Shown here piece after piece: positions 1 to 64,000 of a DNA stretch of 64,000 bases. This DNA comes from Nitrosococcus halophilus Nc 4. Its GTDB lineage: Bacteria; Pseudomonadota; Gammaproteobacteria; Nitrosococcales; Nitrosococcaceae. The stretch is from assembly GCF_000024725.1 (NCBI RefSeq), contig NC_013960.1, forward strand, positions 3,024,001 through 3,088,000. Reading direction: 5' to 3'. How positions within the stretch are numbered: the first letter of the stretch is position 1; the number at the start of each line of letters is the position of its first letter. The position numbers and the translations under genes were made by a program. Under the pieces are notes generated by a model that was not told where the DNA came from, ran no database searches, and worked only from the letters and a program-made list of their open reading frames with translations.

Positions 1-174
1 ATGCTAGCAGCCTGTACTGTACTTAATCTATTACGGGATCTGGATAGGGAATTTGTAGTCCATAAAAAATAATTTCTGCTGGGACTCAATTTTCAAATTA
101 AACTGTAACAACCCCTTCCTGATATGAGTCTAGAACAGTAGGCAATGTTTCATATTTTTAACGGTGAGGGGACA

Positions 175-1263
175 ATGCAATCGGTTAAATGGCTCCATCC
201 AAGGCAATTGCTGAAAATATTCGCTGCCAGCAGTATCGCATTGTTTCTTCTAGGTTTCTCTAATTCCTTTTCCATAGCGGAGTATCGTGACAGGGAAGTA
301 GAAACCCACCTTCCTGTAACGCCGCAATTTGTTCCGCTTTTTTATTCACTTGAGAAATATGCACAAAATACGGTCTCTGGAGGACCTGGAAAAGATGGTA
401 TTCCGGCCATTGATACGCCTCGGTTTGTTTCTGCGGGCAGGGCTGAATCGTTCCTTGGACCAGAAGATATTGTTTTTGGAGTAGTATTGAACGATGAAGT
501 CAAAGCCTATCCCCAGAAAATTTTAGTTTGGCATGAGATTGTCAATGATCGCCTTGGCCATGAAAATGTCAGTGTGACCTATTGCCCTTTGACTGGTACT
601 GCCATTGGCTTTAAGCGGGGAGAGACCACCTTTGGGGTTTCAGGCCGATTGGTAAATAATAACCTCATCATGTATGACCGGGCAACAGATAGTCGCTGGC
701 CTCAGATTTTGGGTACCGCCGTCAGTGGTTCTTTTAAAGGAAAATCCTTAGAAGAATTTAGAGTGATCTGGACCGCCTGGGGGCGCTGGAAGCAAAGATA
801 TCCTGAGACGGAGGTGCTTTCGGAAAACACAGGCTATATCAGAAATTATCAGCGCGATCCCTATGGTTCGTACCATCCTCTTGGTGGCTATTATGCCGAG
901 GGTTCGCCACCTCTTTTCCCGGTATTGCATCGAGACCGGCGTTTTGATCCCAAGGCAGTCGTGCTTGGTGCAAGAACGAGGGATGGGGTGGTTGCCTTTA
1001 AAAAGAATTCCTTACGGGCAAAAAAAATCATGGAGGGGACATTAAGCGGAAAGCAGTACATTGCCTTTTATGACCCGGTCCTTGATACCGGATATATCTA
1101 TAAAAACCCGGAGAGGAAGCTGTTTGTTTATGAGAATGGCCAATATACCAACGCCGATGGAAAGTGGGAAGCTGGGGATTTGCCATTAGAGAAGGTGAAT
1201 GCTTTCGACGCCATGTGGTTTGCCTGGGCCGCGTTCTATCCAGAAACCGATGCCTATGAGTAG
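175..1263 (+). CDS. DUF3179 domain-containing exported protein
   Basis: Protein of about 362 residues in the DUF3179 family, whose biochemical function is not established. The family signature VTYCPLTGTAIGF lies near residues 134-146, with a Cys in a conserved loop. A hydrophobic stretch at residues 13-30 looks like a signal peptide or N-terminal anchor, so the protein probably acts in the periplasm. I prefer the ATG at 175 because GGTGAGGGG sits just upstream; an in-frame ATG at 145 would add 10 residues without a ribosome site. The stop overlaps the start of the next membrane-protein gene, so the two are probably co-translated. Confidence 0.85.
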   Translation: MQSVKWLHPRQLLKIFAASSIALFLLGFSNSFSIAEYRDREVETHLPVTPQFVPLFYSLEKYAQNTVSGGPGKDGIPAIDTPRFVSAGRAESFLGPEDIVFGVVLNDEVKAYPQKILVWHEIVNDRLGHENVSVTYCPLTGTAIGFKRGETTFGVSGRLVNNNLIMYDRATDSRWPQILGTAVSGSFKGKSLEEFRVIWTAWGRWKQRYPETEVLSENTGYIRNYQRDPYGSYHPLGGYYAEGSPPLFPVLHRDRRFDPKAVVLGARTRDGVVAFKKNSLRAKKIMEGTLSGKQYIAFYDPVLDTGYIYKNPERKLFVYENGQYTNADGKWEAGDLPLEKVNAFDAMWFAWAAFYPETDAYE

Positions 1264-1837
1264 CATGTTGGCGAACACTTTAACCGCTACCCGATTAATC
1301 ATCAAAAAGAGGCGAACAAGGCGGATTTTTTTACTTTCCGGCATACTTTATTTTTTACTTTATCTTTTTGCCATTGGTGATCTCAGTTTTGATACTGCAC
1401 CTTATAATTTTGCGATTCGCTGGAGTGAACAGCCTTTTTCTTTGATTTTTAAACCTATCTCGCCTTTTTATTTTGAGGCCATTGCCTTGATAAAACTGTT
1501 CTTTTTGGTCTATTTATTTTCTCCCATCAATCTTTTCTTGGCATTGGTGCTTTCTTGTTTGGTTGGCTTCAATATTACTCTTAGTTATCTTGCCTTCACC
1601 CAGCCTAAAGTCTGTTATGGAAAACCAACGGCAGGAATTTTGGCTTCTCTACCTGCGCTGCTTGTGGGCTCAGCTTGCTGTGGCCCTCTAATATTGATTG
1701 TGCTTGGGATTCAGGCCTCTGCGGCCTTAATAGCCTTCTTTGGATGGCTTATTCCCATTGCTATCCTGCTTTTAGTGGGAGCCTTAATCTTTAATGGTCA
1801 TAGAATGAATATCTCTTATTTGGAAGATATCCAATAA
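1256..1837 (+). CDS. Multi-pass membrane protein with a Cys-Cys motif
   Basis: Hydrophobic protein of about 193 residues with four or five predicted membrane segments. One carries GSACCGP, a vicinal cysteine pair inside a membrane helix, reminiscent of the Cys pair in mercury transporters of the MerT/MerC type; no other Mer feature is seen, so function is unknown. The ATG at 1256 overlaps the stop of the DUF3179 gene (ATGAGTAG), the usual sign of translational coupling; ATG 1250 is an alternative. An exported partner upstream and a Cys pair suggest metal or redox handling, but this is inference. Confidence 0.7.
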   Translation: MSSMLANTLTATRLIIKKRRTRRIFLLSGILYFLLYLFAIGDLSFDTAPYNFAIRWSEQPFSLIFKPISPFYFEAIALIKLFFLVYLFSPINLFLALVLSCLVGFNITLSYLAFTQPKVCYGKPTAGILASLPALLVGSACCGPLILIVLGIQASAALIAFFGWLIPIAILLLVGALIFNGHRMNISYLEDIQ

Positions 1838-1846
1838 AAATGTGAA

Positions 1847-2101
1847 TTAACAATTATCGCGATCTTCTGGACGTGAAAAATGGGTCTTGAGATTGTCGAT
1901 CTGCTTATTGATGGCTTCCTCGGAAATTTCAGGCTTGGGCATTTCTCTAAAGGCTATAGTCACTGCACGGAGCTGGCGTAGATAACGGCGGCAATGATGG
2001 CAAAGAAAAAGATGCAAGCGTATACCGAGGCGTTGCTGCCAGGGCAGTGTGTTTTCCAAATAATCGCTCGCTTTTTCGGTCACTTCCCGGCAGCTTAGCA
2101 T
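1847..2101 (-). CDS. Zinc-finger anti-sigma factor (zf-HC2 type)
   Basis: 84-residue protein with the HxxxCxxC zinc motif (HLFLCHHC) typical of anti-sigma zinc-finger domains of the ZAS/zf-HC2 family. There is no membrane segment, so it would be a soluble anti-sigma factor. Its start overlaps the 3' end of the ECF sigma gene by 7 bases, the classic sigma/anti-sigma arrangement. By family analogy it binds and inhibits that sigma factor until a signal, often thiol oxidation around the zinc site, releases it. Confidence 0.8.
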   Translation of the reverse strand: MLSCREVTEKASDYLENTLPWQQRLGIRLHLFLCHHCRRYLRQLRAVTIAFREMPKPEISEEAINKQIDNLKTHFSRPEDRDNC

Positions 2102-2745
2102 CCTTTTCCCTTTTCGTAATTTTCGACGACGGTACGCAGCCGCGCTCGCGCTCGATGAAGCAGTACTCTGCCATTAGTGGCGGAGATTTCAAGAATGTTA
2201 CAGATCTCTTCCATCTCGAGGCCTTCGCTATCACGCAAAGTGAGCACAGCTCGTTGCGCAGGCGGCAAGGCGGCAACCGCCTTGGTTAAGCAGTGTTGGA
2301 GTTCCTCGCTAGTGAGAAGCGCCTCGGGTGTTTCCTCATGCCAAGGCAAAGGAGGGGATGACCAGTGGCCACGGGCACCGAAACGCTCTCTTTCTGGAAA
2401 GGGTGGATTTTCTTCCCACGTGATGTGGGCATGTCTATGGCGTATTTCACGCTTTAGGCGTGTTTTTGCAGTATTGCTGAGGATGCGTAGAATCCATGTT
2501 TCTAGGCGGGCGCGACCTTCAAAATTGGGTAATCCTCGAATGACCGCTAGCCAAGCGTCTTGGACCACTTCCTCAGCAAAAGGCTCTCCGACTATGGCTC
2601 GGGCTAAACTGAGCATTTTGCCTTGATAGGTGCGGACTGCCCATACGAACGCCTCCCCATCGCGGGCGAGTAAGCGCTTTACCAAGTCCTCCTCGTTAGG
2701 AGGAGAGGGATCTATTGGCATGCCGCTCTTTGGATTTTGTAACAT
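2095..2745 (-). CDS. ECF RNA polymerase sigma factor (RpoE-like)
   Basis: 216-residue sigma-70 family protein with region 2 (from about residue 20; AEEVVQDAWLAVIRG is the -10 recognition helix area) and region 4 (about 150-205, with ALPPAQRAVLTLRDSEGLE and the helix-turn-helix LEISATNGRVLLHRARARL). Size and domain order are those of group 4 (extracytoplasmic function) sigma factors. It is followed by its probable anti-sigma factor with overlapping ends. The start at 2745 has no clear ribosome site; ATG 2721 is a possible alternative. Target regulon cannot be read from this window. Confidence 0.88.
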   Translation of the reverse strand: MLQNPKSGMPIDPSPPNEEDLVKRLLARDGEAFVWAVRTYQGKMLSLARAIVGEPFAEEVVQDAWLAVIRGLPNFEGRARLETWILRILSNTAKTRLKREIRHRHAHITWEENPPFPERERFGARGHWSSPPLPWHEETPEALLTSEELQHCLTKAVAALPPAQRAVLTLRDSEGLEMEEICNILEISATNGRVLLHRARARLRTVVENYEKGKGC

Positions 2746-2954
2746 GGAGTTTCATGGGGCTCTGTTTTGGGTTCCAAGGCGACTGTTAGTCCCCTAGTGA
2801 AAAGGTTTTGCCCTCTTTTTGGTGCGTACAGGGTACATTATTTGTCGGTTTGTAGGGAAGGTTGAGCAGCTTCAATAGCCATTCAGTCAATATTGCTAAA
2901 GCGCCCCTGGGCGTTGGTTGAGTGGACACAATATCCCTACATGCCAATGCGCCG

Positions 2955-3386
2955 CTAAATGTCAAGAATTACATTAGCTGTCCAGCCGTTTTCATCTTGC
3001 TCCAAGCTAAAGCGGTGCAGGGTGACTGCCTTAACGTCGACTCCTTGTTCATGACGTTGAGGGTTGAGCTTTTCCCCTGCTGCGTCAGCTTGTAAGTAAT
3101 AGTTCCCCTGTTTTTCTCGAATGGCCACCTTGGGTGCACGTAGCAGTAATTGTTCTGAATCTTTGTAATAAATTAGCTCTTGCAAAAAGTCGAAAAGCAG
3201 CATATCAGCAGCCTCGTTCTCTAAAGCAATTGAGCAGTGTTGTTTAGGTTTGATGGAATTTAAGTCCTCGATCATCACGTTCATGGTGGCGTCAGCTGCT
3301 GAGCTGAAAACTTCGGCGAGATCTTGACCCCAAGCCCGAAACTCCACATCGGCTACTGCGACTTCATCGAGAAATTGGTAAGGCAT
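2955..3386 (-). CDS. Archease, RtcB ligase cofactor
   Basis: 143-residue archease-family protein, the normal length for the family. Archease helps RtcB form the covalent ligase-GMP intermediate and allows multiple turnover. The acidic residues expected to bind metal are present (VADVEFRAWG near the N terminus, where the Asp precedes the family's conserved helix, and a C-terminal VILDI). It lies 19 bases downstream of the G3E GTPase gene and two genes downstream of rtcB, on the same strand, so an RNA-repair operon is very likely. Confidence 0.85.
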   Translation of the reverse strand: MPYQFLDEVAVADVEFRAWGQDLAEVFSSAADATMNVMIEDLNSIKPKQHCSIALENEAADMLLFDFLQELIYYKDSEQLLLRAPKVAIREKQGNYYLQADAAGEKLNPQRHEQGVDVKAVTLHRFSLEQDENGWTANVILDI

Positions 3387-3405
3387 GGGATGGGGGACTT
3401 CTTCC

Positions 3406-4332
3406 TTAGCTTGCCGTATGATTGAAAGGTCTCGGCGCCACTTGCGAGATTTCGCAGGCCCGTAGTGACTCCATAATCTGAGCTTCCTTGGATTTGATAT
3501 CTTGGCCGATAAATACTAGAAGTCCGGCTTCTTCTTCGGGCAAAGATTCCAGTGTCCATCGTCCATTGACATAATTAAAAAGATAGTTTCCGTCTGGAAA
3601 AGGCACGAATCCTTTAGCCCGGTAAACTTCAGGCCCAAGTTTCTTGACAAGGCGCTCAAAGCAGCTTCGCTGCAGGGGGGCTATTGGACGATAGCTGAAA
3701 GACTGGTATTCAAGCTGGTGGGAATGTTCTTGGGGCTGCACTCTCTGATGATGAACAAGCCCGAATAGCAGCTCAGGATCCACCTGGCAATAAGTGGTGG
3801 GAATAATGGGGGCGTTTGAATTGAGGGTGCGTAACTTAGTTTGGAGCGATTGCTGCTGGTTGGGAGATACCAGATCGGACTTGTTCAGCAGCAGCAAATC
3901 AGCTTCTTTGACTTGGATTTGGATCGTGTGGCCCAGATCTGGAAATGCCACCATCGCATCGGCATCCATGATAGTAATGACGCCGTCCATCCGGACTTGA
4001 GGGATCAGGTCCGAGACATCAAAGACCAGGGCATCCGGTTCAGCGACACCGGTGGCTTCCACCACAATGGCCTCCGGCGCCGCAGTTTCAATAATTTCTT
4101 CGAGGGCGGCCTCGAATTCTCCAATCAGCGAACAACATACACAGCCCCCCTCCAGCTCGATAATTTGTAAGTTCTTGCCTTTGACTAGCTTGCCATCGAT
4201 ACCGAATTCTCCAAATTCATTGATGAGGAGGGCAAGGCGTAGGGCAGAAGATTGGACCATGTGTTGCAGCAGTGTGGTTTTGCCGGAACCTAAAGGTCCA
4301 GTGAGGAGAATGAGGGGAGTTTGGAATGGCAC
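3406..4332 (-). CDS. CobW/G3E-family GTPase (COG0523), putative metallochaperone
   Basis: 308-residue P-loop GTPase of the G3E family. Visible are the Walker A motif GPLGSGKTT (residues 11-19), the CxCC metal-binding motif in GGCVCCSL (about 62-69), EATGVAEPD, the NKSD guanine motif (about 150) and a C-terminal CobW_C-like domain. COG0523 proteins deliver zinc, cobalt or other metals to client enzymes. It begins two bases after the rtcB stop and is followed by archease, so an obvious inferred client is the Mn-dependent ligase RtcB; this is not established. A role as a general zinc chaperone is the alternative. Confidence 0.87.
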   Translation of the reverse strand: MPFQTPLILLTGPLGSGKTTLLQHMVQSSALRLALLINEFGEFGIDGKLVKGKNLQIIELEGGCVCCSLIGEFEAALEEIIETAAPEAIVVEATGVAEPDALVFDVSDLIPQVRMDGVITIMDADAMVAFPDLGHTIQIQVKEADLLLLNKSDLVSPNQQQSLQTKLRTLNSNAPIIPTTYCQVDPELLFGLVHHQRVQPQEHSHQLEYQSFSYRPIAPLQRSCFERLVKKLGPEVYRAKGFVPFPDGNYLFNYVNGRWTLESLPEEEAGLLVFIGQDIKSKEAQIMESLRACEISQVAPRPFNHTAS

Positions 4333-4334
4333 GA

Positions 4335-5795
4335 TTATCCTTTGATGTTGCCAATAGGGATAAACCGCACTACCGGTTTGCTGAGGCCGGCGAGATCCGT
4401 GGCTGTCACCACCTCATCAATATCCTTGTAAGCTCCACCTGCTTCTTCAGCCACCCCTCGTTTGGAGACGCTACGAATATAAATGCCCCGTTCTTCCAGT
4501 TGACTGAGCAAGGCCTCGCCCTGCCATTGTTTTCGTGCTTTGCGGCGGCTCATGGTGCGGCCACTGCCGTGGGCGGTACTAAAAAAGGTTTGGGCGCCGT
4601 CCGGAGTGCCAATCAGCAAATAAGAGCCGGTTTCCATGCTGCCCCCAATGATGACAGGCTGGCCCACTTGGCGATAGAGCTCCGGAAGTTCGGGTCTGCC
4701 AGGGCCAAAGGCCCGGGTGGCTCCTTTGCGATGGACCAGTAAGGTCCGCTGTTTGCCGTTGACTTGATGGGGTTCTAATTTTGCTGTGTTATGGGCGACG
4801 TCATAAATCATGTGCATGCCGAGATCTTCTGCCGAGCGTCCCAAAACCTCTGAAAAGACCTCCCGAACTCGATGTAGAATAACTTGTCGATTGGCGAAGG
4901 ACATATTGAGGGCGCATTTCATCGCTGCAAAATAGTCCTGGCCTTCCGGTGAATGGAAGGGGGCGCAGGCGAGTTCCCGGTCCCGGACTTCTAAGCCGTA
5001 TTTGCTGGTCATCACTTTGAGGAATCGTTGCAGGTAATCGGTCGCCACCTGATGGCCAAAACCCCGGCTGCCACAATGGAACATGATTACCACTTGTTCT
5101 GGCAGATCCAGTCCAAAAAAACGGGCGAGTGCTGGATCATAAATATTTTCTGGATGGATGACCTGGATTTCAAGATAATGATTGCCTGAGCCTAGAGTCC
5201 CTAGTTGGTTGAGTCCCCGATCAATGGCCCGTTCGCTGATCTTAGCCGGATCCGCACCGCCAATGAGTCCCCCTTCTTCGGTGCGTTCTAGGTCTTCTTC
5301 CCATCCCAGGCCTTGTTGTACGCACCAGCGGGCACCCTGTTGACAGACCTGGCGGAATTCAGACCGGGAGACCTTGAGTAGACCGCTGCTTCCCACTCCC
5401 GCCGGTATTTGCTTGAAAAGCCGGTCTACCAGGGTTTTCAAGTGGGGTTTAACTTCTTTATAGCTGAGATGGGTTTTAATGAGGCGCATGCCACAGTTAA
5501 TGTCGAAGCCAATCCCTCCGGGTGAGATGACACCGCCGTTATCCACATCCATGGCAGCCACCCCGCCAATGGGGAACCCATAGCCGAAATGCCCATCAGG
5601 CATACAGAAGGCGTATTGGGTGATGCCCGGAAGACAGGCCACATTGCTGATCTGGTCATACACGGTCTCATCCATGGCGCGGATAATCTTTTCCGTGCCA
5701 TAGATTCGGGCCGGGACCCGCATTCCCGCTTTAAAGGAAAGAGGAAGTTCCCAAATGGTCTCCGTGACCCGCTCTAGCTGATTGAGAGTTGCCAT
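4335..5795 (-). CDS. rtcB: RNA ligase RtcB (3'-phosphate/5'-OH ligase)
   Basis: 486-residue RtcB homologue that joins RNA 2',3'-cyclic-phosphate or 3'-phosphate ends to 5'-OH ends using GTP and Mn2+. Metal ligands of the family are recognisable: the Cys in FDINCGMR (residue 101), His in SGNHYLE (206), MFHCGSRG (240) and VAHN (335). The His that accepts GMP lies in AHGSGR (409). First gene of an operon with the G3E GTPase (2-base gap) and archease. No rtcA or sigma-54 activator rtcR is next to it, unlike the Escherichia coli operon. Confidence 0.95.
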   Translation of the reverse strand: MATLNQLERVTETIWELPLSFKAGMRVPARIYGTEKIIRAMDETVYDQISNVACLPGITQYAFCMPDGHFGYGFPIGGVAAMDVDNGGVISPGGIGFDINCGMRLIKTHLSYKEVKPHLKTLVDRLFKQIPAGVGSSGLLKVSRSEFRQVCQQGARWCVQQGLGWEEDLERTEEGGLIGGADPAKISERAIDRGLNQLGTLGSGNHYLEIQVIHPENIYDPALARFFGLDLPEQVVIMFHCGSRGFGHQVATDYLQRFLKVMTSKYGLEVRDRELACAPFHSPEGQDYFAAMKCALNMSFANRQVILHRVREVFSEVLGRSAEDLGMHMIYDVAHNTAKLEPHQVNGKQRTLLVHRKGATRAFGPGRPELPELYRQVGQPVIIGGSMETGSYLLIGTPDGAQTFFSTAHGSGRTMSRRKARKQWQGEALLSQLEERGIYIRSVSKRGVAEEAGGAYKDIDEVVTATDLAGLSKPVVRFIPIGNIKG

Positions 5796-5847
5796 AGGCT
5801 CAAATCACCAAATTTATTTCTCATAGTCATAGATGAATCTATATAGA

Positions 5848-6576
5848 TTAATTTTGTAGATAACGCTTGAGATCAACAGCATTCTGGACGGCATAGCCTT
5901 GTTGGTCGTTATTGAAATAGGCGTAGACATCAAAGCCTTTTTGAAGATAACTTTCAAAGCGGCGGGCTTCTGCGGTGAGAAACTGGGGAGAGTAGCTGCC
6001 CTGGTAATGATCGCCGTGAAAGCGGAGGTAGACCCAGTGGCTAGTGATGCGACGCGGGTGTTCCGGGAGCATGTCGTGAATGCAAAGGGCTACCCCGTGC
6101 TTCTCCAGTAGCTGAAAAACTTCCTCGCATAACCAACTCGGATCCCGAAACTCCATGGCCCAGCGGTAAGGGCTTGGCAGGGCTTTTAAAAAGGCGGTCA
6201 AGCGGGGGAGGTTCCGATTCCAGTGGGGGGGGAGTTGAACTAAGATGGGGCCGAGAAAGGAGTGGAGATGATCGGCCCGCTCTAGGAAGTGGTGAACGGT
6301 GTTTTGAGGATCTTTAAGCCGCTTGAGATGGCTGCCATAACGGCTAAATTTTAAAGCATAGCAGAAATTGGGGAGAGCTTGTTCCCGCCAGGAATCAAAA
6401 ACTTCCGCTTCGGGGAGGCGATAAAAAGTATTATTGATTTCGACCGTATCGAAATGTTTGGCGTATTCTTCAAACCAACGTCGTTTGGGCAACGCTTCAG
6501 GATAAAAGATTCCTTGCCAATGATCGTACTGATACCCTGAAGTGCCAATGTAGGGTTTTCCCCGATCTTTGCCCAT
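5848..6576 (-). CDS. DUF72 domain-containing protein
   Basis: About 242 residues, DUF72 family (TIM-barrel fold, uncharacterised biochemical function). The N-terminal GTSGYQYDHWQGIFYP and EINNTFYRLP are family signatures. I place the start at ATG 6576 because AAGGAGGT lies just upstream; an in-frame ATG at 6594 overlaps the stop of the Hsp70 gene (TAATG) and would put the ribosome site inside the gene. Last gene of the DUF2760-Hsp70-Hsp70-DUF72 run on this strand. Confidence 0.85.
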   Translation of the reverse strand: MGKDRGKPYIGTSGYQYDHWQGIFYPEALPKRRWFEEYAKHFDTVEINNTFYRLPEAEVFDSWREQALPNFCYALKFSRYGSHLKRLKDPQNTVHHFLERADHLHSFLGPILVQLPPHWNRNLPRLTAFLKALPSPYRWAMEFRDPSWLCEEVFQLLEKHGVALCIHDMLPEHPRRITSHWVYLRFHGDHYQGSYSPQFLTAEARRFESYLQKGFDVYAYFNNDQQGYAVQNAVDLKRYLQN

Positions 6577-6593
6577 GGAGGTGACCTCCTTCA

Positions 6594-9383
6594 TTAGTCG
6601 ATGAGTTTCAGCGCTGGCGGCAGGGAATCTCCAAAAACTCGGCGTTCGTCGGCCTCATCCAATTCTACCACTTCTCGAACCATTCCTGCCCAAGCGGGGG
6701 GAGCCTTTACCCCTATGAGCCGCTCGATGATCCGGGTCCGAAGTTCTGGCTCCAGGTCTCTTTCCCGGTCCCCGCTTCTGCGAGCCATTAAGGCTGCGGC
6801 AAAAGGTGCCGGGGTGACCGTTTTCCAATCGACCTCTAAGAGCTGCTCCACCCATTGTGCAACCACTTCCTTGGGAACCACGTTATGGGCACTGCCATAA
6901 AAGGGCACCCGTGCCCCAATACGGCCCACGGCCCACCAGGAGTGGGGATTTTCGCTAGGCTTGCGTAACCGTTCTAGCAGCCATTCACCTACTTCTATCT
7001 TGTGGGACACGGAAAGGCGTTCTAAAGAACCAGCGAGGCGAACCATGTCGTCATAGCCCTGCTTCTTAGGCCCGGCAGGTCGCTTCCCTTGCTGCTTGCC
7101 GGGTGGCTGCAGATAGAAAGCGATATCCTCGAAAATATGGATTTGAGCGGCTTCCTCTAAACCGCCGGCAATGCGCCGCCAGAGAGTCCACCATTCGGCC
7201 CAGACTTGAGTGACGGGCACAAATTGAATGCCTTGCTCAAAGAGAGTCCATACTTGTTGGACTCGCCAATCATCAAGAGGATAGCCGAAACCCGGCCGCA
7301 AACAATAGCCGGTGAGGTTGAACCATACCCGTTCATGATCTGCTGAGCGCCGTCGCCGCCGCGCCCGCTCCCAAAGGAGACCGAATAATTCCCGTAATAA
7401 GGCGGTATCCCAGTGGTCACGAGGTCCTAGGCGCTTCTCCAAGTCGCTGCGCAGCCGTTTGGTTTCCTTGGGGGACACGGCTTGGGAGCGGCTTCCGTAA
7501 ATGCGGTCAAGCTGTTGGGCGGCCTCGCCAAATCGAGGATGGAGTGAGGTGAGAGGCTCAGGGGTGGGTTGGGGTTCCGCCGCCTCGGCGCGCAGTTGGA
7601 ACTCTAATTTCCAGCGGGCTCCCTCTTTCTCAACGCTGACACAGTGCATTTCCAAAGTTCCCACCTCGGTGAGAGTGGTGGCCAGTTGTACCGGAATTTC
7701 CGGTACTGAGGTTTGGGAGGTGGGCTTGATCACCGTGGCGATAGGGGGAAGGGAGGTAAAGGGGGGAATTTGGACCGTGGTTAGCTCCCCCGGTTGGTAA
7801 GCCGTATCGGCAGTAGAGGAAACCAGATGAAAGCGGACCGGTTGGCCGAGGCGCAGAGAGAAGGTGCGTTCTTTGAGTTGGATTTCCCGCCCTTCTTCAG
7901 TCCCTCGGGGGAGCACGCAAACGCCGCGGTGGGTCTCTTTTTCCTCTTCTAGCATCAAAAAATAGCTCCGTGCCGAGCCGCCGCCAATCCGGGGCGCAGT
8001 CCCTGCACGGGCTAAGCCATAGGCGACGGCACCTCGGGCTACCGCTACCTCAGGATTTTCGTTGTGGAGCACTTTCAGGGGCGTCTGGCGCCATTGAGCT
8101 AACACCTCAAGCAGCCGCTCGGCCAGGAGTTGGCTACGGAATACTCCGCCATTAAGCAGCACGGCGTCGGGGATGGGCAGGGCCTCACCGGAAGGGGCTC
8201 GGTCCCCCAGGGCTTCCCGGGAGACTTGGGCATGTTGGGCTAGAAATGCCGCCACATGGCGAGTAATGGCCGGATCGGCCACATAAGGTAACCCAAATTC
8301 GACAATACCGCCGCGCACCCGCTGGGGCCGTTCCTCGGGTCCCACCCGGGGAAAAAAGCCGTCGAGGACCATGCGGTTGACTTCATTTTGAGTAAGCTCG
8401 GTGGAGCGGGCACCACCAATCAATTGGGTGCCTGCCCCGAGGAGGGTCACGGTCGCCGCCTCGGGGGCCTGGGGGGTTAGCAAGCGTTCCTTGGCGACGC
8501 GGCATTGCTGAGTCAGTTGGGACAGGCGGGCAGTCCCGAGCGAAGCCCCGGAGGCCGCGAGGCGTCCTTCCGCCACGTGGGCTAACCCCAGATCCATATT
8601 ATCTCCCCCCAGCATGAGATGGTCGCCGACGCCTACCCGGGTCAGTTCCGGTTCTGCCTGGCCCGGCGCTACCCGGATCAAGGTCAGATCCGTGGTCCCC
8701 CCACCCACGTCGCAGACTAGCGCTAAACGGGTATCCTGGAGTGCGGGGTCAAGCTCATCTTGGTGTCGAAAAAGCCAGTCATAGAAAGCGGCTTGGGGTT
8801 CTTCCAGCAAGCGGATGTGGTTGAGGCCGGCGACGTTAGCTGCCTGGACGGTGAGGGTTCGGGCTGCTTCATCAAAGGAAGCCGGCACGGTGAGCACCAC
8901 TTCCTGCTGTTCCAGGGGGGCTTTGGGAAAACGCCAATTCCAAGCCGCTCGTATATGCGCCAGGTAGCTGGCGCTGGCATTGAGGGGGGAGATCTTGGGC
9001 ACCTCGGGCGCCGCTCCCCAAGGCAGGATGGGCGCGGTGCGGTCCACGCCATGATGGGAGAGCCAGCTTTTGGCGCTGGCCACGAGCCGGCCTGGGACTT
9101 GAGCGCCAAGGTCCTGGGCCAAACTTCCCACTACTGCTTGAGGGATGTCGACCACATCAGCCCGAGGCCAGGGAAGCTGAATATCGGCCTCATTCAGTTC
9201 TCCTGGGGCCGGGTGATAACGTACCGACGGCAGCGCCGGCCGGGCGGCGACCTCCCCCAAAGCCACCAATTGCTCGATTTCAAACAGCTGAATGAGAGGC
9301 ACCTGCCCCTGGTCGTTCTTTTCCCCGTAGGCGACGACGGTATGGGTAGTGCCTAGGTCAATACCAACCAGATAATGGGACAC
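6594..9383 (-). CDS. Large Hsp70-family chaperone with long C-terminal extension
   Basis: 929-residue Hsp70 (DnaK-like) protein. The ATPase domain occupies roughly residues 1-480: IDLGTTHTVVAYG is the phosphate-1 loop, CDVGGGTTDLTLI phosphate-2, and LNGGVFRSQLLAERL the adenosine site. The substrate-binding part is divergent and is followed by some 300 residues rich in Trp and Arg that are not part of DnaK (DUF3731-like). It lies 11 bases after a second, shorter Hsp70 gene. No dnaJ or grpE is adjacent, so this is a specialised Hsp70 rather than housekeeping DnaK. Confidence 0.88.
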   Translation of the reverse strand: MSHYLVGIDLGTTHTVVAYGEKNDQGQVPLIQLFEIEQLVALGEVAARPALPSVRYHPAPGELNEADIQLPWPRADVVDIPQAVVGSLAQDLGAQVPGRLVASAKSWLSHHGVDRTAPILPWGAAPEVPKISPLNASASYLAHIRAAWNWRFPKAPLEQQEVVLTVPASFDEAARTLTVQAANVAGLNHIRLLEEPQAAFYDWLFRHQDELDPALQDTRLALVCDVGGGTTDLTLIRVAPGQAEPELTRVGVGDHLMLGGDNMDLGLAHVAEGRLAASGASLGTARLSQLTQQCRVAKERLLTPQAPEAATVTLLGAGTQLIGGARSTELTQNEVNRMVLDGFFPRVGPEERPQRVRGGIVEFGLPYVADPAITRHVAAFLAQHAQVSREALGDRAPSGEALPIPDAVLLNGGVFRSQLLAERLLEVLAQWRQTPLKVLHNENPEVAVARGAVAYGLARAGTAPRIGGGSARSYFLMLEEEKETHRGVCVLPRGTEEGREIQLKERTFSLRLGQPVRFHLVSSTADTAYQPGELTTVQIPPFTSLPPIATVIKPTSQTSVPEIPVQLATTLTEVGTLEMHCVSVEKEGARWKLEFQLRAEAAEPQPTPEPLTSLHPRFGEAAQQLDRIYGSRSQAVSPKETKRLRSDLEKRLGPRDHWDTALLRELFGLLWERARRRRRSADHERVWFNLTGYCLRPGFGYPLDDWRVQQVWTLFEQGIQFVPVTQVWAEWWTLWRRIAGGLEEAAQIHIFEDIAFYLQPPGKQQGKRPAGPKKQGYDDMVRLAGSLERLSVSHKIEVGEWLLERLRKPSENPHSWWAVGRIGARVPFYGSAHNVVPKEVVAQWVEQLLEVDWKTVTPAPFAAALMARRSGDRERDLEPELRTRIIERLIGVKAPPAWAGMVREVVELDEADERRVFGDSLPPALKLID

Positions 9384-9394
9384 CTTAAGCCTTC

Positions 9395-11239
9395 CTAGTC
9401 CTTTTCACCACGGGCATCAAATTCTACTTTCCAACGTTCGTCACCTTCGCGAGTCAACGCTTCCAATCTTAAAATGCCGGTCTCTGTATAGGCAGAGCGG
9501 AGGCGGACGGGCACAATTTCACCCGCTGGGCGTCCGTCTGCCGGCAGCGTCGCTTCGATATCCCCCAGTTCTTGAAGTTCCTCCGGTGACCACTGTTCAA
9601 GCACCATTCCCACCGTGTCATGGCGTCGTACTGAAGAGCTGAAGAAGCGAAACCGAACCGGTTCACCAACCACTAAACCAAATTCATGGGGCGGCAAGTC
9701 CCCTTCCGTGCCCTCTTCCATGCCAAAGGGAGCCACGCACAAGGCCTGGATGGGGGGCTCCAAACCGGGCACCGCGGGCATGGCGGATTCCACCCCCACA
9801 TAGTAGGCGCAAGCGGTTCCTCCCCGGATACGGACGCCACCGCCATGACGGACATAACCGTAATAAGCAGCCCCACGAGCCACGGCGAGATCCAGATCGG
9901 AGCCTTCTAGCAGGCGGACCGGAGGGGCGCCTTCGGCGGCAAGCCAGGCGTTGAGGGTTTCCATGGTGCGCTCCACCAACAAGGAAGACTTGAAGACGCC
10001 GCCATTGAACAGTACGGCGGTGGGATGAAGAAAGGTGGCGTCTTCCGGAAGGGCTTTGGCGAAACCCTCCAGGTCACTGATGGCTTGGGTCTGGCGGCCG
10101 AGAAAGGCGGCCAAATGACGGGTAATGGCCGCATCTTGGGCATAGGGTAACCCCAATTGAGTTAGAGCGGCGCGTGCTCGGCTGGCGGGGCGGTGGGAGG
10201 CTTCCACTTGGGGGAAAAAGCCTTCTAAGAGGGTTTCTGTCACCTCGGAGCGGGTCAATTCCGTGCGGATCGAGCCCCCGATCAGATTGGAACCCCGGCT
10301 TGGGACCACGATGGGAACGGCCTCTTGATCCGCCTGGTGGAGGAGAGTTTCTTTGCCAATCCGGCAGCCATGGGTGAGTGCCCGTAATTGCCAGGGATCC
10401 AGCTGAGTGTCCTGAGCAGCGAGTTTTCTGGCGATGAGATGGGCCAGGGCCAAATCCATGTTGTCTCCCCCCAGCAGAATGTGATCACCCACGGCGATGC
10501 GGTGGGGCTCCAGCCATCCTTCCCGCTCGATGACGGCCACTAGGGAGAGGTCGGCGGTGCCTCCCCCCACATCCACCACTAAGATGATGTCTCCCACCTG
10601 GACTTGATTGCGCCAGCCGCCGGCACTGTTTTGAATCCAGCTATAGAGGGCGGCTTGGGGTTCTTCAAGTAAGGTGGGTTGCTGGTAACCGGCTGCTTCC
10701 GCCGCCTCTAAGGTGAGTTCCCGGGCTGCCGGGTCGAAGGAAGCAGGAATAGTCACAGTGACCTCCTGCTGCTGGAGAGGGAATTCCGGATAAGCAAAAT
10801 TCCAGGCATCCCGGACATGTTCCAGATAACGGGTTGAGGCCTCAAGGGGAGAGACCCGGGGGACTTCAGCCGGGGCATCCAGTGGCAAAAGAGGGGCACG
10901 GCGATCGACCCCTGGATGGCAGAGCCAACTTTTGGCGCTGGAAACCAAGCGAATTGGGGTTTGTGCCCCTCGTTCTCGAGCCAGTTCTCCCACCACAAAG
11001 TGCCGTTGATCGGTCCAGGGCAAGGTCAAATCCCCAGGTGCCATTTCATCGGGATGGGGTAAATAAAGAAAAGAGGGGAGTAGCGTGCGCTCCTCGATTT
11101 CTCCCGGTCCCCTGATTTGTGGCAATAACATCACTTGTTGGTTGATCTGTTCTCCCTCACTGGCGTGGAGATCCACATAGGATAAGGCGCAATGGGTGGT
11201 TCCCAGGTCAATACCAATGGCGTAGCGGGGCATGGTCAT
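9395..11239 (-). CDS. Hsp70-family protein, DnaK-like
   Basis: 614-residue Hsp70 homologue. IDLGTTHCALSYVD and VVDVGGGTADLSLV are the ATPase phosphate-binding loops, and LFNGGVFKSSLLVER the adenosine motif. Related to the neighbouring 929-residue protein through the whole ATPase domain (both have VxSAKSWLxHxGVDR), so the two probably arose by duplication. It lacks the long C-terminal extension of its partner. The ATG overlaps the DUF2760 stop by 4 bases (ATGA), showing operon coupling; ATG 11233 is an alternative start. Confidence 0.9.
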   Translation of the reverse strand: MTMPRYAIGIDLGTTHCALSYVDLHASEGEQINQQVMLLPQIRGPGEIEERTLLPSFLYLPHPDEMAPGDLTLPWTDQRHFVVGELARERGAQTPIRLVSSAKSWLCHPGVDRRAPLLPLDAPAEVPRVSPLEASTRYLEHVRDAWNFAYPEFPLQQQEVTVTIPASFDPAARELTLEAAEAAGYQQPTLLEEPQAALYSWIQNSAGGWRNQVQVGDIILVVDVGGGTADLSLVAVIEREGWLEPHRIAVGDHILLGGDNMDLALAHLIARKLAAQDTQLDPWQLRALTHGCRIGKETLLHQADQEAVPIVVPSRGSNLIGGSIRTELTRSEVTETLLEGFFPQVEASHRPASRARAALTQLGLPYAQDAAITRHLAAFLGRQTQAISDLEGFAKALPEDATFLHPTAVLFNGGVFKSSLLVERTMETLNAWLAAEGAPPVRLLEGSDLDLAVARGAAYYGYVRHGGGVRIRGGTACAYYVGVESAMPAVPGLEPPIQALCVAPFGMEEGTEGDLPPHEFGLVVGEPVRFRFFSSSVRRHDTVGMVLEQWSPEELQELGDIEATLPADGRPAGEIVPVRLRSAYTETGILRLEALTREGDERWKVEFDARGEKD

Positions 11240-11793
11240 AGTTCTACCTCTGCGGGTGCCAACACTTCAACCTTATGGTCAGCAGCGATCTTGGGGAGTT
11301 TGATATCCTGGGCTTGCCACCCGGGATGAGTCAATCGCCCATTGAAGGGAGGTTCTCCCACTACATTGCCCGTGAGCCGGATGGTGGAGGCATCAAATCC
11401 TCGATTTAGGGTAATCCGCGTTCCCTCAGTTTCAGTGCGCACTGGAGCAATGCTAAAGTGTTCATGGAGTACTTTGCGGCAGCCTCTATGCACGATACGT
11501 GCAGCCGCACCGATTTCGGCATCGGAATAGTGGTCCATCTCTTCTTCAAGAAAATCGATAAGTCGTCCTTCCCTTTGCAGCAATCCTAGGAGTTGGAGGG
11601 CGGCATCTGGGCTGGCCTCTTTCAACGCCGGCGGCTCAGGGGGAAGCTCGACGGGCTCGGCCGAGGGGGAAATTTCGCCATGGCGAAAGCGGAGCATGGC
11701 GGCGGCGAATTCCTTGTTTAGGAGGATGCTCCAGAAAGTACTAAAGGCAAGGAATAGCCGGCTAATAAAAAATGAGGGCTTTGATTCTGTCAT
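11236..11793 (-). CDS. DUF2760 domain-containing protein
   Basis: 185-residue protein of the DUF2760 family, known mainly from its constant position next to paired Hsp70 genes. The N terminus has one hydrophobic amphipathic stretch (FISRLFLAFSTFWSILL), then a Pro/Glu-rich linker and a domain beginning ALQLLGLLQREGRLIDFLEE. A co-chaperone or substrate adaptor role for the two Hsp70s is a reasonable inference from operon coupling, but no activity is known. Confidence 0.82.
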   Translation of the reverse strand: MTESKPSFFISRLFLAFSTFWSILLNKEFAAAMLRFRHGEISPSAEPVELPPEPPALKEASPDAALQLLGLLQREGRLIDFLEEEMDHYSDAEIGAAARIVHRGCRKVLHEHFSIAPVRTETEGTRITLNRGFDASTIRLTGNVVGEPPFNGRLTHPGWQAQDIKLPKIAADHKVEVLAPAEVEL

Positions 11794-11909
11794 TGGATGT
11801 TACTCCTTTCGTCCCGTTGACTGACCAGGCAATATTCTAACCTGAGGGTTGTGCTGACAACTGCTGGCTAGAATAGATAACGTATATTGTTCTCATAGGT
11901 ATCCTGACT

Positions 11910-13064
11910 GTGAAGACATTTGATGTCATCGTCGTAGGTGCTGGGCCTGGAGGCTCTGCCGCCGCCCATGCGCTTACCGCCTTGGGTCTCAAAGTGGCTT
12001 TAGTCGAAAAAAAGACTTTTCCCCGTGAAAAGCTCTGTGGCGGCCTGTTAAGCGCCCGCGCTCGAAGGGAGTTTGCTCAGATATTCGCAGAGGACAAATG
12101 GCAGGCCATTGTGGAAAGGACCGCGCGGGGGGCCAGTTTTTATTACCAGGACCATTACCTCAATGGGGTCCATGACCATCAGCCTTTTTTTTTCACTTCC
12201 CGCACTCACTTTGATGCCCATCTGGCGACATTAGCTAAGGAGGCAGGGGCTCATCTTATGGAAGGAACTTCCATGATCTCGTTGGCAGACGATGGCAAGA
12301 CGGTTCGTCTTCACAATGGAAAGCTGCTTAAGGCGGATTTTATCGTGGGTGCGGATGGGGTCCGCAGCCGTGTCGCTGAAGCTATCTTACTGCACACCGC
12401 TTCTAAAAAGAACCTTGCCTTAGGGTTAGAAATTGAAGTCCCCCTTGAGCAAGCCACCAGGGTGGTTGCGGATCCCGAAATTTACCTAGGCGTAGTGAAG
12501 TGGGGTTATGGTTGGATCTTTCCCAAAAAAGAAACCCAAACGGTGGGTGTGGGGGGATTGTTGAGTAAGAATCCCAATCTAAAAAGCGCCTTCGGTGCGT
12601 TTCTTCGCCAACATTATGATCCGCTCCCCGATATTCGCTGCAAGGGATATCATCTTCCCTTTGGGAGCTATAAACGAAAGCCAGGACGGGCCAATATCCT
12701 TTTAGTGGGGGATGCCGCCGGCCTGGTCGAGCCGGTGACGGGGGAAGGAATTGCTTTTGCCATGCAAAGTGGTCGATTAGCGGCCAAGGCCATTGCCGCA
12801 GCGGCTAATGCCGGTCAGCCTGAAACCGCCTTGCAGCACTATCTTTTAGAGTATCAGCAAATAGTTAGTTTGTTTTTCCAAGCGAGAATGATGCGGTACT
12901 TAGTTTTTCCCCAGCCGATGCAGCGGTTATTTGTGAGCTTGATTCCCCATAGCAAGAGTATGGTGAGAAAATATCTCGATCTCTTAGCAGGTGAAATCGA
13001 CTATAAGGATTATATGCGGCTGATGATAAAAAAACTTGGAAACCGGGTAATTTCCTCTCGTTAA
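11910..13064 (+). CDS. Geranylgeranyl reductase family FAD-dependent oxidoreductase
   Basis: 384-residue flavoprotein. The FAD-binding dinucleotide fold starts at once (VIVVGAGPGGSAAAHALT, residues 5-22). CGGLLS near residue 43 is the family's conserved Cys-Gly-Gly site. GDAAGLVEPVTGEGIAFAM (about 270) is the second FAD motif. Family members reduce isoprenoid double bonds or menaquinone side chains; the substrate here is not evident. Start is GTG. It stands alone between the Hsp70 operon (divergent) and the transaldolase-like gene. Confidence 0.87.
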   Translation: MKTFDVIVVGAGPGGSAAAHALTALGLKVALVEKKTFPREKLCGGLLSARARREFAQIFAEDKWQAIVERTARGASFYYQDHYLNGVHDHQPFFFTSRTHFDAHLATLAKEAGAHLMEGTSMISLADDGKTVRLHNGKLLKADFIVGADGVRSRVAEAILLHTASKKNLALGLEIEVPLEQATRVVADPEIYLGVVKWGYGWIFPKKETQTVGVGGLLSKNPNLKSAFGAFLRQHYDPLPDIRCKGYHLPFGSYKRKPGRANILLVGDAAGLVEPVTGEGIAFAMQSGRLAAKAIAAAANAGQPETALQHYLLEYQQIVSLFFQARMMRYLVFPQPMQRLFVSLIPHSKSMVRKYLDLLAGEIDYKDYMRLMIKKLGNRVISSR

Positions 13065-13417
13065 TCCGGTAATACCGGCTTTATTGGAATATTGAATGAC
13101 CATGAACTATGGTTGGCTAAAATAGGTTTTCTTTTTTTGAATTAACTCTCTTTGGAGTGGAAGCCTTATTGACTGTCACCCATTAGGAATTAAAGTTTCG
13201 TGTGATACGCTTCGCTTGCGATCAAAAAAAATACCGGGATGAACAGATTGTCCTCTTATTTGCAAATGCGCTGTAGAACTGCCAGTTATCAAAAGGGTGG
13301 CACCGTTACTTAGAGGGGAGAGCAAATTCTGGGAAGTGATTAAGCAAGCGGGTTGACGGGATGGGATATTGGCAGTGCTTACCTTGTTGAACGATCAATG
13401 AAGAGGAAGCGAGAGAG
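13065..13417. other. 353-base intergenic region
   Basis: Lies between the flavoprotein and the transaldolase-like gene. A short hairpin (CCGGT-AAT-ACCGG at 13066-13078) follows the flavoprotein stop closely and could help end transcription, though no run of T follows. I see no RNA gene or convincing promoter box. The start of the next gene is preceded by GAAGAGGAAGCGAGAG, a purine-rich ribosome site. Confidence 0.4.
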
Positions 13418-14527
13418 ATGTCTAATATCTTAGTACTTTTTGAGCATGGCCAGTCGCTGTGGTTAGCCTATGCAGGCCGGGATTTGCTAGTCAATGATAG
13501 CTTAAAGCAACTCGTTACCGGAGGGTTAAGGGGAGCTACCCACAATTCGACCCGGTGGGGTGACACTATCAACAATACCCATCATTACGATGACACCCTT
13601 CGTGATTTAGTGCAAGCAGACCATGGGATTGAGGAAGCCAAGCTCTACCAGTGGCTGCTCATTCAGGATACCCAAATAGCGGCAGATATTCTGCATCCTG
13701 TTTATGAGAGCAGCCAGGGGGAAGACGGCTATGTGAGTATCGACGTTTCCCCCCAGTTTGCTTACGATACTCAAGGAACCCTTGAAGCCGCTCGCCATCT
13801 GTGGAAAGAGATCAATCGTCCTAACCTTATGATTGGGGTGCCGGGTACCCAGGAAGGGTTTCCCGCCATCGAGCGTCTACTTGCAGAAGGCATTAACGTC
13901 AATGTGACCTTGCTGTGTTCAGTGTCTGGTTATGAGGCAGCGGCGGCAGCATATGCCCGTGGCGTTGCCATGAACCCAAACCCTGAAAAAGTGGCTTCCG
14001 TGGCCTCTTTCCTGATCAGTGCAGTGGATAGCAAGATAGGGGCGCAATTGGAAAGAAGGGGGACTCCTGAAGCTCTTAGTCTTAAGGGTAAAATAGCCCT
14101 TGCCAATGCCCGGTTGTCCTACCAGGGTTTTCGGAAATTCATTAAATCCGACTTTTTTCTTGAGCAACAACAACGCGGCGCCCGGGTGCAGCGATTGCTT
14201 TGGCCGAATCCCCGCATGGAGCTGCCTGGCTATTCCGATCTGGGCTATGTAGAGGGATTAATTGGGCAAGATACCGTAGTGAGCATGAGTCCGGAAATGT
14301 TGGATGCCTTTGAGCACCAGGGTGAGATCCGAACGACCTTGGAGGACCCTCTTGGCGAGGCTGAGCGAGATTTTAAAGATTTGGAAGCGATAGGGGTGGG
14401 ATTTGAGAGGTTGATGGAGGAATTACAAAAAGAAAGGATAGAAGCCCATCTTCGCGCTTATGAGCAGTTGCTGTCGGCCCTGAAGGAAAAGTGCCAGGCC
14501 GTCATGAAAGGGTATGCGACCCCTTAA
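13418..14527 (+). CDS. Transaldolase-fold protein lacking the catalytic lysine (probable pseudoenzyme)
   Basis: 369 residues, full length for the transaldolase subfamily seen in actinobacteria and cyanobacteria, with homology along the whole chain (RPNLMIGVPGTQEGFPAI, INVNVTLLCSV, VASVASFLIS, GARVQRLLWP, YSDLGYVEGLIG). The Schiff-base lysine normally in MIKVPGT is Gly140 (codon GGG at 13835-13837). The Asp expected in WLD is Ala17, the Glu of SIEV is Asp, and the Arg of SRVD is Ala; Asn43 and the Thr of NVTLL remain. It is therefore unlikely to perform the aldol transfer. PRPP synthetase follows 65 bases downstream. A regulatory or binding role is possible; it would be annotated as transaldolase by homology. 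Confidence 0.85.
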   Translation: MSNILVLFEHGQSLWLAYAGRDLLVNDSLKQLVTGGLRGATHNSTRWGDTINNTHHYDDTLRDLVQADHGIEEAKLYQWLLIQDTQIAADILHPVYESSQGEDGYVSIDVSPQFAYDTQGTLEAARHLWKEINRPNLMIGVPGTQEGFPAIERLLAEGINVNVTLLCSVSGYEAAAAAYARGVAMNPNPEKVASVASFLISAVDSKIGAQLERRGTPEALSLKGKIALANARLSYQGFRKFIKSDFFLEQQQRGARVQRLLWPNPRMELPGYSDLGYVEGLIGQDTVVSMSPEMLDAFEHQGEIRTTLEDPLGEAERDFKDLEAIGVGFERLMEELQKERIEAHLRAYEQLLSALKEKCQAVMKGYATP

Positions 14528-14592
14528 GTTTTGCCTGTTGAAGCAATATTAATGGATCGTCTGGCCTGATAAAAAGGATGAAATTATTTTAA

Positions 14593-15588
14593 ATGAGCCA
14601 TAATGATTTATGTCTATTCGCCCTCAGTACGAGTCATGCCTTTGGCCAAAAAGTGAGTGAAAGGCTGGACGTGCCCTTGTCCAAGCATGAAGAAAGGGAT
14701 TTTGAGGACGGCGAGCATAAGACCCGCCCTTTGGTCAGTGTGAGGGAAAAAGATGTCTTTGTCATTCAGTCCCTTTATAGTGATCCCCGGCAGAGTGTTA
14801 ATGATAAACTATGCCGTTTGCTGTTTTTCATTGGTGCCTTGAAAGATGCTTCGGCCAAGCGGGTGACGGTGGTGATTCCTTACCTATGTTATGCCCGCAA
14901 GGATCGAAAAACCAAATCCCGCGATCCGGTGACGACCCGTTATGTGGCCAATTTACTAGAAGCGGTCCAGGCGGACCGGGTAGTGACCATAGATGTCCAT
15001 AATCTAGCTGCTTTCCAGAATGCCTTTAATTGTCGGACTGACCATTTGGAAGCAAAAAAACTGTTCATCAACTATTTTTCGTCGTTATCGGCCCTATCAG
15101 AAGAGGGTAAAGTGGTCGTGGTGTCACCGGATGTGGGTGGAATGAAGCGGGCAGAGCAGTTTCGAGAGGCCTTGAGTGAGGCGCTGGGAAAAGAAGTCAC
15201 CACGGCTTTTATGGAGAAGCAACGTAGCGGTGGTGTGGTCAGTGGCGAAGCTATGGTTGGTGAGGTTAAAGATCGGGTTGCTATCATTATCGATGATTTG
15301 GTGAGTACCGGTACCACCTTGGCTCGAGCGGCCAAGGCTTGCCAGGAGCGGGGAGCCAACAAGATCTACGCTGCAGCCACTCACGGTCTGTTCGTGGGGC
15401 AGGCTAATCAAATTCTTGCAGAGCCTGCTTTGGAAAAGATGATCATTACGGATACCATTCCTCCTTTTCGATTGAATGAAGAGATCATTGGGGAGAAACT
15501 GCAGGTTGTCGATTCGGCAGGGCTATTCGCGGATGCCATTCAATGCATTCACTCAGGGGAATCAATTGTTGAGCTGTTAGATGCCTAG
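14593..15588 (+). CDS. prs: Ribose-phosphate pyrophosphokinase (PRPP synthetase), divergent
   Basis: 331-residue PRPP synthetase family protein, which makes phosphoribosyl pyrophosphate from ribose 5-phosphate and ATP. Recognisable are the ATP loop with [20 protein letters not shown] (about 113-132), VSPDVGG and the PRPP-binding loop [17 protein letters not shown] (about 234-250). The flexible-loop region reads [13 protein letters not shown] and the usual DLHAGQIQGFF is [12 protein letters not shown], so it belongs to a divergent branch. Same strand as the degenerate transaldolase; two pentose-phosphate-related proteins in a row suggests a joint function. The ribosome site is weak. Confidence 0.85.
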
Positions 15589-15753
15589 AAACTGTTGGAA
15601 GCCCCCTTTTTGAGTAGGGTGGATTAAGGCGTGCTGGCGCCGTATCCACAAAAATCTGAACGCTTAATGGGGAGACCATCTTTCGGCTTTGACCCACCCT
15701 TCGCCAAAAGCAAGGTTTTCCATTAGTTTCTTAACTTGGGAAGCAGGTGGGCT

Positions 15754-16407
15754 TTGAAATATCCCATTAGATACTTTCCTACCCTGTCAGGTGTCTTTTT
15801 TATCATCCTTTTCCTTGTCAGTCTGCTAAATGGCTGTGCGAGCATGTCGCCACCCAGTCGTACCACAAATCTCTGTGCTATCTTCGAGGAGCAGCCGCAG
15901 TGGTACGATTATGCCAAGGAGGCGGAGGAAAAGTGGGGTACTCCAACGTCTATTCTTATGGCCTTTATCCACTACGAGTCCGGCTTCCGAGGAGATGCCC
16001 GCCCGCCTCGGAGTTGGTTTTTGGGTTTTATTCCTTTGCCCCGTGCTTCTTCAGCGTATGGTTATGGCCAGATCCAGGATCCCGCTTGGGAAGATTATCA
16101 GCGCGCCAACGGCGGTTGGTTTAAAAGTCGTACTGATATGGAAGACGTCCTTGATTTCATCGGTTGGTATAATCATAGGAGTGCTCGACGGTTAGGAATC
16201 TCCAAGCGGGATCCCAAACATCTCTATTTCGCCTACCATGAAGGCCATAGGGGCTATCGGCAGGAGGTTTGGCGGCGAAAACCCCGCTTGCTACGGGTAG
16301 CCAAACGGGTAGCATGGCAAGCTCGGGAGTATGGGACCCAATTGCGTGGCTGTGAAAGCCGCTTCAAGTGTCGAAAATTTTATCAATTTTGGCCCTTTTG
16401 CCAGTAA
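15754..16407 (+). CDS. Lipoprotein with lytic transglycosylase-like (SLT) domain
   Basis: About 217 residues. N-terminal basic and hydrophobic segment ends in the lipobox LLNGC, so it should be an acylated lipoprotein. The body resembles a lysozyme-fold SLT domain: the probable catalytic Glu in FIHYESGF, then SAYGYGQIQDPAW and WYNHRSA. It probably cuts or binds peptidoglycan in the periplasm. I chose TTG 15754 because AGCAGGTGG precedes it; an upstream TTG at 15736 is also in frame. Similar proteins occur widely in proteobacteria as uncharacterised transglycosylase SLT proteins. Confidence 0.75.
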   Translation: MKYPIRYFPTLSGVFFIILFLVSLLNGCASMSPPSRTTNLCAIFEEQPQWYDYAKEAEEKWGTPTSILMAFIHYESGFRGDARPPRSWFLGFIPLPRASSAYGYGQIQDPAWEDYQRANGGWFKSRTDMEDVLDFIGWYNHRSARRLGISKRDPKHLYFAYHEGHRGYRQEVWRRKPRLLRVAKRVAWQAREYGTQLRGCESRFKCRKFYQFWPFCQ

Positions 16408-16456
16408 AGCAACCCGCCATAGGAGTGGCATCAGCAGCGTTCCCCTCTATTCAAGG

Positions 16457-16642
16457 CTAATCCTGAGGCTTCCTTTTTTGCAGAAATTTTCTGATGAGGA
16501 AATCCTCTTCCAGAGGGGAGAGATTATATTGCCGGCTAGCTTGTTCGATAGTTTTCCCTGTAATTTCACCCTCTTCCAATAGCCAGCGTAGGGCTTTACG
16601 TAATCCCTCCCCCCGGGGCGAGAGTGGGTTTTCTGCGTTCAT
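16457..16642 (-). CDS. Small conserved-type hypothetical protein downstream of msrB
   Basis: 61-residue soluble protein whose ATG overlaps the msrB stop (ATGA), so it is likely translated as the second gene of a two-gene operon. The sequence [20 protein letters not shown] followed by [13 protein letters not shown] resembles short uncharacterised proteobacterial proteins with a helix-turn-helix-like layout (inference from memory, not a search). No function can be given. Confidence 0.55.
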
Positions 16643-17184
16643 TGAGTGTCTTTCTCAAAGAGGGGTAAATATTCCCCATAACCCTCTTCCTGCAATTTTT
16701 CCACTGGAATAAACCGAAGTGCTGCAGAGTTGATACAGTAGCGCAGCCCTGTCGGAGGGGGACCATCGTTAAAGATATGGCCTAGATGGGAATCGGCATA
16801 TTTTGACCTTACCTCAGTCCTTTTCATGAAAAAGGACCAATCTTCTTCGGTGACAATATATTTTTCATTAAGCGGTTTGGTAAAACTTGGCCAACCTGTT
16901 CCCGAGGAATATTTATCCGTCGAACTAAAAAGAGGCTCCCCGGAAATAATATCTACATAGATTCCAGGTTTTTTATTATTCCAGTAGGTATTGTTAAAAG
17001 GTGGCTCCGTCCCATCTTCCTGGGTTACCTCATATTGCCGGGGGGTGAGCCTGGCGCTTATTTCTTGCGGATTGGGTTTAGTGAAGGTCTTGGGATCAAA
17101 CCCTTTTTTTTCACTGTCCTCGGCAAGAATCGTATTAGAAATCGACAAGGTCAGAGAGAGAAGGAGAATATGTATTCTTTTCAT
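16639..17184 (-). CDS. msrB: Exported peptide-methionine (R)-S-oxide reductase MsrB
   Basis: About 181 residues. An N-terminal signal peptide ([21 protein letters not shown]) predicts export to the periplasm. The MsrB domain has [11 protein letters not shown] and the catalytic Cys in [13 protein letters not shown]. The two CxxC zinc pairs of many MsrBs are missing (the first is [11 protein letters not shown]), so it is a zinc-free form. It repairs oxidised methionine in proteins. I use ATG 17184, which starts exactly at the signal peptide; ATG 17211 would add nine residues. Confidence 0.88.
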
Positions 17185-17465
17185 GACGGCTACCCTTATA
17201 GCTGATGTCAATAAAAGACTAGTATTTGCAACGATCTATTTTATTCAAAAAATTAGTTTTGGGCCGATACGATATTGAGGCATTAGTGAATTTCTTGGAA
17301 ACATTTCTAAAAGTTTAGATAACGCCTTTTGTTAATAATTGCATTAAACTAGTGTGATAATTTCATTTTTACGATTAGATCATCATAATAGCATTTAATT
17401 ATTAGTCTATTATCGTTAAAATTAGCGAACATATTTAAAACCGAAATAGATTGAGAGGAGTTTAC

Positions 17466-18047
17466 ATGGCTAGAGCAAGAAAAACCCCTAGGACTAAAAG
17501 CCCTCAGGTACAGGCAGAAGATGCCGTCACGATGTTCGAAGCTGAATTTGATACGGTACGGCAAAAATTACCTGCTGAATATGAAAAGGCGATTTCGGCG
17601 ACAGAGCGGACTTTAGCTTCCAGGCTTAAAAATCTAGAGACCTTAAAAGGCCGCCTTGCAAAGGCGACGGAACGGCTAACAAAGGCCCGTGAGCAGAAAA
17701 AAATCAAGGTTACTGCGGCAGTACAAACCCGGCTTGAGAAAGCTCAGCTAGCGGTAGCAGAATTAAAGGAGAGTATTGCCGAGCTCCGTGCTGAGATTGC
17801 TGTATTGAGGAAAGAAATTTCTGATCTCAAGAAACGTTCCCGGCAGTTCCAAACAATTGAGAAGGCGATCCAAAAGCTTGAGAAAAAAGCGGCCAAGCCC
17901 CGTAAATATCGGCGCAGGAAGAAAACAAAGACCTCTGCCAGAGCAAAAGGGGGTGAGCCTCAATGGGAGAAATTTGCGGAAGGAAAAACTACGGCTTCAA
18001 ACAAAAAGCCGGCATTTGTTGGCCAAGAGGAAGAAGCCGAAGTTTAG
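17466..18047 (+). CDS. Basic coiled-coil protein, hypothetical
   Basis: 193 residues, very rich in Lys, Ala, Glu and Arg. A short Lys/Arg-rich N terminus is followed by a long heptad-like coiled coil (about 30-140, ending in ELRAEIAVLRKEISDLKKR) and a basic tail (KPRKYRRRKKTKTS). GAGAGGAG just upstream fixes the ATG at 17466. The composition suggests a nucleoid- or nucleic-acid-binding protein of histone H1/AlgP-like character, but no known domain is recognised. A second protein of the same style lies at 30219-30767. Confidence 0.75.
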   Translation: MARARKTPRTKSPQVQAEDAVTMFEAEFDTVRQKLPAEYEKAISATERTLASRLKNLETLKGRLAKATERLTKAREQKKIKVTAAVQTRLEKAQLAVAELKESIAELRAEIAVLRKEISDLKKRSRQFQTIEKAIQKLEKKAAKPRKYRRRKKTKTSARAKGGEPQWEKFAEGKTTASNKKPAFVGQEEEAEV

Positions 18048-18110
18048 TGCTATAACAGGATTTATGGCGGATCGCCACGGAGGGCATTTTGGCATGTTGG
18101 CGCCGGGCTG

Positions 18111-19145
18111 ATGGAGATGGAGAAGTTTTTTCCTGTTGGCAAGCTACCTGCCCCCTTGTTAGCACGTCTTTTAGAAAAGGCGCCGGCAGGGGATCCAGCG
18201 GTATTGTTGGGGCCTGGAATTGGGCTAGATTGTGCAGTGGTGGCCGTAGGTGACACACTTTTGGTCTATAAGTCTGATCCCATCACCTTCGCGACGGATG
18301 AAATTGGTGATTATTTAGTTCAAGTTAATGTTAATGATATTGCCACCACCGGCGCAGTGCCCCGTTGGTTCATGGTCACCCTGTTACTCCCTGAAGGAAG
18401 AACAACCGTTGATTCTGTAGAAACCATCATAGGCCAGATTTACGCCGCATGCCGCCATATAAATGTGGCAGTGATTGGGGGGCATACCGAAATTACTCAG
18501 GGTTTAGAGCGTCCTATTGGGGTGGGGACTATGATTGGTGAGGTCAGCCGAGAGCATCTCATCACTCCCCGCGGCGCGGCCCCCCATGATCGGATTTTGT
18601 TGACCAAAGGGGTGCCTATTGAAGCCACTGCAATTCTGGCTCGGGAATTTCCAGAGATGCTGGCAAGCGCATTAAGCAGAAAGGAGCTTGAGCAGGCGCG
18701 GAATTTTCTCCATGATCCGGGTATCTGCGTACTCCGCGATGCGCAAGTGGCTCTCCAGGCAGGCAGGGTCACTGCCATGCATGATCCCACTGAGGGAGGG
18801 GTGGCCACAGCCCTTTGGGAGTTGGCCGAGGCAAGTGGTTGTTCGCTTTATATTGACTCTGCACGGGTGGCGGTGCCCCCTATTGCTGCGCGGGTATGCC
18901 AGGCCCTAGAGTTGGATCCTCTGGCGGCTATTGCCTCTGGGGCATTACTGCTGACGGCGCCGCCTGAAGAGGTCGCCGCTATTTGTTCTGCTCTGAAGGA
19001 GGAGGGTATTCCTTGTGCTGATATTGGCGAAGTCCAAGCAGGCTCTCCCTCTGTATGGTGCAGGACATCCACCGGGCGAGCACTATTACCTCGTCCTCAG
19101 CAAGATGAAATTGCGCGTCAGCAAAAGACCCGCCGCTATTCCTAA
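18111..19145 (+). CDS. AIR synthase-related (HypE/ThiL-like) ATP-binding protein
   Basis: 344-residue member of the PurM/HypE/ThiL/SelD superfamily, which uses ATP to activate amide or carboxylate oxygens. GDYLVQVNVNDIATTGAVPR (about 65-85) and GVGTMIGEVSR are typical, and MHDPTEGGVATALWELAEAS (about 224-243) is close to HypE. No hydrogenase maturation gene is nearby, so it is probably not HypE itself; the substrate is unknown. It starts 63 bases after the coiled-coil gene and may share its transcript. Confidence 0.82.
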   Translation: MEMEKFFPVGKLPAPLLARLLEKAPAGDPAVLLGPGIGLDCAVVAVGDTLLVYKSDPITFATDEIGDYLVQVNVNDIATTGAVPRWFMVTLLLPEGRTTVDSVETIIGQIYAACRHINVAVIGGHTEITQGLERPIGVGTMIGEVSREHLITPRGAAPHDRILLTKGVPIEATAILAREFPEMLASALSRKELEQARNFLHDPGICVLRDAQVALQAGRVTAMHDPTEGGVATALWELAEASGCSLYIDSARVAVPPIAARVCQALELDPLAAIASGALLLTAPPEEVAAICSALKEEGIPCADIGEVQAGSPSVWCRTSTGRALLPRPQQDEIARQQKTRRYS

Positions 19146-19341
19146 AGTAGCCTCATTATCGCGGGCCGCCTCCTGTTGCTCAGAATCCCCTTTTTTCGCA
19201 AAACTCTAGGCACAGAGGCTTCCGAGTTTAATTGAATGCGGGACGGGCTATAATTTGCTTGCGAGGATACTCTCCAGTGAGAAGGGGGCATGGATAAATG
19301 GGTAAACCCGCTCGAGTATAGGAAGCGCTAGATAAATAATA

Positions 19342-22080
19342 ATGAAAATTGCTCAGCCTCTTCCTTTGATTAGCGAAGATGATATGTTTGCGGCGTTGGA
19401 GGCTGGGGCACTCCTGCTGACAATTAATAACCGCCTAGCACGGGAGTTTCAAGGCCGCTATGATTTTTTCCAACAGTCGAAGGGGCTAGCTGTCTGGGAG
19501 GCGCCGCGGATTTTTCCTTGGCTAACTTGGTTACAGCATTGTTATCAGAGGCTGACCCTCACCGAACCCGACGACCGTAATCCTACCCTGCTGAGTCCGT
19601 TGCAGGAACAAAGTTTGTGGGAGCGGGTGATCTATGATTCGTCTTATAGTGGGGCGTTGTTGCAAGTTCCTGCAACTGCCCGCACCGCCCAGGAGGCTTG
19701 GCAACTTTGGCATGCCTGGCGCTTACCGCTGCAGGATCAGTCTCTCTTTGTTACGGAAGATACCCAAGCTTTTTTAGAGTGGGCCCGGGCCTTTGAACAC
19801 CATTGCCAGGTGGGCCATTGGTTGGACCATGCTCGTTTGCCTGAGGCGGTGATTCAAATGCTAGGGGCTAGGCAGATCTCTTTGCCGGCAACGGTCATCC
19901 TCGTAGGATTTGATGAATACACTCCCCAGCAGCAGGAATTCTTTGTCGCCCTTGTCGAGCAGGGAGTCATGCTACAAGCGTTGGCTTCCCAGGGCAAGCC
20001 GGAAAGAGTAATGCGTGTGCCGTTGGTTGATGGGGTAGAGGAAATCACATCGGCGGCCCGGTGGGCTCGGAGGAGGCTGGAAGGTGCACCCCGGGAGAAG
20101 ATTGGAGTCATTGTTCCCCAACTGGAATTTCTACGGGCCCAGGTGGTGCGCATTTTTGATGAAATCTTTCATCCTGAAGCTGTATTGCCAGGGCGCGAAG
20201 GAATAGAACGGGCCTATAATATTTCTTTGGCTCAGCCTTTAGCCCACAATCCTTTGGTTCATACGGCCCTATTGATTTTAGAGCTTACCAAAGGAGAACT
20301 TTCCTTAGTGGAGATGGGGGCGCTCCTGAGATCACCTTTTTTGGGAGAAGCTGAGCGGGAATTTTCTCGTCGTGCCCTATTGGATGCTTATCTTCGCAAG
20401 ACTCGGGAGGCCAGGGTATCCTTGGGGCGTTTAGGGGCGGCCGCCGTTTCAGAGGGGGCGGAGGGTGCTGCCTACTGCTGTCCGGCCTTGGGTGAGCGGC
20501 TCCAACAGTTTAAAGCCGAGCTGGCCCAGCTGCCGGCAAGGCAATCCCCAAGTGGTTGGGCCCGAAGCTTTGCCCGCTGGCTTCAATTGCTGGGCTGGCC
20601 AGGAGAACGTTCCCTCAATAGTGAAGAACAGCAGGCTGTTTCTGCCTGGCGCAAGGGAGTGCAGTCTTTTGCTAGCTTGGACGGCGTGGTGCCATCGTTA
20701 AAGCAATCGGCGGCCATTGGAAAATTCCGGCGCCTCCTAGCCGACACTCTCTTTCAACCTGAAAGCCCTCCCGTGCCGGTCCAGGTGATGGGAACTCTGG
20801 AGGCGGCCGGTGAGCGGTTTGATGGGGTTTGGATATTGGGACTCCATGACGGGGTTTGGCCCCCAGCACCCCGTCCTAATCCGTTATTGCCGGTGGAGCT
20901 GCAACGCCACCATCGTTTGCCCCATGCCTCTGCCGAGCGGGAGCTGGCTTATGCCCGGATGGTGACGGCGCGCTTGCTTGCTAGCGCGCCTACCGTGATT
21001 GTCAGCCATCCTTGCCGCGAGGGGGATAGTGATCTGCGGCCGAGTCCCCTCATTGCCGAGTTGCCTCCTATCCCCCCTGAGGCGCTGGAGCTGGCTTCAA
21101 TTGAGCCCTATACGCACCAGATCCAGCTTACCGCTATGGGGGAAACTCTGGCCGACCGTCAAGGGCCGCCCTTGGCAAAAGGGACTCAGGTGGAAGGCGG
21201 TACCGCCTTATTAAAAGCCCAGGCGGCCTGTCCTTTCCGCGCCTTTGCCGAGTATCGTCTAGGCGCCCAAGGGCTTGAAGAACCTAGTGTAGGCCTAGCG
21301 GCTTTGGACCAGGGGATTTTAATCCACAGTGCTTTGCACTATTTATGGGAACGTTTAGAAGACCAGCAAATACTTTTAACCCATACTGCCGAGGAGCTAC
21401 AGACGCTGGTGGCGGAAGCGGCGAAACAAGCCATTGCCGGGCAAATGGCAGTCCGTCCCCAGACCTTTACCGAGCGGTTTACGGCCATAGAACAGGAGCG
21501 TTTGGAGCTGTTGTTGCTGGAGTGGTTGGAGCAGGATAAGCAGCGGCCTCCTTTTACGGTACTGCATCAAGAAAAGTCTCAGCCTTTAAACCTTGGCGGG
21601 ATCGGTTTAATCACCCGGGCGGATCGAATTGATCGGTTGGAAAATGGTGAGCGGGTGATTATCGATTATAAAACCGGACGACCCGATCCCCACCATTGGT
21701 TTGGCGAGCGCCCCGAGGAGCCTCAGCTTCCTTTATATTGTATCGCTCACAAGGAACCGGTGGTGGCGGTATTGTTTGCCCAAGTTCGCCGAGGGGAGAT
21801 GAAATATCTAGGCGTGACCAAAGCAGCGGGGAGTGTGCCAGGGATTTCTGACTTTACACACGTTGCTGAAGGTCCAGAAAATTGGGAAGGGCTGCTAGAC
21901 CAGTGGTCACAAGTCCTCCATGCCCTTGCCGAGGAATTGATGGCGGGGTATGCGGCCGTGGCGCCAAGGGACACTAAGAGTTGCGACTATTGTGCCTTGC
22001 CTGGATTGTGCCGGATTGGCGAGTTAGGAAGCAAAATCACTTACAATAAAAACAAGAACAACGGTGATGGTCAACCCTAG
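19342..22080 (+). CDS. AddB-like PD-(D/E)XK nuclease / inactivated helicase
   Basis: 912 residues. The N-terminal two-thirds is a helicase-like scaffold without a Walker A motif. The C-terminal RecB-type nuclease has VIIDYKTGR (about 773-781). Four Cys that could hold an iron-sulphur cluster as in AddB are visible: ACPFRAF near 629 and SCDYCALPGLC near 880. It pairs with the overlapping AddA-like gene and should form a helicase-nuclease that processes double-strand ends for RecA. Likely replaces RecBC in this organism, which is inference since the rest of the genome is not seen. Confidence 0.85.
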   Translation: MKIAQPLPLISEDDMFAALEAGALLLTINNRLAREFQGRYDFFQQSKGLAVWEAPRIFPWLTWLQHCYQRLTLTEPDDRNPTLLSPLQEQSLWERVIYDSSYSGALLQVPATARTAQEAWQLWHAWRLPLQDQSLFVTEDTQAFLEWARAFEHHCQVGHWLDHARLPEAVIQMLGARQISLPATVILVGFDEYTPQQQEFFVALVEQGVMLQALASQGKPERVMRVPLVDGVEEITSAARWARRRLEGAPREKIGVIVPQLEFLRAQVVRIFDEIFHPEAVLPGREGIERAYNISLAQPLAHNPLVHTALLILELTKGELSLVEMGALLRSPFLGEAEREFSRRALLDAYLRKTREARVSLGRLGAAAVSEGAEGAAYCCPALGERLQQFKAELAQLPARQSPSGWARSFARWLQLLGWPGERSLNSEEQQAVSAWRKGVQSFASLDGVVPSLKQSAAIGKFRRLLADTLFQPESPPVPVQVMGTLEAAGERFDGVWILGLHDGVWPPAPRPNPLLPVELQRHHRLPHASAERELAYARMVTARLLASAPTVIVSHPCREGDSDLRPSPLIAELPPIPPEALELASIEPYTHQIQLTAMGETLADRQGPPLAKGTQVEGGTALLKAQAACPFRAFAEYRLGAQGLEEPSVGLAALDQGILIHSALHYLWERLEDQQILLTHTAEELQTLVAEAAKQAIAGQMAVRPQTFTERFTAIEQERLELLLLEWLEQDKQRPPFTVLHQEKSQPLNLGGIGLITRADRIDRLENGERVIIDYKTGRPDPHHWFGERPEEPQLPLYCIAHKEPVVAVLFAQVRRGEMKYLGVTKAAGSVPGISDFTHVAEGPENWEGLLDQWSQVLHALAEELMAGYAAVAPRDTKSCDYCALPGLCRIGELGSKITYNKNKNNGDGQP

Positions 22081-25000
22081 TATCCCGGATGCTGCCGCCC
22101 GTCGGCAGGCCCTAAACCCTCATCAGTCTTTCATTGTCCAGGCGCCAGCGGGTTCCGGCAAGACAGAACTGTTGACCCAACGTTATTTGGTGTTGTTAGC
22201 GCGAGTGGAGGCCCCGGAGGAAATCGTTGCCATCACCTTTACCCGCAAGGCCGCCGCGGAGATGCGTTACCGGATTGTGGAGGCTTTAATCAGCGCCCGG
22301 GAGAACCAGCCGCCCCAGGCCGAGCCTGCTAGAACTACTTGGGAGTTGGCCCGTGCGGTAGGCCGCCGCGACGCAGATAAGGGCTGGGAGTTGGAGCGCC
22401 ATCCCAGCCGTTTGCGCATTCAGACTATTGATTCCCTCTGCGCCAGTTTGACTCGGCAGATGCCCCTATTGTCCCGGTTTGGTGCTCAACCGGGAATTAC
22501 AGAAGAGTCGGAGAATCTCTACCGCCAGGCTGCCCGTGCCACCTTGACGGAGGTGGAAAGCGGTGCAGAGTGGTCTGCAAGTGTGGAGGTCTTGCTACGT
22601 CATTTGAATAATGATTGGGGCAAAATTGAAACGCTGCTCTCGGCGATGCTCGCCCGCCGGGATCAATGGCTGCGACATCTTACGGATGATAAACGGTTGC
22701 AGCAGGAGAGCTTAGAAGAGGTGTTGCAGGCTGCTATCCGGGCTGGATTGCAGAAGGTGAGCCATTGTTGCCCTGAGTCGGTGCTGGAGGAGGGGTTAGG
22801 GTTTGCCCGCTTCGCCGCCGATAATTTGGCCACCCTTGACCCCACTTCCCCCATCGGGATTTGTCGAGATCTTTGGGCCCGACCTGGAATCCAAATTGAG
22901 TCATTACCCCAATGGCTGGGACTGGCTCAGCTTTTATTGACCTGTGAGGGAGAATGGCGCAGGCAAGCAACCAAGGCAATTGGGTTCCCTGCCCCTAGTG
23001 CCGCCCGTAATCAAGAAGAAAAGCAATTCCTCAAGGCGCAAAAACAATCTTTTTTAAATTTTCTTGGGCGCTTGGGGGAAAAAGAGGACTTTCGCCAGGC
23101 GCTGCATAGCTTGCGTTCATTACCTCCCGCCCACTACACGGAGGCCCAGTGGGCCCTTATGGAGGCCCTGTTTCAGCTCTTACCCTTAGCCGTGGCCCAA
23201 TTGCAATTGGTGTTTCAGGAGCGAGGCGAAGTGGACTTTACCGAGGTTGCCCAGCGGGCGGTGGTTGCCCTAGGGGAGGCTGAGGCCCCCACTGATCTGG
23301 CCCTGACTCTGGATTACCAGATTCGGCATTTATTAATGGATGAGTTCCAAGATACCAGCCTCAGCCAATATATTTTGCTGGAACGGTTAACGACGGGCTG
23401 GGAACCGGGCGATGGACGGACCTTGCTGGTCGTTGGCGATCCCATGCAGTCCATTTATCGTTTTCGTGAGGCTGAAGTGGGACTTTATTTGCAGGCTTGG
23501 CGGCAAGGCGTAGGACAGTTGCCGCTGGTGCCTTTAACTTTATCGGTGAACTTTCGCTCCCATCAGGGCGTTGTGGACTGGGTCAATCACGCCTTCCGCC
23601 AGATTTTGCCGGCGACCGAGGAGATCGCTACCGGCGCCGTTCCCTATAGTGCCTCCCATGCTTTTCATCCGCCCCGAGCGGAGCAGGCGGTCCAGGTCCA
23701 CCCCTTTTTCGGGAAAGACTTGGCGGAAGAGGCCGAAGTGGTGGTCCGTTTGGTTGAGAAGATAAAGCAGGCCGCGCTAAATTCTACCATCGCCATTCTA
23801 GTGCGTAGCCGGGGACATTTGGCTGAGATAGTGCCTCTGCTGAGGGAAGCGGGGTTGCGTTTCCGGGCCTTGGAGATTGAGCCCTTGGGTAGCCGTCCAG
23901 TAGTGCAAGATTTGTTGGCCTTGACTAAAGCCCTGTTTCATTTGGGAGATCGCCTTAGTTGGCTGACAATACTGCGCGCGCCCTGGTGCGGTTTGACCTT
24001 GGCCGATCTCTATATTCTGGCAGGCGAAGATCAGCAAGCCGCGATTTGGGATCGAATCCAAGATGAGGATTGTATTCAGCGTCTAAGCGGGGAGGGTCGG
24101 CAGCGCCTTGCCAGAGTTCGCCGGGTGTTGGCCAAGGCCTTTGCGGGGCGGCGGCGGGTCTCGCCTCGCCGGTGGGTGGAAGGGGCCTGGTTAGCCCTCG
24201 GTGGCCCCGCCTGTGTTCCTGAATCCACGGCGCTTGAGGAGGCTTCCGTTTATCTGGATTTGCTAGAGCAAGAGGCGGTGGCGGATGAGATCCTCGATTT
24301 CAGAGCCCTGGATGAGGGGGTAGGACGGCTATTTGCTCCGCCGGATAAACTCGCGGATGAAACCCTTCAGATCATGACCATTCATCGAGCTAAGGGGTTG
24401 GAGTTCGATACGGTGATTGTGCCCGGCCTGGGACGTTCCCCTCGTTATGAAAGTCATCAATTGCTCCTTTGGGCGGAGCGTCCAGCCTCTGATAGCCCGT
24501 CAGGAAACGACAACCAGCTATTGTTGGCGCCCATCGCCGAGACGGGGCAGCAGCCCGATGCCATCTATCACTATATTAAGGGACTCCATGAGGAAAAGGC
24601 TAGTTTCGAAAATGGTCGTTTGCTCTATGTGGCGGTAACCCGGGCTAAACACCAATTACATCTGCTCGGGCAGGTGGTGCTTGATAAAACAGATCAACCT
24701 AAGGCGCCCCCGAAGCGCTCCCTCCTTGCATCCCTGTGGCCTGCGGTCAAAGAAGAATTTGAAGTTGCAGCACCTTCTAGGAGGGAAACCTGTACCCAGG
24801 AAGAAAGGGAAGATTCCCTGAGCTTTTCGGAAGGGGGGCTCTTTTCCCGGCTAAGTATCCAGTGGCAATGCCCGGAGCCTATGCCGGGAGTAAAGACGGA
24901 TATTGGGGGTCTCCCGGAGGCGGCTTCTGCTTTGGATCCCATTGAATTTGATTGGGCCGGAGAGACCGCCCGTTATATGGGTACGGTGGTTCATCGCTAT

Positions 25001-25546
25001 CTTCAACTCATTGCCCAAGAAGGTCTCGAACACTGGAACCCAGCCCGGATCACGGGGCTTGGGCCTGCTCTTCGCCGAGCGCTTATGGGGCAGGGAGTCG
25101 CCGCTAATGAGTTGGAAAATGCGCTGGAGCGTACCCAGGAGGTACTCAAGCAAACTCTTGAAGATCCTCGGGGGCGTTGGATCCTCTCCTCGGACCATCG
25201 ACAAGCGCTGAATGAATATCCTTTAAGTGGTATTCTAAATGGTCGGATCATCCGGGCTGTCATCGACCGCACCTTTGTCGATCAGGAGGGGGTTCGTTGG
25301 ATTGTAGATTACAAAACCGGTAGCCATGAAGGGAGCGATAGGGAGGCGTTTTTGGATAGGGAACAGGAACGCTATCGTCTCCAACTTGAGAGTTATGGGG
25401 CTCTAGTGGCCCTTAAAGAGCCTGAGACCCAGAAGATACGATTGGGACTTTATTATCCTCAACTATGCGGTTGGCGAGAGTGGAGCTGGTCTAACCCGGA
25501 GAGTTCAAAAGATCATCACAAAGGTATGAAGAGCGTAAAGAAATGA
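22064..25546 (+). CDS. AddA-like UvrD-family helicase/nuclease
   Basis: 1160-residue superfamily 1A helicase. Motif I APAGSGKTELLTQRY (about 28-42), motif II LMDEFQDTSLSQY, motif III GDPMQSIYRFREAEVG, motif IV LSVNFRS, and motif V/VI MTIHRAKGLEFDTV and LYVAVTRAKH are all intact. A C-terminal RecB-type nuclease follows (WIVDYKTG near 1080). The gene starts inside the 3' end of the AddB-like gene (17-base overlap; ATG 22064 or 22067), and a 72-residue protein overlaps its own stop. Function: unwinding and resection of DNA ends. Confidence 0.9.
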   Translation: MMVNPSIPDAAARRQALNPHQSFIVQAPAGSGKTELLTQRYLVLLARVEAPEEIVAITFTRKAAAEMRYRIVEALISARENQPPQAEPARTTWELARAVGRRDADKGWELERHPSRLRIQTIDSLCASLTRQMPLLSRFGAQPGITEESENLYRQAARATLTEVESGAEWSASVEVLLRHLNNDWGKIETLLSAMLARRDQWLRHLTDDKRLQQESLEEVLQAAIRAGLQKVSHCCPESVLEEGLGFARFAADNLATLDPTSPIGICRDLWARPGIQIESLPQWLGLAQLLLTCEGEWRRQATKAIGFPAPSAARNQEEKQFLKAQKQSFLNFLGRLGEKEDFRQALHSLRSLPPAHYTEAQWALMEALFQLLPLAVAQLQLVFQERGEVDFTEVAQRAVVALGEAEAPTDLALTLDYQIRHLLMDEFQDTSLSQYILLERLTTGWEPGDGRTLLVVGDPMQSIYRFREAEVGLYLQAWRQGVGQLPLVPLTLSVNFRSHQGVVDWVNHAFRQILPATEEIATGAVPYSASHAFHPPRAEQAVQVHPFFGKDLAEEAEVVVRLVEKIKQAALNSTIAILVRSRGHLAEIVPLLREAGLRFRALEIEPLGSRPVVQDLLALTKALFHLGDRLSWLTILRAPWCGLTLADLYILAGEDQQAAIWDRIQDEDCIQRLSGEGRQRLARVRRVLAKAFAGRRRVSPRRWVEGAWLALGGPACVPESTALEEASVYLDLLEQEAVADEILDFRALDEGVGRLFAPPDKLADETLQIMTIHRAKGLEFDTVIVPGLGRSPRYESHQLLLWAERPASDSPSGNDNQLLLAPIAETGQQPDAIYHYIKGLHEEKASFENGRLLYVAVTRAKHQLHLLGQVVLDKTDQPKAPPKRSLLASLWPAVKEEFEVAAPSRRETCTQEEREDSLSFSEGGLFSRLSIQWQCPEPMPGVKTDIGGLPEAASALDPIEFDWAGETARYMGTVVHRYLQLIAQEGLEHWNPARITGLGPALRRALMGQGVAANELENALERTQEVLKQTLEDPRGRWILSSDHRQALNEYPLSGILNGRIIRAVIDRTFVDQEGVRWIVDYKTGSHEGSDREAFLDREQERYRLQLESYGALVALKEPETQKIRLGLYYPQLCGWREWSWSNPESSKDHHKGMKSVKK

Positions 25547-25761
25547 AACAATTTGGCATACGTATTACCTTACAACCGAGTGATACCATGCGGGCGCCCC
25601 ATTTGCTTGGTGAAGATTGGGAATCTTATCGATGGTACCGGACCGCCGAAGAGCGAAATAAAGCGTTTGAAAAACTACAGCAGCAACCCCCCTACTATCA
25701 ACGCGCAGATAATCCGAATCTCATTTTGACGAAAGTCGAAAGTGAGTGCTTAAGTAAATAG
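25543..25761 (+). CDS. Small hypothetical protein in the AddAB-like operon
   Basis: 72 residues, soluble, no recognised domain. Its ATG overlaps the stop of the helicase gene by 4 bases (ATGA), which is the main reason to accept it. The sequence is Arg/Trp/Tyr/Gln-rich in the middle (WESYRWYRTAEERNKAFEKL). It may be an accessory of the nuclease complex, but this rests on position only. Confidence 0.6.
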   Translation: MKQFGIRITLQPSDTMRAPHLLGEDWESYRWYRTAEERNKAFEKLQQQPPYYQRADNPNLILTKVESECLSK

Positions 25762-25794
25762 TATCCATCCCAAGAATAGTCTTCTTTATTAATC

Positions 25795-25840
25795 CCCTCA
25801 TCCTCACCTTCTCCATGTGGGGGGAAGGGGGAGAAGGGAG
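25795..25840. repeat. Palindromic intergenic repeat
   Basis: Pyrimidine-rich then purine-rich palindrome. The clearest arms are CCTTCTCC (25807-25814) and GGAGAAGG (25830-25837). It resembles the family of dispersed CCCTC...GAGGG palindromes found between genes in many proteobacteria; a related copy lies near 56611-56648. It could also act as a weak terminator of the upstream operon. Confidence 0.55.
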
Positions 25841-25902
25841 CCTTAATTTCTGGGATGAGTAGTAAGTGCTGAGTTGATTTTGTTCTCTATAAGGAGGAAA
25901 CG

Positions 25903-26484
25903 ATGGTTCGAACTGAATCCATGATGTTGGACTTGGGTACCCAGGCGCCAGATTTTCAACTCCCTGAGCCGGCGACAGGGCGTACTGTGTCATTGGCGGA
26001 TTTTAAAGACGCTCCTGGATTGCTGGTGATTTTCATGTGCAACCACTGTCCCTATGTAAAACATATCAGTGATGGGCTAGCCCAATTTGCCCGTGAATAT
26101 CAGTCTAAAGGGCTCGCTATTGTGGCTATCAACGCCAATGATGTGGAGCACTACCCAGATGATAGCCCGGAGAAGATGGCGGAAGAGGTTAAAGCGCAGG
26201 GATATGTCTTTCCCTATCTTTATGATGATACCCAGGAAGTCGCGAAGTCGTATAAGGCGGCCTGTACCCCGGATTTTTTTCTCTTCGATAAGGACTGCAA
26301 ACTGGTTTACCGGGGACAATTTGATGACAGTCGGCCCCGTAATGACTTACCGGTGACTGGTAAAGATCTCCGGGCAGCAGTTGAGGCGGTGCTCAGCGGT
26401 CAGCCCGTTCCCAGTGAGCAGCGGCCCAGCATGGGTTGCAATATTAAATGGAAGGCGGGGAATGAACCGGATTATTTCGGTTAA
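25903..26484 (+). CDS. Thioredoxin-fold protein (AhpC/TSA-like)
   Basis: 193 residues with a thioredoxin fold. The redox site is CNHCPYVKH (Cys at about 46 and 49), followed by GLAIVAINAND and a cis-Pro region CTPDFFLF. No signal peptide, so cytoplasmic. The family is usually annotated as thioredoxin family or peroxiredoxin-like; a thiol-disulfide oxidoreductase or peroxidase role is likely but the substrate is unknown. AAGGAGGAAACG supplies a strong ribosome site for ATG 25903. Confidence 0.85.
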   Translation: MVRTESMMLDLGTQAPDFQLPEPATGRTVSLADFKDAPGLLVIFMCNHCPYVKHISDGLAQFAREYQSKGLAIVAINANDVEHYPDDSPEKMAEEVKAQGYVFPYLYDDTQEVAKSYKAACTPDFFLFDKDCKLVYRGQFDDSRPRNDLPVTGKDLRAAVEAVLSGQPVPSEQRPSMGCNIKWKAGNEPDYFG

Positions 26485-26507
26485 AAGTTTCTAAACAGCG
26501 GCAAGGG

Positions 26508-26531
26508 AAGGCTGCGGGAAAGGCCTTTTTA
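26508..26531 (+). terminator. Possible rho-independent terminator
   Basis: Five-base stem AAGGC (26508-26512) / GCCTT (26523-26527) followed by TTT, 24 bases after the stop of the thioredoxin-like gene. The stem is short and the loop is 10 bases, so the call is tentative. Confidence 0.35.
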
Positions 26532-26589
26532 TACCGGCACAGGCGCGAAGGGGAATTTTTCAGAGTCGTTTTTCAAGTGAAATAAGGCG

Positions 26590-28068
26590 CTACTTTAGAA
26601 GATAGAGTTTGAAAAGATAAGTCTCCTTCGCGCCAGGCTCTGCCTCGCTAGCCATCACGACTATCCGATCATTGGTACGGACAATGCCCTGTTCTTGAAG
26701 TTGCTTAAGGACAGGGCCGATGAGATCTTCTAGCTTTTCCTCATGGGGCATGGTGATGAGAGAATGCCCCCAGTGCAGGAGCAATTGCCGCAGCACCCGT
26801 TCTTCGACCACTACTCCATAGACAGGAACATTGCTGCGAGCCGTGGAAAGTGCTTTTAGGGTTGCGCCGGAAAGGGAGAAAGCAAGGATGCAACGCGCCT
26901 TGGTGTTGCGGGCTAGGTTAACGGCTGAAGCAGCCATTTTGTCATGCATGTCTCGCCTGCCCCGTACCGGGATTTCACCCTTAAAACTGCGGAGTTCTTT
27001 TTCCGCCTCACGGCAAATACGATCCATTTCCCGAACCGCATGGAGGGGGTAGCGGCCTGAAGCGGTTTCCCCGGATAACATGACGGCATCGGAGCCACCC
27101 ATGACGGCACTATAAACATCATTGACTTCAGCCCGGGTAGGTTTGTCATGGTAGATCATGCTCTCCAGCATTTGGGTAGCCGTAATTACCGGAACACCAA
27201 AGGCGTTGGTTTTTTGGATAATGGTTTTTTGGATGCCAGGGACTTTCTCCCGCGGTAATGTCACGCCTAGATCGCCCCGGGCGATGAGGACAGCATCAGC
27301 CACATGCAAGATTTCGTCGAGATTGTCGATGCCCTTGCGATCTTCGATTTTGGCAACAATGAATGAATCCCTTTTGCCCCACGCGGCAAGGCGCAGGCGC
27401 ATCTCGATAATCTCTGTCGCCGAGCGTACGAAGGACATGGCCACCATGTCTACATTAAGGAAGACGCCAAAGTGGGCATCATTTTCATCTTTTTCATTGA
27501 GAAGAGGAAAGCTGAGGTGAGAGTCGGGAAAGATAACCCCTTTCCGGCTGCTCAGTTCTCCGCCAAGCTTGACTCGGCAATGAAGGTCGTCCCCTCGAGT
27601 AGAGAGAACCTCCAACTCAATGGAGCCATCATCGAGAAAGATATGCTGGCCCGGGGCGACATAATCGGTAATGCCCTGATAATCAATGCCGATCCGCTTA
27701 TTGGAGACGGTCTCACCATGGCCCAAAAGAATTTCCTGATCCTCATTTAGGCAAAGGGACGGCGAGTGTTGAATGCTGCCGACCCGAACCTTGTGTCCTT
27801 GAAGATCTTGGAGAATGGCGATTGGTTTCATGAGGCGTTGCGCAGTTTTTCGGATCTCATGGACTATTGTCCCATGGCTTTCCTGGCTACCATGGGAAAA
27901 ATTTAGGCGGGCGACGTTCATCCCTGACAGCAGCATTTTCTCCAGGATGGCTGGGGATTGGCTGGACGGTCCGATGGTGCAGATAATGCGGCAGGCCCGT
28001 GGATTTTTCTCAAACTTGAAGGGAGAAAACAAGGAGTCGTGAGTCCTTTTGGGATTCCCTGAAGTCAT
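26590..28068 (-). CDS. pyk: Pyruvate kinase
   Basis: 492-residue pyruvate kinase (phosphoenolpyruvate + ADP to pyruvate + ATP). CTIGPSSQSP and MNVARLNFSHGSQESH mark the N-terminal barrel. IARGDLGVTLP is the metal-site loop and TRAEVNDVYSAVMGGSDAVM the conserved helix. The C-terminal allosteric domain is complete. The catalytic-site Lys region reads AKIEDRKGIDNLDEIL. The N terminus carries about 25 extra residues before the barrel. Single gene, convergent with the thioredoxin-like gene. Confidence 0.93.
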   Translation of the reverse strand: MTSGNPKRTHDSLFSPFKFEKNPRACRIICTIGPSSQSPAILEKMLLSGMNVARLNFSHGSQESHGTIVHEIRKTAQRLMKPIAILQDLQGHKVRVGSIQHSPSLCLNEDQEILLGHGETVSNKRIGIDYQGITDYVAPGQHIFLDDGSIELEVLSTRGDDLHCRVKLGGELSSRKGVIFPDSHLSFPLLNEKDENDAHFGVFLNVDMVAMSFVRSATEIIEMRLRLAAWGKRDSFIVAKIEDRKGIDNLDEILHVADAVLIARGDLGVTLPREKVPGIQKTIIQKTNAFGVPVITATQMLESMIYHDKPTRAEVNDVYSAVMGGSDAVMLSGETASGRYPLHAVREMDRICREAEKELRSFKGEIPVRGRRDMHDKMAASAVNLARNTKARCILAFSLSGATLKALSTARSNVPVYGVVVEERVLRQLLLHWGHSLITMPHEEKLEDLIGPVLKQLQEQGIVRTNDRIVVMASEAEPGAKETYLFKLYLLK

Positions 28069-28123
28069 TGGTTGCCTCTTGCAAAATAACTTAATGGATT
28101 GTGCTTGGGGGTGAAAAAAGTAC

Positions 28124-29017
28124 TCATGAAGGGGTTGAATGGGTTTTGATCTTTTTGGAAAGCCATTCGAGAATCAGATTATTGACCTGTTCCGGGGCCT
28201 CCTGTTGAACCCAGTGAGAGACACCGGGAAGATAATGCAAAGAGAGATCGTTTACATAATGTTCTGTTCCGTAGGTGGTTTCTTTTCCCAGAGCGAGATC
28301 TTCTTCACCCCAGATCATGAGGGTGGGAACTTCAATAGCAGGTTCATAGTCATGAGACTTCCGCCAGGGTGCTTCTCGGAACAGGGCCCGGTAGTAGTTT
28401 ACCATTGCCCGGAGTGCGCCAGGCTGGACTGCATGATGACGATAAACATTGATGACTTCATCGGGAAAACGGTTATTATCCATTGCCATGTAGCGCATGG
28501 CTTTGCCGAGGAGCCAACCATTCCCCCTGCTCAGTAACCATTCTGGAAGCCAAGGAATCTGGAAAAATAATATATACCAAGATCTCCCCAGTTGTTTCCA
28601 GGTTTTTAGGCATTTAAGAAAGGGGACAGGGTGGGGTACATTCATAATAATAAGGCCTTCAAGAGGATGGACTTTGCCGATGGCGAACAGCCAAGCCAGC
28701 GCAGCCCCCCAGTCATGACCGATAAGCAGAACCGATTGGCAGTGGGAAGCCTCTATGAGGGCGGCAATATCCGCCAGGAGGAGGTCGGTGCGGTAATCGG
28801 CTATTTTTGGAGGACGCGAACTGCGCCCATAGCCGCGCAAGTTGGGTGCCCAAACTCGATAACCTTGCTCTGCGAGTAGCGGCATCTGATAGCGCCATGA
28901 ATAGCTGCATTCAGGGAAACCGTGTAGGCAAAGGGCAAGCCGGTCGCCGCTGCCGCATTGCTCAACTTCAAAGCGAAGACCGTTGGCGGAGACAAAATGG
29001 GTTTCTATGGGTGCCAT
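28124..29017 (-). CDS. Alpha/beta hydrolase (epoxide hydrolase-like)
   Basis: 297 residues. HGFPECSYSWRYQM is the oxyanion loop with the HGFP signature. The nucleophile elbow GHDWGAALAW has Asp, as in epoxide hydrolases and haloalkane dehalogenases. Catalytic His is in GVSHWVQQEAPE. A Trp-rich cap domain sits between. No signal peptide. It starts three bases after the stop of the preceding lipoprotein-hydrolase gene, so both are one operon. Substrate unknown. Confidence 0.88.
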   Translation of the reverse strand: MAPIETHFVSANGLRFEVEQCGSGDRLALCLHGFPECSYSWRYQMPLLAEQGYRVWAPNLRGYGRSSRPPKIADYRTDLLLADIAALIEASHCQSVLLIGHDWGAALAWLFAIGKVHPLEGLIIMNVPHPVPFLKCLKTWKQLGRSWYILFFQIPWLPEWLLSRGNGWLLGKAMRYMAMDNNRFPDEVINVYRHHAVQPGALRAMVNYYRALFREAPWRKSHDYEPAIEVPTLMIWGEEDLALGKETTYGTEHYVNDLSLHYLPGVSHWVQQEAPEQVNNLILEWLSKKIKTHSTPS

Positions 29018-29020
29018 GAA

Positions 29021-30196
29021 TTAGGGATCTGTTGGGGCTCGTTTTCCGAGCAGTAAGTAGATAGCCCGATACATTCGCCAAAGATCCGGTAGTTCATGAC
29101 TCCAAAAAGCAGGGGTAAAGAAGCTCCGAAACTTAAAGTCCACATGAGTGAGCGTCTGTTCTATGATATAAAGCTTAGCTTGTTTAGGGGGCAAAGCGTT
29201 AGCTAAGGCGATGCTTTCAGTATAGGGAATCAGGGGATCATCTTTGCCATGGACGAGAATGACCTGCGCTTGAATCGGGGTCAAATCTTGGTTGCTTAAA
29301 CTTAAGTTCTCAATAAGCTGTCGGAGTCCCTGGGGTAGGGCTTGGATGAGTGGGGAAACCTGGGCCGGATCGGTGTTGTTCAAAAGAGAATATACCGCCT
29401 TGCCCTGGGGGCCTAGACGGGGAGCGAGAAAAGTAATATCTGCGTCTGGGTTACGGATTTTAATGTTTATCATTTCCTTCAGTACAGCACGATCCGCTGG
29501 ATTGGTCAGGTATTTCAGGCTGGTGGCCGCAAAGATCAATTTTCCATATTGACTGGGTTCTAGGTCATGTTCGCTTTCTGAAAGATATCCCGTGGTAAAA
29601 AAACGGATAGCCGTTTCCAAATCATAATAGCCGCCTACCCCGAAGATAAATTGCACTTGAGCGCGAATATCCTCCTCTAGGGAGGCAATGACTGCTAAAC
29701 CTACAGAAAAACTAAAGGCACCAAATCCCAGATGATCTGAGGGCACAAGATCGGGGCGATCAGCAAGATAGGCCAGGGCATCGGCGATGACCCGAGGGTG
29801 TCGAGTTCTGACCTGAAGATGCTGAAATTCTTTTAGCTCCGGTGTAAGTACGGCAAAGCGGGCCCGTGCTAGGGTATTGGCAAAGGCGACCAGGCGGGGG
29901 TCATCTTTACCAAGGGGGACTACCCCAGGGACTAATACGATTCCTGCCCGAGGTGGCGCGGCGGCAGGTAGATAAAGCGTTCCCTGATGGGTGCGGCCCG
30001 CAACCGTATAAGTGACTCCTGCTTGGCTTGGAGTGGGAGTGGTTGATTTCCAGCGTGAAGGGGCTTCCCTGGCTGCAGTGTCGGCAAGTATGAGTGCTGC
30101 TTCATAGCTGCGCTGAGGGACGCAACCATTAAGTAAGAGTATTAGGCTTGCACAGAGCCATAAATATTTTTTTATCAACTTTTTCGGAGCAAGCAC
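29021..30196 (-). CDS. Alpha/beta hydrolase lipoprotein
   Basis: 391 residues. The N terminus has a hydrophobic signal and lipobox (LILLLNGC, Cys about 25), so it is likely membrane-anchored in the periplasm. The hydrolase fold follows: GIVLVPGVVPLGKDD, a nucleophile region with FGAFSFSVGLAV, ILVHGKDDPLIPYTES with the catalytic Asp, and a C-terminal LTHVDF that may supply the His. Annotated in relatives as dienelactone-hydrolase-like or hypothetical. Co-transcribed with the downstream hydrolase. Confidence 0.78.
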   Translation of the reverse strand: MLAPKKLIKKYLWLCASLILLLNGCVPQRSYEAALILADTAAREAPSRWKSTTPTPSQAGVTYTVAGRTHQGTLYLPAAAPPRAGIVLVPGVVPLGKDDPRLVAFANTLARARFAVLTPELKEFQHLQVRTRHPRVIADALAYLADRPDLVPSDHLGFGAFSFSVGLAVIASLEEDIRAQVQFIFGVGGYYDLETAIRFFTTGYLSESEHDLEPSQYGKLIFAATSLKYLTNPADRAVLKEMINIKIRNPDADITFLAPRLGPQGKAVYSLLNNTDPAQVSPLIQALPQGLRQLIENLSLSNQDLTPIQAQVILVHGKDDPLIPYTESIALANALPPKQAKLYIIEQTLTHVDFKFRSFFTPAFWSHELPDLWRMYRAIYLLLGKRAPTDP

Positions 30197-30218
30197 TCAT
30201 CTAGGACAGGGTGTAGGC

Positions 30219-30767
30219 TTATGGGGTGGTTACTTCCGCATCGGCTTCCTTTAAAGTACCTCCTTTGTTTTCCTGAGCACGTTTTTTCCCTTTGCGTCGG
30301 CTATGTTTGGCAGCCTTTTTTGCGCGCTGCTTGCGCTCCCATTGCCGTTCCCATTTTTTTTCGAAAGCGGCCATAGCACGAGCTTTAGCGGCTGCCTTTT
30401 TTTCTGCCAGCCGTTTTTCTTGCTCCTCAAGCTTGGTGCGCTCCCGTTCTGCCTTGACCACAGCTCTGAGGTCTATCTTTGCTTGCCGCAATGCGGCTGT
30501 GGCTTCTCGCTTGTCCTCTTTTGCCTTAGCTAAGGACTCGCGAGCTCGTTCGGCAGCCGCTATGGCGGTAGCGCGTTTGGTTTCTTTAGCTTTAGCGGTT
30601 GCCTGCGTTACGCGCTCTTTTGCCTTATCGACCCGCTGTGTTACTCTTTCCAATTTTTTCTCAGCCAGAGCAATTGCCTTCTCGGCGCGGGTTATCGATC
30701 CGCTCACCATGGGGGCTTGCTTGCGTGCACTTTTGACGGTTTTCTTTTTTGTCGTTCGTTTTGCCAT
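30219..30767 (-). CDS. Ala/Lys-rich basic coiled-coil protein, hypothetical
   Basis: 182 residues starting MAKRTTKKKTVKSARKQ, then a nearly uninterrupted Ala/Lys/Glu/Arg coiled coil (about 30-140) and a basic tail (KHSRRKGKKRAQ). I use ATG 30767 because the basic N terminus begins there; an upstream ATG at 30827 would add 20 unrelated hydrophobic residues. Composition resembles histone H1-like or AlgP-type proteins. Same architecture as the product of 17466-18047, but no close sequence identity is obvious by eye. Confidence 0.72.
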   Translation of the reverse strand: MAKRTTKKKTVKSARKQAPMVSGSITRAEKAIALAEKKLERVTQRVDKAKERVTQATAKAKETKRATAIAAAERARESLAKAKEDKREATAALRQAKIDLRAVVKAERERTKLEEQEKRLAEKKAAAKARAMAAFEKKWERQWERKQRAKKAAKHSRRKGKKRAQENKGGTLKEADAEVTTP

Positions 30768-30893
30768 AATCTTAAAATTTAAAATTTCGGTGGAACATAT
30801 AGCAAGGATAGCGCAGAGATTAAGCAACTGCCAAACAAAATAGAGGTTAAATTGAATAAAAATACTTCAATCGTTTTTTATACGGATTTGTCC

Positions 30894-30921
30894 TTGACAT
30901 TAACGCGTGATTTTTCAAAAT
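30894..30921 (+). promoter_or_regulatory. Probable sigma-70 promoter of the methyltransferase gene
   Basis: Perfect -35 box TTGACA (30894-30899), 16-base spacer, and -10 box CAAAAT (30916-30921), ending 40 bases before the ATG at 30962. The -10 matches four of six consensus bases. Confidence 0.5.
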
Positions 30922-30961
30922 GTGTTCACCATAATTATGGAGAAATCAATAGAAATAACTG

Positions 30962-31804
30962 ATGGCAGTTAAAGATATCCAACTCCCTTATTTTGATTTA
31001 CTGTTGGCGCAACTGGATCAGGGCAATGCTAGGCTAGAACTTGCCTTTGGGCGCCACGTCCACTGGGGTTATTGGCCCCAAGTGCCTCAGGGGGTAGTGT
31101 CACCGGCGGATTTTGCCTGGGCGGCTGAAAATCTCACTAGAGAGGTTTATGGTGCCGCTGGTATGGAAAACGGTCAGCGTGTCCTGGATGTAGGTTGTGG
31201 CCTTGGTGGCACTATTGCCAGCCTGAATGAAAATTTTTCTGGAGTAGAACTGATCGGATTGAATATCGATCCCCGTCAATTGATTCGGGCCCAAGAAAAA
31301 GTTAAGGCCCGTTCAGGCAATCTCATTCACTTTACAGAGGGCAATGCCTGTTGGCTGCCTTTTCCTGGCCAGTTCTTTGAGGTGGTTTTGGCGGTGGAGT
31401 GTATTTTTCACTTCCCTCAGCGGAGAAAATTTTTTGAAGAAGCATCTCGGGTGCTTAAACCAGGGGGGCGTCTGGCCCTGTCTGATTTTGTGCCCCGAGC
31501 TTTTCTTTTACCCCTGGCGGCATTAAGTAAGAGATGGCCTTTTTCAAAGGGGTTTTTTGGCCGTTGCAATCTGCAATGCACTATAGCCCAATATAGATCC
31601 CTGGCCAAGGATACGGGGTTTAAACTGCGAGTAGAGAAGGATATTACGGAAAACACGCTTCCGACCTACCCTTTTCTCCGTGCTATGGGGACGGAACTTA
31701 ATATTAGGGATCCTTCCGCAAAGTTTGAAACCTGGATAGTGGAGTGGGCAAGTCGTCTCAGGCTGTTGCGCTATTTGGTGCTTTCTTTTGAGAAATTAAG
31801 ATAG
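30962..31804 (+). CDS. SAM-dependent methyltransferase
   Basis: 280-residue class I methyltransferase. Motif I is VLDVGCGLGGTIASL (about 74-88), motif II/III includes LIGLNIDPRQLIRAQ, and LKPGGRLALSDF is the post-III strand. Overall it resembles small-molecule (tocopherol, sarcosine or sterol type) methyltransferases, with an N-terminal HVHWGYWP stretch typical of that group. The substrate cannot be named from sequence. Single gene with its own promoter. Confidence 0.85.
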   Translation: MAVKDIQLPYFDLLLAQLDQGNARLELAFGRHVHWGYWPQVPQGVVSPADFAWAAENLTREVYGAAGMENGQRVLDVGCGLGGTIASLNENFSGVELIGLNIDPRQLIRAQEKVKARSGNLIHFTEGNACWLPFPGQFFEVVLAVECIFHFPQRRKFFEEASRVLKPGGRLALSDFVPRAFLLPLAALSKRWPFSKGFFGRCNLQCTIAQYRSLAKDTGFKLRVEKDITENTLPTYPFLRAMGTELNIRDPSAKFETWIVEWASRLRLLRYLVLSFEKLR

Positions 31805-31868
31805 GGATAAAAATTTTACAGCCAGGGAGCTTATCCCCCTATCATTTTAGTCGATTTTTGTTGAGATC

Positions 31869-34061
31869 TTAAATTTGACTGTTAGCTAATCGGGCTGAAA
31901 GATGGGTCAGCCGAGCGGTTGAATTGATCCTTTTGACGGCAATGGCGAGGGCCTTAGGTTGTCCCACAAGTACCACTAGCCGTTTGCCCCGGGTAATGCC
32001 GGTGTAAAGCAGGTTTCTTTGTAACAGGGTGTAATGTTGAATGGCGAGGGGAATGACGACCGCGGGATATTCCGAGCCTTGGCTCTTGTGCACCGAGGTG
32101 GCATAGGCCAAAGCAATTTCGTCAAGTTCGCCTAATTCGTATTCTATCTCTCGGCCATCGAAGTCGATATGTACGAGTCCTTCCTCAAGGGCTATCCTGG
32201 TTATCCTTCCAATATCCCCATTAAACACTTCTTTGTCATAATTATTGACAGTTTGAATGACCTTATCGCCGGGGGCAAAGCTCCAACCAAAGCGATTGAT
32301 CTTGGGTTGAGATTGTCCATTGAGTTGTTGTTGCAAGAGCCCATTCAGTGCTCGCGCACCGAGACTGCCCCGATTCATGGGGGTAAGGACTTGAATGTCG
32401 CGAGTAGAATCAAATCCGAAACGCTTGGGAATACGGCTGGTTACCAATTCCAGCACCCTATCCTGGATAGTTTCTGGAGATTTGGTGGGAATGAAGTAGA
32501 AGTCGCTAAGTGTGGCCGCTTCATCGGCTTTCTCTGGCATTTTTCCTTGATTGATTCGGTGCGCATTGACGACGATCTTGGAACTGGCTGCCTGGCGAAA
32601 GACTTCGCTGAGGTGAACGGTGGAGATTTTTTGGGAGGCGATAATATCCGCGAGTATCTGCCCGGGTCCCACCGAAGGTAACTGGTCTTTATCGCCTATC
32701 AGTATGCATGCTGCATGATTAGGAATAGCTTGGAGCAATTGATTCATCAACCCCACGTCTACCATGGAAACCTCATCAATGACGATGAGATCGGCTTGAA
32801 GGGGGTTGGCCGCATGGTGCTTGAAACCCATTGCATGGGGATCGAATTCAAGCAGACGATGGATCGTTTTGGCTTCCAGGCCAGTGGATTCGGCTAGCCG
32901 TTTTGCCGCCCGCCCGGTCGGGGCCCCCAGGAGTACCTGGGTTTGCTTGGCCCGAACAATTCGGAGAATGCTGTTGACGACGGTGGTTTTGCCGACACCA
33001 GGTCCCCCGGTGATGACGGTGATCTTGTTGTTGATTGTTTGAATAAGGGCAACCCGTTGAGAGGGGGAGAGTAACAATCCTGTTTTGGCTTCAACCCAGG
33101 GGATCGCTTTATCGGCATTAATTTGTCCCCAGGGGGGTACCCCTCGGAGAAGCCGCTGCAAATGTTTGGCCACGCCTATTTCTGATCGATAAAGTGGAGC
33201 TAGAAATAGGCAGGGTTTGCCCGCAATGATCTCGGCTATTAGTTGTCCTTCAGCGACTTCTTGAGTAATGGCTTGTTCAATGATAGGGGCGGGGATTTCC
33301 AGCAATTGGCTAGCCGTTTCCACTAATCGTCCCTGTTCCATGGCACAGTGTCCTTCATTAGCAAATTCCTGGAGCACATGACGAACCCCCGCCTGGGCGC
33401 GGATGAGAGAATCGGCAGGGATTCCCAGCCGTTGGGCAATCCTATCGGCAGTTTTAAAGCCAATGCCATGGATATCGAGTGCAAGTCGGTAGGGGTTTTC
33501 GCGAACCCGCTCGATGGCTTTGTCGCCATAGGTTTTATAAATACGGACTGCCCTGGCGCTACCCACTCCATGGGATTGTAGAAACACCATGATGGCTCGA
33601 ATGACCCTCTGTTCTGCCCAGGCCTGAATGACTTGTTCTTTGCGTTTGGGGCCGATACCGTCTAATTCGGTGAGGCGCTCAGACTCGTGCTCGATGACTT
33701 CGAAAACCTGTTCGCCAAAGGCTTGTACCAATTTCTTGGCAAAGTGGGGACCGATTCCTTTGACCATTCCTGAGCCTAGATATTTTTCGATTCCTTCTAG
33801 GGTGCTAGGAGGGATAACTCTTAAATGCTTGGTCTTAAATTGGAGACCATGGGTGCGGTCGTTGACCCACTCACCGTGGCATTCAACATACTCACCCGGC
33901 GTGACCGTTGGGGTATTGCCGACCACGGTGATGAGATCCCGCTCACCACGCACTTTAATTCGTAGGACACAAAATCCATTTTCCTCACTATGGAAAGTGA
34001 CGCGTTCTACAGCACCAGTGAGAAATTCGGGTGGAGTTTCTGAGTGGAGGGGGGGCTTCAT
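31869..34061 (-). CDS. recD2: RecD2-type SF1B DNA helicase
   Basis: 730 residues, 5'-3' helicase of the RecD2 (RecD-like, RecBC-independent) type. N-terminal OB-like and helix-hairpin-helix regions ([34 protein letters not shown]) precede the motor. Walker A is [13 protein letters not shown], Walker [14 protein letters not shown], and [19 protein letters not shown] motif V/VI of the UvrD_C_2 domain. RecD2 works in replication-fork or repair processes without RecB and RecC, consistent with an AddAB-like pair elsewhere in the window. Confidence 0.92.
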
Positions 34062-34116
34062 TGGACTAACTGAGGGGATTAATGTCCAGTCTATCGCATT
34101 TTTCGTTTAAATGAGA

Positions 34117-34131
34117 CCCAAGCCGCTTGGG
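34117..34131 (-). terminator. Possible terminator hairpin after pstB
   Basis: Palindrome CCCAAG-CCG-CTTGGG at 34117-34131. Read on the minus strand it is followed by TCTCATTT, a poor T tract, about 95 bases beyond the pstB stop. Tentative. Confidence 0.3.
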
Positions 34132-34225
34132 ATCGGCGTGAAGACACGTTGTCAATTCACCTCTAGAAGCTCGAAATGAGAACCACGGTATAAAGGCCTA
34201 GAAAATGAGAGTCCTACAATAGCTG

Positions 34226-35131
34226 TTAGCCCCTTGCCCCACTGACATAGGAGGCGGTAATGGGATTTTTAGGTGAATTAAAGATTTTTGCTGCATTGTC
34301 CATTTCAATTAATCGACCCGCCCCTTCTTGAACCCAGAAAAGGGCGACATTATCAGCGATGCGGCGGGCTTGAGCCAGATTGTGGGTGACAATCAGGATG
34401 GTCATTTGTTGACCTAGTTTGACAATTTGGTCTTCAACAATCTGGCTAGCAAGTGGATCTAGCGCGCTACAGGGTTCATCCATAAGCAGTATCTCCGGTT
34501 GCAGCGCTAGGGCCCGGGCGATGCATAGTCGCTGCTGTTGGCCCCCGGATAAAGAGTGGGCGGGGGCGTTTAATCGTTCTTTGACTTCTTCCCACAGGCC
34601 GACTTCTTTGAGCACCTTCTCTATTCTTTCTTCCCTTTGCCTGCGCTGGGTTATCCCGTGCTCCTTTAGAGGCAATTCCATATTTTTAATAATAGAAAGG
34701 GGAAAGGGGTTGGGTTTTTGAAAGATCATGCCAATACGTCGGCGCAAGGTGAGCAGATCAGTTGTGGGTGCATGAACATCGCCACGGTCAAAGCGAACAT
34801 GTCCTTTGACCTGGCATCCTGGAATTAAATCCGTGATCCGATTCAGGGAGTTTAGAAAGCTGGTTTTGCCACAACCAGAGGGGCCAATCAAAGCCGTGAT
34901 CCCGCCTTTGGGGATGGCGAGGGCCACATCTTTGAGGGCCGGTTTGGGGCCGTAATAAACGGACAGGGATTTAACCTCAAGGAAAGGTTCAAAGGTGTTT
35001 GCAGGCTGGTCCTGTTCAGCAGGCTTTGGGAAGAGGCTTCCAGTTTTTGGGTTCACTAGGAAGAGGATAACAAGCTTAGGGGCATTTAGGGGAGGATAAC
35101 CTTTCGCTGTAACCAGCGGTGAGTCAGCCAA
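34226..35131 (-). CDS. pstB: Phosphate ABC transporter ATP-binding protein PstB
   Basis: ATPase of the high-affinity phosphate importer. Walker A GPSGCGKTSFL, signature LSGGQQQRLCIARAL and Walker B ILLMDEPCSALDP are complete. The start is uncertain: the longest frame begins with TTG 35131 inside pstA, a GTG at 35056 would remove 25 residues, and the conserved domain starts only at FLEVKSLSVYYG, so the N terminus is longer than usual (most PstB are about 260 residues). Last gene of the ArsR-pstSCAB operon. No phoU follows. Confidence 0.9.
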   Translation of the reverse strand: MADSPLVTAKGYPPLNAPKLVILFLVNPKTGSLFPKPAEQDQPANTFEPFLEVKSLSVYYGPKPALKDVALAIPKGGITALIGPSGCGKTSFLNSLNRITDLIPGCQVKGHVRFDRGDVHAPTTDLLTLRRRIGMIFQKPNPFPLSIIKNMELPLKEHGITQRRQREERIEKVLKEVGLWEEVKERLNAPAHSLSGGQQQRLCIARALALQPEILLMDEPCSALDPLASQIVEDQIVKLGQQMTILIVTHNLAQARRIADNVALFWVQEGAGRLIEMDNAAKIFNSPKNPITASYVSGARG

Positions 35132-35964
35132 TTTGCCGTTCCATTGATGAGTACCAGCAGCGTAATGAGCACGAATGCTGAAGCATAGGCGGTTGAAGTC
35201 CCGCCGGGTACGTTCATGGTGAGATCATAAATATGCAGTGAAAGTGCTCGCCCAGAATCATGCAAAGAACTGGGCATTCGATCCACATAACCACTGGTGA
35301 AGATGAGGGCTGCCGTTTCAGCCATGGCCCGACCAATCCCCAAGATTAGGCCCACCACAAGGCCAGGGGTTGCTGTAGGTAGCAATAGGTGCCAAAGAGT
35401 GCTCATCCGGCTCATTCCCAGGGCTGCGGCACCGAGACGGTATTCCAAGGGCACGCTGCGAAATCCTTCTTCGGTGGCGCGAATGAGCAGTGGCAATACC
35501 ATGCAGGCCAGGGTGAGTCCCCCCGACAGAATTGAGAAGCCCATACCAAGATAAATGCAAAAAAAAGCATTCCCAAATAGCCCAAATACAATCGAGGGGA
35601 CACCGGCCAGGACATCGAGACTGCGACCTACTAGCCGGCCAAAGGGGTTATCAGCCCGGGTAAATTCAGCCAAAAAGATAGCCGCTCCAACGCTGATGGG
35701 CACTGCGACAGCTAGACAGACTAATAAAATCAGCCCTGTTGAAACCAGGATCGAGCTAATGCCGCCTTCACGACCGGCATTTTGGGGAAGATCAGTCAAA
35801 AAAGACCAGGAAATCCGATCTAAACTGCGCCAAATAAGATCGATGAATAACCAAGCAAAAAAAGCAGTAACCAGTAGGGCCATGGCCCAGATGATGACCG
35901 TAGCCATTCGCTCTGGCCAGCGGGAGCTGAGGGGAAGGGAAGGAGCATTGCGGGGGTTAATCAT
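35086..35964 (-). CDS. pstA: Phosphate ABC transporter permease PstA
   Basis: 292-residue inner-membrane permease with six or so membrane segments; the first (VIIWAMALLVTAFFAWLFI) starts near residue 22. The ABC-interaction loop EGFRSVPLEYRLGAAALG is the EAA-like motif. Its start overlaps the pstC stop by 4 bases (ATGA). Forms the channel with PstC. Confidence 0.92.
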   Translation of the reverse strand: MINPRNAPSLPLSSRWPERMATVIIWAMALLVTAFFAWLFIDLIWRSLDRISWSFLTDLPQNAGREGGISSILVSTGLILLVCLAVAVPISVGAAIFLAEFTRADNPFGRLVGRSLDVLAGVPSIVFGLFGNAFFCIYLGMGFSILSGGLTLACMVLPLLIRATEEGFRSVPLEYRLGAAALGMSRMSTLWHLLLPTATPGLVVGLILGIGRAMAETAALIFTSGYVDRMPSSLHDSGRALSLHIYDLTMNVPGGTSTAYASAFVLITLLVLINGTANWLTHRWLQRKVILP

Positions 35965-36824
35965 GGACTGCTTTTGGGTTTTAAGATTTCTACTGTGGCA
36001 ATCAAAGCCATCACCAATGCCATGAGTAGTAATCCGCTCACAAACAGGGCTGAGCGGTGATCTCCCATGGCGTAGGCCATCTCCAGGGCGATATTAGCCG
36101 TGAGAGTCCGGATGGGGTCAAAGATATTTCCCGGTACTTGCACCACGTTACCACAGACCATTAATACCGCCATGGTTTCTCCGAGAGCCCGCATTGTGCC
36201 TAACAAGATTCCCGTCAACAGGCCCGATTTCGCCGCAGGCAGAGCCACATGCCAAATGAGGCTAAAGCGGGAAAAACCCAGGGCCGCTGCTCCCTGCGTA
36301 TATTCTCTAGGAAGCCCCGCCAAGGCAGCGTCGGCAAGCAGAGCGATGGTGGGCAAGATCATAAGAGCGAGGATCAAAATCCCTGCCAGCAGACTAGGGC
36401 CGGGGGGCTCTAGTTGGCGAATAAGCGGCACTAGGACCACCAGACCCCAGAGGCCATAGATAACGGAGGGGATTCCTGCCAGCAGTTCAATCAACCGACG
36501 ATAGAGCCGGGCCAAAAACGGGGGAGCGTAATAGTGGCAGAAAAGAGCGGCGCCAATCCCTAACGGTGTGGCCAGAAGGATAGCCCCCCCAGTGGCCATT
36601 AGAGTTCCAACCAACATTGGCGCTAGATTAAAGTGCCCTTCTGACGCCAGGGGGGAGGGATGCCAGCCCCTATCAAAGAAAAATTTGCTCGCCCCCACCT
36701 GCTGGAGGGCCGGTATTGCTTCAAGGGCCAAAAAAACAATAATTAACAGGATGATTAAACCTGCAATGCTCGCGCATCCACGCAGGCACCAAGCCAGCAG
36801 TTTGTCATTTCTCCAGAGGGACAA
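35961..36824 (-). CDS. pstC: Phosphate ABC transporter permease PstC
   Basis: About 287 residues, six membrane segments and the permease loop ALAGLPREYTQGAAALGFS. The reading frame is open back into the pstS 3' end. I prefer TTG 36824, which has AAGGA eight bases upstream and overlaps pstS by 20 bases; ATG 36848 is the nearest ATG but has no ribosome site. Works with PstA as the membrane channel. Confidence 0.88.
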   Translation of the reverse strand: MSLWRNDKLLAWCLRGCASIAGLIILLIIVFLALEAIPALQQVGASKFFFDRGWHPSPLASEGHFNLAPMLVGTLMATGGAILLATPLGIGAALFCHYYAPPFLARLYRRLIELLAGIPSVIYGLWGLVVLVPLIRQLEPPGPSLLAGILILALMILPTIALLADAALAGLPREYTQGAAALGFSRFSLIWHVALPAAKSGLLTGILLGTMRALGETMAVLMVCGNVVQVPGNIFDPIRTLTANIALEMAYAMGDHRSALFVSGLLLMALVMALIATVEILKPKSSP

Positions 36825-37632
36825 AATATTGTTCCTTGATGAGATCATGCACTTGGGCGGATTGGGCAAAGCTAATGAATTCCTTAACCCAGCCTTCAGG
36901 GGGCGTTCCTGTGACTAGATTTAAAGGGCGAGAGAGAGGGAAACTGCCTTTCCGCACATTTTCAATTGTGGCCGGGACTGATCCCAGGGGGAGCAGTTTA
37001 ATGGGAATGCTTTGTTGGGCATCGAATTCGGCCGTGCCAATGGAAACATATCCGATGGCATCAGGATTGCCGGCTACGGTTTTAATGCCTTGCTCATTAT
37101 CGCCAATGATGACATCGGCGGCGATATCCTGACTTTTCAATGAAAAGTGTTGCAGAAATAGCGCTAAGGTGGAACGGCCTTCAGCTTTATTGACGACGGT
37201 AATGGGAGCGTCTTGCCCACCCACCTCTTTCCAGTTGGTGACTTGGCCTGTGTAGATTGCAATGATTTGTTGATCGGTCAGTTGTTGAACCGGATTGTCT
37301 TTATGAGTGATGACGGCAATCCCGTCTCGGGCCAGGGTAAACCCATATAAATTATTTTCTTCAGGCCGGAGACCTCGGGAGACCATGCCGATATCGGCCA
37401 GCCCATTTTGGGCGTCGGCAATTCCCCGTGATGATCCTCCCGTTTGCACGTCAATTCGAACCTCTGGGTGCTGGCGCTCAAACCGTTTACCGATCTCTGA
37501 AGCCAGTGGCGCAATAGTGCTAGAGCCGGTTAAGGTTAAGGTCAGCGGGCGATCCGGGGAGTCGCAGCCAGGCAGAGCGGTGAAGATAGTGAGGAGCCAC
37601 AGGGTAAAAGTACTCCGATTCCAAGATTTCAT
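36805..37632 (-). CDS. pstS: Phosphate-binding lipoprotein PstS
   Basis: 275-residue periplasmic substrate-binding protein. The signal peptide ends in a lipobox (TALPGC, Cys about 23), so it is lipid-anchored rather than free. Phosphate-contact motifs are LTGSSTIAPLA and GGSSRGIADAQNG, and the Asp/Ser-rich loop TVVNKAEGRSTLALF. It starts 17 bases after the ArsR-like gene stop and overlaps pstC, so regulator and transporter are one operon. Confidence 0.92.
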   Translation of the reverse strand: MKSWNRSTFTLWLLTIFTALPGCDSPDRPLTLTLTGSSTIAPLASEIGKRFERQHPEVRIDVQTGGSSRGIADAQNGLADIGMVSRGLRPEENNLYGFTLARDGIAVITHKDNPVQQLTDQQIIAIYTGQVTNWKEVGGQDAPITVVNKAEGRSTLALFLQHFSLKSQDIAADVIIGDNEQGIKTVAGNPDAIGYVSIGTAEFDAQQSIPIKLLPLGSVPATIENVRKGSFPLSRPLNLVTGTPPEGWVKEFISFAQSAQVHDLIKEQYFVPLEK

Positions 37633-37649
37633 GGCGGTTTCTCAGCAAC

Positions 37650-37979
37650 TCAGTCAAATGAAAGAAAACAGCATCCTAAGTTGATGGCTTTGCTTTTAGA
37701 CGCTAAGGCAACATGGGGAGCCAGCCGATACCGAATACTTTTGCCATCCCGTTCAGCCAAAACAAAGCCTGCCTTACGTAATACCTTCAAGTGATGGGAC
37801 AATAGACTCTGTTCCACCCTTAGTGTTTCATTCATTGTGCTCACATGCTTGGGGCCATTCAAAAGCTGTTCAACAATAGCTAAACGGGTTTCATCTGCCA
37901 GCACCTTGAGTAGATTTGCACACGACAGCGTTTCTTTGGCTAAAGCAGCGCGGGTATTTTTTGGAAAGTAGTCGCTCAT
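37650..37979 (-). CDS. ArsR/SmtB-family repressor of the pst operon
   Basis: 109-residue winged-helix regulator. LLKVLADETRLAIVEQLLNG begins the DNA-binding domain, MNETLRVEQSLLSHHLKVL is the recognition helix, and AERDGKSIRYRL the wing. The usual metal-binding CxC in the helix before recognition is absent; Cys occur at about 20 and as a C-terminal GCC, so the effector is unclear. AAGGG provides the ribosome site. It is the first gene of the pst operon and an ArsR-type operator lies inside its own promoter, so it probably represses the whole operon. Confidence 0.87.
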   Translation of the reverse strand: MSDYFPKNTRAALAKETLSCANLLKVLADETRLAIVEQLLNGPKHVSTMNETLRVEQSLLSHHLKVLRKAGFVLAERDGKSIRYRLAPHVALASKSKAINLGCCFLSFD

Positions 37980-38002
37980 TAATACGCCCTTATATGAATC
38001 AA

Positions 38003-38030
38003 ATTTTATTTGAATATTTATTCATATCAA
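38003..38030 (-). promoter_or_regulatory. ArsR-pst operon promoter and operator
   Basis: On the minus strand: -35 TTGATA (38030-38025), 16-base spacer, -10 TAAAAT (38008-38003). The spacer is an inverted repeat, ATTTGAAT-ATTT-ATTCATAT at 38008-38027, whose form matches ArsR/SmtB operators (TGAA-N-TTCA core). A further ATATGAAT half-site lies at 37992-37999, over the likely transcription start. Repressor bound here would block RNA polymerase. Confidence 0.7.
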
Positions 38031-38140
38031 GGGCAGAATAGAATTAAAACAGGAAGGCTGTTAGCTGTTTGGGATTAGTCAGGCAAGCTCAATGGGTGAT
38101 TGATGGGCTGGTTCATCCCCAAGCTAGATGACTGGATTTT

Positions 38141-38887
38141 TTATGTCCACCGATAAGTGGTAAGCAGGGGTTTGTGATCAGAGGGAGCGACGTCTTCTAC
38201 AAAGAAATCCACCACATCGCAGGTCATGGGTTGTAGCGGCCCCCGGTGGAGCATCCAGTCGACAACCTCAGGGGTATGATCATGGGTGGGAAAGGTGGGA
38301 CGGGTCACATGGGGAATGCGGTTCAAGGCAGTAAAGCAATCAGTGAGGCCGGCTTCCCGGAGCACTTTCAGCGGTAAATAGTGATCGTTAAGATCCCCCA
38401 TGAACAATAGCGGTGAAGACGGATCGACTAGCCGGTTCAGGGCCTTGACAGTGCTTAGCGCTTGCCCGATTCGTACATTGATGCCGTCGCTGCGCTCTTT
38501 GCGGTTGCCAGGCCAAGTGTAGTGGGCGGTGGCAACTAAGAGTGGCGGCCCGGCGGTGGCTAGGGGCTGTAACCGTACCCAAAATAGACGGCGCCACTGC
38601 TCCAGGATCCCAATGTCCTCCGCTCCGTATTCTATCAGATTGAAAAGTGCCTGATTCCAGTAAATATTGCCCTCCTTTATCCAGCCCCCAAAGGAGTCAT
38701 CCACCCGTTGATGGGTTTTCAACACTTGATCGAGTAGGGCGCGACTCTGGGGGCGCAGCTCCTGTACACAGAGAATGTCCGGCTGATGGAGGGTGATGAA
38801 TTGCCGCAGGGGTTCTTGACGATCCGACCAGCGTTCATCCTTCCATAGGTTATGGGTGCAAACGACAAATCGAAACGAATTGGACAT
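38141..38887 (-). CDS. Endonuclease/exonuclease/phosphatase family protein
   Basis: 248 residues of the EEP fold (DNase I-like). THNLWKDERW supplies the Asn near the N terminus, DILCVQELRPQ the catalytic Glu, MGDLNDHYLPLK the Asp/Asn pair, and PSDHKPLL the C-terminal Asp-His. No signal peptide. Substrate could be DNA, a phospholipid or a phosphoester; not resolvable. It precedes HpnA in the opposite order of transcription, same strand, 38-base gap. Confidence 0.85.
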   Translation of the reverse strand: MSNSFRFVVCTHNLWKDERWSDRQEPLRQFITLHQPDILCVQELRPQSRALLDQVLKTHQRVDDSFGGWIKEGNIYWNQALFNLIEYGAEDIGILEQWRRLFWVRLQPLATAGPPLLVATAHYTWPGNRKERSDGINVRIGQALSTVKALNRLVDPSSPLLFMGDLNDHYLPLKVLREAGLTDCFTALNRIPHVTRPTFPTHDHTPEVVDWMLHRGPLQPMTCDVVDFFVEDVAPSDHKPLLTTYRWT

Positions 38888-38925
38888 ACCATCTCCTTTC
38901 CTCTGATTGAGGAGCAGGAAAAGCC

Positions 38926-39915
38926 CTATAGGTAGTGATTGGCCCGAAACCAGGTAATCGCATCATGAAGCGCTTCCTGAGCGGGCCGGAACTTATATCC
39001 TAGCATTTGCTCCGCCCTAGCGCTGGAGAAAAACATATATTTCTTGGCCATCCGTACGCCGTCCACAGTGGTCATGGGTTCCTTACCTCCAGTCAGCTGT
39101 GCCCAGCCTTGGGCAAGATAGGCGATGGGCATGACGGCATGGGGGGAAAGGCGGATTTTAGGAGGGCGTCTCTGGGTGAGGTGGGCAACGCTTTCCAGAA
39201 TTTCCCGAAGGGTAAGGTTCTCGCCTCCAAGAATATAACGGTTACCGGTTTCACCCTTTTCAAAGGCTAAGAGGTGCCCTGTGGCGACATCGTCCACATG
39301 GACGACGTTAAGACCGGTGTTGACATAGGCAGGCATGCCTCCCGCAGCAGCCATGACAATCACCTTGCCGGTAGGGGTGGGTTTGATATCCCGGGGGCCG
39401 ATGGGGGTAGAAGGGTTCACAATGACGATGTCCAATCCTAGTCTGTCTCCCAGGTCCTTGACGGCTTCCTCGGCTAAAAACTTAGAGCGTTTATAATGGC
39501 CGATCATGGTTTCAAGGCTGGAGGGCGTTTCCTCATCGGCCGGCGTGCCATCGGTATTCAATCCCAGGGTGGCGACGCTACTGGTGTAAACAATACGTTT
39601 AACCCCAGCTTCGGCCCCAGCCAGGAGGATGTTTTGGGAGCCTTGGACATTGGTGTCATAAAAGTCTTGGGAACGGCGCGCCCATAATCGGTAATCAGCC
39701 GCCACATGAAATAGGGCTTGACAGCCATGGAGCGCTTTTTCTAATAGCCGCTGATCCTGGAGATCGCCTTCAAAAATTTCTACAGGGAGTTCTTCCAGAT
39801 TACGCCGATTGCTATTGGGTCGCGCTAATACTCGGACGGTCTCTCCTGCATTGAGGAGCTGCTTTACTACCGCCGAGCCCACAAAGCCCGTCGCTCCAGT
39901 GACAAAGCTAGTCAT
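38926..39915 (-). CDS. hpnA: Hopanoid-associated sugar epimerase HpnA
   Basis: 329-residue extended short-chain dehydrogenase. NAD site VTGATGFVGSAVVKQLL at the N terminus, VAADYRLWARRSQDFYDTNV, and the active-site YKRSKF (YxxxK, about 157). The motif VNPSTPIGPRDIKPTPTGK is characteristic of the HpnA group. Involved in making or modifying the side chain of extended hopanoids. No squalene-hopene cyclase gene is in this window. Confidence 0.87.
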   Translation of the reverse strand: MTSFVTGATGFVGSAVVKQLLNAGETVRVLARPNSNRRNLEELPVEIFEGDLQDQRLLEKALHGCQALFHVAADYRLWARRSQDFYDTNVQGSQNILLAGAEAGVKRIVYTSSVATLGLNTDGTPADEETPSSLETMIGHYKRSKFLAEEAVKDLGDRLGLDIVIVNPSTPIGPRDIKPTPTGKVIVMAAAGGMPAYVNTGLNVVHVDDVATGHLLAFEKGETGNRYILGGENLTLREILESVAHLTQRRPPKIRLSPHAVMPIAYLAQGWAQLTGGKEPMTTVDGVRMAKKYMFFSSARAEQMLGYKFRPAQEALHDAITWFRANHYL

Positions 39916-39960
39916 GGTTGCTGCTCTTTAAATTAGAGAGTGATTGAAAAAAACTAATGG

Positions 39961-40503
39961 CTAAAAAGCTAAGGGGAGCGCATAGGTCAAAAATATTTCA
40001 TTTTCGCCCGGATTACGGTCATGGATGCTAGCATTAGAGACGTGAGCGAGTCGTATACCCAGGCGGGAACCCCTATCGAACTGATAAGCAAAATTGATGC
40101 CAGTTCTAAACTGGAAGGTTCCTCCAAGATCTTTGCTGCCCCCTTGGTGGTATCCCCCGAGGGTAACCAGTGGAGTAACGATTAATTTTTGGTACTTAAT
40201 ATTGGCGTAAAGACCGCCGTAACCAAAAACCCCCCCGTCCGTGTTTGCCATGATCCCAAGGACGGGGCCGATGAAAAACAGCTTTTTCCCATACCGGTAT
40301 TCAATATAGCCCGCGGCGGAGGTTTCATCATCATTAAAGTCAAAAGCTCCAGCCCCAAGATCCAAGTAGCTCGGTTCATTGCCAAGGAATTCGATGTCAC
40401 CGATACTAAAGGGAGGGCGTTGAGTCTCCTCTGCCAGTATCGGTTGACTCCAGGCAAAGAAAGCCAACATCGCCCCTATTATCGTTCTTAAAAACGCTTT
40501 CAT
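39961..40503 (-). CDS. PagL-like outer-membrane lipid A deacylase (acyloxyacyl hydrolase)
   Basis: 180 residues with a signal peptide ending near PILAEE. Alternating aromatic and polar strands predict a small beta-barrel and the final residue is Phe, the outer-membrane assembly signal. LAHVSNASIHDRNPGENE contains the His and Ser of the PagL active site and an acidic residue after NPG in the place of the catalytic Glu. PagL removes a 3-O acyl chain from lipid A. Length and motif fit the family. Confidence 0.75.
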   Translation of the reverse strand: MKAFLRTIIGAMLAFFAWSQPILAEETQRPPFSIGDIEFLGNEPSYLDLGAGAFDFNDDETSAAGYIEYRYGKKLFFIGPVLGIMANTDGGVFGYGGLYANIKYQKLIVTPLVTLGGYHQGGSKDLGGTFQFRTGINFAYQFDRGSRLGIRLAHVSNASIHDRNPGENEIFLTYALPLAF

Positions 40504-40809
40504 ATAGATAACTCATTGATTTTTAGTTATATTAATAAATAGCGATTGAGTTGGGATAGCGATTTTCTGCCGCCAAATGAAGCTTGCTTTTTGTGGCGGC
40601 ATAGGTATGCTAGCTTATTGCTGCTGAGCTGCTCGCTCATTACATTAGATGCCCTAAAGTCATCTAGACGGGAAACGATACAGGTAGACGGGAAACGATA
40701 CAGGTCTAAACAAGGATCGAAAGAGTATATTAACCGCAAGTTTGGCATTCAGGGTCTTTCATGTCAACTTTCCTCAGAATGCCACGCAAATTTAAGAGGT
40801 TCACATATA
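40504..40809. other. 306-base divergent intergenic region upstream of the Ter locus
   Basis: Separates the PagL-like gene from terB. Its one striking feature is the 20-base tandem duplication listed separately. The terB frame stays open back to 40546, but that extension has no ribosome site at its ATG and reads as low-complexity, non-family sequence, so I do not count it as coding. Confidence 0.5.
40665..40704. repeat. Perfect 20-base tandem duplication upstream of terB
   Basis: The unit TAGACGGGAAACGATACAGG occurs twice with no gap (40665-40684 and 40685-40704). It lies 106 bases before the terB ATG and could be a duplicated regulator site or a replication slip. Confidence 0.9.
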
Positions 40810-41262
40810 ATGGCTTTGAGTTGGTTAAAGGGTAAATTTGACGAAGTCTCTACCAATCTGAAAAATGAGGTGACGAAGATCAAGAATAGGGATTTTCTTG
40901 AAGGGGTTGTGGCGGGATGCGCCCTAGTAGCCTATGCCGATGGCGTCGTCAAACCTGAAGAGAAGCAGAAGATGATGGGGTTTCTGAAAACCTCCGATGT
41001 GTTATCGGTCTTTGATACCGGGGACGTCATCAAGTTATTTGAGAAATTTTCCGATCAATTTGAGTTTGATCTTGCCATTGGCGAAGCTAATGCGCTTCAG
41101 GCAGTAAGTAAGGTCAAAAAGAGAGAAGGAGAAGCTCGGCTTTTAGTACGTGTCTGTTGTGCTATCGGTGCATCGGACGGGGATTTTGACAACTCTGAAA
41201 GAAAAATGGTAAGCAAAATCTGTTCAGAACTGGGACTGAATCCCGCTGATTTTGATCTTTAG
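40810..41262 (+). CDS. terB: TerB-family tellurite-resistance/stress protein
   Basis: 150 residues, all-helical TerB fold. The two acidic metal-binding segments expected of the family are AYADGVVKPEEKQKM (about 44-58) and ASDGDFDNSERKM (about 124-136). AGAGG before ATG 40810 fixes the start. First gene of the Ter locus, followed after 24 bases by terD. TerB is a cytoplasmic or membrane-associated metal-binding module thought to link sensing to TerC and TerD. Confidence 0.88.
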   Translation: MALSWLKGKFDEVSTNLKNEVTKIKNRDFLEGVVAGCALVAYADGVVKPEEKQKMMGFLKTSDVLSVFDTGDVIKLFEKFSDQFEFDLAIGEANALQAVSKVKKREGEARLLVRVCCAIGASDGDFDNSERKMVSKICSELGLNPADFDL

Positions 41263-41286
41263 AGACTGATTGAAAGGAGTAAAACA

Positions 41287-41865
41287 ATGGCGGTAACTTT
41301 GCAGAAAGGACAAAATGTATCTCTGAGCAAAGAAGCCCCTGGACTGAAAGAGGTTGCTTTTGGACTGGGGTGGGATGCTCGTTCGACTGATGGTGCGGAT
41401 TTTGATTTGGATGCCAGCGCGCTTATCTTGGGCGAAGACAACAAGGTGTTGAGCGATAACCATTTTATTTTCTATAACAATGCGACTGATCCTAGTAGTG
41501 CCGTAACCCATACGGGGGATAATCGTACCGGCGAGGGTGAAGGGGATGATGAAAGAATTGTCGTGGATGTTTCTAAAATGCCGGCAGAAGCCAAAAAGGT
41601 CGTTTTTGTCGTCACCATCCATGAAGCTGAGTCCCGTAACCAAAATTTTGGTCAAGTGAGTAATGCCTTTATCCGAGCGATTAATAACGCCGACAACGCG
41701 GAACTTGCCCGCTACGATTTATCGGAGGATGCCAGCATCGAAACTGCCATGATCTTCGGGGAATTTTACCGCCATGGCGAGGAATGGAAGTTCAAAGCAG
41801 TAGGCCAAGGTTATTCGGGAGGATTGGCCGGTGTGGCTAGGGATTTCGGTGTTAATATCGGTTGA
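41287..41865 (+). CDS. terD: TerD-family calcium-binding protein (first copy)
   Basis: 192 residues, a single TerD domain. The calcium-binding loops are [11 protein letters not shown] and [16 protein letters not shown], and [15 protein letters not shown] ends the domain. AAAGGAGT precedes the ATG. It shares about the same length and all landmarks with the copy at 47071-47649. TerD proteins bind Ca2+ and protect against tellurite, phage or other envelope stress. Confidence 0.92.
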
Positions 41866-41880
41866 ACAATCCATTGAAGG

Positions 41881-41907
41881 AATGCGCCAGCCCTTCGCTG
41901 GCGCATT
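41881..41907 (+). promoter_or_regulatory. Perfect 11-base-pair hairpin between terD and the PRTase gene
   Basis: AATGCGCCAGC (41881-41891), five-base loop, GCTGGCGCATT (41897-41907). No T run follows, so it is more likely an mRNA-processing, stability or attenuation element than a full terminator. It sits between the terBD part and the metabolic part of the operon. Confidence 0.7.
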
Positions 41908-41927
41908 CAACAATGGTTGGACTCCTT

Positions 41928-43046
41928 ATGAGCCAGACCATCCATCTTGCTGCGGGAACTCTAAACATTGAAGTCCATAAAGCCCATCTTCCCCTGAATG
42001 ATTTATTAGATTTTGCCAGCCGAGCTAATCCTAAGCGAGGGTATTTGTTTGTTTCCAAGGTCCTTGGTAAGCATATTCCCTGTAAACCCTCAACAATGCG
42101 AGACATTTACCATCGGTTAGCGACGCCTCTTTTGGAGGTGCCAGGTTCGGTAATTTTCATCGGTATGGCGGAAACGGCTACGGGCCTAGGGGCAGGCGTT
42201 GCGGATAGTTTGGCCCGGAAAGCAAAGCGCCGTGATGTGATTTTTCAGCATACTACCCGCCATAGGCTGCCGGTCAGTGAGTGGGTATGTTTTGATGAAG
42301 TGCATAGCCATGCCCCTGACCATATCCTCTATAGGCCATTGCCTGCTTTCCAGCAAAGATTTGCCGAGGCCCAAACCTTGGTTCTCGTGGATGATGAAGT
42401 CAGTACCGGGAGGACATTGGCACAACTGGGCTATAAATTGTCACAGAAGTTATCCAATATTCGCCAAGTTATACTGGTGTCGATTGTCGATTGGCTTTCC
42501 CCTGAGCAAAAACAAGCAGTTCAAGAAAAAATTGGCAGGCCTGTGTCTTTTATCAGTTTATTGGAAGGAACATTTTCCTTTACCCCTAGTCCAGCATTTA
42601 GACCTTCCCTGCCTGGAAAAGTCGAGTCGATTCAGCCGGCTTTACAAGCTCTGCCACAGACGGGGCGGCGGGGAATAGGTATGGGAGAGAAATCCCTTAT
42701 CCCAAGTGGTCCTTACCCAAAAGAGCATAAAGTTTCCGTTGTGGGGACCGGCGAGTTTCAATTTCAACCCTTTTTATGGGCCGAATGGTTAGAAAAAAGG
42801 GGGTTTGACGTCTTATTTCAGAGTACAACCCGTTCGCCCGTTCAGTTGGGTGGCCCGATTGGCGAAAGCCTTAGCTTTAAAGACGAATATGGAGAAGGTG
42901 TTGACAATTACCTTCATAATCCTCCCCGTAGCGGGGACGTTATTATCGCTTATGAACATGCCGAACTGGCACGGAATCACAACCTTCCAGAACAGCTTGG
43001 AGGAAGTGTTTGGGGGGTTGACCGCAGCGCCTCGCAGGACCGCTGA
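41928..43046 (+). CDS. Ter-associated phosphoribosyltransferase with TRSP domain
   Basis: 372 residues. The N-terminal part is a phosphoribosyltransferase fold with the PRPP loop LVLVDDEVSTGRTLAQLG (about 155-172) and FIGMAETATGLGAGVAD earlier. The C-terminal third (EFQFQPFLWAEWLEKRG onwards) fits the TRSP domain found only in these PRTases. Start is ATG 41928 (ATG 41913 also in frame). The stop abuts the HAD gene with no gap. In Ter loci these enzymes are proposed to make a nucleoside-like metabolite. Confidence 0.85.
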   Translation: MSQTIHLAAGTLNIEVHKAHLPLNDLLDFASRANPKRGYLFVSKVLGKHIPCKPSTMRDIYHRLATPLLEVPGSVIFIGMAETATGLGAGVADSLARKAKRRDVIFQHTTRHRLPVSEWVCFDEVHSHAPDHILYRPLPAFQQRFAEAQTLVLVDDEVSTGRTLAQLGYKLSQKLSNIRQVILVSIVDWLSPEQKQAVQEKIGRPVSFISLLEGTFSFTPSPAFRPSLPGKVESIQPALQALPQTGRRGIGMGEKSLIPSGPYPKEHKVSVVGTGEFQFQPFLWAEWLEKRGFDVLFQSTTRSPVQLGGPIGESLSFKDEYGEGVDNYLHNPPRSGDVIIAYEHAELARNHNLPEQLGGSVWGVDRSASQDR

Positions 43047-43790
43047 ATGAAGCACTCCGTATTCGTTTTTTCTGATCTAGATGACACTTTGTTGCAGACC
43101 CAGCGTAAGTGTCTCACCCCCGGTCCGTTAACGGAAGCTGCGGTAGATAAGGAAGGGCGTCCTTTGTCTTTCCATTCCCAGGAGCAACTGCTGTTGTTGC
43201 AGATACTCGAATCCTGCACTTTGATTCCTGTGACGGGACGCAATTTAGCGGCGTTAGGCAGAATTCGTTCACCCTCTTTTTCCAGTTACCGGATCACCAG
43301 TCACGGCGCCTTGGTCTGGAATGCTGATGATACTCTAATCCCGGATTGGGAGAGAGGCATTAGGCAAGAGGTTGTCCTATGGGAGCCCCGGATGCAGCAT
43401 CTCCTCACCATAATTGAGGATTGTCAGAGGGCGGAAAATTTAGTGGATTTACGATTTCGTATTATTTATGACGCCGAGATACCGGTCTACCTTTCTATCA
43501 AAGGCAGCCCCGAACAGCTTTCTGAGGTTGAGAAAGTGGTGACTCCCCTTTGGGTCCGGGAAATGGGGGGGGCAGTTCACCGCAATGATCATAATATGGC
43601 ACTTCTGCCTCCTTATGCAGATAAGGGCAAGGCGGTGAAATACCTCATGGCGCTTATTCGCGAGCATTGTGCTCAGCCGCCTCTTTTTGTTGGCATGGGA
43701 GACAGTTTGACCGATATTCCTTTCCTGCGCGCTTGCCACTATGCGGTTACCCCGCAGAATAGCCAAATTCATCAGGAGATCTGGGAGTGA
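43047..43790 (+). CDS. HAD-superfamily hydrolase of the Ter locus
   Basis: 247 residues, Cof/sucrose-phosphatase-like HAD phosphatase. Motif I is FSDLDDTLLQT, motif II in LIPVTGRNL, motif III Lys in YADKGKAVKYL, motif IV GMGDSLTDIPFL. A C2-type cap lies between motifs II and III. ATG follows the PRTase stop directly and its own stop overlaps the next GTG. Probably removes phosphate from the product of the flanking PRTases. Confidence 0.88.
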   Translation: MKHSVFVFSDLDDTLLQTQRKCLTPGPLTEAAVDKEGRPLSFHSQEQLLLLQILESCTLIPVTGRNLAALGRIRSPSFSSYRITSHGALVWNADDTLIPDWERGIRQEVVLWEPRMQHLLTIIEDCQRAENLVDLRFRIIYDAEIPVYLSIKGSPEQLSEVEKVVTPLWVREMGGAVHRNDHNMALLPPYADKGKAVKYLMALIREHCAQPPLFVGMGDSLTDIPFLRACHYAVTPQNSQIHQEIWE

Positions 43791-44911
43791 GCAGGACGGT
43801 AAAGAATCCCGCCGAGCTTGAATCCTGTTTTCAGCCTTTGACAGGTAGCTATCGTCAGGCCGATTGCCAATTTTTACTGACGCCACTACAGGCCAAATTT
43901 TTCTCTATCCAGGAGAAGGAGCGCCTCATTCAATCGGGCGAGAAGCATTATTCGGAAATGATCAGCTTTGAGTCACCCCCTAGTGAGGCTTACTTGGCCC
44001 TATTCCGAAACATGACTGAGCGATATAAGAGTCGCTTAGCCGCTGAGGTGATGAGGCTGGCCCATAGTATTGCAAACACGCGGCCAGCGCCCATCACTTT
44101 AGTGTCACTGGCCCGGGCGGGCACACCCATTGGGGCTTTGCTCCAACGGGCCTTGAGTGGTCATCTCCAGGTAGACTCTCGGCACTATTCGATCTCCATT
44201 ATTCGGGATCGGGGAATTGATGAACAAGCTTTGGCGTTTTTATTGAGAGAGGATCAGCGTCCGGCGGACGGAATGGTCTTCGTGGATGCTTGGACGGCCA
44301 AGGGAGTGATCACGGAAGAGCTAAAACGTTCAATTGCCCGCTGGAATGCCCGCCACCCGGAGCAGCTCAAAGACACCCTTTATGTCATTTCTGATATTGG
44401 TGGAGTGGCGGGTGTGGCTGCGACCTACGAAGATTATGTGATCCCTTCTGGTATTCTCAATGCTCCGGTTTCAGGATTGGTTTCTCGCTCAATATTAAAT
44501 CACCAGATTCAGCCAGGGCAATTTCATGGCTGTGTTCTTTACGAGCATTTACGGCAATATGATGTCAGTCATTGGTTCCTAGACGAGGTGGAAGCGGAGA
44601 TGGACGCTAAAATGGTTGCGCCACTTCCCTCTGCCCCTCGGGAGCAGCGTTATGCCCAAACCCGGGTTTACCTGGATCGATGGATAAAGCGTTATGGGGT
44701 CAAGAATATTAACCATATCAAACCGGGTATTGCCGAAGCGACGCGGGTCATGCTGCGCCGAGTTCCAGAAAGGCTTTTGTTGCGGGATCCAGAGGCAGAG
44801 GACATCGCTCACTTATTGATATTGGCTGAAGAAAAGGGGGTAATTGTCGAGCATCAGCCCAATATGCCTTTTAATGCTGTGGCTTTTATCAAAACGATAA
44901 AAACAACTTAG
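43787..44911 (+). CDS. PRTase/StiP-type protein with C-terminal PELOTA RNA-binding domain
   Basis: 374 residues, GTG start overlapping the HAD stop (GTGA). The N-terminal part has the layout of the Ter-associated PRTase_1/StiP family: ITLVSLARAGTPIGALLQRA and MVFVDAWTAKGVITEELKR, the latter a shifted PRPP-type loop. The last 60 residues (RVMLRRVPERLLLRDPEAE, then HLLILAEEKGVIVE) resemble the PELOTA/L7Ae fold that binds RNA. Some databases call this family a cysteine protease. The exact reaction is unknown. Confidence 0.8.
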   Translation: MSRTVKNPAELESCFQPLTGSYRQADCQFLLTPLQAKFFSIQEKERLIQSGEKHYSEMISFESPPSEAYLALFRNMTERYKSRLAAEVMRLAHSIANTRPAPITLVSLARAGTPIGALLQRALSGHLQVDSRHYSISIIRDRGIDEQALAFLLREDQRPADGMVFVDAWTAKGVITEELKRSIARWNARHPEQLKDTLYVISDIGGVAGVAATYEDYVIPSGILNAPVSGLVSRSILNHQIQPGQFHGCVLYEHLRQYDVSHWFLDEVEAEMDAKMVAPLPSAPREQRYAQTRVYLDRWIKRYGVKNINHIKPGIAEATRVMLRRVPERLLLRDPEAEDIAHLLILAEEKGVIVEHQPNMPFNAVAFIKTIKTT

Positions 44912-44939
44912 GCTATCCCATAAACCCTAGAGAAAAGCC

Positions 44940-45914
44940 ATGTATCCGTCGCAACTTCAGAGGAGTCAACCGGCTAAGCCCTATCCGGTGCGGGCCCAAA
45001 TACCTTGTTACATGGAATTGGGTGCCACTCTTTATATGCCCGCCACCCGGCAGGATGTTGGAAAAATTCTTAATCAACAAAAACTCACCGGCCTCCGTTC
45101 GGCCGTTGTTTGTACTGAAGATTCTATCTTGGAACAAGAGTTGGCTCCTGCACTTAATCATCTACAGTTAGTATTGGAGCAACTGCGTTCTTCTTCCATG
45201 CTACGGTTTATTCGCCCTCGTAACCCTGAGGTGTTGTCTCAATTAATACGTATTCCTGAAATTAGGAGGATTGATGGCTTTGTGCTGCCCAAGGTCAATG
45301 AGCAAAATCTACCCTTATATGCGGAAATTGCCGCTCGGATTCCAGATCTGCTGTTAATGCCTACCCTTGAGACTGAGGTGGCCTTTAGCCGAAAACGGCT
45401 TGAGGCATTGCGTCATAAATTGGCTGAAGTGGGCAACCCCATCTTGTGTCTTCGGATTGGTGGTAATGATCTCCTGCGCTTATTAGGGCTAAGGCGACCT
45501 AAGCACTTGACCATATATGATACGCCGCTGCGAAACGTGATCAATGATATCATTCTAACTTTTCGTCCGGCTGGCTATGCGCTCTCTTCCCCTGTTTTTG
45601 AATATCTGGATAATCATGATACTTTGCAGCGTGAAGTGGCGTTGGATATCGTTCATGGGTTGCTCACCAAAACGGCAATCCATCCCACCCAAGTTCCTGT
45701 GATAGAAGCGGCTTATCGGGTCTGTCAAAAAGACATGGATTTGGCGCAACAGGTTCTAAAAGAAGGGGCTCCGGCAGTGTTCAAGCTCAATAGCCAAATG
45801 GTCGAACCGGCTACCCACTGCGCTTGGGCGGAACAGTTATTGCTGCAAGCGGAGCTTTATGGCGCGTGCTGTGAGCAGCCAAATGGTTGTCTCTGTCCTC
45901 AGAAATCTTTTTAA
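44940..45914 (+). CDS. HpcH/HpaI aldolase/citrate lyase-like protein of the Ter locus
   Basis: 324 residues, TIM-barrel C-C bond lyase of the type found in Ter operons. FIRPRNPEVLSQLI, GFVLPKVNEQNL and LLMPTLETEVAFSRKRLEAL give the Arg, Lys/Glu and Glu of the CitE-like active site, and LRIGGNDLLRLLGLRR a conserved Asp loop. Follows the PELOTA-PRTase gene by 28 bases. Proposed to act with the PRTases and the HAD phosphatase on one small molecule. Confidence 0.85.
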   Translation: MYPSQLQRSQPAKPYPVRAQIPCYMELGATLYMPATRQDVGKILNQQKLTGLRSAVVCTEDSILEQELAPALNHLQLVLEQLRSSSMLRFIRPRNPEVLSQLIRIPEIRRIDGFVLPKVNEQNLPLYAEIAARIPDLLLMPTLETEVAFSRKRLEALRHKLAEVGNPILCLRIGGNDLLRLLGLRRPKHLTIYDTPLRNVINDIILTFRPAGYALSSPVFEYLDNHDTLQREVALDIVHGLLTKTAIHPTQVPVIEAAYRVCQKDMDLAQQVLKEGAPAVFKLNSQMVEPATHCAWAEQLLLQAELYGACCEQPNGCLCPQKSF

Positions 45915-45969
45915 CGGCACCTCGTATTTATTATACGGCAAAGAAAATTATTAACTTATTAAATAGCTT

Positions 45970-46992
45970 ATGCGACATTTTAAGTATTCCTTCTTAGTGA
46001 CCGCAGTGGGGCTGATTGCGGCTTTTCTATGGGGAGGCCCCACCGGTTTATTTATTGCGGCTATCTTAAGCATTCTTGAGGTGAGCCTGTCCTTTGATAA
46101 TGCGGTGGTTAATGCTTCCGTGCTTAAGGACATGGACCCCAAATGGCAAGCCCGTTTTCTGACTTGGGGGATTCTCATTGCTGTGTTTGGCATGCGTTTG
46201 GTCTTTCCCATTGCTATTGTCGCCGTGGTAGCAGACATTGAAATGTTAGAAGTGACGCAGATGGCGCTCAATGATCCAGAGACCTATTCAACCCATTTGC
46301 TCGCCTCCCATGTGGAGATCTCCGCTTTTGGCGGTATGTTCTTGCTGATGGTCTTTCTATCCTTTTTGCTCGATGAGACCAAAGAGCTGCACTGGTTGGG
46401 CATTGTTGAAGAGAAATTAGCCGGTATCGGCAAGTTAGAATCCATTGAGATCGTGATCGCATTGGCGGTGTTGTGGGGCCTACAGGGGGTCTTGCCTCCG
46501 GAGGAAAAACTGAGCGCCCTGTTGTCAGGGATCAGTGGCATCATGCTCTTCGTGCTGGTGGGCAGTGCCTCTGGACTATTTGAGGAGGAGGAAAAAGGAG
46601 AAGCGGTCGTCCATGCGGCAAGGCATAGTGGATTGATGGGTTTTCTTTATCTTGAGGTATTGGATGCCTCTTTCTCTTTTGATGGTGTCATTGGGGCTTT
46701 TGCGATTACCAAAGATGTCATCATTATTATGCTGGGCTTGGCTGTTGGCGCCATGTTTGTGCGCTCTATCACCGTATACCTGGTACGTAAGGGAACCTTG
46801 GATGAGTACGTTTTCCTTGAACATGGTGCCCATTATGCTATCGGTGCCTTAGCTTTCATCATGCTCGCAAGCACTAAAGTCCATATCCCTGAAGTGATTA
46901 CCGGTTTGATTGGAGCGGCTTTTATTGGTTTGTCTTTGGTTTCTTCTGTTCGCTATAGAAATAAACATCAATCACAAGAAACAAAGATCTGA
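45970..46992 (+). CDS. TerC/DUF475-family integral membrane protein
   Basis: 340 residues with eight or nine membrane segments. The repeated acidic membrane motifs of TerC are present: LEVSLSFDNAVVNASVL (about 38-54) and LEVLDASFSFDGVIGAFA (about 228-245), both with buried Asp. TerC proteins are membrane hubs and, in related families, manganese or other metal exporters. It comes 55 bases after the lyase gene. The DUF475 branch lacks the short C-terminal tail of plasmid TerC. Confidence 0.9.
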   Translation: MRHFKYSFLVTAVGLIAAFLWGGPTGLFIAAILSILEVSLSFDNAVVNASVLKDMDPKWQARFLTWGILIAVFGMRLVFPIAIVAVVADIEMLEVTQMALNDPETYSTHLLASHVEISAFGGMFLLMVFLSFLLDETKELHWLGIVEEKLAGIGKLESIEIVIALAVLWGLQGVLPPEEKLSALLSGISGIMLFVLVGSASGLFEEEEKGEAVVHAARHSGLMGFLYLEVLDASFSFDGVIGAFAITKDVIIIMLGLAVGAMFVRSITVYLVRKGTLDEYVFLEHGAHYAIGALAFIMLASTKVHIPEVITGLIGAAFIGLSLVSSVRYRNKHQSQETKI

Positions 46993-47070
46993 AGGGGAAT
47001 TCATAAAGATCTCCCTTTGTTTAAACAAAAGTAAATTTATCCACAGCGAATTTGCTCTATAGGAGGGTAT

Positions 47071-47649
47071 ATGCCAGTTAAGCTAGTCAAAGGCCAGAAA
47101 ATCTCTCTTGAAAAAGAAAGTGGTGGGGCCTTAAGTCAGGTGGTGATGGGGTTGGGTTGGGATGCCGCAGGGAAAAAGGGATTTTTTGGTTTTGGTGGCG
47201 GTCAGCAAATTGATTTAGACGCCTCTTGCGTGCTTTTTGACGAGGCAGGCAATGTCGTTGATACGGTCTGGTTCCGGCAGTTGCAAAGTAAAGATGGAAG
47301 CATCACCCATACGGGAGATAATCTTACCGGGGAAGGGGAAGGCGATGATGAACAAATCATTGTAGACTTGACTCGCGTACCCGCAAATGTCAAAAGTTTG
47401 ATGTTTGTTGTCAATAGCTTTACCGGCCAAAACTTTAGCCAGGTTCAAAATGCCTTTTGCCGCCTGGTTAATCGCAGCAACAATGCTGAAATCGCCCGTT
47501 ACGATTTAAGCTGCCAGGGTGATCACAGCGCCCAAATCATGGCCAAAGTCTACCGTCATAATAATGAGTGGAAGATGCACGCTATTGGTGAAAATGCAAG
47601 CGGAAGGACTTTCAATGATCTGCTTCCTGCTATGCGCCCCCATGTGTAA
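47071..47649 (+). CDS. TerD-family protein (second copy)
   Basis: 192 residues, single TerD domain with calcium-binding IDLDASCVLFDE and [16 protein letters not shown]. It differs from the first copy by a Gly/Phe-rich insertion KKGFFGFGGGQQ before the first Ca loop, a feature of the TerD subgroup that includes TerZ-like proteins. AGGAGG precedes ATG 47071. Ends the Ter locus. Confidence 0.92.
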   Translation: MPVKLVKGQKISLEKESGGALSQVVMGLGWDAAGKKGFFGFGGGQQIDLDASCVLFDEAGNVVDTVWFRQLQSKDGSITHTGDNLTGEGEGDDEQIIVDLTRVPANVKSLMFVVNSFTGQNFSQVQNAFCRLVNRSNNAEIARYDLSCQGDHSAQIMAKVYRHNNEWKMHAIGENASGRTFNDLLPAMRPHV

Positions 47650-47829
47650 TTTTAGGGGCTGTGTTCCTATGTAAGATGATATAAGTTCAACAGAGGGCTT
47701 TCTCCGGCGCGCTATTACCTCATGCGGCCGGAGGAAGCGGCTCCCCCCTTTAAAGGTATTCCCCAGCGCGGCTCCCAGCCTCTCTTCCAATAGGGGGCGA
47801 TAAAGATCCTCAAAACTCACTGCTAATGC

Positions 47830-47991
47830 TTATTTACGGGGTGATTGCCTCCACAATATAAATGCAGTGACAAAGGCAATGATAAAAATGAGGACAAAGG
47901 CTTCTGTAAATTGAGCCCCTGCAATGCCCAAAACTGCTAATAATGCGGCCACAATAGCCACGATAAGAGAAAGTATTGCAAGTGACAACAC
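47830..47991 (-). CDS. Small DUF1328-type membrane protein
   Basis: 53 residues, nearly all two membrane helices, with the family core LLAVLGIAGAQFTEAF and a charged C-terminal WRQSPRK. I choose the GTG at 47991 because CAGGAG lies seven bases upstream; this gives the normal DUF1328 length. An ATG at 48048 would add 19 residues. Function unknown; small stress-linked membrane proteins of this type are common. Confidence 0.7.
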   Translation of the reverse strand: MLSLAILSLIVAIVAALLAVLGIAGAQFTEAFVLIFIIAFVTAFILWRQSPRK

Positions 47992-48112
47992 CAAAATCTC
48001 CTGAATATGGATTATAAAGTAAGCTTTACTCAGTGTCTGGAATATCAACTGTAATGGCTATAATTTAAGTTTAGGCGAATAAAAATAGTTTAAAAGGTAT
48101 TAGCGGAGAGTG

Positions 48113-49480
48113 ATGTCTGAGCAACAGGGTAATATGCCCCATCAAAGCGCGTTGTTTACCGATCTTTATGAACTGACCATGATGCAGTCTTATTATGCGG
48201 AAGGGATGAATGCCGTTTCCGTGTTTGAATTATTCTTCCGCAAATTGCCTCACCATCGCAATTTTGTGATGGCAGCAGGGCTCGATGATATTCTGAATTA
48301 TCTTGAACATCTCCGTTTTACGGACCAGGAGCGGGACTGGCTTAAGGCACAAGGGGGATTTAGCCAGCAGTTTTTGGAGCAGTTACAGGGTTTCCGGTTT
48401 ACCGGTGATGTGTTTGCCGTACCGGAAGGCACTCTGGTGTTTGAAAATGAACCTGTCGTACAGGTGATTGCGCCGCTTCCAGAAGCTCAATTGGTGGAAA
48501 CCTACCTACTCAATCAAATTCATTTACAGAGTGTTGTGGCCACCAAGGCGGCGAGGGTGGTGAGCGCAGCTCGGGGTCATCGGGTGGTGGATTTCGGTTC
48601 ACGGCGTGCCCATGGGACGGATGCGGCCCTAAAGGTCGCCCGCACCAGTTATCTTGCTGGAGCTAGCGCTACTTCCAATGTTTTTGCCAGCCGCCATTAT
48701 AATATTCCGGCTACAGGGACAATGGCCCATAGTTTCATCCAAGCCCATCCTGATGAATATACCGCCCTAAAGGCTTTTGTTCAGGAATTTCCAGAAACCA
48801 CCTTGCTAGTGGATACTTATGATACTTTGGCAGGGGTTCGTAAGGTCATTGCGTTGGCAGAGGCTTTGGGCCAGGACTTTAAGGTTAAAGCTATCCGGCT
48901 TGACTCAGGGGATTTGGGCAAATTAGCCAAGGAATCACGCCGGTTGCTTGATGAAGCCGGACTGAATCAGGTAAAGATCGTGGCTTCCAGCGGATTAGAT
49001 GAATATAAAATCCAAGCGCTGCTGGAAGAGGGAGCGCCTATCGATGGGTTTGGGGTGGGAACCCAACTGGCTGTCTCGGGCGATGCGCCGGAGCTCGATT
49101 TCTCTTATAAATTAGTCGAATACGCCAACCAACCGCGGACCAAGTTGTCTTCTAGCAAGGAACTCTTGCCTGGCCGCAAGCAAGTGTTCAGATTCTTTGA
49201 AGCAGGCCAGATGAAGCGGGACGTGATCGCTCGATTTGATGAAACTTTAGAGGGTCAGCCCTTGCTTGAGCAGGTGATGAATCAAGGCAAACGGCTTGAA
49301 CGGGGACAGGTCTCCCTGGAACAAGCTCGTGAGCATGCCCGGAAGCAAATGGAGGCTTTACCTCCTGAATTTCATGCTTTGCAATCCTTGAAACAGGGGT
49401 ATCCGGTGACGGTTAGTGAGGCTTTGCGTCAGGCTAATGAACAACTGCAGCATGAATTGGAAGCGGAGCTCAATAGCTGA
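48113..49480 (+). CDS. pncB: Nicotinate phosphoribosyltransferase
   Basis: 455 residues, converts nicotinate and PRPP to nicotinate mononucleotide in NAD salvage. The N-terminal ALFTDLYELTMMQSYY is the family signature. VVDFGSRRAHGTDAALKVAR holds the active-site Arg/His region and AIRLDSGDLGKLAKESR the PRPP-binding Asp. ATG 48113 is preferred over GTG 48110 on spacing to GCGGAG. The organism can thus recycle nicotinate. Confidence 0.93.
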   Translation: MSEQQGNMPHQSALFTDLYELTMMQSYYAEGMNAVSVFELFFRKLPHHRNFVMAAGLDDILNYLEHLRFTDQERDWLKAQGGFSQQFLEQLQGFRFTGDVFAVPEGTLVFENEPVVQVIAPLPEAQLVETYLLNQIHLQSVVATKAARVVSAARGHRVVDFGSRRAHGTDAALKVARTSYLAGASATSNVFASRHYNIPATGTMAHSFIQAHPDEYTALKAFVQEFPETTLLVDTYDTLAGVRKVIALAEALGQDFKVKAIRLDSGDLGKLAKESRRLLDEAGLNQVKIVASSGLDEYKIQALLEEGAPIDGFGVGTQLAVSGDAPELDFSYKLVEYANQPRTKLSSSKELLPGRKQVFRFFEAGQMKRDVIARFDETLEGQPLLEQVMNQGKRLERGQVSLEQAREHARKQMEALPPEFHALQSLKQGYPVTVSEALRQANEQLQHELEAELNS

Positions 49481-49486
49481 GCGATG

Positions 49487-49927
49487 CTATTTTTTTTCTC
49501 CTCTTGAGGAGGCTTTTTGGGCTTTCCGCCTTCCGGCAGCCTGCTGATCGGCCTGGGCCCCTTCCAGCCTCCCTCGCAGCTCTGAGGCCTCAGCTAGGGC
49601 CTGCCGCTCGCGGGCCTCGGCGGCCTCTAACCGCTGTTTTAGGTCTTCCATTTGGCTGGTGGTGTCCTCTAAGCGCTGGGAGTGGGCGGCGTTTTCCCGC
49701 TCCAGTGCCGTGACCCGCTTCGCGGCTGCTTGGGCCTCTTCTCTGGCCTCCTTCAAAGACGCTACCCAGCGGGAAGCCAGATCTTGGATCCGTTCATGGG
49801 CCTCGGCCAGTTGTTGATTCCGGGCAATAGCGGCTTTTTCTAAGCCGGCGACCTGGTCACGGGCTTGCTCCGGGGTTTCCTGAAGCCGGTCCCGTTCCAC
49901 GATCATGGCCTCGATCTCCTGCTGCAT
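49487..49927 (-). pseudogene. 5'-truncated KfrA-like coiled-coil protein
   Basis: 146-codon frame that is almost entirely coiled coil (Ala/Glu/Gln/Arg), ending in a basic tail RRKAQKASSRGEKK. It resembles the C-terminal part of KfrA-type plasmid DNA-binding proteins. The same frame stays open for another 35 codons upstream (to 50032, after TGA) without any start codon, still reading as helical sequence, so the N-terminal DNA-binding domain appears to have been lost. Expression from ATG 49927 is possible. Converges on pncB with a 6-base gap. Confidence 0.6.
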
Positions 49928-50080
49928 CTGGTCGGCCAGCTCGGCGGCTTCGCGCGTTGAGTCCTCCCTTTGGGATGGATAAGCGATGGAATCTGCTGTT
50001 TGTCGTGCATGTGCTTCTGTAAGAAGATCAGGTCAGAATCATTCCTGCGCGTAAAGCGACCTGGACGGAAAGGCAATGTT

Positions 50081-50401
50081 ATGAAGATTGAAAAACTGAA
50101 AAAACGGCTCGATCGGAACCGGCCGATGACCACGGTGACCCTTCGCATGCCAGAAGATGTGGTGGAGGATCTAAAGCGCATTGCGCCCTTACTCGGCTTT
50201 TCAGGTTATCAGCCGTTGATGCGGGCTTACATTGGCCAAGGTCTCAGAGAGGATTTAGAGCGGCTCGATCACGATACGGTCACCGCCTTAGTGGCCAGCC
50301 TAAGGCGCCGAGGGATCAGCGAAGAAGTGCTAGAAGAAGCTTTGACTGAGGTGACCCATGGGTCGCTACAGCTAAGGAGAGGCAGATGCTGCCTTCTATA
50401 G
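50081..50401 (+). CDS. Ribbon-helix-helix-like antitoxin (orphan)
   Basis: 106 residues. TTVTLRMPEDVVEDLKRIAP followed by LGFSGYQPLMRAYIGQGL is the pattern of CopG/BrnA-like antitoxins used in type II toxin-antitoxin systems: a short basic start, an RMP strand and two helices. No toxin gene is adjacent. The last residues (LRRGRCCLL) look unlike the family and may result from a small 3' change. ATG 50081 is the start of the conserved part. Confidence 0.6.
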   Translation: MKIEKLKKRLDRNRPMTTVTLRMPEDVVEDLKRIAPLLGFSGYQPLMRAYIGQGLREDLERLDHDTVTALVASLRRRGISEEVLEEALTEVTHGSLQLRRGRCCLL

Positions 50402-50511
50402 AGTGTCGCTTGGACCTTTCGATACAATCAATGTGAAGTGGCTAGACACAAGAAAGCAGCACCCGACATGTAAAAATATTAGGCATAAATAGAGTTCTAG
50501 GGAAGAGGTTT

Positions 50512-50688
50512 ATGAAAGCATTGGTCAATTCGGGCTCCAATCGGGATACCCAATCCCACAGCGTGCCTGAAATCAGCACCTGCCTCCATTTTTACACTGC
50601 TGATGGACACGCATCGCCCGCGCGGGCAATCCTTCCTTTGCCGAAAGGAGAAATCCCTTTTCTTGATAAAGTCTATTTATGGACTTAA
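50512..50688 (+). CDS. Small ORF of 58 codons, hypothetical
   Basis: Starts at ATG 50512 after GGAAGAGG at a good distance. The product has no recognised domain or membrane segment. Its 3' end runs into the promoter of the Xre-RES operon, and its composition is unremarkable. It may be a chance frame or the remnant of a longer gene. Confidence 0.25.
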   Translation: MKALVNSGSNRDTQSHSVPEISTCLHFYTADGHASPARAILPLPKGEIPFLDKVYLWT

Positions 50689-50725
50689 AATTAAAATATA
50701 GCTATAAATAGACTATCGAGGAGGT
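50663..50725 (+). promoter_or_regulatory. Promoter and operator of the Xre-RES operon
   Basis: -35 TTGATA (50663-50668), 17-base spacer, -10 TAAAAT (50686-50691). A perfect 11-base inverted repeat, AGTCTATTTAT (50670-50680) and ATAAATAGACT (50704-50714), places one arm in the spacer and the other over the expected start region. The ribosome site GAGGAGGT (50718-50725) precedes ATG 50731. This is the layout of an autorepressed toxin-antitoxin operon. Confidence 0.8.
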
Positions 50726-50730
50726 CAATA

Positions 50731-51132
50731 ATGGGGATTGCACACACTCCGCTCCAGGTCGATAGCGCCAAGGTGTCTAAAAGTGCTTTGCGAACTTTCT
50801 TTAATATCGCAAACGCTTGGGAACTTAATACCGATGAAGCGATGACTCTATTGGGTTTGGATTCTCGGAGCACCTATTTTAAATGGAAGAAGACTCCTGA
50901 ATTAGCGAAGCTTAATACAGACAAATTGGAGAGGCTCTCTTATATTTTTGGTATCTATAAAGCACTGCAGGTGCTGTTGCCAAACCCCGCCTCTGCTGAT
51001 CGATGGATAAAACGCCCTAACTCAGCCTTTCCTTTTCACGGTCAATCTGCGCTTGAGCGAATGCTGAAAGGCCATGTGGCTGATCTGTATGTGGTTCGGC
51101 AATATCTCGATGGCCAACGCGGCTGGTCGTGA
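50731..51132 (+). CDS. Xre/MbcA/ParS-type antitoxin (DUF2384)
   Basis: 133 residues. An N-terminal helix-turn-helix (about 30-70, LNTDEAMTLLGLDSRSTYFKW) is followed by the DUF2384 toxin-binding domain with LERLSYIFGIYKALQVLLPN and RWIKRPNSAFPFHGQSALERM, and the C terminus ends with VRQYLDGQRGWS. This is the partner of RES toxins. It should neutralise the toxin and repress its own promoter through the inverted repeat upstream. The stop overlaps the toxin start (GTGA). Confidence 0.9.
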   Translation: MGIAHTPLQVDSAKVSKSALRTFFNIANAWELNTDEAMTLLGLDSRSTYFKWKKTPELAKLNTDKLERLSYIFGIYKALQVLLPNPASADRWIKRPNSAFPFHGQSALERMLKGHVADLYVVRQYLDGQRGWS

Positions 51133-51830
51133 CTTTCCCACCGCCGGTAAGCCGTGCCCAATGGGCACCTTGTTGGAGATTGGTTCCCAGCCGCTTTCCA
51201 CCCGTTGGCCTATTTGATCGTGTCGCCGAACCCGAAGACCTGGAGATTGTGTTCAAAATTGAAGCGCTCACCAATGATCGTTTGCGTGACGAAGCCGGTG
51301 ATATAGCGCTTGTGCCTCCTGAAGAGCGCGTTTCTGGACCTGGAACGACGCCGATTATGGCGGCCTTTACCCATCTTAATCCTGAAGGGAGCCGATTCAC
51401 GGACGGAACCTATGGAGTTTACTATGCGGCTGATACTATCGATACGGCAATAGCGGAGACTCGATTCCACCGGGCACGATTTTTGGCAGCAACAAAAGAA
51501 CTCCCCATCGAAATAGATATGCGAAGCTACGCGTCTGATTTGGACGCCGACTTACATGATATCCGGAAAATGCAAGCCGTGATGCCGGACGTTTATACGC
51601 CCGATCCGCGGGGCTATGTCCATGCTCAAGCGCTGGCAAAAGCATTACGCCATACGGGTTCAAATGGCCTTACTTATGAGAGTGTACGTTCCCCTGGCGG
51701 GGAATGCGTCGCCATTTTCCGACCACGGGTTTTATCACCTGTGCGACAAGGCCCACACTATTGCTATGTATGGAATGGAGAGGAAATCACGGCAATTTAT
51801 CAAAAAAATCACTACCGTTTTCTGGAGTAG
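51129..51830 (+). CDS. RES-domain toxin (NAD+ phosphorylase family)
   Basis: 233 residues. The RES domain has WRLVPSRFPP with its N-terminal Arg, GTYGVYYAADTIDTAIAETR with the Tyr/Glu core (about 98-117), and GSNGLTYESVRSPGGECVA. Family toxins degrade NAD+ by phosphorolysis or hydrolysis and stop growth. GTG start, overlapping the antitoxin stop by 4 bases. Both genes are complete, so the module is probably active. Confidence 0.9.
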   Translation: MTFPPPVSRAQWAPCWRLVPSRFPPVGLFDRVAEPEDLEIVFKIEALTNDRLRDEAGDIALVPPEERVSGPGTTPIMAAFTHLNPEGSRFTDGTYGVYYAADTIDTAIAETRFHRARFLAATKELPIEIDMRSYASDLDADLHDIRKMQAVMPDVYTPDPRGYVHAQALAKALRHTGSNGLTYESVRSPGGECVAIFRPRVLSPVRQGPHYCYVWNGEEITAIYQKNHYRFLE

Positions 51831-52313
51831 GTGAATTTCTTATTGCGGTTTATGACACGTTCGTTGGTAATCAGCTTTAATATCAGCGCATAATCCAACC
51901 CTTCGCTCCTAACGAGCGAGGAGTTATGAATATCACTCTCCTCTCTACACACCTACCTACTAACGAGGGTCAGTATACCCGCACCATACAATACTATCTG
52001 GGTCATAAAAATATCCAGCGCACCGTCCGCTATCCACTGACCGGTTCAAGGATTTTTGGAACGACTGAGTCGCCGGGGCCGGGATACAAAAGGTCAGGTG
52101 AAACAAATGGGCCACCGTGTGGCTGTTTATCGCACGAATCGTTGCCGACCCTCAAAATGGTTTTAATCCCTTCAATGATAACCAGTTCCGTCCCTTAGCA
52201 ATAAAGTCCAGATATGTGGACGCCCATGTGCTAGATCTAGATTATGAGTCTAACCCATCCGTTCAAGCCTGGTGCCGAACAGAGCATCACTTCAGATAAA
52301 TAAGGAGGTTAGA
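51831..52313. other. 483 bases with no intact gene; holds an integrase remnant
   Basis: Between the RES toxin and the chimeric lipoprotein frame. The only coding trace is the tyrosine-integrase tail at 51962-52068. A weak hairpin CGCTC-CTAAC-GAGCG near 51904-51918 precedes an ATG. Nothing else recognisable. Confidence 0.6.
51962..52068 (+). pseudogene. Frameshifted C-terminal end of a tyrosine recombinase
   Basis: First frame reads TRTIQYYLGHKNIQRTVRY, the conserved GHKNIQ and active-site Tyr region at the end of phage-type integrases. After a one-base frame change around 52037-52047 a second frame reads FKDFWND then stop (52068), the usual integrase terminus. The catalytic domain upstream is missing, so only about 35 codons survive. 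Confidence 0.75.
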
Positions 52314-52595
52314 ATGAGCAGAAAGCGCATGCTGGCGCTGTTGGCGTTCATCACGTGCAGTATTCTGGTGGCCGCCTGCTCCCCGGAGAAACCGGGCTTG
52401 GGTGCGGTGGAATGGCAGTTGTACACGGATCAGGACTACCGCGGGCCTGTGCAGCGCGGTGCAGTGGATGAGGCGAGAGGGATTGCCTATCTGGCCCTGA
52501 ACAATATCACCAAAAAATGGACTCAACCCATTCGGGACTGGAAGGCCGCCCTCAATCAATTCGTCATCCTCTTCGCTGAGCGGATGCCCAAGTGA
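52314..52595 (+). CDS. Chimeric frame: lipoprotein N terminus fused to IS256 transposase C terminus
   Basis: 93 residues. AAGGAGG is a strong ribosome site. Residues 1-21 form a lipoprotein signal (lipobox LVAAC). From about residue 48 the sequence changes to [20 protein letters not shown] and [11 protein letters not shown], the C-terminal end of IS256/mutator-family transposases. The junction is near 52450-52475. The gene therefore looks like a lipoprotein gene cut by an IS256 element whose remaining 3' end keeps the frame open. Whether the product is stable is unknown. Confidence 0.65.
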
Positions 52596-52626
52596 AAATT
52601 AGTTACACAAAAAACTTGACACCCTC
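52450..52626 (+). mobile_element. IS256-family 3' remnant with terminal inverted repeat
   Basis: Contains the last 45 or so transposase codons and, seven bases after its stop, GTTACACAAAAAACTTGACA and CCCTC (52602-52626), which has the appearance of an IS256-family terminal repeat. The 5' part of the element is absent, so it cannot move by itself. Left boundary approximate. Confidence 0.65.
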
Positions 52627-52756
52627 GATTGGCCAGCGCGCATCTGGCCGATGCGTATGCTCAGTTGGTGCCGCTACGAGGTCGTAAGAGGGCATGCGCT
52701 GGCCCCCAGAGCGGGTCTGATCCCAACGCGGTAGCCCCGATGAGGAAGCAGCGGCC

Positions 52757-54430
52757 ATGAGCACACGATCCGTCGCCTTATACGCCCGAGTCTCGTCTGA
52801 GCACCAGGCCCAGGCGCAAACTATTCAAAGCCAGCTGGCGGCGCTCCGTGAGCGCATTGAGGGCGATGGGGAGCGGCTCTGCCCCGAGCATGAATTTATC
52901 GATGCCGGCTACAGCGGCTCGACGCTGATCCGCCCGGCGTTGGAGCGGCTGCGAGATGCCGTTGCGGGCGGCGAAGTCGAGCGGGTGTATGTGTACTCGC
53001 CGGATCGCCTGGCACGAAAGTACGCCTATCAAGTGATGCTGGTCGATGAGTTTCAGCGCGTGGGCGTGGAGCTGGTATTTTGCAACCGCCCGCTGGGCCA
53101 GTCGCCGGAAGATGATCTGCTGCTGCAGATGCAGGGTATGATTGCCGAATACGAGCGCGCGCAGATGCTCGAGCGCAGCCGCCGGGGCAAACGTCATAAA
53201 GCCCAGCAGGGTTCAGTCAACGTGCTCTGCGGTGCACCCTACGGTTATCGCTATATCACCCGGATCGAAGGAAGTGGCGAGGCGTGCTATGAGATCGTTG
53301 ATGAGCAGGCCCAGGTGGTGCGCCAGATCTTCGACTGGGTGGGCCGCGAGCGGCTCAGTATCGGCGAGGTGCAGCGCCGCCTGAGCGAAGCCCCCACCTT
53401 GACTCCGGCGGGCAAGACCTGGTGGGATCGCAGCACGCTCTGGGGCATTTTGAAAAATCCCGCCTATAAAGGCCAGGCAGCGTTTGGCAAGACCCGCGCC
53501 GGTGAGCTGCGTCCCCGGCTGCGCGAACAGCGTGGGCGCACGCTGCAGCCACGGCGGGCACGCTCCACCTATGACCTACCCGTTAACCAATGGCTATCGA
53601 TTCCCGTCCCCCCGCTCGTTGATGAGGCGCTGTTTGAGGCCGTGCAGGCCCAGCTGGAAGAGAACCGCCGCCGGGCACGTAGTGGCCAGCGGGGGGCGAA
53701 GTATTTACTACAAGGATTGTTGGTCTGCAGCTGCTGCGGCTATGCTTTCTACGGCAAGCCACTCAGCCCGAGCGCCCGCAAATACCATCCGCGCGAGTAC
53801 GCCTACTACCGGTGTGTGGGCAGCGATGCCTACCGCTTCGGCGGCCAGCGGCTCTGCTACAACAAACCGGTGCGTACCGATCGGCTGGAGCAGGCGGTCT
53901 GGTCGCAAGTCTGCCGGCTACTCGAAGATCCCCAGCGGTTAACCGAGGAATACCAGCGTCGGTTGGAAGCGGTTCAGCTCTCGCCTGGTGAAGCCGATGC
54001 TGCGTGGGTGGAGAAGAGCCTCACCAAAGTGCGACAGGGCATTGCCCGACTGATCGACGGCTATGCCGAGGGCTACCTGGACAAGAGCGAAGCTGAACCG
54101 CGCATCCGGCGCTTTAAGGAGCGACTGCAGGCGCTCGAAGCTCAAGCCGAGCAATTGCGCGCCCAGGCCCAGCAGCAGGCCGATTTACAGCTTGTCATCG
54201 GCCGGCTGGAGGCGTTCAGTGCCCAGGTTAAAATGGGGCTGGAACAGCTCGATTGGGGCGGCCGCCGGGCGTTGATCCGCACCCTGGTTAAACGGATTGA
54301 GATTGACCAGGAGCGTATCAACGTGGTATTTCGTGTCGATGAGGGGACGCTTCCACCGGGAAATACCCCTTTTAGGCAACATTGTGGGAAGGGTATTGTC
54401 GCCATTTTTATCGAATGTGGTGCTGGATGA
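52757..54430 (+). CDS. Large serine recombinase
   Basis: 557 residues. The N-terminal resolvase domain has the nucleophile in LYARVSSEHQAQAQT (Ser about 12-13) and RLARKYAYQ. A recombinase domain (GAPYGYRYI to about 280), a zinc ribbon (LLVCSCCGYAFYGKPLS and the later GGQRLCYNK) and a coiled coil (about 400-490) follow. All parts look intact. The last 15 or so residues run into the reverse-transcriptase fragment in another frame, so the natural C terminus may be altered. GC content is visibly higher than in the flanking genes. Probably the integrase of a lost or degraded element. Confidence 0.88.
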   Translation: MSTRSVALYARVSSEHQAQAQTIQSQLAALRERIEGDGERLCPEHEFIDAGYSGSTLIRPALERLRDAVAGGEVERVYVYSPDRLARKYAYQVMLVDEFQRVGVELVFCNRPLGQSPEDDLLLQMQGMIAEYERAQMLERSRRGKRHKAQQGSVNVLCGAPYGYRYITRIEGSGEACYEIVDEQAQVVRQIFDWVGRERLSIGEVQRRLSEAPTLTPAGKTWWDRSTLWGILKNPAYKGQAAFGKTRAGELRPRLREQRGRTLQPRRARSTYDLPVNQWLSIPVPPLVDEALFEAVQAQLEENRRRARSGQRGAKYLLQGLLVCSCCGYAFYGKPLSPSARKYHPREYAYYRCVGSDAYRFGGQRLCYNKPVRTDRLEQAVWSQVCRLLEDPQRLTEEYQRRLEAVQLSPGEADAAWVEKSLTKVRQGIARLIDGYAEGYLDKSEAEPRIRRFKERLQALEAQAEQLRAQAQQQADLQLVIGRLEAFSAQVKMGLEQLDWGGRRALIRTLVKRIEIDQERINVVFRVDEGTLPPGNTPFRQHCGKGIVAIFIECGAG

Positions 54431-54803
54431 GTTGGATCAGGAGCTGGAACGGCGCGGGCACTACTTCGTGCGTTACGGCGATGACTGTAATGTCTATGTC
54501 AAAAGCCAACGGGCCGGGGAGCGGGTGATGGATAGCCTTAGGCGCTTCATTACGGGACGGCTGAAGCTCAAGGTCAATGAGGCGAAGAGTGCGGTTGATG
54601 TCCCGCAGAAACGGCAATTTCTGGGCTTTATTTTCACGGCGGGACGGTGGCCGAACCGACGCAAAATCGCTCCCGAATCTCTCCAACGGTTCAAAGCACG
54701 AGTCCGTCAGTTGACGAAGCGGAACTGGAGCATCAGCCTGGAGGAGCGGGTCGATCGGCTGGCGAGGTACCTGAGGGGATGGAAGGCTTACTTTGGCTTC
54801 TGT
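54391..54803 (+). pseudogene. Group II intron reverse transcriptase/maturase fragment
   Basis: About 138 codons matching the middle and thumb of bacterial group II intron proteins: RVLSPFLSNVVLDELDQELE, VRYGDDCNVYV (catalytic Asp pair, with Gly where most have Ala), LKLKVNEAKSAVDVP, FLGFIFTAGRWP, RRKIAPESLQRFKARVRQLT and YLRGWKAYFGFC. The N-terminal reverse-transcriptase blocks and the end of the maturase are gone. It begins within the recombinase 3' end and stops abruptly at 54803 against a GlxA-like gene, so it is a dead fragment. An open frame runs on to 54983. Confidence 0.85.
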
Positions 54804-55346
54804 CCAGGAGGTGCCGCCCCCTGCCATGATCAAGCGTTGGCCTTCACTGGAGACCACAAGTGCGCGTTGGGGATGTACCTTGATTTTCGGGAAACGATGA
54901 CGCATCACGTCGCACCAGGCCCAATGGGTGGTGGCTTCGCAGCCATCCAACAGTCCTGCCTCGGCAAACAACATCGCCCCTGAGCAGGCCGAGGCGAGTA
55001 CGGCACCTTCCGCGTAACGCTGTTTGAGCCAACCAATCTCGTCATGATAACGGCCGGCAAGGGGGGCGCCTGGAGGTAGGTTAACTTCCGGCACGCAGAT
55101 GAGCGCATTCTCCGGGCACTGGGCCATTGTGGTATGGGGTGACATATACACCCCATTGCCCGCAGCGAAAGGTTCTTGCTGCTTGGCGACCAGTAGCGGC
55201 CGAATCAATTCGGGGCCAGGGCGGCCCTCCGTGACGATGCTCCAATCCCGCCCGGCTGATAGAAACAAGTCGTACATGCCGTAAACCACCGACCCCGTAG
55301 TCTCAGGGAATACCAGGATCGCGATGTTGACGGGCGCCGTAGTCAT
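54804..55346 (-). pseudogene. GlxA-type DJ-1/PfpI regulator truncated by the intron fragment
   Basis: The first 181 codons are the amidotransferase-like sensor domain of GlxA/AraC-family regulators: NIAILVFPETTGSVVYGMYD, VLASACSGAMLFAEAGLLDG (the Cys elbow), EATTHWAWCDVMRHRFP and LIMAGGGTSW. After that Trp (54804-54806) homology ends exactly where the reverse-transcriptase fragment begins on the other strand; the open frame continues to 54408 as antisense sequence. The AraC DNA-binding domain is therefore lost. ATG 55346 is used; TTG 55373 is in frame. Divergent from the homocysteine methyltransferase gene, its likely former target. Confidence 0.8.
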
Positions 55347-55549
55347 GGCCGATTTGTCCGGTTTTTTGCACAAATGGCTTTAGTGAAGGGGGCAGATTGG
55401 GAGTACCTTTCTGAACGTCATTTTAATTTTAACTGATTGTAGCTGAAAGGAAATAGGTATCTTAACAGATAAGCCACAGCCCTGGCGGCGCCCAGCTCAC
55501 TTGTCAGGCTGGAAATTAATCATGATCACGCAACACCAAGGAGTACATG

Positions 55550-56509
55550 ATGAGTCAATACCGTAATCGACTGCCGCAACTCCGGGAAGATTTGTTCATC
55601 ACTGATGGCGGCCTCGAAACTACGTTGGTCTTTCACGAGGGCATTGACCTGCCTTACTTTGCTGCTTTCCATCTGCTTAAGGACGATGCCGGGTTTGATA
55701 CACTGCATCACTATTTCGCCCGTTATGTCAAGATCGCGCGCCGGTGGGGGTTTGGCATTGTGCTGGAGGCCCCCACCTGGCGCGCAAACCCGGATTGGGG
55801 AGCAAAGCTGGGTTACGATGCTGTAACCCTCGCTGACGCCAATCGTAAAGCCATCGGTCTGTTGCTCGAGATCCGCGCGGCTTATGAGACACTGGAGACG
55901 CCGGTAGTTATCAGTGGCAATCTCGGTCCACGGGGCGATGGTTATCTCGCCGCTTCCCGCATGAGTATAGAGGTAGCACGGGAGTACCATAGGCCCCAGA
56001 TGGAGACCTTTGCGCAGACCGATGCTGACATGGTGTCGGCGTTGACGCTGAACTATGTGGAGGAAGCGATCGGTATCGTCCAGGCGGCTCGGGACGCCGC
56101 CATGCCGGTGGCGATTTCCTTCACAGTGGAGACTGATGGTCGCCTGCCCTCTGGTGACCAACTGGCTGAGGCCATTCAACGCACCGATGACGAAACTAAT
56201 GCCTATGCTGCCTATTATATGATCAACTGTGCGCATCCCACGCATTTCGAACAGGTATTGCAGGAAGGTGGCCACTGGCGCGAGCGCATTCGCGGCTTGC
56301 GCGCCAACGCCTCCAAACGCAGCCATGCAGAACTGGATGAAAGCACGGAGCTGGATATTGGCAATCCCCAGGAACTGGGTGAGCAATACTGTGCGCTACG
56401 TACTTTGCTGCCGCGTTTGACCGTGCTTGGCGGTTGCTGCGGTACCGATCACCGACATGTGGAAGCCATCTGCGATGCCTGCCATGCGTATGTTGAAACG
56501 TCCTTGTAG
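55550..56509 (+). CDS. Homocysteine S-methyltransferase family protein
   Basis: 319 residues. The N-terminal FITDGGLETTLVF and the three zinc Cys, one in MINCAHPTH and two in GGCCGTDHRH, are all present. Family enzymes transfer a methyl group from S-methylmethionine or a similar donor to homocysteine to give methionine. ATG 55550 stands six bases after AAGGAG; ATG 55547 is too close. Faces away from the truncated GlxA-like regulator. Confidence 0.9.
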   Translation: MSQYRNRLPQLREDLFITDGGLETTLVFHEGIDLPYFAAFHLLKDDAGFDTLHHYFARYVKIARRWGFGIVLEAPTWRANPDWGAKLGYDAVTLADANRKAIGLLLEIRAAYETLETPVVISGNLGPRGDGYLAASRMSIEVAREYHRPQMETFAQTDADMVSALTLNYVEEAIGIVQAARDAAMPVAISFTVETDGRLPSGDQLAEAIQRTDDETNAYAAYYMINCAHPTHFEQVLQEGGHWRERIRGLRANASKRSHAELDESTELDIGNPQELGEQYCALRTLLPRLTVLGGCCGTDHRHVEAICDACHAYVETSL

Positions 56510-56913
56510 AGAGATGACCACCCAATTGGGGATAAATGGCTGCTGAAACTACGGCTCAATTCTATTGCAGAGAGGAGGGTAGAAGATACGATTTCGAAAG
56601 CTGATTATATATCCCCTCCCCCTAACCCCCTCCCGCAAGGGGAGGGGGAATTAAAGGGTCAGGTCTTGTTAGGTGCCTATAGGGGACACTTGTTTCGCGC
56701 TGCACTCGCATGCTGTCGCTCTCTACGGTCGTGGCCTCATTCCTTTGGGTAGAAAAAAATGAATACCAATTAAGTTCCTGCAAACCTGAATGTCTATGTA
56801 GAAATGTCACAAACAGAATTGAGAGCAAATGTCCTTGATATGGCCGGAGATACTATTGAGCAAGCTAGAAATCAGAAAATACCTTTCTGCCTGATCACAG
56901 TCTAGGACAGGGT
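56510..56913. other. 404-base intergenic region
   Basis: Contains the palindromic repeat at 56611-56648 and a 33-codon frame (ATG 56804 to TAG 56905) with no ribosome site. Otherwise nothing recognisable. Confidence 0.5.
56611..56648. repeat. Palindromic CCCTCCC/GGGAGGG intergenic repeat
   Basis: CCCCCTCCC (56626-56634), loop GCAAG, GGGAGGGGG (56640-56648), preceded by another CCCCTCCC. Same style as the palindrome at 25795-25840, so likely a dispersed genomic repeat. Confidence 0.6.
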
Positions 56914-57423
56914 TTAACCGGGACGCTGTGGGGCATCAGCTGAAGGGGTTTGTTGTCGCAACAAGTTTGTGACACACTCATAGGCGTAGGTATGGGCCTG
57001 GGGGGCTTTGCTAAGCCGTGGACCGGCCACATTTAAGCTGATGACACCATGATCTGCGATAAATTCAACGATTAAAGTGGCCGCCCGGCTAGCCATAACT
57101 TCAGTCGCGTCAATGAGCTTGTAGGGCTTTTTCCGCCGGAGGCAATGCAAAAGAGTCTGTTCGGTCCCTCCCTCAAGTTCACCGAAATAGATGATTGCTG
57201 TGGCGTCACTGTCTTCAACATTTTTCAGGGTCCGTTCTCGGTAGCCGCCCTCTGGGAGTTCAATAAGGGGGTATCGAGCAGGAATCGGTCCGTCCTCTGC
57301 GGCCCGTCCGGCAGGACACCAGCCTCCACAGGGGAAATGATTGTCGAGGGCCGCGTCCAAAGCCCCACGGTCAACGCCGGTTTGTCCTCCTGAAATAATC
57401 TTCGAAAGGGTCATTCTTTGCAT
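56914..57423 (-). CDS. Putative molybdenum carrier / YpsA-like nucleotide-binding protein
   Basis: 169 residues with a Rossmann-like fold. IISGGQTGVDRGALDAAL (about 9-26) and CPAGRAAEDGPIPARYPL are the signatures of the molybdenum-cofactor carrier and SLOG-type superfamily, which binds nucleotides or cofactors. No molybdenum enzyme is nearby, so the exact ligand is open. ATG 57423 or 57414 could be the start; both keep the domain. Confidence 0.82.
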   Translation of the reverse strand: MQRMTLSKIISGGQTGVDRGALDAALDNHFPCGGWCPAGRAAEDGPIPARYPLIELPEGGYRERTLKNVEDSDATAIIYFGELEGGTEQTLLHCLRRKKPYKLIDATEVMASRAATLIVEFIADHGVISLNVAGPRLSKAPQAHTYAYECVTNLLRQQTPSADAPQRPG

Positions 57424-57538
57424 TGATGAACAGAGCTTGCCACTAGTCTAAACTTTAATCGGGTGTTTGGGGTTGAGTTGGAGCAAGCATACTATAATGG
57501 GTTTACCCAATGGATTCCTTTTACGCATAGAGGTGCAG

Positions 57539-58117
57539 ATGAAAAAAATAAATTACATAAAAATGGGTATTTTAATATTGACCCTCTCCGGCATGGGATG
57601 CGCGACCAATGGGGGAAGTGGAAATGTCGTTGGCTCCGTGGATAGTGGCTTAGCAACGGTTGAACAAACAGCGCAAAGCGGGAGGCAAGCGATTGAAGCA
57701 GGGACGACTGCCGCTAGAAGTATGGGGACTAGCCAAACGGGTTTGACGGATATTTTGATGAATCAATTAGGCGTCTCCCAGCAACAAGCCTTAGGAGGTG
57801 CCGGCGCTATTTTCCAAGCGGCGAAAACCAACATGGACTCCAAAGCGTTCACAAATTTATCTCAATCGGTGCCGGGAATGAATGAGATGCTGAGCGCAGC
57901 GCCTAAGATGTCTAATGTGACCAGTGGCATTTCTTCCATGATGGGAGATGCGAATAATGCGCTGGGAAGCATGGCTTCATTGGCCGCTTCGTTTAAGCAA
58001 TTGAACCTTTCTCCCGATATGGTTGGCCAATTTATTCCCGTAGTGACGGACTATGTGAGGAACACGAGCGGGCAAGCGATGGCTAATTTATTACAGTCGG
58101 CTTTAAGAACACCTTGA
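57539..58117 (+). CDS. DUF2780 (VcgC/VcgE-type) lipoprotein
   Basis: 192 residues. Basic and hydrophobic N terminus with lipobox LSGMGC, then a Gly/Ser/Thr/Gln-rich linker and a DUF2780 domain from about 70: LTDILMNQLGVSQQQALGGA, ending SPDMVGQFIPVVTDYV. GAGGTG precedes ATG 57539. A TATAAT hexamer at 57493-57498 may be its -10 box, though no good -35 is at the right distance. Function of the family is unknown. Confidence 0.8.
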   Translation: MKKINYIKMGILILTLSGMGCATNGGSGNVVGSVDSGLATVEQTAQSGRQAIEAGTTAARSMGTSQTGLTDILMNQLGVSQQQALGGAGAIFQAAKTNMDSKAFTNLSQSVPGMNEMLSAAPKMSNVTSGISSMMGDANNALGSMASLAASFKQLNLSPDMVGQFIPVVTDYVRNTSGQAMANLLQSALRTP

Positions 58118-58149
58118 GTCTCGATAATTACCCTGTAAATGAGCAGCTA

Positions 58150-58181
58150 GGGGGAAATAGGCTTTGATGGCTATTTCCCCC
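58150..58181. terminator. Bidirectional terminator-like hairpin between convergent genes
   Basis: Perfect 11-base stem GGGGGAAATAG (58150-58160) / CTATTTCCCCC (58171-58181) with a 10-base loop, between the ends of the DUF2780 gene and holC. T tracts are short but the stem is strong and the position is right for both genes. Confidence 0.65.
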
Positions 58182-58213
58182 ATAACAACAAGCCTCTTCT
58201 TGACCTCAGGGCG

Positions 58214-58645
58214 TTAAATGCTGAGTTCGTGAGTTTCCAGTGAACAACCTTGGTCACGGTAGTCACGATAACGTTGCCGTCCGGCATGTCGATTGTTCTC
58301 ATCTTGGTCGATAATTTCCGCCACCCGTGGAAAATGAGAAAAAAACCGCGGCACTTCCGCGCAGAGATTAATCAAGAGATCCATCTCACTCTCCGGTTCG
58401 CCCCCATAGCCAATGAGCACGGGGGTTTCGGATGCTTCCTCGGTATTCATCAGGGCATGGGGGACGAAACTACCTTGACGGAAGGTCCATAGGAGGTCGT
58501 CCATTTTCTGCGCTTGCTCCTGATCTTCCACCTGGATATAGATCCGATGGCCAAGCCGATAGGCCTTTTCCGTTAACTTGCAGGCAAATCGCTCCCGGAT
58601 TTGAGGCTGACGGCTCGTAAGTAAATAAAAATCAACCTTTGCCAT
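58214..58645 (-). CDS. holC: DNA polymerase III subunit chi
   Basis: 143-residue HolC. AKVDFYLLTS at the N terminus, RIYIQVEDQEQAQKMDDLLW and SFVPHALMN are family landmarks. Chi links the clamp loader to SSB at the replication fork. It lies 61 bases after pepA on the same strand, the usual pepA-holC order in gammaproteobacteria. Confidence 0.92.
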   Translation of the reverse strand: MAKVDFYLLTSRQPQIRERFACKLTEKAYRLGHRIYIQVEDQEQAQKMDDLLWTFRQGSFVPHALMNTEEASETPVLIGYGGEPESEMDLLINLCAEVPRFFSHFPRVAEIIDQDENNRHAGRQRYRDYRDQGCSLETHELSI

Positions 58646-58706
58646 GGGTCATTATCCTGGAAACGGCAGTTGACCGTTTAGAAACATTGGAAAGGGGCGA
58701 TGAATT

Positions 58707-60212
58707 CTAACTTTCTGCTCCCTCGGCGCGCTGAATCAGGTATTGGGTAAGGAGGGGCACGGGGCGTCCAGTGGCCCCTTTCTCCTTGCCGCTGAGCCAG
58801 GCGGTGCCGGCAATGTCCAAGTGGGCCCAGGAAAACTCTTCCGTAAAGCGGGCCAGGAAACAAGCGCCGGTAATGGTGCCGGCTTCCCTTCCACCAATAT
58901 TGGCCATGTCCGCAAAATTGCTGTCCAGTTGCTGCTGGTACTCTTCCCATAGGGGGAGTTGCCAAGCCCGGTCATTGCTGGTTTGTCCGGCGGCAAGCAA
59001 GCTCTCCGCCAGGGTTTGATCATTACTCAACAGGCCAGTGGCTTGGGCGCCTAGGGCGATGACACAAGCTCCTGTCAGCGTGGCCACATCAATGACCACT
59101 TCCGGACTGTAGCGTTTGCTGTAGGTGAGGGCATCACAAAGAATCAAACGACCTTCCGCGTCCGTATTCAGGACCTCAATGGTTTGGCCCGATAAGCTGG
59201 TGATGACATCTCCAGGTTTGTTGGCGGCACCATCGGGGAGATTTTCTGAACTAGGCACGACCGCGACCACATTGAGGGGCAATTCCAGCTCGGCGCAAGC
59301 TTTCATGGTTCCGAGAACACCCGCCCCACCGCACATGTCATATTTCATTTCATCCATGCGCTCAGAAGGTTTAATAGAAATACCTCCTGAGTCGAAAGTT
59401 AATCCTTTTCCTACTAGGACGATGGGTTTTTGTTTGTTGGAAGCCCCTTTGTACTCCAGGGTGATGAGTTTAGGTGGTTGCCGGCTACCCCGGGCCACGG
59501 CAAGCAGCGCCCCCATCCCCAATTTTTCCATGTCTTCCTGTTCCAGGATTTTCACCTTTAGGGGTTTATATTCCTTGGCTAACTTACGGGCCTCATCGGC
59601 CAAGTAGGTGGGCGTACAAACGTTTCCAGGCAGGTTGCCCAGATCTCGGGCTAGACTCACTCCCTTGGCTATGGCTTGGCCCCAGTGGGTCCCCTGTTCT
59701 GCCGCCGGCTGTTGGGAGCGTTGCTCTAGCAGCAAGGTGAGCTTCTTAAGGGGCTGTGGGGGCGGTTCTTTTTTGCTCTTGGTTTGATCATAGCGATAGG
59801 AGGCCTGTTCAGCGGTCTCTACCAGGAGCCGCGCCTGCTGGGCGATATCCTCATCCTCCTTGAGTTTAAGATCCAGCAGGCAGACTACCGCATCGGTAGT
59901 GCCACACTCTTGTAATACCTTAACAGCGCTCGACCAACTCTGGCGCAGATGTTTGGCCTCCAGTTTCTCTTCCTGGCCACACCCCATCAATAAGATTCGT
60001 TCGGCTTTAACTCCGGGAAGGGCGAAGAGCAGGAGGGTTTGTCCTTTTTTGCCGGAAAAATCACCTTGCTTGATGAGTTTAGACAAATAGCCTTCACTGG
60101 CTTTGTCAATTCGTTGGGCGGAAGGGGACAATTTCCCCCCTTCGTAGATGCCCACCACAAGGGCACCGGTGCGTTGTTTTTCCGGGGTACCACTGGCAAC
60201 GGTGTAATTCAT
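58707..60212 (-). CDS. pepA: Leucyl aminopeptidase PepA
   Basis: 501 residues, family M17 two-zinc aminopeptidase. VGKGLTFDSGGISIKP, KYDMCGGAGVLG and the signature NTDAEGRLIL carry the metal ligands (Lys, Asp, Asp, Glu). The N-terminal domain is complete. Cleaves N-terminal residues from peptides; in E. coli PepA also binds DNA. Divergent from the kinase-FGE gene with a 153-base spacer. Confidence 0.95.
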   Translation of the reverse strand: MNYTVASGTPEKQRTGALVVGIYEGGKLSPSAQRIDKASEGYLSKLIKQGDFSGKKGQTLLLFALPGVKAERILLMGCGQEEKLEAKHLRQSWSSAVKVLQECGTTDAVVCLLDLKLKEDEDIAQQARLLVETAEQASYRYDQTKSKKEPPPQPLKKLTLLLEQRSQQPAAEQGTHWGQAIAKGVSLARDLGNLPGNVCTPTYLADEARKLAKEYKPLKVKILEQEDMEKLGMGALLAVARGSRQPPKLITLEYKGASNKQKPIVLVGKGLTFDSGGISIKPSERMDEMKYDMCGGAGVLGTMKACAELELPLNVVAVVPSSENLPDGAANKPGDVITSLSGQTIEVLNTDAEGRLILCDALTYSKRYSPEVVIDVATLTGACVIALGAQATGLLSNDQTLAESLLAAGQTSNDRAWQLPLWEEYQQQLDSNFADMANIGGREAGTITGACFLARFTEEFSWAHLDIAGTAWLSGKEKGATGRPVPLLTQYLIQRAEGAES

Positions 60213-60365
60213 AGCGACTCCTGAAGAGGGATTATCATTGGTGTTTTGTCTTCACAAAATAAAAGCTCAGGATGGTAAGACATTTTAAAGGGATTGACGA
60301 CCAATAGTTCAAGAATTGGGGATTCAATTTTATGATAAGGGTTCTGTAGGAGCAGAGACCGGGCG

Positions 60366-62765
60366 ATGACAATGGACCCCCTCAACCAAGAACATCAGCG
60401 CTTAAAAGAGCGCCTGGAACGGGGCGAGATGACGCCAGCCGAGTATGAAAAGGAACGGCAGCGCCTGGAGGAATCCGCTGGTCAGGGCCAGTCTGCTGAT
60501 CCTTTTGAGACTCCAGTTTATCACCCGCCCCCTTCTACCCGACTGACGAACTTGGCGCCCGGGCTGGAGATAGGCCCCGAAGACCACCGGTTTCGGTTGG
60601 TGTGCAAAATTGGCGGAGGGGCCATGGGGCAGGTATGGCAAGCCCACGATCTGGTCGAAGAAGAACTGGAGGGCGGCGAGCGCTATAAGGCGCTAAAAGT
60701 CATCCATCCCCAATTGCAGGACTTAGCCCGTGCCTTGAAGATGCTCAAGCGGGAAGCGGTGCGGGCCTCCCAATTGACCCATCCCAATATTATCAATGTT
60801 CGCGGCTGCCGGCAGGGGAAAGACGGCTGGCTGTTCGTAGTCATGGACTATTTGGAAGGCCGAGATTTGGACCGGTTGCTGCTAGAGGACGGAAAGCCAG
60901 GGTTGTCCTGGGAACGGACTCGGGAACTTCTCAAGCCTCTGGCCGAGGGGCTGGATTATGCCCATACCCAGGGAGTTCTGCACCGGGATCTCAAGCCGGG
61001 TAATGTGTTTATCACCCATGAAGGCCAGGTGAAGTTATTGGACTTTGGCCTGGCCTATCGCTTGCATCAGGCTAGCACCTTAATGAAGGTGGAGGAACCC
61101 GATACTAGCGGCACCCCAGAATATATGCCCCCGGAAGCTTTTGTGGCAGGAGAGCCGGATAAGAGCCGGGACATTTATGCCCTAGCCTGTTTGACTTATG
61201 AGATGCTCACTGGCGAGCCGCCCTATAACCCCCAGGCGGCGGTGCAGCGCCAGCCGGATTTGATGCCCGGTAAGCCGGAAGGATTAACCGACGCGGCCTG
61301 GGAAGTGCTCCAATCGGGATTGGCTTACCATAAGGAAAATCGTCCCGAAAGTGCGGGGGAGTTGGTGCAGCGTTTGGAAGCAGCACAAGCCATCACCCCA
61401 GAAACCGGAGAGCCGGAGGAAGCGCCAGCTCGAGAGACAGCCGCTCCTGAATCGCCATCAGAGAAAGCCCCCGAACATTCTCCTGGGGGCAGTGGTCGGC
61501 CTTGGCTGATTGGGTTAGTGCTTCTGGTGATGGGAGGAGGGGTTTTTTACCTTTGGGAACCGGAAGCGCCTAGTCCCCCTCCTGTATCACCACCAAGGGA
61601 GAGGGAGGAACCGAAGCCAAAGGTGCCGTCAAAGCCCGAACTGCCCTCTCCGCAAAAAGTGGAAGCCGAGTTTGATCTCAGTACTTCTCAACGAGTACAG
61701 GTGCAACGTGCGCTCGATATACTCGGTCATGATCCACAGGGGGTGGATGGAATTTTTGGGCCCAAGACAGAGGACGCGATTCGTTCCTGGCAGCGAGCCG
61801 AGGGATTAGAACCTACCGGGGATCTTACACAAGCCACCTATGAACAGTTGATGGCGGCGGCTCGGCAACAGCGGGAAGAGAAAGCGCCAAGGTCCTCTGC
61901 CGAACCCAAACTGCCGCCGATGCAAAACATCCATGGTTGGTCGTCAGCCAAGGTTGAGGCGTTGCAGCGGCAGACTGCGGAAGCCTTAGAGCAGCCGGTG
62001 GTGTTTCAAGACCGGTTGGGGGACGGCAGTCGTGGTCCGGAGATGGTCATCATCCCGGCGGGGGAGTTCTTAATGGGTTCGCCAGAGAGTGAAGCAGGTC
62101 GAGATGATGGTGAAGAGCAGCATAGTGTCCAGATTACACGGCCTTTTGCCATAGGCCGCTACGAAGTTACCTTTGAAGACTATGATCGCTTTGCAGTAGC
62201 GACAGGGCGGGATAAACCTGATGATGAAGGTTGGGGCCGTGGCCGGCGGCCCGTAATTAACGTGAGCTGGCATGATGCCACGGCGTATGCGGCGTGGTTA
62301 TCGGAGCAGACAGGACAAAAGTACCGCCTGCCGACGGAAGCAGAATGGGAATATGCGGCGCGTGCGGGGACGGTTACGGCGCGCTATTGGGGGGAGAATT
62401 CTGGTGAAGGGTGTGAATATGCTAATGCAGCGGATCGGACGGCAAAAGAGAAATTTTCAGGATGGTCGGTGATGGACTGTCAAGATGGCTATGTTTATAC
62501 GGCTCGTGTGGGGAGTTTTCGTGCTAATAATTTTGGGTTGCACGATGCCTTAGGCAACGTGTGGGAGTGGACGTGCTCTGAGTATGATGAGAATTATTCT
62601 GGTGCAGAGACTCGATGTATAAGCAAAAATCATGCCGGCCCTCGGGTGTTCTGGGGCGGTTCCTGGGACAGCTTCCCGCACAATGTGCGTTCAGCTAACC
62701 GATTCGGGGACTGGCCAGACTACCGGAACAACGACCTGGGGTTTCGTCTTGCCAGGGATTTATAA
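60366..62765 (+). CDS. Ser/Thr kinase - peptidoglycan-binding - formylglycine-generating-enzyme fusion
   Basis: 799 residues. Kinase domain about 77-340: glycine loop IGGGAMGQVW, HRDLKPGNVF (about 205), LDFGLAYR, GTPEYMPPEAF. One membrane helix about 377-397 (WLIGLVLLVMGGGVFYLW), then a Pro-rich stalk, a peptidoglycan-binding domain about 440-500 (GVDGIFGPKTEDAIRSWQ) and an FGE/C-type-lectin-fold domain from about 555 (IIPAGEFLMGSP, YRLPTEAEWEYAARAG, NVWEWTCSEY) to the end. The kinase faces the cytoplasm; the rest is periplasmic. The final 30 codons look like a retroelement variable repeat (see findings). An FHA gene lies nearby. Confidence 0.9.
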   Translation: MTMDPLNQEHQRLKERLERGEMTPAEYEKERQRLEESAGQGQSADPFETPVYHPPPSTRLTNLAPGLEIGPEDHRFRLVCKIGGGAMGQVWQAHDLVEEELEGGERYKALKVIHPQLQDLARALKMLKREAVRASQLTHPNIINVRGCRQGKDGWLFVVMDYLEGRDLDRLLLEDGKPGLSWERTRELLKPLAEGLDYAHTQGVLHRDLKPGNVFITHEGQVKLLDFGLAYRLHQASTLMKVEEPDTSGTPEYMPPEAFVAGEPDKSRDIYALACLTYEMLTGEPPYNPQAAVQRQPDLMPGKPEGLTDAAWEVLQSGLAYHKENRPESAGELVQRLEAAQAITPETGEPEEAPARETAAPESPSEKAPEHSPGGSGRPWLIGLVLLVMGGGVFYLWEPEAPSPPPVSPPREREEPKPKVPSKPELPSPQKVEAEFDLSTSQRVQVQRALDILGHDPQGVDGIFGPKTEDAIRSWQRAEGLEPTGDLTQATYEQLMAAARQQREEKAPRSSAEPKLPPMQNIHGWSSAKVEALQRQTAEALEQPVVFQDRLGDGSRGPEMVIIPAGEFLMGSPESEAGRDDGEEQHSVQITRPFAIGRYEVTFEDYDRFAVATGRDKPDDEGWGRGRRPVINVSWHDATAYAAWLSEQTGQKYRLPTEAEWEYAARAGTVTARYWGENSGEGCEYANAADRTAKEKFSGWSVMDCQDGYVYTARVGSFRANNFGLHDALGNVWEWTCSEYDENYSGAETRCISKNHAGPRVFWGGSWDSFPHNVRSANRFGDWPDYRNNDLGFRLARDL
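62667..62756 (+). repeat. Candidate diversity-generating-retroelement variable repeat
   Basis: Last 30 codons of the kinase-FGE gene. Eleven of twelve Asn/Asp/Phe/His/Tyr codons here end in C, against three of 22 in the preceding 240 bases (hand count). This is what adenine-directed mutation of AAC codons in a template would leave. The 3' part (62736-62756) would be the invariant target end. No template or retron-type reverse transcriptase is in the window. Confidence 0.45.
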
Positions 62766-62796
62766 CCCTTTGTTCTTTATGCTTTTACCCTTTACG
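62763..62796 (+). repeat. 34-base imperfect direct repeat, copy A
   Basis: Begins with the TAA stop of the kinase-FGE gene and ends TTTTACCCTTTACG. It matches 62929-62962 at 29 of 34 positions. The copies flank the GC hairpin and the MITE-like element. Confidence 0.7.
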
Positions 62797-62801
62797 GGGG
62801 T

Positions 62802-62822
62802 CCAGGGGGCGAAGCCCCCTGG
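62802..62822 (+). promoter_or_regulatory. GC-rich hairpin after the kinase-FGE gene
   Basis: CCAGGGGGC-GAA-GCCCCCTGG, perfect nine-base arms, starting 37 bases after the stop codon. No T run. It could be a terminator stem, a dispersed repeat, or the cruciform that many diversity-generating retroelements need beside their target. Confidence 0.7.
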
Positions 62823-62831
62823 TCGCGTCCT

Positions 62832-62927
62832 ATAGCGTTTCCCTTATTAGGAGAGATACAGTTAGATTAAGAGGTTAAGATCCTGGTAGGTTGATATTTG
62901 TGTCCTAATTTATTCGGGAAACGCTAT
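62832..62927. mobile_element. 96-base MITE-like element
   Basis: Terminal inverted repeats ATAGCGTTTCCC (62832-62843) and GGGAAACGCTAT (62916-62927) match perfectly, with a second inner pair ATTAGGA (62846-62852) and TCCTAAT (62903-62909). T/TA flanks resemble the TA target of IS630/Tc1-type elements. Too short to code for a transposase, so it would need one in trans. Confidence 0.75.
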
Positions 62928-62928
62928 G

Positions 62929-62962
62929 TAACCCTTCGGGTTTTATTCTTTTACCCTTTACG
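62929..62962 (+). repeat. 34-base imperfect direct repeat, copy B
   Basis: Same sequence class as 62763-62796, now upstream of the DUF433 gene. Contains the terminator described at 62930-62952. Confidence 0.7.
62930..62952 (+). terminator. Rho-independent terminator
   Basis: AACCC-TTC-GGGTT stem followed by TTATTCTTTT. Short stem but a proper T-rich tail. It probably ends transcription from the kinase-FGE side before the DUF433 gene. Confidence 0.5.
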
Positions 62963-62973
62963 AGGAAACTGAA

Positions 62974-63198
62974 ATGGTAGAAATAGCCGAACGCATTACT
63001 ATAGATCCCGAGCAGTGCGGGGGCAGGCCGTGTATTCGTGGTATGAGGATTCGCGTAACGGATGTGTTGGAGTTCCTGGCTTCAGGGCTGTCTCAGCAAC
63101 AGATACTCGATGAAATGCCCGATCTGGAGGCGGAAGATATCCAAGCATGTCTTCGGTACGCCACCCGCCATCTAGATCATCCGGTGATTGCCATGTGA
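62974..63198 (+). CDS. DUF433 antitoxin (orphan)
   Basis: 74 residues, DUF433 family. ITIDPEQCGGRPCIRGMRI, TDVLEFLASGLSQQQILDEM and the C-terminal LRYATRHLDHP are standard. These are winged-helix antitoxins usually paired with a PIN-like DUF5615 toxin directly downstream; here the next gene is on the other strand, so the toxin is missing. GAGGAAAC precedes the ATG. Confidence 0.8.
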   Translation: MVEIAERITIDPEQCGGRPCIRGMRIRVTDVLEFLASGLSQQQILDEMPDLEAEDIQACLRYATRHLDHPVIAM

Positions 63199-63226
63199 AG
63201 CATATGGATTGATGCCCAACTTGGTA

Positions 63227-63994
63227 TTAGCCTACTTGCTCTCCCGGATAGGCCCCTATTTGGAACTCAAATAGCAATGGACCCACTTCTACCAAGTCGC
63301 CCTGCCGAAGCCCAACTCTCATTCCCGGTGAGATAGACTGGCCATTAATCGTCACAGGCGTGTTTTGTCCTACAATTACAAAACCCCCTTCCTGGTAGCT
63401 TAGCTCAGCAAGATGGTTTTCATCCGTCTCACTTACTTTGATAGCGGCCTCTTCACTGTTTCCCATCATTGCAGTACCAGTACCCCGAAGAAATAGATAA
63501 TTTTCCACCTGGGGACTGTCATTGACCCGATCCAGCCTCAACCACCGAGTAGGTTCAAGGCGGACCCGCAGTTGTAATGCCTCATGACAGAAGCTAATGA
63601 GATCTCCATTGTGTAAGGCTTGCCACTTCCCGCCCTTAAGGGTAGTGCCATTGACCTTGGTGCCGCCTTTGGAGTGGTCATCCCGAATCTTAGCCTGTGC
63701 ATTCATACTCACCACAGCATGAGTCTCACTAAAGCTATCCATCCGGGTTTGGTTGTCGGGTTCATCCAGGGGAAACAGGGCCAGCCAAAGGTCGGCGGTG
63801 AGCTTGGGCCGGCCTAAAATGATTTGGGGACGAGCAAAAAGGCGGGTCAGCGACACCGAGGAGCCTTTCAAAAATTGCAACCGGGCGCCGGTGGCTTTTT
63901 GGGGTAAGGGGCGCGGAGCCATGGGCTGCAACGCCTCTGTTGCTGAGGGTTCGCAGGCGGCCTTTATGACTTTAGCAATTTTGACTAAGGCCAT
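63227..63994 (-). CDS. Protein with two FHA-type domains
   Basis: 255 residues in view; the start is only six bases from the window edge, so the gene may begin further right. A first FHA-like domain (about 50-145) has IILGRP, SETHAVVSM and KVNGTTLKGGKW; a second (about 180-245) has GFVIVGQNTPVTINGQSISP and RQGDLVEVG. FHA domains bind phosphothreonine, so a link to the nearby Ser/Thr kinase-FGE protein is likely though the genes are convergent. Confidence 0.75.
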   Translation of the reverse strand: MALVKIAKVIKAACEPSATEALQPMAPRPLPQKATGARLQFLKGSSVSLTRLFARPQIILGRPKLTADLWLALFPLDEPDNQTRMDSFSETHAVVSMNAQAKIRDDHSKGGTKVNGTTLKGGKWQALHNGDLISFCHEALQLRVRLEPTRWLRLDRVNDSPQVENYLFLRGTGTAMMGNSEEAAIKVSETDENHLAELSYQEGGFVIVGQNTPVTINGQSISPGMRVGLRQGDLVEVGPLLFEFQIGAYPGEQVG

Positions 63995-64000
63995 TTCTTG

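What the first reader, a model, noticed from the sequence alone, without database searches (positions are those of the whole stretch)
62278..62822. Kinase-FGE gene ends in a sequence with the marks of a retroelement variable repeat
The C-lectin/FGE fold is the classic target of diversity-generating retroelements, with changes confined to its last codons. Here codons 62667-62735 use C-ending Asn/Asp/Phe/His/Tyr codons 11 times in 12, while the preceding 240 bases do so 3 times in 22 (hand counts). Template AAC codons randomised at A would give exactly NNC. GGG and TGG could likewise come from AGG. A GC-rich hairpin follows the stop by 37 bases, as cruciforms do at known targets. A membrane kinase with a changeable periplasmic sensor would be a tunable receptor. 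The sequence is seen; the mechanism is inferred, with template and reverse transcriptase supplied from elsewhere.
Basis: partly seen in the sequence, partly recalled or inferred. Interest (0 to 1): 0.82.

Follow-up and report, generated by a model that had tools for sequence, protein, structure and literature searches.

The report
Orphaned DGR target gene, retroelement decayed
A membrane kinase gene ends in a stretch that carries the marks of having been rewritten by a mutation-making retroelement, but in this genome the retroelement survives only as broken pieces, so the receptor was probably once changeable and is now frozen.

Summary
The gene (60366-62765: Ser/Thr kinase, membrane helix, PG_binding_1, FGE/C-lectin domain) ends in a variable repeat of diversity-generating-retroelement (DGR) type. 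Against a real template repeat from another genome (L170), C-ending codons fall at 12 of 13 template-Asn positions and 0 of 10 others (p=1e-5). Two tail-less homologues and a paralogue in this genome lack the pattern. Behind the stop codon lie a non-coding tail and a GC hairpin shared with FGE genes of distant gammaproteobacteria, some with proven templates. A model trained without this gene scores it best among 369 class genomes.

A template and reverse transcriptase acting from elsewhere are not supported. The nearly complete genome shows no template (control). Its only DGR-type reverse transcriptase is a C-terminal remnant 1.57 Mb away, beginning in a damaged YxDD motif, beside a piece of Avd. 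Best explanation: an orphaned, frozen remote DGR target. Kinase-lectin targets, remote targets and decayed DGRs are already in print. The shared tail, which finds targets without a template, may be new. Variation between strains could not be tested.

The parts
60366..62765 (+). Kinase-FGE gene, 799 aa
   Evidence: Open frame; Pfam domains
60600..61238 (+). Protein kinase domain, aa 79-291
   Evidence: PF00069 E=1.6e-39
61500..61556 (+). Likely membrane helix, aa 379-397; puts the C-terminal part outside the cytoplasm (inferred)
   Evidence: Hydropathy maximum
61686..61850 (+). PG_binding_1 domain, aa 441-495
   Evidence: PF01471 E=2e-15
62034..62756 (+). FGE/C-lectin domain, aa 557-797, host of the variable repeat
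   Evidence: PF03781 E=1.4e-52; fold model matches PvdO, FGE and the DGR-diversified protein TvpA
62652..62756 (+). Variable repeat (limits approximate); varied codons at 62667-62735
   Evidence: C-ending codons at 12 of 13 template-Asn positions and 0 of 10 others against the L170 template
62739..62795 (+). Unvaried 3' end of the repeat plus conserved non-coding tail (non-coding from 62766)
   Evidence: Model R1, trained without this gene: 50.1 bits, E=7.3e-15; best of 369 class genomes
62802..62822 (+). GC-rich hairpin, 9-bp stem, 3-nt loop
   Evidence: DNA fold z=-2.83, 1 of 200 shuffles as good; 16-base core also in L033 and in no other foreign locus of the 244 fetched
62832..62927 (.). 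MITE-like element with 12-base inverted ends between the hairpin and a second tail copy
   Evidence: Exact inverted pair ATAGCGTTTCCC
62927..62961 (+). Second, weaker copy of the tail, perhaps the rest of a lost second target
   Evidence: R1 18.6 bits, E=5.2e-5; 29 of 35 bases as in the first copy

Best explanation
The gene is a remote target of a DGR that no longer works in this genome. In the past an error-prone DGR reverse transcriptase with Avd copied a template RNA, put random bases opposite its adenines, and the cDNA replaced the last ~100 bases of this gene, anchored by the unvaried 3' end and by the tail and hairpin behind it. That left NNC and GGG/TGG codons in the binding region of the FGE domain of a membrane kinase. 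Later the reverse transcriptase and avd were broken and the template was lost, so the repeat is frozen. Shown: codon pattern, shared tail, hairpin, no template found, remnants of reverse transcriptase and Avd. Inferred: the past mutagenesis, the order of losses, the receptor role, and (about 0.6) that the remnant at 1.515 Mb is what is left of the very DGR that served this gene.
For: C-ending codons at 12 of 13 template-Asn positions and 0 of 10 others. Tail scored 50.1 bits by a model trained without it, best of 369 class genomes. Genes with this tail have proven templates: L099, 0 violations of the adenine rule with 17 and 13 changes over 84 bases, and L170, 0 violations, 12 changes over 75 bases, in a whole cassette of target, tail, Avd, RT and template. 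In 14 readable foreign genes found by tail, 78 of 106 codons in the repeat end in C against 67 of 287 upstream. RT remnant in the own genome, E=1.9e-26; Avd remnant. The RT remnant is closest (66% and 62%) to RTs of G179 and G201, both among the 14 genomes with the tail.
Against: No template for this gene is known anywhere, so the adenine rule is tested only against foreign templates. TGG at 62712 does not fit the L170 template. A profile of non-coding bases alone gives the tail only E=0.0041 in the window. The hairpin has a 3-nt loop and lies 45 bases behind the repeat's conserved end, outside the 4-nt GRNA loops and 4-34 bp quoted for phage DGRs (PMC3240598, passages). The RT remnant has no tail near it and its neighbouring FGE gene shows no such codon pattern. 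No strain or read data. The closest full-length relatives, L107 and L108, lack the pattern.
Confidence: 0.86

Rival explanations
1. The repeat was written in another host and came with the gene, or with its FGE end, by horizontal transfer, already frozen; the RT/Avd remnant at 1.515 Mb belonged to another DGR with other targets. This is a variant of the best explanation, not its opposite.
For: The three genus mates have no match to this 3' end and none of the five genomes of the genus and family searched besides the own has a full-length relative. The remnant has no tail near it. Tail and FGE end sit on different front domains elsewhere: caspase in L033 and L040, kinase in L093.
Against: The RT remnant belongs to the RT branch of two genomes that carry the same tail, an easy fit if both parts belonged together.
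Confidence: 0.3
2. The repeat is still being changed: a DGR of the species acts in trans from a mobile element absent from the sequenced strain, or from an unassembled part.
For: Tail, hairpin and reading frame are intact. Strains with intact and broken DGRs side by side are reported for Thiohalocapsa (PMC10907252, section 7).
Against: The genome is 2 contigs, 99.98% complete, without a template and without a whole DGR reverse transcriptase.
Confidence: 0.06
3. No DGR was ever involved: the codon run is chance, selection or local gene conversion in an ordinary FGE gene.
For: The C-terminal amino-acid motif is common in FGE proteins without such codons, for instance the own paralogues. The run was picked by eye in 64 kb.
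Against: C-ending codons are absent at the 10 non-Asn positions of the same 69 bases. The tail is shared with genes with proven templates. DGR RT and Avd remnants are in the genome.
Confidence: 0.05

Closest known systems
Cyanobacterial DGR targets with kinase + C-lectin domains, including remote ones (PMC7517822, passages read)
   Same: C-terminal C-lectin domain grafted to a Ser/Thr kinase; targets far from the DGR; one paralogue (all3226) with remnant template similarity and no RT nearby
   Different: There the genomes hold working-looking DGRs and templates; here only RT and Avd remnants and no template. Different phylum, FGE type with a shared downstream tail
Thiohalocapsa PB-PSB1 DGRs (PMC10907252: abstract, passages and sections 6, 7, 18 read)
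   Same: C-lectin/FGE targets joined to kinase, nSTAND and other effectors; DGR parts replaced by MITE-like arrays and transposons
   Different: There several DGRs are complete and diversified in nature; here the DGR is dead as far as the assembly shows
Gammaproteobacterial FGE cassette L170 (genome G182) and Thiosymbion L099
   Same: FGE target, repeat, tail; template rule proven by sequence
   Different: They carry their template; L170 has whole Avd and RT, while beside L099's template only an RT N-terminal-like piece was seen
BPP-1 and phage DGR target sites (PMC3240598, passages read)
   Same: Unvaried 3' end followed by a GC-rich hairpin used in homing
   Different: There 7-10 bp stems with 4-nt GRNA loops 4-34 bp behind the repeat; here 9 bp, 3-nt loop, 45 bases, with a pyrimidine-rich tail between

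Membership tests
DGR target (variable protein) | C-lectin fold carrying the variable repeat at its C-terminus | tested here: met
   PF03781; model pLDDT 88.4 matches PvdO/FGE and TvpA 2y3c, E=3.9e-15, TM 0.69
DGR target (variable protein) | Substitutions only where the template has A | tested here: inconclusive
   No own template; against the foreign L170 template NNC codons are at 12 of 13 Asn positions and 0 of 10 others, but TGG at 62712 does not fit it
DGR target (variable protein) | Homing signal behind the repeat (unvaried end, hairpin) | tested here: met
   R1 50.1 bits; hairpin; loop size and distance differ from the phage consensus
DGR target (variable protein) | Hypervariation among strains or in reads | not testable with these tools
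   No second strain or reads; genus mates have no match to this end
Complete DGR in this genome | Template repeat | tested here: not met
   BLAST of the 3' end: only itself, next match 24 bases at E=0.43; control finds a template at 85%, E=5.2e-31
Complete DGR in this genome | DGR-type reverse transcriptase with YxDD | tested here: not met
   Only C2:1514909-1515247, model 224-337 of 341, beginning VDHF; other RT hits are group II and retron type
Complete DGR in this genome | Avd accessory protein | tested here: not met
   Only a C-terminal piece beside the RT remnant, on the other strand: PF22296 E=8.8e-9, 36.3 bits, below its cut-off of 40; PHROG 'Avd protein of DGR' 2.9e-8

The most novel reading that the evidence does not exclude
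The tail (pyrimidine-rich tract like TAACCCTTTNTTNTTTATNCTTTTACCCTTT, then a GC-rich hairpin) is a lineage-wide homing address for DGR targets in gammaproteobacteria. It travels with the FGE end onto kinases, caspases and other effectors, marks targets even where no DGR or template is left, and would let an incoming DGR of the same lineage rewrite an orphan such as this gene.
Probability: 0.35. Interest if true: 0.68.

Novelty: new member of a known kind. Interest (0 to 1): 0.55.

Why it matters
It indicates that a DGR variable repeat can outlive its retroelement as a fixed part of a signalling protein, and that such orphans can be recognised without a template, by codon pattern and tail; surveys that start from template or reverse transcriptase would miss them. 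It puts a dead DGR in a genome that I take to be a nitrifier's (recalled, not tested). It also gives a testable candidate for the cis signal of remote targets, which PMC7517822 raises as a possibility (passages).

Tried and rejected
RT fragment at window 54297-54983: group II maturase C-terminus (PF08388, TIGR04416), not a DGR. RT at C2:1154005: best match retron St85 type, below that model's cut-off. C2:1960046-1960282: group II-like N-terminal piece in front of a transposase-like gene. FGE gene L010 beside the RT remnant as its local target: no tail, no codon pattern. Regional GC3 rise: against the 0 of 10 result. PF00078 and the two-sequence RT model A1 missed the RT remnant; the nine-sequence A2 found it. 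Plasmid records: 0 cover 80% of the protein. Tandem repeats at 62500-63100: none. PADLOC hits to the window gene lie in the kinase part in the 25 rows shown of 34 and were not used. The first codon test on tail hits misread many frames and was replaced. In one search the G201 gene L205 was readable: 9 of 9 in the repeat but 16 of 19 upstream, so its genome is C-rich and uninformative. Paper searches showed in their listings no description of this gene or tail; the library is partial. A template-like sequence printed was used in no search.

Full report
Observation. The gene at 60366-62765 encodes 799 aa: protein kinase (aa 79-291), a hydrophobic helix (379-397), PG_binding_1 (441-495), FGE-sulfatase domain (557-797). 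N/D/F/H/Y codons end in C 11 of 12 times at 62667-62735 against 8 of 43 in 62040-62640. Shuffling gives 0.0021 over the gene and 0.00045 over the FGE part; the region had been chosen by eye.

Is there a DGR in the genome? The genome has 4,145,260 bases in 2 contigs, 99.98% complete. From the size of the small contig I take it to be Nitrosococcus halophilus (recalled, not tested). BLAST of the 3' end finds itself; the next match is 24 bases at E=0.43. As a control, the same kind of search with a repeat of L099 finds its template at 85% identity, E=5.2e-31. PF00078 finds two RTs, a group II fragment and a retron-type one. A two-sequence DGR model adds only a group II-like piece. A nine-sequence DGR RT alignment (A2) finds C2:1514909-1515247 (-), E=1.9e-26, model positions 224-337 of 341; its two other hits in this genome are the group II pieces. 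The remnant begins VDHFALFSD where the related RTs L225 and L226 read VDDFALFS. On the other strand it abuts a C-terminal piece of Avd (PF22296 E=8.8e-9, below that model's cut-off; PHROG 'Avd protein of DGR' 2.9e-8). Transposase-like genes lie on one side (named by appearance), and bDLD3-nSTAND1-FGE and TIR-bDLD3 genes on the other. The remnant's best matches among 23 RT loci compared are those of G179 (66% over 113 residues) and G201 (62% over 115).

Relatives. A scan of one genome for each of 84,980 species found 215 stretches that encode a relative, of which the best 80 were kept; most of these are Beggiatoa-like bacteria. 217 of 369 class genomes have an FGE match. Many of these FGE genes end in the same codon pattern, many do not. 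Template pairs that obey the adenine rule: L099 (0 violations, 17 and 13 changes over 84 bases); L110/L170, L167, L166 and L198 (0 violations), L162, L148 and L183/L194 (1), L171 (3) over 75 bases. L170 is a whole cassette: FGE target, tail, Avd, RT, template.

The codon test. Against the L170 template, the window's 23 codons between SW and LGFR have C in third place at 12 of 13 Asn positions and 0 of 10 others (p=9.6e-6). The kinase-FGE homologues L107 and L108 give 4 of 13 against 5 of 10, and 4 of 13 against 6 of 10; the own paralogue L010 gives 7 of 13 against 6 of 10. Of five further genes, L033 (11 of 13, 2 of 10; p=0.003) and L040 (9, 1; p=0.01) behave like the window; L032 (8, 2), L201 (9, 4) and L026 (3, 3) do not reach 0.05 (all).

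The tail. From the stop codon on the window reads TAACCCTTTGTTCTTTATGCTTTTACCCTTTACGG. Of these 35 bases 31 agree with L040, 30 with L093, 27 with L033 and 13 with L170 in the register I used, which is off by two bases there; the tail model gives L170 30.1 bits. L033 also has the 16-base hairpin core, and its genome G379 holds DGR cassettes. Model R1, from 23 tails without the window gene, gives 50.1 bits at 62739-62795 (E=7.3e-15) and 18.6 bits at a second copy. It hits 14 of 369 class genomes, this gene best (strict filters, 15 candidates scored a genome). Of the 21 foreign tail hits, 14 have a readable FGE end and 7 were dropped (L203, L205, L207, L209, L210, L213, L216); L203 has a stop codon inside the repeat. 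The 14 pool to 78 of 106 C-ending codons in the repeat against 67 of 287 upstream (p=1.7e-19). They are not independent: 5 come from G182, whose cassette was in the training set, and 3 from G204; L202 has no upstream part and L201 and L215 were read short. 6 of the 14 tail genomes are among the 16 of 369 with the strongest DGR RT hits (E at or below 2.4e-60, a cut-off chosen afterwards; p=5.9e-6, lists typed); 8 of 14 are not, this genome among them. Among 118 FGE ends of the first two scans, tail and codon pattern occur together in 20, tail alone in 5, pattern alone in 20, neither in 73 (p=1.2e-7; rule and threshold set after looking, the window's own copy is one of the 20). Part of R1 is coding; a profile of non-coding bases alone gives the window tail E=0.0041.

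Structure. A model of aa 527-799 made with 41 sequences (pLDDT 88.4) is closest to PvdO and FGE; the DGR-diversified Treponema protein (2y3c) is matched at E=3.9e-15, TM 0.69.

How it works, in my view. A DGR once rewrote this repeat in trans, as remote targets are rewritten in cyanobacteria (PMC7517822, passages). Tail and hairpin guided the cDNA. RT and avd were then broken and the template vanished; transposase-like genes by the remnant and a MITE-like element behind the gene fit the decay described for Thiohalocapsa (PMC10907252, section 7). The kinase would now have one fixed binding face. That the remnant at 1.515 Mb served this gene is likely, not shown. A tree without the last 40 residues puts the window FGE nearest L026/L032 and L107/L108, with support of 0.60-0.89 on the nodes printed. 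G374, the draft genome of L026/L032, showed no RT by PF00078 or A2, though L032 has 8 of 8 C-ending codons against 6 of 26: perhaps another orphan.

Novelty. Kinase-lectin targets, caspase-lectin targets, remote targets and one paralogue with remnant template similarity are in print (PMC7517822). The gene is therefore a new member of a known kind. The shared tail was not seen described in the listings, a limited search.

Noticed in passing
window 54297-54983 and G000:C2:1960046-1960282 (L180): C-terminal and N-terminal pieces of group II intron RTs 1.1 Mb apart, the second cut by a transposase-like gene; perhaps halves of one kind of intron moved by rearrangement.
   Followed up: partly
L232 9609-12754 (G000:C2:1515608-1518753): bDLD3-nSTAND1-FGE gene next to a TIR-bDLD3 gene, a likely conflict system, beside the DGR RT/Avd remnant.
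   Followed up: partly
L099 11500-13040: Thiosymbion template between two FGE targets; next to it only an RT N-terminal-like piece was seen, fused in frame to the front of the second target.
   Followed up: partly
L203 about 1180-1345 (G179:C323): A DGR-type repeat with tail but an in-frame TGA inside the repeat.
   Followed up: no
L033 8900-10735; L040 8783-10684: Caspase (Peptidase_C14) + FGE genes with the same tail, the front domain differing from the window's kinase.
   Followed up: partly
window 62974-63198 and 63227-63994: DUF433 gene directly behind the second tail copy, then an FHA-domain gene on the other strand, a possible partner of the kinase.
   Followed up: no
L002 1423-2229 (G000:C2:1154005): RT best matched by the retron St85 model, below its cut-off, behind a short helix-turn-helix-like gene.
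   Followed up: no
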